Positions 1 to 21,610 of a DNA stretch of 21,610 nucleotides are shown here, piece after piece. A program made the translations under genes and the position numbers. The notes under the pieces are model-generated. The model saw only the letters and a program-made list of their open reading frames with translations. It made no database searches and was not told where the DNA came from. Origin of the DNA: a virus; IMG/VR virus record IMGVR_UViG_3300025138_000443, positions 1 to 21,610 of that record; one strand, 5' to 3'. How positions within the stretch are numbered: position 1 is the first letter of the stretch; every line of letters begins with the position of its first letter.

Positions 1-1
1 A

Positions 2-268
2 GTTAATTATGCTGATGGTCAAAGTTTTGCTACAATGATTGACGGAGCTCCAGCATCAGTCGGTCTAACAATAAACTTTACTGAAACATCAACATTAACT
101 AGAGATAAATTTAAAAGTAAGTCTGCAGCGTATACTAATATCGGTACTGATCAGAGAGAACAATCTCAAGAAGGTGGTAGTGATTTAGTTACTACAGATG
201 ATGGAGCTCTTGTTATATCGCAAGCAGCAAAAGCGGCAGAAGAAGCAGCAGCTGCTGAGGAAGAATAA
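2..268 (+). CDS. Tail-tube cap / baseplate junction protein, gp48-like, C-terminal fragment
   Basis: The reading frame is open from base 2 to a TAA at 266-268, so this is the 3' end of a gene that begins before the window. The visible 88 residues contain DGAPASVGLTINFTE followed by a TLTRDKF segment. This resembles the C-terminal 'DG.P.s..l.l.F.E...lt.d' signature of T4-type baseplate-tail tube proteins (gp48; gp54 is the alternative). In T4 these proteins sit on top of the hub and start tail-tube polymerisation. After this core comes a hydrophilic tail of about 45 residues ending in an Ala/Glu-rich stretch (AAKAAEEAAAAEEE), probably helical and disordered. The gene overlaps the gp53 start by one base (TAATG), as expected for a co-translated baseplate operon. 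Family assignment rests on the short signature and on gene order, so choosing gp48 over gp54 is inference. Confidence 0.6.
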   Translation, partial: VNYADGQSFATMIDGAPASVGLTINFTETSTLTRDKFKSKSAAYTNIGTDQREQSQEGGSDLVTTDDGALVISQAAKAAEEAAAAEEE

Positions 269-1008
269 TGGCCAAAGGATTTTTTAAACAAATACCGAAC
301 ATTCAATATGATTTCAAAAGTGATGGAAAACTTTTCCAAGCTAAAGATTTATTTCGTAAAGTATCTACTTGGAGTTATTTACAAGAAGGCGTTTCTGGTT
401 ATAGTTATTATCGTGTAACCGAAGGTGAAAGACCTGATGTAGTTGCTTCAAAATTATATGGCGATTCAACATTATATTGGACATTCTTTTTAGTCAATGA
501 AAATTTACAAGACTTCAATGATTGGCCAAAGTCAGGTCAACTACTTCATAAATTTATTAGTAGAAAATATTCAGGTACAGTTTTAGGTGCATCGACATCA
601 ACAGATATTATATCATTCAATCATTCAACAAATATTTCAAGTAAATTTCAACTTGGTGAAAAAGTAACACAAGCTTCATCAGGAGCATTTGGGTTTGTTA
701 CTAAAATTGATCCAACGAATAATAGAATTGTATTAAATAGTGTTACAGGTACATTTACAAATAGTTCAGTTATAGGTAGTGATTCAGAAAAAAGTTTTAC
801 AGTTACTTCGGTAGTTACAGAGAAAGATGTCGCACATCATTATACAGATTCAAAAGGTTTATTAACTACAGTTGCAACAGGTAATACATTAGTTTCAAAT
901 GAACAATATGAAAGAAACTTGAATGAAGATAAATTCTTAATTCGAGTTATAGAAAGTAAATACATTGACAAGGTGGTAACTGAATTTAATAGATTAGTTA
1001 GAGATTAA
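268..1008 (+). CDS. 53: Baseplate wedge protein gp53
   Basis: 246 aa. The N-terminal half matches the gp53 pattern: an FPxIxYD-like opening (IPNIQYDF), a DLFRKV segment, then YYRVTEGERPDVVASKLYGDSTLYWTFFLVN. This LysM-like fold region in T4 gp53 clamps wedges to each other and to the hub. The C-terminal part (about 190-246, SNEQYERNLNEDKFLIRVIESKYIDKVVTEFNRLV) matches the helical C-terminus of the family. T4 gp53 is about 196 aa. The extra length is an insertion at about residues 110-175 (FQLGEKVTQASSGAFGFVTKI onward) that resembles a beta module also seen in the gp7-like, gp8 and DUF4815 proteins of this window. The start ATG shares one base with the preceding stop, and a GAGG Shine-Dalgarno lies at 257-260, which supports this start. 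Confidence 0.93.
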   Translation: MAKGFFKQIPNIQYDFKSDGKLFQAKDLFRKVSTWSYLQEGVSGYSYYRVTEGERPDVVASKLYGDSTLYWTFFLVNENLQDFNDWPKSGQLLHKFISRKYSGTVLGASTSTDIISFNHSTNISSKFQLGEKVTQASSGAFGFVTKIDPTNNRIVLNSVTGTFTNSSVIGSDSEKSFTVTSVVTEKDVAHHYTDSKGLLTTVATGNTLVSNEQYERNLNEDKFLIRVIESKYIDKVVTEFNRLVRD

Positions 1009-1010
1009 TT

Positions 1011-2471
1011 ATGGCCATAGGAATAGATAACTCTAAACCAGATAGTTACGAGTTAGAAATATTAACATTAGTAAATAATGAAGGTGAGGGATTTGATATT
1101 CGTGATCTTATGATTGAATGTGTATTAAACGAATCAATTAGACAAAATTTTTTAATGGGTCATTTAATTATAGGCGACTCAATTAACTTATTAGAAAATG
1201 CTAAACTCTTTGGTCAAGAATCATTACGATTGAGATTTAAACAACCTATGGGAATCAATGATGAAAGTGAAGATGAAGATGTAATTGATCAGGTTTTTAG
1301 AATTTATAAGATTGATAATGTAACAAGACTAGATGAAACAACTCAAGTATATCAATTATATTTTACCGCCAATGAGTTTGTAGAATCAAGAAGAACTAGA
1401 ATAAGTCAAGCATTCAGAGGCTCTATGACAGACATAGCAGCTCAGATAGCAGAAGATAATTTAGATATAATTAACAGTCCTATTAATAAAAAGTTAGAAC
1501 CCCATTTTGAAGTTAGAGAAAAATCTCAAGGTGATAATTATCATGTTGTGATTCCAAACTGGACGGTTAACTATACAATCAATTGGTTATGTTCTCAAGC
1601 TCAAGGTGTTGATGAGTCTTCCGGACTACAAGATTCGTTCTATTGGTATCAAACAGCTAACGGTGGGTATAGAATTCAATCAATAGCTAGTATGATGCGA
1701 GTAAACTACGCTGGTGAAAGACCATTCATATATTCACAAGCGTTGGCGAGTGAAGATGTAAAAAATACACCAGTAGATGCTACAGAGAATATAATTGGTG
1801 TTAGTAGAAGAATATTAGCATACACTATTAGTTCTCATGCTAATATATTAGAAGCTACAGTCAAAGGTTTATTTGGTTCAAAACAAACTACTATAAATAA
1901 TACATATCAATTCTTTACAGAAAAGTCATATAGTTTTCTAGAAAAGTTTTATGGTGGACAATCACAAGCCATAGAACAACATCCATTTGTTAGAACACAA
2001 CCAGAGACATTACATATCGGAGAAGCTGCAGATATCGGAGATGTAACTATTTCGGGATCCAAAGAAGGTAAAGGTATTGGTTCATATCAAGATGCGATGC
2101 ACATAGTCACTAGTGATGCCTCGTTTGTTAATGATGAAGCTAATAATATTCATCAAGCTAATCATCAAATACATTTAGGTGCTCATCAATTCAGAGCAGC
2201 GACAAGTCAATTACTAGATTACTATACAGTTGATTTAGTACTATCAGCAAGAACAGATATATCAGTAGGTCAACTAATTAATTTAGATATTCCTGCAACA
2301 AGAGCTGGGGAAGATGTGGTAGAACCAAAGTTTTATAATGGTAATCATTTAATAACTCATTGTCAATGGGTTCTTAGTCCTGATGCATGTGCTTTAAATG
2401 TTAAGTGTATTAAAGATTCAGTTATCAATAATATTGAAACAACAGAAATAGAGTATGGAGAAAGTGTATAA
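1011..2471 (+). CDS. Baseplate hub protein, gp27-like
   Basis: 486 aa. The N-terminus (SYELEILTLVNNEGEGFDIRDLMIEC...NESIRQNFLMGHLIIGDSINLLE) and the segment VFRIYKIDNVTRLDETTQVYQLYFTANEFVES look like the paired beta domains of gp27/gpD-type hub proteins, which form the trimeric cup joining the tail tube to the spike. The C-terminus (SVGQLINLDIPA...YNGNHLITHCQWVLS) resembles the final hub domain, in which a 'G..v.l.ip' strand is followed by a 'G.yli....h' strand. The next gene encodes the OB-fold spike that binds gp27 in T4, which supports the hub role. T4 gp27 is 391 aa and lies in a different cluster from gene 5. No strong Shine-Dalgarno precedes the start, which lies two bases after the gp53 stop. 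The hub call is firm; exact orthology to gp27 is inference. Confidence 0.72.
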   Translation: MAIGIDNSKPDSYELEILTLVNNEGEGFDIRDLMIECVLNESIRQNFLMGHLIIGDSINLLENAKLFGQESLRLRFKQPMGINDESEDEDVIDQVFRIYKIDNVTRLDETTQVYQLYFTANEFVESRRTRISQAFRGSMTDIAAQIAEDNLDIINSPINKKLEPHFEVREKSQGDNYHVVIPNWTVNYTINWLCSQAQGVDESSGLQDSFYWYQTANGGYRIQSIASMMRVNYAGERPFIYSQALASEDVKNTPVDATENIIGVSRRILAYTISSHANILEATVKGLFGSKQTTINNTYQFFTEKSYSFLEKFYGGQSQAIEQHPFVRTQPETLHIGEAADIGDVTISGSKEGKGIGSYQDAMHIVTSDASFVNDEANNIHQANHQIHLGAHQFRAATSQLLDYYTVDLVLSARTDISVGQLINLDIPATRAGEDVVEPKFYNGNHLITHCQWVLSPDACALNVKCIKDSVINNIETTEIEYGESV

Positions 2472-3514
2472 TGCAACAAGGTAAAACAGGATTTATTTGG
2501 TTCACTGGTGTAATTGAAGATAGGAATGATCCGTTATTTCAGAATAGAGTTCGTGTAAGAATTCATGGATCACACACATGGGATAAACAAAAAATAGCTA
2601 CACCTGATCTCCCGTGGTCTCAAGTTCTGATGCCGGTTACTACACCGTCATTATCTGGCCTAGGAACTTCACATCATGGTTTAGTTGAAGGTTCTTCTGT
2701 TATGGGATTCTACAGAGATAGTGAACAGATGCAAGATGCTGTAGTTATAGGTTCGTTTACTGGAGTTGGAGTTGACTATCATAGAATAGATGAAACGATA
2801 GACTCAAAAGGTAATCGTACATTTACAGAAGTTAAAAGATCAGCTGATGAAGGATTTAATGATCCTCGTCTATCTTCTTCTTCTGATTATAACGGCAAAC
2901 CTGACGGACCAAATCCAAAACATATCAATAGAAATTATGGACTTACTCTAGGATTAGATAACTCACCAAGAAGATCGGGTGAAACATCTGGAGAGTCATA
3001 TCCAAAAACAGAATATCTTTTATCTTCTAGTGTCAATGTCTTAGCTAGAAACTATGATGACAAAACATATCCTGTAATTAACTTAGTTAACGGTGAAGGT
3101 AAACAAGAATCTTCTAGTAGTCTTTTAGGTACTCTTAGAACTGTTGGTGCATTTATTCTTGGTCTAGACTCTGGAACACCTATACGACATATCAATCCCA
3201 AATATCCATTCAATCATGTTCATGAAACAGAATCAGGTCATGTATTAGAATTAGATGATACACCAGACTTTGAAAGAATACATTTATATCACAGAACAGG
3301 TACAAGAGTAGAGATTGATAAAGACGGAAGTTATGTAGAGAAAGTCGTTAAAGATAAGTACTCAGTTGTACTAGGAGATGATACAGTTACTATAAGTGGT
3401 GATGTAACAGTCAACATTACAGGAGACGCTGACATATCAGTTGGAGGTGAAACTAATATAACATCTAAAGGTAATATCTCAATGATAGCACCAAAGATTA
3501 AATTAAACGGATAA
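2471..3514 (+). CDS. 5: Baseplate central spike gp5, OB-fold plus beta-helix, no lysozyme domain
   Basis: 347 aa. Residues 1 to about 105 form the gp5/VgrG-type OB-fold: FTGVIEDRNDPLFQNRVRVRIHG, then LPWSQVLMP and GSSVMGFYRDSEQMQDAVVIGSF. In T4 this domain binds the gp27 cup. The C-terminal 60 residues carry the short-period V-x-G/I-x-G pattern of a triple-stranded beta-helix needle (VTISGDVTVNITGDADISVGG...). Before it lies a conserved ESGHVLELDDTPDFERIHLYHRTGTRVEIDKDGS segment, typical of the transition into VgrG/gp5 needles. T4 gp5 is 575 aa with a central lysozyme domain. Here the middle (about 105-230) is Ser/Gly/Asn-rich and shows no lysozyme catalytic pattern. The gene overlaps the hub gene and the next gene by one base each (TAATG), and a GGAG lies at 2457-2460. 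Confidence 0.88.
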   Translation: MQQGKTGFIWFTGVIEDRNDPLFQNRVRVRIHGSHTWDKQKIATPDLPWSQVLMPVTTPSLSGLGTSHHGLVEGSSVMGFYRDSEQMQDAVVIGSFTGVGVDYHRIDETIDSKGNRTFTEVKRSADEGFNDPRLSSSSDYNGKPDGPNPKHINRNYGLTLGLDNSPRRSGETSGESYPKTEYLLSSSVNVLARNYDDKTYPVINLVNGEGKQESSSSLLGTLRTVGAFILGLDSGTPIRHINPKYPFNHVHETESGHVLELDDTPDFERIHLYHRTGTRVEIDKDGSYVEKVVKDKYSVVLGDDTVTISGDVTVNITGDADISVGGETNITSKGNISMIAPKIKLNG

Positions 3515-4596
3515 TGATTTCTTCTACATTTAAAGTTGCTCCGATAACTGTACCACAAATTAGTTGTCCAGAAGTTATACTACCAACTAAAGCAGATTTA
3601 GTTAATATGTTTAGTCAGTTAGCGAATCTACCTTCTCAACTTATAGCATCTGGACAAGCAGAAGCTGGTAAACAAATTCAAGATATTCTAGATGCAGTCC
3701 GAGAACTATTATCAATCTATGATCCTAATTTTAAAGGATTGTCGATACCTGAAATAGAATGGGAGATAATGATAACTAGATTGGTTCAAGATTACCCTAT
3801 GTATGTTCAACAAAAGTTCTTAGAGTTAATCGGTAAATTGACTCCTATAAATTTTGTAATTAATGTTTTAGGTATATCGATTGATATATTAAAAATATTT
3901 ACACCTGAAGAAATAGCTAATATCAAAAATCAAATAGTTCAAGAAGTAGACAAGTTTTGGTCTTTGTTACCGGAAGCATATAGACTATTCGGTGGTGACT
4001 ATGGGTTAGAATCTCCTGAACTAAAAGCAGAAACAATCTGGTCATACATTCGTAGTAAGATTAATGGAGGTATGACAGGATTATTAACAGACGCGTTTCA
4101 AGCTTTGATTAAACTATTTAAAGATATATGGGATGCATTAGGTCTACCTAATATTCCTCTTCCCCTAGCCGATCTAAATGTAGAATCAATATTACAAACT
4201 ATTATCGATGCATGGAAAAAGAAAGTAGAACAAGGTAAAGCTACATATAATGATTTGATAGAAGAACTGAAAGCTATTCAGTTAGCTGGGTTTGATTTAG
4301 TATCATTGATAGGTGGTGAGATTAGTGAATCTATAGTATCAGCTGAAAGACAAATAGAAAGACTAATAGAAGGTGCTAGAGATTTTGCTGTTAATTGGCC
4401 TAGATACTTACTTATAAAATGGATGGAAAAAGTAACAGCATTCTTCGAAGCAATTGGGTTGGGTGGTATTGTACAATGGATAACATTTACATTTTGTGAT
4501 TTTTGTAATCTCATAGGAATACCTAAGACAATCGATTTAAGTTTTTCAAAAGATATAACAATTAGTACAGCAAATACATCTGTACTTCCGACATAA
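3514..4596 (+). CDS. Unrecognised helical structural-region protein, 360 aa
   Basis: I do not recognise this family. The start overlaps the gp5 stop (TAATG). The N-terminus is Pro/Ile/Val-rich (VAPITVPQISCPEVILPTKADL). From about residue 25 the sequence looks almost entirely alpha-helical, with long amphipathic and several strongly hydrophobic stretches (for example INFVINVLGISIDILKIF and GMTGLLTDAFQALIKLF). Residues 215-290 (SILQTIIDAWKKKVEQG... to SAERQIERLIEGARDF) look like a coiled coil. Near the C-terminus is a CDFC pair followed by IGIPKTIDLSF. No catalytic motif or signal peptide is evident. It lies between the spike and gp25, so a hub-associated or baseplate assembly role is possible. 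The hydrophobic helices could instead suit a protein that contacts or enters the host membrane. Both ideas are inference. Confidence 0.8.
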   Translation: MISSTFKVAPITVPQISCPEVILPTKADLVNMFSQLANLPSQLIASGQAEAGKQIQDILDAVRELLSIYDPNFKGLSIPEIEWEIMITRLVQDYPMYVQQKFLELIGKLTPINFVINVLGISIDILKIFTPEEIANIKNQIVQEVDKFWSLLPEAYRLFGGDYGLESPELKAETIWSYIRSKINGGMTGLLTDAFQALIKLFKDIWDALGLPNIPLPLADLNVESILQTIIDAWKKKVEQGKATYNDLIEELKAIQLAGFDLVSLIGGEISESIVSAERQIERLIEGARDFAVNWPRYLLIKWMEKVTAFFEAIGLGGIVQWITFTFCDFCNLIGIPKTIDLSFSKDITISTANTSVLPT

Positions 4597-4605
4597 ATAA
4601 CTATA
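4593..4605 (+). promoter_or_regulatory. Candidate T4-type late promoter before gene 25
   Basis: ATAAATAACTATA lies across the stop of the 360-aa gene and ends at the A of the gene 25 ATG. It contains seven of the eight bases of the T4 late element TATAAATA (here CATAAATA). The same 13 bases recur at 11910-11922 before gene 8. If the T4 spacing (element at -13 to -6) holds, transcription would begin at the gene 25 start codon itself. AT-rich DNA produces such motifs by chance, so this is a candidate only. Confidence 0.4.
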
Positions 4606-5018
4606 TGGCACAGTTTAATAGTAAGAATCAAAGTTCAAGAGTAGCTCGTAGATGGTTTAGTGACATTGATGTTAATATGACTTTGCATCCTGAAAGTGGT
4701 GATGTAACATTAAAGTATGATATCAATTCAATTAAAAGATCAGTAAGAAATTTATTATCTACTAACTTATATGAAAGACCATTCAAACCTAGTTTAGGTG
4801 TTGACTTGAGAGGTATGTTATTTGAATTGTCTACAACTGATTCTGATATATTAGAAGACGATATTAAATCAGTTATAAACAAATTTGAACCGAGAGCTAA
4901 GATTTCTAGTGTGGTGTCTTTTTTAGAAGGTAATAGTCTAGATGTATCAATGATGTTTACTATACAAAACGATCCAGCACCACATGAAATAAATATAACA
5001 TTACAGAGAGTACGATAA
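4605..5018 (+). CDS. 25: Baseplate wedge protein gp25
   Basis: 137 aa, close to the 132 aa of T4 gp25. It has the gp25/lysozyme-like fold signature: RRWFSDIDVNMTLHPESGDV at the N-terminus, DINSIKRSVRNLLSTNLYERPFKPSLGVDLRGMLFE in the centre with the conserved E-R-P (EPR-type) core, and a C-terminal beta strand region (FEPRAKISSVVSFLEG...). In contractile tails gp25 joins the gp6 dimer and gp53 to form the wedge core and helps start sheath assembly. Despite the fold name, no enzymatic activity is expected. The next gene, 6, overlaps the stop by one base, which matches the physical gp25-gp6 partnership. No Shine-Dalgarno is visible: the start is preceded by ACATAAATAACTAT. Confidence 0.94.
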   Translation: MAQFNSKNQSSRVARRWFSDIDVNMTLHPESGDVTLKYDINSIKRSVRNLLSTNLYERPFKPSLGVDLRGMLFELSTTDSDILEDDIKSVINKFEPRAKISSVVSFLEGNSLDVSMMFTIQNDPAPHEINITLQRVR

Positions 5019-6886
5019 TGGCAACAATAAACAGTTCAAATATTAATATAACAGATTTAGATTTTGATGATGTATCATCAAGTTTAAAAGAATATCTTAA
5101 AGGACAAACAGAATTAAAAGATTATAATTTTGAAGGATCTAATCTAGCAACTCTTATTGATCTGTTAGCTTATTCAGCTCATACTTCAGCGTTCAACGCG
5201 AACATGGTTGCTTCAGAGATGTTCTTAGACACAGCACAGATTAGAAAGAATGTTGTATCAAGAGCAAAAGAATTAGGATACACACCGTCATCAAGAACTG
5301 CAGCTAAAGCATCTTTTGATTTGACAGTTAAATCTCCTACAATAGGAGGACAAACACCTTCGTCATTAACAATTAACAGAGGTCATGAATTTACAACAGT
5401 ATTTGACGGTACTTCTTATACATTTATTTCTTTAGACAATAAAACAATTACTCCTGTCGGAGCAACATTCACTTTTAATAATTTAGATGTTTACCAAGGT
5501 AGTTTAACTTCTGATATTTATAGATACGATAATCAAGTTTCTAATCAAAGATTTTCATTATTAAATTCTAATATAGATACAACAACAATTAATATTAGTA
5601 TAACATCAAACAATACAGTTTCTACTTGGGCGAAAGCCGGTGATTTAACCGGTATTAATTCTAATTCACAAGTTTACTATCTTCAAGAAAATGATGAAGG
5701 ATTATTTGAAGTTTATTTTGGAGATGGAATAATAGGTGCATCCCCTAAAGACGGAGATCAAATTAGTATATCATATCTAGTTACAGATAACAACCACGCA
5801 AACGGAGCATCGGTATTTGGTATGGCCACTTCGATTGGTGGTAATTCAGATGTGTCATTTACTAATACAGTTAGTGCTTCAGGTGGTAAAGATATCGAAA
5901 CAACAGATCAAATTAAATTTTCTGCTTCTAAATTTTACACTTCACAAAATAGATTAGTAACAGTACAAGATTATAAAGCAAAGTTACAAGAATTATATCC
6001 TGGTGCAGATTCAATTGCTGTATGGGGTGGTGAAGATAATGATCCTGTCCAATACGGTAAAGTATTTGTTGCACTCAAACCTTCTCAGTATTCAAACAAT
6101 TTAACATCAGCTGAAAAATCAATTCTAAAAACTGATCTTTCTAAGTTAAGTATATTAACAGTAAGACCTGAAATTGTTGATGCTGAAATACTACAGATTC
6201 TTGTAGATTGTAATTTCAAATATGATCCCACAAAGACATCACAAACTTTATCAGCTTTAGAAACATTAGTGATGGCATCAATTATATCTTATGATGATAA
6301 TCAACTCTCAGGATTTGATACATTGTTTAGACATTCACAATTAACAGCTCAAATAGATAATACTGAAATTTCATTATTATCAAACATTACTAATGTTAAA
6401 CTAAGAAAAAATTATGTAGCTGTAACTGATGGTACAAAATCATCAATTAAATTAGACTTTGGTAATGCTTTATACAACCCACACGCAGGACACAATATGT
6501 CTGGTGGAGGAGTATTCACATCAACAGGATTCTTTATTTCTGGTGATGCTAATAATTATTTTTATGATGATGACGGTAATGGTAATATAAGAAAATATTA
6601 TCTAGACGGATCAACAAGAGTATACGCTGATAACACAGCGGGTACTATAATATATTCAACTGGTGTAGTCAGTATTAATTCAGAGACATATAGTTCTACT
6701 TCTAATACAGACTCATCTATAGATTTCACAATTATTCCTAGTTCAAATGATGTAGTGTCAACTAGGAATCAGTTGTTGGATATTACCGCTTCTGAAATAT
6801 CTGTTACAGGTGTATCGGATACAGTAGCGAGTGGTGAAACGAGTGCTGGAGTGGGTTATACGACCTCATCTAGTTACTCCTCATAA
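5018..6886 (+). CDS. 6: Baseplate wedge protein gp6 (baseplate J-like)
   Basis: 622 aa, similar to T4 gp6 (660 aa). The N-terminus (DLDFDDVSSSLKEYLKGQTELKDYNFEGSN, then LATLIDLLAYSAHTSAFNANMVASEMFLDTAQIRKNV) is the classic gp6 opening. At about residues 225-270, EVYFGDGIIGASPKDGDQISISYLVT.....NGAS is the conserved gp6/J-type core. At about 312-358, TVQDYKAKLQELYPGADSIAVWGGEDN...YGKVFVALKP forms the gp6 C-terminal region. gp6 dimers build the continuous ring of the baseplate wedges and drive its opening on infection. The last 130 residues (from about 490: GGGVFTSTGFFISGD... DDDGNGNIRKYYLDGSTRVYADNTAGTIIYSTGVV) form an extra beta-rich domain and a Ser/Thr-rich tail. Similar extensions occur, as I recall, in marine T4-like gp6 proteins. 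Confidence 0.93.
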   Translation: MATINSSNINITDLDFDDVSSSLKEYLKGQTELKDYNFEGSNLATLIDLLAYSAHTSAFNANMVASEMFLDTAQIRKNVVSRAKELGYTPSSRTAAKASFDLTVKSPTIGGQTPSSLTINRGHEFTTVFDGTSYTFISLDNKTITPVGATFTFNNLDVYQGSLTSDIYRYDNQVSNQRFSLLNSNIDTTTINISITSNNTVSTWAKAGDLTGINSNSQVYYLQENDEGLFEVYFGDGIIGASPKDGDQISISYLVTDNNHANGASVFGMATSIGGNSDVSFTNTVSASGGKDIETTDQIKFSASKFYTSQNRLVTVQDYKAKLQELYPGADSIAVWGGEDNDPVQYGKVFVALKPSQYSNNLTSAEKSILKTDLSKLSILTVRPEIVDAEILQILVDCNFKYDPTKTSQTLSALETLVMASIISYDDNQLSGFDTLFRHSQLTAQIDNTEISLLSNITNVKLRKNYVAVTDGTKSSIKLDFGNALYNPHAGHNMSGGGVFTSTGFFISGDANNYFYDDDGNGNIRKYYLDGSTRVYADNTAGTIIYSTGVVSINSETYSSTSNTDSSIDFTIIPSSNDVVSTRNQLLDITASEISVTGVSDTVASGETSAGVGYTTSSSYSS

Positions 6887-6889
6887 TGA

Positions 6890-6907
6890 TTCATGTATAT
6901 GCATGAA
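6890..6907 (+). other. Small hairpin in the gp6 - 153-aa gene spacer
   Basis: TTCATG at 6890-6895 pairs perfectly with CATGAA at 6902-6907 around a TATATG loop. It lies just after the gene 6 stop. It could stabilise the upstream mRNA 3' end or form part of a processing site. The pairing is seen in the sequence; any function is inferred. Confidence 0.4.
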
Positions 6908-6915
6908 GTAAAATT

Positions 6916-6929
6916 CCCCAATTTCGGGG
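6916..6929 (+). terminator. Short GC hairpin, possible weak terminator
   Basis: CCCC (6916-6919) pairs with GGGG (6926-6929) around AATTTC. It is the most GC-dense spot in an otherwise AT-rich spacer. The four-base stem is short and is followed by TTCAAATAATG rather than a U-run, so intrinsic termination would be weak. It may act as an RNA stability or attenuation element between gene 6 and the strongly initiated 153-aa gene. Confidence 0.35.
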
Positions 6930-6948
6930 TTCAAATAATGCTAATAAT

Positions 6949-6953
6949 AGGAG
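6949..6953 (+). promoter_or_regulatory. Strong ribosome binding site of the 153-aa gene
   Basis: AGGAG lies nine bases before the ATG at 6963. It is the best Shine-Dalgarno match in the window; most neighbouring genes have weak or no match. This suggests the small protein is made in higher copy number than its neighbours. Confidence 0.6.
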
Positions 6954-6962
6954 AAACTAAAA

Positions 6963-7424
6963 ATGGCAGATAAAAAAATAACGGCGCTTACCGATTTAAG
7001 CACAAGCGTAGCAGGTGAAGACTTGTTGCATGTAATTGACGATCCTTCTGGAACTCCAGTAAACAAGAAATTGACTGTAGCTAATTTACTTAACTACATA
7101 CCAACATTCTTGGCTTTTGCTCAAGCAGAACAAGCTTTAACAGGTGCTGGTGCAGCAGATGTTACTTCTGCAGTTACGGCGTTTACTACTGATGGTGATA
7201 ACTCAGGTAACAACGCAGTTACTTTAGCAGCAGGAACATCAGGACAGATTAAAATTCTTTACACTAAAGTAGAGACTTCATCTGGTCAAACAACAGTAGT
7301 CACACCGGCAGCATTTGCTAACGGATCAACATTGACTTTTGATGCAGTTGGTGATGCAGCTATATTGTACTACAACGGCTCTACATGGGTTTGTTTAGCA
7401 CAACAAGGTGTCGCAATAGCGTAA
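6963..7424 (+). CDS. Small stand-alone adaptor-like virion protein, 153 aa
   Basis: 153 aa. Residues 1 to about 48 ([23 protein letters not shown] followed by [17 protein letters not shown]) match a motif I associate with the N-termini of phage tail-fibre and virion proteins: 'KIsaLt.lt....gDll.vvD......tkkitv.nLl'. The rest ([40 protein letters not shown]...[27 protein letters not shown]) looks like a small all-beta domain of the kind that often ends such proteins. It has its own 76-base leader with two hairpins and a strong Shine-Dalgarno, unlike its tightly packed neighbours. It sits between genes 6 and 7. Likely roles are an abundant virion decoration or a fibre-attachment protein. I cannot name a gene, and the role is inferred. 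Confidence 0.75.
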
Positions 7425-7427
7425 ATA
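7420..7427 (+). promoter_or_regulatory. Candidate T4-type late promoter before the gp7-like gene
   Basis: CGTAAATA overlaps the stop of the 153-aa gene and matches six of eight bases of TATAAATA. It is followed by ATATATTATG. With T4 spacing, transcription would start about two bases before the ATG at 7435, a gene with no Shine-Dalgarno. This is a weaker match than the elements at 4593 and 11909. Confidence 0.28.
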
Positions 7428-7434
7428 ATATATT

Positions 7435-10400
7435 ATGCCTATTTTTCATGACAGAATAGCCGATCAAGTCGAGGAACTTCTTCCTGAGTATTATCAGAAA
7501 GACGGACCTCGGTTTGTCTCATTTATAAAAGCTTACTTTGAGTTTTTAGAGAAAGGTCAACTTGTCTATAAAGATGCAGCAGATATTGATTACATTGGTT
7601 TAGAAGATGGAACAACAGCGGGAGAGGCCTACAATGCTTCGAGTGAAAGAGGTAATCTTTTACAAGAAGCTGGTACTTACGCTCCGTCTTCTGTAACCTC
7701 TGCTAAATTTAATTATGAAATAGATATCGATTCTGGTGGTGTTCAAAAGACATCTTTTGAGAAAGATGAATTCGTAGTAGGTTCTACTACAGGAGCCATA
7801 GGAAGAATTGATGTTATAGGTAATAGTTCAAACCTTTATATTGAACAATTTTCAGAAACACAATTTGATATAAATGAAACTATAACAGGTAAAAGTTCTG
7901 GAATGACTGCTAAAGTAGCATCGTTTACAGCGAGTCCATTACACGCTGCAAACAACTTATTATCATATGCTGATGTAGACAAAACATCTGGAGACTTTCT
8001 AGAATACTTTAGACGAGACTTCATGCCTTTTATTGACAGAGATGTTTTAGCTAATAAAAGATTACTACAAAAGCATGTACATGAATTATATCTTTCGAAA
8101 GGATCAAAAGAATCATACGAATTTTTATTCAGAATATTATATGGGTTAGAAGCTGAAGTAGCTTTTCCTGGTGATAATGTAATTAAACCTTCTGAATCAG
8201 AATATTCAGAACCAACAGTCATGAGACTGTTTAGTACAAAAGATTTAACAGCGTATAAACGAGGTCAAATTAAGAAATTTTCAGGCAGTACAGTTATTGC
8301 CTCAGCATATATCAATGATGCATCCGGAATTAGTGGTACAAACGATTCAAATGATGCGTATGAATTAGAATTAATATTACCTCATGTCGGTAAATTTGAA
8401 ACAGGTGATTCAGTAGTATTATCAGATAGAGATGGTTTGAGATTAGATGCAGCTGCGACAGTTCGTGGTATTATAGAAGATATTTCTACAACAGAAAGTA
8501 GTATTTATGTAGGTATCGAAGATGGGTCTGCAGGTGATACTGAAGATGTTATCAGAATAGAATCAGCAGAATCAGTCTACATTGTAGATAGTCTCGGCGA
8601 TCAAATTTTAATGGAAGACGGAGATGAATTAATATTTGAACATGCCTTAGGTGGTCAGTATTATCAAGCTAGACCAGTAGGTTTAGAATCAGGCTCTGGT
8701 ATTGGTATGTTACTAACAGAAGACGGTGGTGCAGTTCTTGATGAAAATACAGATTTATATCCTCATTACTCAGGTGGTCCTGATTCAATAACAATGTCTG
8801 GTGGTGTGTATACTGAAATGGTATCAGCCGGATCTTTATTTACTGAATCAGATACTTTTAATTACAACTCTCCAAAAGGTGGGACTGCTACACAATCAAT
8901 TAATGTTATTGGTTCTATTGGTCGAGGTGGTATAACAGAAATAGTTATAGATGACTTGGGATCAGGTTATTCAGTAAATGATCAAGTTGTATTTGTTAAT
9001 ACGGGTACAGAAGGAACTGGTGCAGAAGCATTCATAGATGTCACAGATGGAAACATAGAATTAGAAACAGCTACTGAACCTGGTGTACATGAGTTTACTG
9101 GTAATGGTTCTAGGACAGAATTTTCTGGTTTTGATAACGCTGGTATTACATTAGGTTTTGATCCTAGAAAAGTTCAAGTATTTGTAGCAGGTTCAGAGAT
9201 AGCAAGAACCACAGGGTTTACTACAGATCAATCAGGTACTAAAATTATATTTGCTTCAGCACCAGCTAACAATGCAGCTGTAGAAATAATATTAGACAAT
9301 AGAGGAATATTATTAGAAGATTCGTTAAGAAATCAAAAATTAGAATATGGTGAACTCGTTGAACAATTAGATATTATAGCTAATGAAGCTGATGGTGGTA
9401 TTAAAAAAATTAGTATCTCACATGAAGGATCAGAATACAAGACTTTACCTAAAGTATTCATGGGAGGTTATTTGTACTATGACGAATTAACTACAGGTAC
9501 AAATTTTTCAGTAGGTGAAGTCATATCTTCATCAAACAGTAAGTCTTTAATCGTAGTAAGTCATGATACAGTTAAGAAAAGAGTATTAGCTTATAAGAGA
9601 TCAACTGATGCAGCTGGAGTTCCTACAGGTACAATAACTGGTGGTACATCTGGTACAGTATTTACATTAACACAGACAAATGTCACAGCAGGTTCTGGAG
9701 CTAAACTTTGGGCATTTAGTGATAATATCGGTTCAATTAAAAAATTAAAAATTCAAGATCCGGGTCATGACTTTAACGATGGTGGTATTGGGAACTATGT
9801 ACAACATTGTATCATCAAAGATGTTTCCGCGTCTCTCCTGCCGAATACGACAGTCACAGCGGCACTTACAGGTGCTACTGGAACAATAAGAACAATGAAT
9901 GGTGATTTGAATCATCTAACTATAAAAGATATTAAAGGTGTATTTAATGACGGAGATTATGTAACTACAAGTGATAATAAAAATTTCTATATAGGAAAAA
10001 CAAATCCTTGTACAGCTCGAGGTACAGTTACAGGTGAGTCAAAATTAGACGGAAACTATTTAGATGATCGCGGATTTCCTTCAGTTGATTCAATGAGAAT
10101 TCATGATAGTAAAATCTATCAAGATTTTTCATACAAAATTAAAGTTGGTAAGAGTATCAATGATTATCGAAGTTTAATTAAATCATTATTATCACCAGCA
10201 GGGACAATATTCTTTGGTGAAGTATCAGTTAGAAATCAAGTTGACGGATCAGCTCAAATCTACAATGTAAACTTTGACGGTACCAATACAGCAAGATCAT
10301 TCATACCGACATTGATTATTGGATCTAAAATAGATACAGCAGATATTCAATTAGAAGACGGAACATATTCAGGTGAAGATAGTGTGTTTAGTTCATTCGA

Positions 10401-11904
10401 AGGTAGAATACAATTAGAAACAGAAGAAGGTGTACTAACAACAGAAAGATTCTTATCTATAAATGCTAGTACAGTTAAAGATCAATCATCAGGTCAACCT
10501 TATGTTATTGGGACAGATACAGTTGAAGAAACTGATAGAGATTTCTTTAAAAGACAATTAACAGCTGAAGTTACTGCAAAAGGACACAAAGTAACTAAAG
10601 AATTAGATATTAGTCCTCATTATAATCAACATAAAATATCATATTCAACATTAAATAATACATTAGCTGTCGGTACAAAAGTTCGTGGTACAACTTCTAA
10701 TTCATTAGGGATTGTAATAGAACATGATACGACCAACAAGTTTATTATTCTTCATAGACAGGCTAAAGATTATGGTCAAGCGGGCTCACAGTTCCTAGGT
10801 GACGAGATAATTAAAAATACAGCTCAGAGTACCACTTACTTTACAGCAACAAGTATAGAACTACATCATATACCAGAAGTCTTTGTAACTAAAGAAGAGC
10901 CGAGTACAATCACAGCAGATACAACAATTACATCAGCTAATCAGAAAATAAGTAATGGTGTAGAAGGTGGTGGTGATGCATACGCTCATGGTGACTACTT
11001 ATCAGGATTCCAAGGTCGAGGTAGAAAACTTACAGCAAACGATCCGAACGAAACATACGATTCAGAGATGAGACAAAGAAAGGTGAATATAATATCATCT
11101 CCTTTATTTACACAATCAGTTACACAAAGAGGTAGAACATTCTCAGCTGGTGTAAAACAAATAAGAATATTAAACACACAAACATCTAGAACAGCTGGAA
11201 CTAATACTAAAGTTACTAACTTGACAGGTACAGCATTAAGAATAGATTCAGCTTTTAATACCACATCACTTGTTGGTGTAAGTTTCGGTCATAGACCAGC
11301 TGGACAGAAATTATTTGAATCATCATCTTTTGTTTCAGAAAGAATAGTAACAGAAAATCAAGAACCTATTATATTTGAACCAGATAATGGTAATATACTA
11401 GGTGAAAATTTTACTGAAGGTGGTATAGTCTTATTAGAAGACGGTCAAGAACTTCTTTGGGAAGATGCTACTATAAATGATGAGACTAAATATTTTGTAA
11501 GTGAAGAAACAACTCAAATTGGGTCTTTCAACATAATAGATGAGAGTGGTAATAGACTAATTGATGAAACAGATAGTTTACCACTACTTAAAGAAGATGC
11601 TTTAATGATCGGTCAGAAAGATTCAGAACAGTCTGGACCTACTATTGGTGACTTAGCAGATATGATGTTTACTGAAAATTACAGTATGATGAATAAGATT
11701 CAACTGAACGGTGGTAGTGGTATCAGTTCAGGAGATGATCTTCTATTAGAGACAGGAGAACATTGTCTTCAAGAGTCTCCTTCAGAAGGCATTCGTATTA
11801 GTGATATAAGTACTATATATGATAACAAGTTTGTATCAAATATCGAAAAAGAATTAGGCAGAAGAACAAGTTTAACTTATTCCGCTGTAATTCAAAGTGG
11901 TTAA
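7435..11904 (+). CDS. 7: Baseplate wedge protein, gp7-like, greatly enlarged (1489 aa)
   Basis: 1489 aa, against 1032 aa for T4 gp7. Two segments match what I recall of T4 gp7. The first is residues 25-245: FVSFIKAYFEFLE...GDFLEYFRRDFMPFI, then YLSKGSKESYEFLFRILYGL and EAEVAFPG. It parallels the T4 'F..AYI.YL......YSTKGIEASYKFLFKVLYNEEVEI' region. The second, about 895-935 (IYQDFSYKIKVGKSINDY...IKSLLSPAGTIFFGEVSV), parallels 'SYYVMKIKS...IRFVHPVGFGFI'. Between and after them lie beta modules: 'S-G-A-x-G' modules (near 115-165, 790-845, 1070-1125), G-S-G-Y repeats (near 505-540), an adhesin-like module at 553-625, and many (L)LLEDG-type repeats (near 385-440, 970-1010, 1335-1400, 1435-1455). 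It sits between genes 6 and 8, exactly the gp7 position. gp7 bridges the inner wedge to peripheral fibres. No Shine-Dalgarno is visible. Confidence 0.78.
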   Translation: MPIFHDRIADQVEELLPEYYQKDGPRFVSFIKAYFEFLEKGQLVYKDAADIDYIGLEDGTTAGEAYNASSERGNLLQEAGTYAPSSVTSAKFNYEIDIDSGGVQKTSFEKDEFVVGSTTGAIGRIDVIGNSSNLYIEQFSETQFDINETITGKSSGMTAKVASFTASPLHAANNLLSYADVDKTSGDFLEYFRRDFMPFIDRDVLANKRLLQKHVHELYLSKGSKESYEFLFRILYGLEAEVAFPGDNVIKPSESEYSEPTVMRLFSTKDLTAYKRGQIKKFSGSTVIASAYINDASGISGTNDSNDAYELELILPHVGKFETGDSVVLSDRDGLRLDAAATVRGIIEDISTTESSIYVGIEDGSAGDTEDVIRIESAESVYIVDSLGDQILMEDGDELIFEHALGGQYYQARPVGLESGSGIGMLLTEDGGAVLDENTDLYPHYSGGPDSITMSGGVYTEMVSAGSLFTESDTFNYNSPKGGTATQSINVIGSIGRGGITEIVIDDLGSGYSVNDQVVFVNTGTEGTGAEAFIDVTDGNIELETATEPGVHEFTGNGSRTEFSGFDNAGITLGFDPRKVQVFVAGSEIARTTGFTTDQSGTKIIFASAPANNAAVEIILDNRGILLEDSLRNQKLEYGELVEQLDIIANEADGGIKKISISHEGSEYKTLPKVFMGGYLYYDELTTGTNFSVGEVISSSNSKSLIVVSHDTVKKRVLAYKRSTDAAGVPTGTITGGTSGTVFTLTQTNVTAGSGAKLWAFSDNIGSIKKLKIQDPGHDFNDGGIGNYVQHCIIKDVSASLLPNTTVTAALTGATGTIRTMNGDLNHLTIKDIKGVFNDGDYVTTSDNKNFYIGKTNPCTARGTVTGESKLDGNYLDDRGFPSVDSMRIHDSKIYQDFSYKIKVGKSINDYRSLIKSLLSPAGTIFFGEVSVRNQVDGSAQIYNVNFDGTNTARSFIPTLIIGSKIDTADIQLEDGTYSGEDSVFSSFEGRIQLETEEGVLTTERFLSINASTVKDQSSGQPYVIGTDTVEETDRDFFKRQLTAEVTAKGHKVTKELDISPHYNQHKISYSTLNNTLAVGTKVRGTTSNSLGIVIEHDTTNKFIILHRQAKDYGQAGSQFLGDEIIKNTAQSTTYFTATSIELHHIPEVFVTKEEPSTITADTTITSANQKISNGVEGGGDAYAHGDYLSGFQGRGRKLTANDPNETYDSEMRQRKVNIISSPLFTQSVTQRGRTFSAGVKQIRILNTQTSRTAGTNTKVTNLTGTALRIDSAFNTTSLVGVSFGHRPAGQKLFESSSFVSERIVTENQEPIIFEPDNGNILGENFTEGGIVLLEDGQELLWEDATINDETKYFVSEETTQIGSFNIIDESGNRLIDETDSLPLLKEDALMIGQKDSEQSGPTIGDLADMMFTENYSMMNKIQLNGGSGISSGDDLLLETGEHCLQESPSEGIRISDISTIYDNKFVSNIEKELGRRTSLTYSAVIQSG

Positions 11905-11908
11905 CTGA

Positions 11909-11916
11909 TATAAATA
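11909..11916 (+). promoter_or_regulatory. T4-type late promoter candidate before gene 8
   Basis: TATAAATA is an exact match to the T4 late promoter element and lies in a true intergenic gap (11905-11954). It is followed by ACTATA, a 13-base match to the element before gene 25. With T4 spacing the transcript would start near 11922, giving a leader of about 33 bases that contains the AAAGGG Shine-Dalgarno at 11941-11946. Location, exactness and recurrence make this the best promoter candidate in the window. In DNA this AT-rich, a lone 8-mer could still arise by chance. Confidence 0.55.
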
Positions 11917-11954
11917 ACTATAACAAACAATTATTAATTTAAAGGGTAACAACA

Positions 11955-13430
11955 ATGGCAGCAATAATAACTGAAAAATTTCGTCTAAACAACGCGAAAC
12001 AGTTTATCGAAGATATAACACAGAGTTCATCTGTAGCATATTCATTTATCGGTAGAGGACATTCATGGACAGACGATTCAACTCCGCCAACTCCCGTAGA
12101 CAGTCCAAATGATGAGTTCGATGCTTATCGTAATATGGTAGCGTTGAAGAAGATTTCTACTTCAGATATTTCACATGCGATTGTTAGACGAGACTGGACT
12201 TCCGGAACAACTTATGACGAGTATCGTCACAACTATTCATCAGCAAACACAGCTAATAGTGGAGCAACTACTTTGTGGTCTTCATTATTCTATGTAGTAA
12301 CTGATGATTATAATGTATACAAGTGTTTAAATAATGATGGTAATACGGCTTCAACTGTAAAACCTGATCACACAACACTAACTACACCAACAGAGTCAGA
12401 TGGATATCAATGGAAATTTATGTTTTCTATATCAGCATCTGATGTAATTAAATTCGTTACAAATGATTTCATACCAGTAAAAACACTTGGTGCTAAACTA
12501 GCAGTAGCTGGTGGAGTAGACACAGGTTCACAAGACGGTAGATTAGGTGACGCAGCAACTGATGATGGTTCAGCACAATGGGATGTTGAAAACGGAGCAG
12601 TTGATGGAGCTCTTCAAAGAGTAGTAATCAAAGCAGCTGGATCTGGATATACAGCATCTACAACAACAGCAAGTATCGCTATTCGTGGTGATGGTTCAAA
12701 TGGTGTTGCGACAGTAGTTACTAATGGTTCAGGTGGTGTTACAACAGTAACAATTACCACAGCCGGTTCAGGATACACAACAGCATTTATTGCAAACGAA
12801 GATATCCCAGGATTTGATAACGCTAACCAAGCAGCAGACGGAACAAATGCTTCAGCTAATATTGAATTTATTATTCAACCTAAAGCTGGTCATGGTGCAG
12901 ATTCAATAGAAGAACTTGGTGGTAACTATATCATTCTTAATTCAAGACTTGAGTATTCAGAAGGTAGTGGTGACTTCCCAACAGATAACGATTTCAGACA
13001 GATTGGTGTTGTTGTTAATCCTACAGATAGTGGTGGTAATACTTTATGTTCTGCAGCGACAAGAACAGCATACAAAAAAATGACTTTTGTTTCTTCAGGA
13101 TTCTCAGCTCCTACAGTAGATACTATTATTCGTAATGCATCTACAGAAGTAGTTGGAACAGCAGTAGGTATCGTAGTATCAGTAGATACAACAAATAGAA
13201 TTATTTCTTACTTACCTTATCCGAATGAATCAAATAACTTTGTAGACTTTGCTAATGGTAATACTATATACTCAGCAACGAATACAAATCACGGTACATT
13301 AACTTCCTCAGCTTTAACAGCAGAAGAAGTACAAAGATATTCTGGTGACATCATCTATTTAGAAAATAGACAAGCTGTTTCTAGAGCATCAGATCAGATT
13401 GAAGATATAAAACTTATAGTAGAAATGTAA
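11955..13430 (+). CDS. 8: Baseplate wedge protein gp8
   Basis: 491 aa, against 334 aa for T4 gp8. The N-terminus follows gp8: AIITEKFRLNNAKQFIEDI, then YSFIGRGHSWTDDSTPPTPVDS matching the T4 'FGRSEPWS..PPYPTDS' region, then HAIVRRDWTSGTTYDEY matching 'AVIPRRDWG.TRY'. Residues 145-175 (DGYQWKFMFSISASDVIKFVTNDFIPV) and the C-terminus (YSGDIIYLENRQAVSRASDQIEDI) match the T4 'GYVWEYLFEI' and 'HSGEMIYMENRPPI.MAMDQTEEI' segments. gp8 forms dimers on the wedge that bind gp7 and gp10 in T4. The added length is a Gly/Thr-rich insertion with two AGSGYT repeats (about 226-275) and an 'A-x-G' beta module near 395-430. AAAGGG lies eight bases before the ATG, which supports the start. Confidence 0.92.
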   Translation: MAAIITEKFRLNNAKQFIEDITQSSSVAYSFIGRGHSWTDDSTPPTPVDSPNDEFDAYRNMVALKKISTSDISHAIVRRDWTSGTTYDEYRHNYSSANTANSGATTLWSSLFYVVTDDYNVYKCLNNDGNTASTVKPDHTTLTTPTESDGYQWKFMFSISASDVIKFVTNDFIPVKTLGAKLAVAGGVDTGSQDGRLGDAATDDGSAQWDVENGAVDGALQRVVIKAAGSGYTASTTTASIAIRGDGSNGVATVVTNGSGGVTTVTITTAGSGYTTAFIANEDIPGFDNANQAADGTNASANIEFIIQPKAGHGADSIEELGGNYIILNSRLEYSEGSGDFPTDNDFRQIGVVVNPTDSGGNTLCSAATRTAYKKMTFVSSGFSAPTVDTIIRNASTEVVGTAVGIVVSVDTTNRIISYLPYPNESNNFVDFANGNTIYSATNTNHGTLTSSALTAEEVQRYSGDIIYLENRQAVSRASDQIEDIKLIVEM

Positions 13431-13440
13431 GGGAACATAA

Positions 13441-16400
13441 ATGGCACAAAATACAGATTTAAATGTATCGCCTTATTATGATGATTATGATGAAACTAAG
13501 AATTTTCACAAAATTCTGTTTCGTCCATCTAATGCGATACAAGCAAGAGAACTAACTCAACTACAGAGTATATTACAAAACCAAGTTGAAAGATTTGGTA
13601 ATCATATATTTGATGAGGGAGCTCTTGTCATGGGTGGTACTGTAACAGTAAATACATTGTATGAAGCTGTTAAAGTTAATGCAACTAATCCAGGTTCAGG
13701 TACTGCAACTGTAGAAACTTATAGAACAGCATCTGTCGGAAAATTTTATCAAGGTCAAACTTCAGGTGTCGTAGCAAAAGTAATTAATTCAGTTTCAGCT
13801 ACTACTACTGGTGATCCACTTACTTTATATGTTATTTATGTTAAAGCTAATGCTGATTCATCTACTACAACATATTCTAAATTCTTAGACAACGAAGAAC
13901 TTCATGAAGTTACTGTAGACGCTGCAGGTGCTTATTCAAGTGCTTCGAATAATAATGAATTCAAAACTATTCTACCTAGTGCCGTAGCAGGACATGATTC
14001 TTCTACAGCTACCGGGTCTGCCGCAACAGTAAGAGGTGGTATATTTTATACAAGAGGTTTCTTTGTCAGATGTGATGAACAAACAATTTTATTAGACAAA
14101 TATACAAACTCACCTACTTACAGAATAGGATTACAAATTACAGAAAGTTTACAATCATCATCGGATGATTCAACATTATTAGATAATGCTTCAGGTACTT
14201 CTAACGAAAACGCACCTGGTGCAAATCGTTTAAAGATAGCTCTAACATTAATTAATAAAACAATTACCGGTACTCAAGACATTGATAATTTCATTGAGTT
14301 ATCAAGAGTAGAAGAAGGTACTGTAACTAAACAAACAGCTATTACAGCTTATAATACTTTAGAAAGAACTTTAGCTAGAAGAACTTCAGATGAGAGTGGT
14401 GACTATATTGTTAAACCATTCAACTTAGAACTAAGAGAACATTATAATGATACATTAAATAATGGTGTATACAAATCTTCTAATACATCTATACCAGGTG
14501 ATAAAACTAAATTAGTTGCAACAATATCTCCAGGTAAAGGATATGTAAAAGGATTTGAAGTTGACAAACAATCACAAAGTCTCATAACATTAAATAAAGC
14601 TAGAACTATTCAAGATGCAGGAGCGTTGGCTGTACCATTTGAGATTGGAAACTTTTATAACATAGATAGTGTTTTCGGTCAACCTGAATTTGGAACTGGT
14701 GTATCAGGGATTACACCTTTCGGTACTGTATCACTAAGAGACACCCACAAAGCTAATGTAGAAGGTGCGGACGGTACAGAGATTGGTCAAGCTAGAGTAA
14801 GATACTTTAATAATATAACAAAAGTAGTATCTGGTGGTAAACACACAGATGCGTCTGTATTTAGAATTCATTTATTTGATATTCGTATGTACACAAAACT
14901 TACAGTTGCTAATACAAGTCATGCGTACACAGCAGGTCAAAGAATTAAAGGTACTGATTCCGGTGCTAAAGCAACAATTGCTGTCAGTTCAGCTCATGCT
15001 GCGACTACAGTTTTTATAACTGATATAGAAGGTACATTTAATACTTCTGATACAATTAGGTTAGAACATGAAACTACTGGTGGAAAAGCCGTTTCAGCTA
15101 TCAGAGCATTTTCTTCTGATAGAGTTAGACAAGTTTATCAAACATCAAGAACAAGTGGTTCAGCAGTTTTTGCCGCGAACACAATTACAACAGATAATCA
15201 ATTTGTACCGACAGGTATAATAAAAACTGTAAGTAATGGTACAGCAGTTGTGGGTACAAACACAAAATTTACTCAAGAATTAAAAGAAGGTGATATATTA
15301 ATAGCATCAACAGGTGTATTGGAAGGTATAATAGCTTCAGTTACTTCTGATACAGCAGCAGTCTTAGCTGCTAATGGAGCTAATGGATCTACAGGTAAAA
15401 TGCTTAGACAAAGAGCTCACTTACAAGAACAAGAAAAAACAGTATCAGTAATGCCTACACCGAAGAACTTTGTTTCTTCTATTACACCCAATAATGTAGT
15501 AATAAGAAAACAAACAACACTTCAATTATCAGGAGCTGGTGGTACGATTTCAGGTGTGAGTGATGAGACTCTAGTTGCTGAAGATGATAATGACTACATG
15601 GTAGCTATCATGGAAGCAGAGGGTACAGAATCAAACCCAGAAGATAATGATGAAGGTTCCGTACTTGATATAGCTGGAGCAGGTGGTACACCAGCCAACT
15701 TTATGGTTCCTAATTTAAGTTCAGGTGGTGGTATTGTATTTACTTCTGATAATAGTACACCGTTAAACGCAGATGGTGATGATGCAGGGATATTAAAAGT
15801 TATCTATGCTGCTACTAAAGATGTTGCTAATAATAATTCAGCTAAAACTCTAAGAAGATCAAGAGGAATTAAAATTACAACAACAGCGTCAGCTGCATCA
15901 GGTTCTTCAGCTTCTGCAGAAGTTTATGGTACAAATATTAATGATGAAATAATAACATTAGGTGTACCAGATGTATACGCAGTTAGAGCTGTATTTGAAT
16001 CAAATGATGCAACAGATGCATTACCTCCTAAGTTAACAGTAGCTAGTGGATTTGGTGGTAATCCTGGGGATAGAATTACAGGTTCTGTTTCAGGAGCAGT
16101 AGGAAAAATTATTCAAGTCACAGGTACTTCTATATTCTTTTACTATATCGGGTCTATAGAATTTACAACGAGTGATACTATAACTAACGAAACTTCAACT
16201 AATACTTCTACTAACAGTAGAGTATGTAGTGCAATAACGATAGATTCTAAAGACATAACAAATAGTTATCTAGTTGACGATGGTCAGAGAGATGGATATT
16301 ATGGTCTTGGTTCTATTAAAAGAAAATCAGGTAAACCAATTCCAACCGGTAGAATTTTAGTTATCTTTGATTACTTTACAGCAGCTTCAGGAAACTTCTT

Positions 16401-17580
16401 TACAGTTGATTCATATTCTGATTTAGAATATGAAAATATACCTAATTATATACCAAACATTACAGATCCTAATGGATTAGAACCAGACGGACAAATAGAA
16501 TTATCAGATGCTGTTGATTTTAGATCATACGCACATTCATTGGTTGATGTATCTGCAGCTTTAGATCCGACATCAGCAACAGATATATCTAGTGTGACTG
16601 CTCAACCACTATTACAAGCTACTGAAGAATTTACAAGTTCGAGAGCAGTAACTTTTGATTTACCTAAGAGTGGTCAATCATTAACTACAACTGCAATGAA
16701 ACACTTTCTACCTAGAATTGATAAAATATCATTGAGTTCAGACGGAGACTTTATTGTTTCAGAAGGACAACCAGCAGACGAACCGGCAGCTCCAACAACT
16801 CCAAGTAATTCGATCTTATTACACACAACTTATTTACCAGCTTACACAGCAGATTTACAAAGAATTGCTGTTGTGTCTGAAGATCATAAACGATTTACAA
16901 TGAAAGACATTGGTAGAATACAAGGTCGTGTTAAGAATTTAGAAAGAGTAACATCTTTAAATGCATTAGAACAACAAACAAGTTTAACACAAATACAAGA
17001 TGCTGACGGATTAGATAGATTTAAATCAGGATTTATGACAGATAATTTTAGGGGTCATAAAACAGGAGATGTGAATCATATAGATTATAAAATATCAGTT
17101 GACAGAACAACCGGTACATTAAGACCTCAACACAATTCTAAATTTGTAGATTTATCATTGAATACAGGTGCTTCATCTGGCTATGTTAAAACTGGTGATA
17201 TGATTACATTACCATTTACTGAAGAACCCTATGTAACAATAGATAAAGCATCTTCAACAGAATTTGTTAATCCATATGATGTTGTATTATTTAATGGTAC
17301 AGTTGACTTAAGTCCTTCCAGAGACTTGTGGTTCGAAACAGAAAGGTTACCAGCAGTTAGAAGACTAGTTGAAGGAGATTACGACACAGTTTTATCTGGT
17401 GTACGAAATTCATTAGGTACAGTATGGAATAATTGGCAGTCTGATTGGTTAGGTGAACCTGTAACAACAGTTAGAGAACCTACAAATAGAACTGTAACTT
17501 CACCTACTCCAGGATCAACTCCTAGAGCAGCAGCTCCTGGATCAAACACAACAGCAACTAGACGAGTGGAACAGAGGTAG
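13441..17580 (+). CDS. DUF4815-type large virion protein, N-terminal part (1379 aa, ends at amber)
   Basis: 1379 aa. The N-terminus (DLNVSPYYDDYDETKNFHKILFRPS, then AIQARELTQLQSILQNQVERFGNHIF) is the hallmark of DUF4815 phage structural proteins. At about 1150-1240, FTMKDIGRIQGRVKNLERVTSL...DADGLDRFKSGFMTDNFRGHKTGDVNHIDYK is a second conserved block of that family. Between them are inserted beta modules near 98-160, 490-550, 588-648 (VVGTNTKFTQELKEGDILI) and 870-920. The final 45 residues after WNNWQSDWLGEPVTT are a Thr/Pro/Ala-rich linker, ending at a TAG (17578-17580). In relatives as I recall them, the polypeptide continues past this linker into the sequence encoded by the next gene, which here lies in the same frame. 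Its place after gene 8 suggests a peripheral baseplate or fibre-network role. AAGGGA at 13429-13434 serves as Shine-Dalgarno. Confidence 0.85.
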   Translation: MAQNTDLNVSPYYDDYDETKNFHKILFRPSNAIQARELTQLQSILQNQVERFGNHIFDEGALVMGGTVTVNTLYEAVKVNATNPGSGTATVETYRTASVGKFYQGQTSGVVAKVINSVSATTTGDPLTLYVIYVKANADSSTTTYSKFLDNEELHEVTVDAAGAYSSASNNNEFKTILPSAVAGHDSSTATGSAATVRGGIFYTRGFFVRCDEQTILLDKYTNSPTYRIGLQITESLQSSSDDSTLLDNASGTSNENAPGANRLKIALTLINKTITGTQDIDNFIELSRVEEGTVTKQTAITAYNTLERTLARRTSDESGDYIVKPFNLELREHYNDTLNNGVYKSSNTSIPGDKTKLVATISPGKGYVKGFEVDKQSQSLITLNKARTIQDAGALAVPFEIGNFYNIDSVFGQPEFGTGVSGITPFGTVSLRDTHKANVEGADGTEIGQARVRYFNNITKVVSGGKHTDASVFRIHLFDIRMYTKLTVANTSHAYTAGQRIKGTDSGAKATIAVSSAHAATTVFITDIEGTFNTSDTIRLEHETTGGKAVSAIRAFSSDRVRQVYQTSRTSGSAVFAANTITTDNQFVPTGIIKTVSNGTAVVGTNTKFTQELKEGDILIASTGVLEGIIASVTSDTAAVLAANGANGSTGKMLRQRAHLQEQEKTVSVMPTPKNFVSSITPNNVVIRKQTTLQLSGAGGTISGVSDETLVAEDDNDYMVAIMEAEGTESNPEDNDEGSVLDIAGAGGTPANFMVPNLSSGGGIVFTSDNSTPLNADGDDAGILKVIYAATKDVANNNSAKTLRRSRGIKITTTASAASGSSASAEVYGTNINDEIITLGVPDVYAVRAVFESNDATDALPPKLTVASGFGGNPGDRITGSVSGAVGKIIQVTGTSIFFYYIGSIEFTTSDTITNETSTNTSTNSRVCSAITIDSKDITNSYLVDDGQRDGYYGLGSIKRKSGKPIPTGRILVIFDYFTAASGNFFTVDSYSDLEYENIPNYIPNITDPNGLEPDGQIELSDAVDFRSYAHSLVDVSAALDPTSATDISSVTAQPLLQATEEFTSSRAVTFDLPKSGQSLTTTAMKHFLPRIDKISLSSDGDFIVSEGQPADEPAAPTTPSNSILLHTTYLPAYTADLQRIAVVSEDHKRFTMKDIGRIQGRVKNLERVTSLNALEQQTSLTQIQDADGLDRFKSGFMTDNFRGHKTGDVNHIDYKISVDRTTGTLRPQHNSKFVDLSLNTGASSGYVKTGDMITLPFTEEPYVTIDKASSTEFVNPYDVVLFNGTVDLSPSRDLWFETERLPAVRRLVEGDYDTVLSGVRNSLGTVWNNWQSDWLGEPVTTVREPTNRTVTSPTPGSTPRAAAPGSNTTATRRVEQR

Positions 17581-17586
17581 ACTATG
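17574..17586 (+). promoter_or_regulatory. Amber stop / restart junction between the two DUF4815 halves
   Basis: The sequence reads GAGG-TAG-ACT-ATG. The GAGG at 17574-17577 is a Shine-Dalgarno six bases before the ATG at 17584. The TAG (17578-17580) is in the same frame as that ATG, with only one sense codon between. The arrangement allows either termination followed by reinitiation, or amber readthrough giving a roughly 2209-residue product. It is the only TAG stop among the 13 complete gene ends in the window (11 TAA, 1 TGA). Confidence 0.6.
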
Positions 17587-20070
17587 AATGGATTTTTTGG
17601 CTTAGGTATTGATTTTAACTTAAATGTACTTAACACAGGACGACAAATTCGTTCTGGTGTGACTACATCTGTAGTAGAAGAATTTGCCGAAACGAGAGCG
17701 GATAGAATTGTATCAACAAACATAGTTCAGTCAATGAGAGCTAGAGATATTACTGTATCTGGTACTAATTTTAAACCTAACACACCATACTTTGTTTTCT
17801 TTGACGGAATAGATGTCAACGCATACATGACTCCAAGTTCTTCAGTATACGGAATGGGTGGAGCAACAACTAAAGGAACAGCTTTAAGATCAGATAATTT
17901 AGGTGTGATAGTAGCTACTTTTTCAATACCGAACACAGACGAATTAAACTTTTCAACAGGAACTAAAACATTAAAAGTAACAAGTAGTTCTACAGGTGCA
18001 TCAACAACTTCTGAAGGACAAGCACAGTACGCTGCTAATGGTGAAATCAGAGTAATACAAGAAGAAATTACTTCTACTAGAAATGGTAGAGTAGTTGTTG
18101 ATGAAGTAGCAGAAACAAGACAACAAGTTAGGTGGACTGACCCTCTAGCTCAATCATTCTTAGTTGATAGAAAAGGTGGTATATTTGTACCGTCAATAGA
18201 AGTATACTTCGGTAAAAAAGATACATCATTACCGGTATCTATACAAATTAGACACATGGAAAATGGGTTCCCAACTCAAAAAATTGTTCCGTTTGGAGAA
18301 AAATCTTTATCTCCAGCAGATGTTAATATTTCAGCAGACGCTTCTGTTGCAACTAAGTTTTCATTCCCTTCACCTGTATATTTAGAATCAGGTAGAGAAT
18401 ATTGTGCAGTCGTTATGACAAACTCTAATGTTTATACTTGTTGGGTTTCAGAAATGGGACAAAAAGATATAGCAACGAATGACTTTATCGATCAACAGCC
18501 ATACGCTGGTTCTTTATTTAAATCTCAAAATAACTCTACCTGGACAACTGATCAATTAAAAGATTTAAAAATGACTATCAATAGATGTAAATTTACTACA
18601 GGTACATCAGCTAATGTTGTGTTTGAAAATGGTAATTACGGGACAGAAAATTTACAGGTCAATCCTATCGAAACTATTAGTGGTACTAAATGTTTCAGAG
18701 TTCATCACTATTCACACGGGAACTATGATGAAAAGAAATCAAATATTACTATCTCTGGAGTAGTAGGAGACAGATCAGGTTCAGCAGTAAGATTTACAGA
18801 TGATACAGTAGAGTCAGGAGATGGTTCAGATTCAACAGACAATGCAGCAACTCTAGCACAAACATCAACAACAGGTAGTGGAACAGGTTTAATAGTAACA
18901 CTTACTACATTAGGTGATGATTCAGTAACAGCAGTTATTACAAATCCTGGTCAAGGTTACGCTGTAGGTGATGATGTTGTATTCACAAAAAATTCAGATA
19001 CATATACTTTTGATATAGCAGAAGTTAGTGAAACTCTAGGTGGTATACCAATTGGATATATCAATAGAACTCATACTGCAGGAACATCTGTAGCTGAAAC
19101 AACAAACGGAACTGCAAAGATATTAGCAGACATGGATTCTTATCTAATTACAATCCCTAATTCAGTTTGGGCAGCAAGAGTTTCTGGTACGACAAATACT
19201 GGATTAAATATTCAAACAGCTTTTGAAAGTACAGTTGGTGGCGGTTCAAATGTTACTGCAACAGGTAATGTTTATTTTGATACATTACACACAACGATTC
19301 CTAGTATTGAATTACCTAATACAACTATTACAACAAGTTTCTTGGGAACATCTGCTACTCAACCAGTAGTTTTATCTTCTCCAACTTCTTCGTTTACTAA
19401 AGATAGTATTTCAAATACAATTACATTAAACGATAATAATACTCTATTAAATTCAAAAATTATTGCATCAAGTATTAATGAGACTAATGAGATGGGTGGT
19501 AATAAAAGTTTTGAATTAACAGCATCACTATCTTCAACTCAAGATAATGTTTCACCTGTTTTAGATGTAGATTCATTAGGTATAATCGGTATTCAAAATA
19601 GAATTAATAATGTTGACGCTATTACAGATGTTTCAGTAGCAGCTGCAGCAAACTTTGCGGGGTCAGGTGAAATATTAAATGCCTTCGTACCTTCAACTGA
19701 AGCTCGAGGAGATTCAAACGCAGCTGTATATATTTCTAAGAAAGTTACACTAGCAAATCCTGCAAATGCTCTTCATATTATGTTTGATGGTTATAGAGCT
19801 ACAGGATCAACCGGTGATGAATCAAAAATAGAAATTTACTATAAAGTATTAGGACCAGACACAAACATTCAATTTGTAGATGTTGGTTGGTCAGAAGCAA
19901 CGATTAAAAACAATGTACCAGCTGATGCATCAGACTTTAAAGAATATTTATATGAGATTGAAGCACTAGAAGACTTTAATACTTTTGCTATTAAAATAGT
20001 TTTAAAGACAGACAATAGTGCTAATATTCCTTTACTTGAAAACTTTAGAACTATAGCGTTGAGTACCTAA
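17584..20070 (+). CDS. Large virion protein, C-terminal part of a DUF4815-type protein (828 aa)
   Basis: 828 aa. Residues 35-75 (ETRADRIVSTNIVQSMRARDITVSGTNFKPNTPYFVFFDGIDV) match the family pattern 'lgdRvvd.s..p.mRsrdI...a.glKPnT..y.FFDg.dV', which in relatives follows the linker after the DUF4815 part. The middle (DPLAQSFLVDRKGGIFVPSIEVYFGKKD, VYLESGREYCAVVMTNSN, QPYAGSLFKSQNNSTWT) and the C-terminus (YISKKVTLANPANALHIMFDGYR...FKEYLYEIEALEDFNTFAIKIVLKTDNS) also belong to that family. An inserted Ser/Thr/Gly segment at about 406-482 (TGSGTGL...VITNPGQGYAVGDDVVF) is a beta module of the G-x-G-Y type seen in gp8 and the gp7-like protein. It probably assembles with the upstream product in the outer baseplate or proximal fibre network. 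The start is set by GAGG at 17574-17577. Confidence 0.85.
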   Translation: MNGFFGLGIDFNLNVLNTGRQIRSGVTTSVVEEFAETRADRIVSTNIVQSMRARDITVSGTNFKPNTPYFVFFDGIDVNAYMTPSSSVYGMGGATTKGTALRSDNLGVIVATFSIPNTDELNFSTGTKTLKVTSSSTGASTTSEGQAQYAANGEIRVIQEEITSTRNGRVVVDEVAETRQQVRWTDPLAQSFLVDRKGGIFVPSIEVYFGKKDTSLPVSIQIRHMENGFPTQKIVPFGEKSLSPADVNISADASVATKFSFPSPVYLESGREYCAVVMTNSNVYTCWVSEMGQKDIATNDFIDQQPYAGSLFKSQNNSTWTTDQLKDLKMTINRCKFTTGTSANVVFENGNYGTENLQVNPIETISGTKCFRVHHYSHGNYDEKKSNITISGVVGDRSGSAVRFTDDTVESGDGSDSTDNAATLAQTSTTGSGTGLIVTLTTLGDDSVTAVITNPGQGYAVGDDVVFTKNSDTYTFDIAEVSETLGGIPIGYINRTHTAGTSVAETTNGTAKILADMDSYLITIPNSVWAARVSGTTNTGLNIQTAFESTVGGGSNVTATGNVYFDTLHTTIPSIELPNTTITTSFLGTSATQPVVLSSPTSSFTKDSISNTITLNDNNTLLNSKIIASSINETNEMGGNKSFELTASLSSTQDNVSPVLDVDSLGIIGIQNRINNVDAITDVSVAAAANFAGSGEILNAFVPSTEARGDSNAAVYISKKVTLANPANALHIMFDGYRATGSTGDESKIEIYYKVLGPDTNIQFVDVGWSEATIKNNVPADASDFKEYLYEIEALEDFNTFAIKIVLKTDNSANIPLLENFRTIALST

Positions 20071-20276
20071 TGAAACATATTAAGGTAGAAGGTAGTCAAA
20101 ATTTGTATAGAGATGAAGAATCATTTGCGATTATTAACATAGACAATACTGCATTCAGTAGAGCTAAGATGATTAAAGAAAGAATAAAGACTCAAGATAG
20201 TGAGATAAATACACTTAAAGAAGAAGTAAATGAGATAAAAGATATTTTATTTAAGATTAACGAGAAATTAACATGA
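20070..20276 (+). CDS. Small coiled-coil protein preceding the tail fibre, 68 aa
   Basis: 68 aa. The N-terminus (HIKVEGSQNLYRDEESFAIINIDNTAF) resembles short proteins in marine T4-like phages of the form 'y..v.gh..L.RD..t.AIiN.d...y', which I recall just upstream of fibre genes. Residues 30-68 (IKERIKTQDSEINTLKEEVNEIKDILFKINEKL) show a clear heptad pattern for a coiled coil. The function is unknown; a trimeric assembly factor or small virion component for the adjacent fibre is possible. It is translationally coupled at both ends: its ATG overlaps the previous stop (TAATG) and its TGA overlaps the next start (ATGA). This supports its being a real gene despite its size. Confidence 0.82.
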   Translation: MKHIKVEGSQNLYRDEESFAIINIDNTAFSRAKMIKERIKTQDSEINTLKEEVNEIKDILFKINEKLT

Positions 20277-21610
20277 CAAGAACAGTAGACACAAGTTCAA
20301 CTTTTGAGAACTGGAGACAGAGTTACAACGATCTAGCTAATGATGTTGGATCTTTAGGTAATCTAACAACAGGTGATAAGAGTAGTTTAGTTAACTCTAT
20401 TAATTATTTAATGGATCAATACTTCTACTTTCAAGATTTTGATTTTGATGGTTCTGATGGTGCAACAAGTAATACAGTTTTCTCAGGTGCTGATAATGCT
20501 GGTATTACTCTAGCATACTCTGCAGGTAAAGTATTAGTATTTAAAAATGGAGCATTACTTAGAAGTGGTAGTGATTATACAGCATCGAATGGTACATCTG
20601 TAGTACTAGGAAGTTCAGCTAGTAACACAGATGTTATTCGTATCACAGCGTTCACTGGTTCGTATGAAAATGTAGGAGCAGCTGCAGCATCGAGTATAGG
20701 ACAATTTGTACTAAATGGAGGTGTCTTACATAATAAAAATACTGGTGGTATTGTAATTAATGGTGATTCATCAATTACTACATCATTAGATATTGCAAAT
20801 ACAATTCAATTAGCAGGTGATACTCATGCAGTCGGAGATATATCTATTAGATCAATTAGTAGTACTAGAAACGAATTAAGATTATTTGATAATGATAACT
20901 CAAACTATGTAGCTCTTAAATCACCAGCAACGGTAAGTTCTAATTTAACATTTACTATGCCAACCGCTGATGGTTCTTCTGGTCAATTTTTAAAGACAGA
21001 CGGTAGTGGTAACTTCTCGTTCGGAACAGTATCAGCTACAGCTCCAGATATTACAATAGCAGCTAATAACTCAGCTAATGAAACAGTATTTCCTGTATTC
21101 GTAGACGGAGCAACAGGTACACAAGGTTTAGAATCAGATACAGGATTTACTTATAATCCTAGTTCAGGTACACTAACTTCAACAATATTCGCTGGTGCGT
21201 TAACAGGTAACGCTTCAACAGCTACGACACTAGCAACAAATAGAAACTTTTCAATAACAGGTGATGTTACAGCTTCAGCAGTAGCGTTCAACGGTTCAGG
21301 TGTCGTAACTTTAAATGCTACACTAGATGATAATACAGTCGATTCAGCTGAACTTGTTGACGGAAGTATTGATACATCACATATTGCAAATGGTCAGATT
21401 ACAGTTGCCAAGATGGCAGCAAATAGTGTTGACTCAGACCAATATGTAGACGGAAGTATTGACACTGCTCATATAGCGGCTAACTCAGTTACAACTGATA
21501 AGGTAGGTGACAATACTGTTACTACAGCTCTTATAGCAGACTCACAAGTTACAGTAGCGAAGATGGCTGCTAACTCAGTTGACTCAGACCAATATGTAGA
21601 CGGAAGTATT
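20273..21610 (+). CDS. Tail fibre protein, N-terminal 446 codons, runs off the window
   Basis: The frame opens at ATGA (20273) and is uninterrupted for exactly 446 codons to the window end. The N-terminus (TRTVDTSSTFENWRQSYNDLANDVGSL.NLTTGDKSSLVNSINYL) is the virion-attachment type common in marine T4-like fibres. Residues 70-130 (FSGADNAGITLAYSAGKVLVFKNGALLRSGSDYT and onward) form a beta 'adhesin-like' module. Around 205-250, NELRLFDNDNSNYVALKSPATVSSNLTFTMP and GSSGQFLKTDGSGNFSFG is a conserved fibre shaft motif. From about 356 on, degenerate repeats appear (VDSAELVDGSIDTSHIA, VDSDQYVDGSIDTAHIA). The protein probably trimerises and carries receptor specificity at its distal end, which lies beyond the window. 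The start overlaps the preceding TGA, so translation is probably coupled. Confidence 0.9.
   Translation, partial: MTRTVDTSSTFENWRQSYNDLANDVGSLGNLTTGDKSSLVNSINYLMDQYFYFQDFDFDGSDGATSNTVFSGADNAGITLAYSAGKVLVFKNGALLRSGSDYTASNGTSVVLGSSASNTDVIRITAFTGSYENVGAAAASSIGQFVLNGGVLHNKNTGGIVINGDSSITTSLDIANTIQLAGDTHAVGDISIRSISSTRNELRLFDNDNSNYVALKSPATVSSNLTFTMPTADGSSGQFLKTDGSGNFSFGTVSATAPDITIAANNSANETVFPVFVDGATGTQGLESDTGFTYNPSSGTLTSTIFAGALTGNASTATTLATNRNFSITGDVTASAVAFNGSGVVTLNATLDDNTVDSAELVDGSIDTSHIANGQITVAKMAANSVDSDQYVDGSIDTAHIAANSVTTDKVGDNTVTTALIADSQVTVAKMAANSVDSDQYVDGSI
21338..21610 (+). repeat. Tandem degenerate repeats in the tail-fibre gene
   Basis: The protein unit V-D-S-x-x-x-V-D-G-S-I-D-T-x-H-I-A starts at about residues 356, 386 and 436. 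A V-A-K-M-A-A-N-S-V linker occurs before the last two. At the DNA level, 33 bases are identical between 21428-21460 and 21578-21610, exactly 150 bases apart, and the copy reaches the window end. The array therefore probably continues. Such repeats can lengthen or shorten the shaft by recombination. Confidence 0.8.

Follow-up and report, generated by a model that had tools for sequence, protein, structure and literature searches.

A two-gene form of the baseplate protein VrlC in a clade of T4-like marine phages

The window considered here, that is, the whole 21,610-nucleotide stretch of the IMG/VR record IMGVR_UViG_3300025138_000443, carries two adjacent genes, A and B, that together are the VrlC/DUF4815 baseplate protein in two-gene form, identified as such from their sequence, gene order and predicted structure. 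It is very probable that the pair represents a fissioned VrlC of T4-like marine phages, in which the split was inherited by a whole clade of uncultured phages and the amber codon that ends A is incidental. The sequences show that the split is clade-wide, nested among single-chain relatives and independent of reading frame, with each half keeping its own start, a Shine-Dalgarno (SD) sequence and purifying selection; the in-frame TAG is an ordinary codon with no special role.

The gene pair and its family

The features of the region are as follows.

11955..13430, + strand: homologue of baseplate wedge gp8, upstream neighbour of A (PF09215, phrog_438)
13441..17580, + strand: gene A, 1379 aa, the DUF4815-bearing N-terminal half of VrlC (PF16075; phrog_358 1-1187)
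17470..17577, + strand: C-terminal tail of A, rich in Pro, Thr and Arg and variable in the alignment; upstream half of the former linker
17573..17577, + strand: AGAGG, Shine-Dalgarno-like, for gene B, within the final codons of A
17578..17580, + strand: TAG stop of gene A, not conserved among six relatives
17584..20070, + strand: gene B, 828 aa, the C-terminal half of VrlC (phrog_358 from 1314 on; structural match to phi812 ORF65)
17584..17655, + strand: first 24 residues of B, modelled at low confidence (pLDDT <50); downstream half of the former linker
18094..18135, + strand: second interdomain linker, B residues 171-184 (pLDDT <50 at 174-184)
20070..20276, + strand: small virion gene, downstream neighbour with a TAATG overlap with B (phrog_473)

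As a sequence-only reading had noted, A and B share one reading frame and are parted by the TAG and a single codon, ACT (17581-17583), ahead of the ATG of B. The TAG does fall within a low-complexity linker, namely the variable tail of A, and a usable restart site does precede the ATG, the AGAGG being spaced six nt from it and pairing with the anti-SD at -7.1 kcal/mol, a strength equalled at 1.7% of internal ATGs. Elsewhere in the window, a 153-aa gene amid the baseplate genes (6963-7424) gave no PHROG match, and a tail-fibre-like gene (20273-21610), with repeats such as VAKMAANSVDSDQYVDGSIDT near the end, runs off the contig.

Family membership is supported by a PF16075 (DUF4815) score of 196 bits for A, against a cut-off of 30, by the alignment of A and B to consecutive parts of the phrog_358 profile (2056 positions; A to 1-1187, B from 1314 onward), and by a position directly after the gp8 homologue, with the phrog_473 gene following B, the same order as around VrlC in isolated marine phages. 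A baseplate role is in keeping with passages of a pelagimyophage analysis that describe VrlC in the place of T4 gp7 (PMC7029224), and with phi812 ORF65, a protein solved within the phi812 baseplate (PDB 9euf and others; the location is given in the 9euf entry title), which both A and B match. In sequence, A matches ORF65 residues 394-612 and B residues 680-948, and the structural match of B reaches the C-terminal end: the model of B residues 180-828 superposed on ORF65 786-1152 with Z 19.0 and an rmsd of 5.0 over 356 residues. ORF65 differs from the window in being a single chain of 1152 aa. The model of B had a mean pLDDT of 80.4, with values below 50 at residues 1-24 and 174-184, and its residues 185-336 are structurally similar to the lectin-like domain of Cwp84 (Z 11). 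The same resemblance is reported, in passages of PMC11406892, for the jelly-roll of the tail fiber/VrlC of the Bacillus phages Deep-Blue and Vp4, where a 63-64 aa gene is listed next to VrlC and where VrlC, unlike in the window, is a single chain.

The proposal that both conserved blocks normally lie in one polypeptide was borne out. One annotated CDS spans both parts in 12 isolates from several phage groups (Melnitz-3, Mosig, HTVC008M, S-ShM2, Ps15, VPALA, maane, phage K, OLIVR5, S-WAM1, K471 and Grass), and the frame runs uninterrupted through the region in 129 of the 153 database loci that are complete across it. The VrlC of cyano- and pelagimyophages (phrog_358; Melnitz, Mosig, HTVC008M and S-ShM2) is like the window in sequence across both halves and in its gene order after gp8, but is one polypeptide of ~2000-2400 aa, whereas the window has two genes, an arrangement common to its clade. 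Passages on VrlC in published papers describe no split form. Similarity to B runs on for ~120 bases beyond the annotated VrlC of S-ShM2 (L046, GU071096.1), a sign that the frame may be broken close to the 3' end. A scan of cellular genomes gave one match only, distant and partial.

The junction in close relatives

With B alone, database scans found relatives sharing 46% identity or less, all of them single-chain around the first linker, and gave the impression that the window was a unique split; that impression was discarded when a scan with A revealed a close split clade. Its six other members are 62-80% identical to the window: L047 (80% in A and 80% in B), L048 (79% in A and 73% in B), and L049, L051, L058 and L135 (62-66%). 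All six are split at the identical linker, with the following stops of A, stop-to-ATG distances and frames of B.

Window: stop TAG, stop-to-ATG +3, B in frame
L047: stop TAA, stop-to-ATG -1, B out of frame
L048: stop TAA, stop-to-ATG -1, B out of frame
L049: stop TAG, stop-to-ATG +23, B out of frame
L051: stop TAA, stop-to-ATG +13, B out of frame
L135: stop TAA, stop-to-ATG +1, B out of frame
L058: stop TAA, stop-to-ATG +6, B in frame

The relatives thus end A with TAA in five cases and with TAG in one, and two of the seven clade members have the halves in frame and five out of frame, so that the in-frame arrangement is no commoner than chance, being a one-in-three event for adjacent genes. 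In L047 and L048, a TAATG overlap stands where the window has TAGACTATG, and the junction reads AGATAATGAACGG in them versus AGGTAGACTATGAATGG in the window. The window therefore has four extra bases, GACT (gained there or lost in the relatives), a difference that created the TAG and brought B into frame. The sequence-only reading had offered a recent fission by point mutation: a fission it is, but a recent date for it is not supported, as six relatives at 62-80% identity share it, and what accompanies the in-frame TAG is a 4-nt indel relative to the nearest two rather than a changed sense codon.

The halves have the marks of separate genes. B has its own ATG in all seven members, and the SD is strong in six of them; energies at the seven B starts were -3.9 to -7.7 kcal/mol, compared with -1.4 on average across 907 internal ATGs, the weak case being L058, where 13% of internal ATGs are equally strong. 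In the window, L047 and L048 the SD sits in the final codons of A. Values of dN/dS were ~0.15-0.4 for both A and B, rough figures at silent distances of 0.7-1.2 from the window, and they point to purifying selection on each. At the sequence level, then, every close relative has two genes with separate termini, the sequence part of what the sequence-only reading had named as refuting read-through.

Programmed read-through of the TAG, yielding a minor fusion of ~2209 aa beside the short form, had been suggested, and we regard it as very improbable. The shared frame in the window and some slight extra RNA folding just 3' of the stop (z -2.4, in one of three stretches tried) speak for it, but frame continuity fails in five of the six relatives, so stop read-through or suppression would be unable to join the halves in L047, L048, L049, L051 and L135. 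The folding is likewise not conserved in the relatives tried (+0.6 to +0.8 in L047, L048 and L049, and -1.3 in L058), and B has a strong SD belonging to itself.

Still less credible is a sequencing or assembly error that placed a stop in an intact single gene. The window is a single contig without reads, and frameshifts occur in some other IMG/VR copies (L158 and L007), but the split recurs in six other contigs with differing junction sequences, and the MNG..F start of B is conserved in the nearest relatives. The GACT may itself be a small indel error in this lone 21.6-kb contig; removing it would restore TAATG and leave two genes still.

Late-infection amber suppression, or recoding of TAG, as a means of joining the halves is extremely improbable. 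TAG is indeed rare in the window: it is, as had been claimed, the only TAG stop, among ORFs of >=120 codons (10 TAA and 1 TAG; TGA closes one short gene). A TAG terminator is nevertheless not unusual, since it ends 4 of 41 such ORFs in the six close relatives. An amber-recoded phage would have many in-frame TAG codons, but the window has one among 7064 codons, beside 235 ordinary Gln codons, which rules out a recoded genome, and the relatives have TAA or an out-of-frame B. Neither the window nor the fragments of its relatives yielded a tRNA, which says little because these genomes are incomplete and the rest of each lies outside the sequence covered. A recent point-mutation loss that left A and B as a decaying pseudogene pair, for which the in-frame TAG could be cited, is just as implausible given a split common to a clade at 62-80% identity, with purifying selection on both halves and no other disruptions.

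Fission history and the linkers

The preferred reading, a fission inherited by the clade, is supported by the trees (a 122-row FastTree and a 59-row IQ-TREE tree, with linker columns excluded), whose rows were collected with the proteins of the window itself as queries, so that the share of split forms in them is not a frequency in nature. In both trees, the seven split members formed one group with 100% support, nested among single-chain relatives. VrlC is a single chain in the sister clades L002/L136/L141 and L052/L053/L055, which places the fission of the gene in an ancestor and makes it older than the in-frame state of the window. That the change was fission and not fusion follows from the single-chain outgroups, as change counts alone give no direction.

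VrlC has also been split independently in other uncultured phages, with tree origins separate from that of the window clade but with the same protein, fission in a linker and a new start near the old stop. The first linker has two origins of splitting: the window clade and one further locus. The second linker (B residues ~171-184) is unbroken in the window, and the matching profile positions are the split site in four further lineages, with the error-ridden L158 set aside.

First linker, independent split: L081 (its neighbours L090 and L107 are single-chain)
Second linker: L018-L022 with L027 and L029-L031
Second linker: L077/L082/L089/L092
Second linker: L103/L117/L120
Second linker: L159

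On these trees the fission of VrlC has at least six origins, a number that is not firm given the long deep branches and the unsure placement of L103/L117. Three loci were not counted as split. L158 has several frameshifts and is near-identical to the intact L150, L007 has one frame change within a domain, and L203 was omitted as doubtful, being split in a folded region (profile position 1648, corresponding to 616-621 in the L002 model). L158 and L007 are public viral contigs whose VrlC frame breaks resemble sequencing errors.

An AlphaFold model of the single-chain L002 across both sites (689 residues, mean pLDDT 68.8) had pLDDT <50 at residues 255-336 and 480-504; the split sites correspond to residues 277-320 (first) and 480-500 (second), and the counterpart of the tail of A falls below 50 as well. 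Both linkers are thus of low confidence in the model and probably disordered. The coincidence of splits and linkers is not a strict test, as about a quarter of the L002 model lies in segments with pLDDT <50, but it is what would be expected of functional proteins split between domains.

Several of the upstream chains split at the second site terminate in an extra cassette, e.g., a Hint-like or DUF4214 domain. In L019, L020, L021 and L159, an Asp/Gly-rich linker in the upstream chain is followed by a terminal domain of Hint (intein-like) type (Vint, 29.5 bits in L019; PT-HINT, 32.5 bits in L159; Hom_end_hint in L021 at E 3.9e-7, under its cut-off). L018, L027, L030 and L103 have other post-linker cassettes, KVICTAMN..YGFGSFRNAIW or KIICSEM.., with no clear Pfam match. 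The upstream chain of the split L077 ends in DUF4214 (25.5 bits), and by eye a resembling stretch lies in frame at the second linker of the single-chain L091 and L099. Within the C-terminal half, L062-L064 and many cyanophage-like loci have in-frame inserts of ~90-350 aa at profile positions 1424-1432.

Assembly and significance of the two-chain form

The inherited fission can be pictured as beginning in the clade ancestor, where the linker between the DUF4815 part and the C-terminal jelly-roll part would have acquired both a stop and a start codon, since when the halves have been separate adjacent genes. In the window, a ribosome would terminate at the TAG and initiate at the ATG 3 nt downstream via the SD in the last codons of A, with the translation of the two genes probably coupled. 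The two chains would then fold separately and probably meet in the baseplate at the place of the single chain.

That the linker splits in VrlC are adaptive and not neutral is, in our estimation, rather unlikely. If they were, the C-terminal jelly-roll part might be produced at a different level or swapped by recombination, or a cassette (a Hint domain, for instance) could be added where the upstream part now ends.

As there is no evidence for read-through, the pair has no importance as a case of it, and annotators would do well to avoid labelling such pairs as pseudogenes or read-through genes. The amber codon is ordinary, and it is the recurrent fission of VrlC that is mildly interesting: the largest baseplate protein of abundant marine phages tolerates a two-chain form, which has arisen several times and at two interdomain linkers, and its split sites mark natural domain borders that would be useful for structural work.
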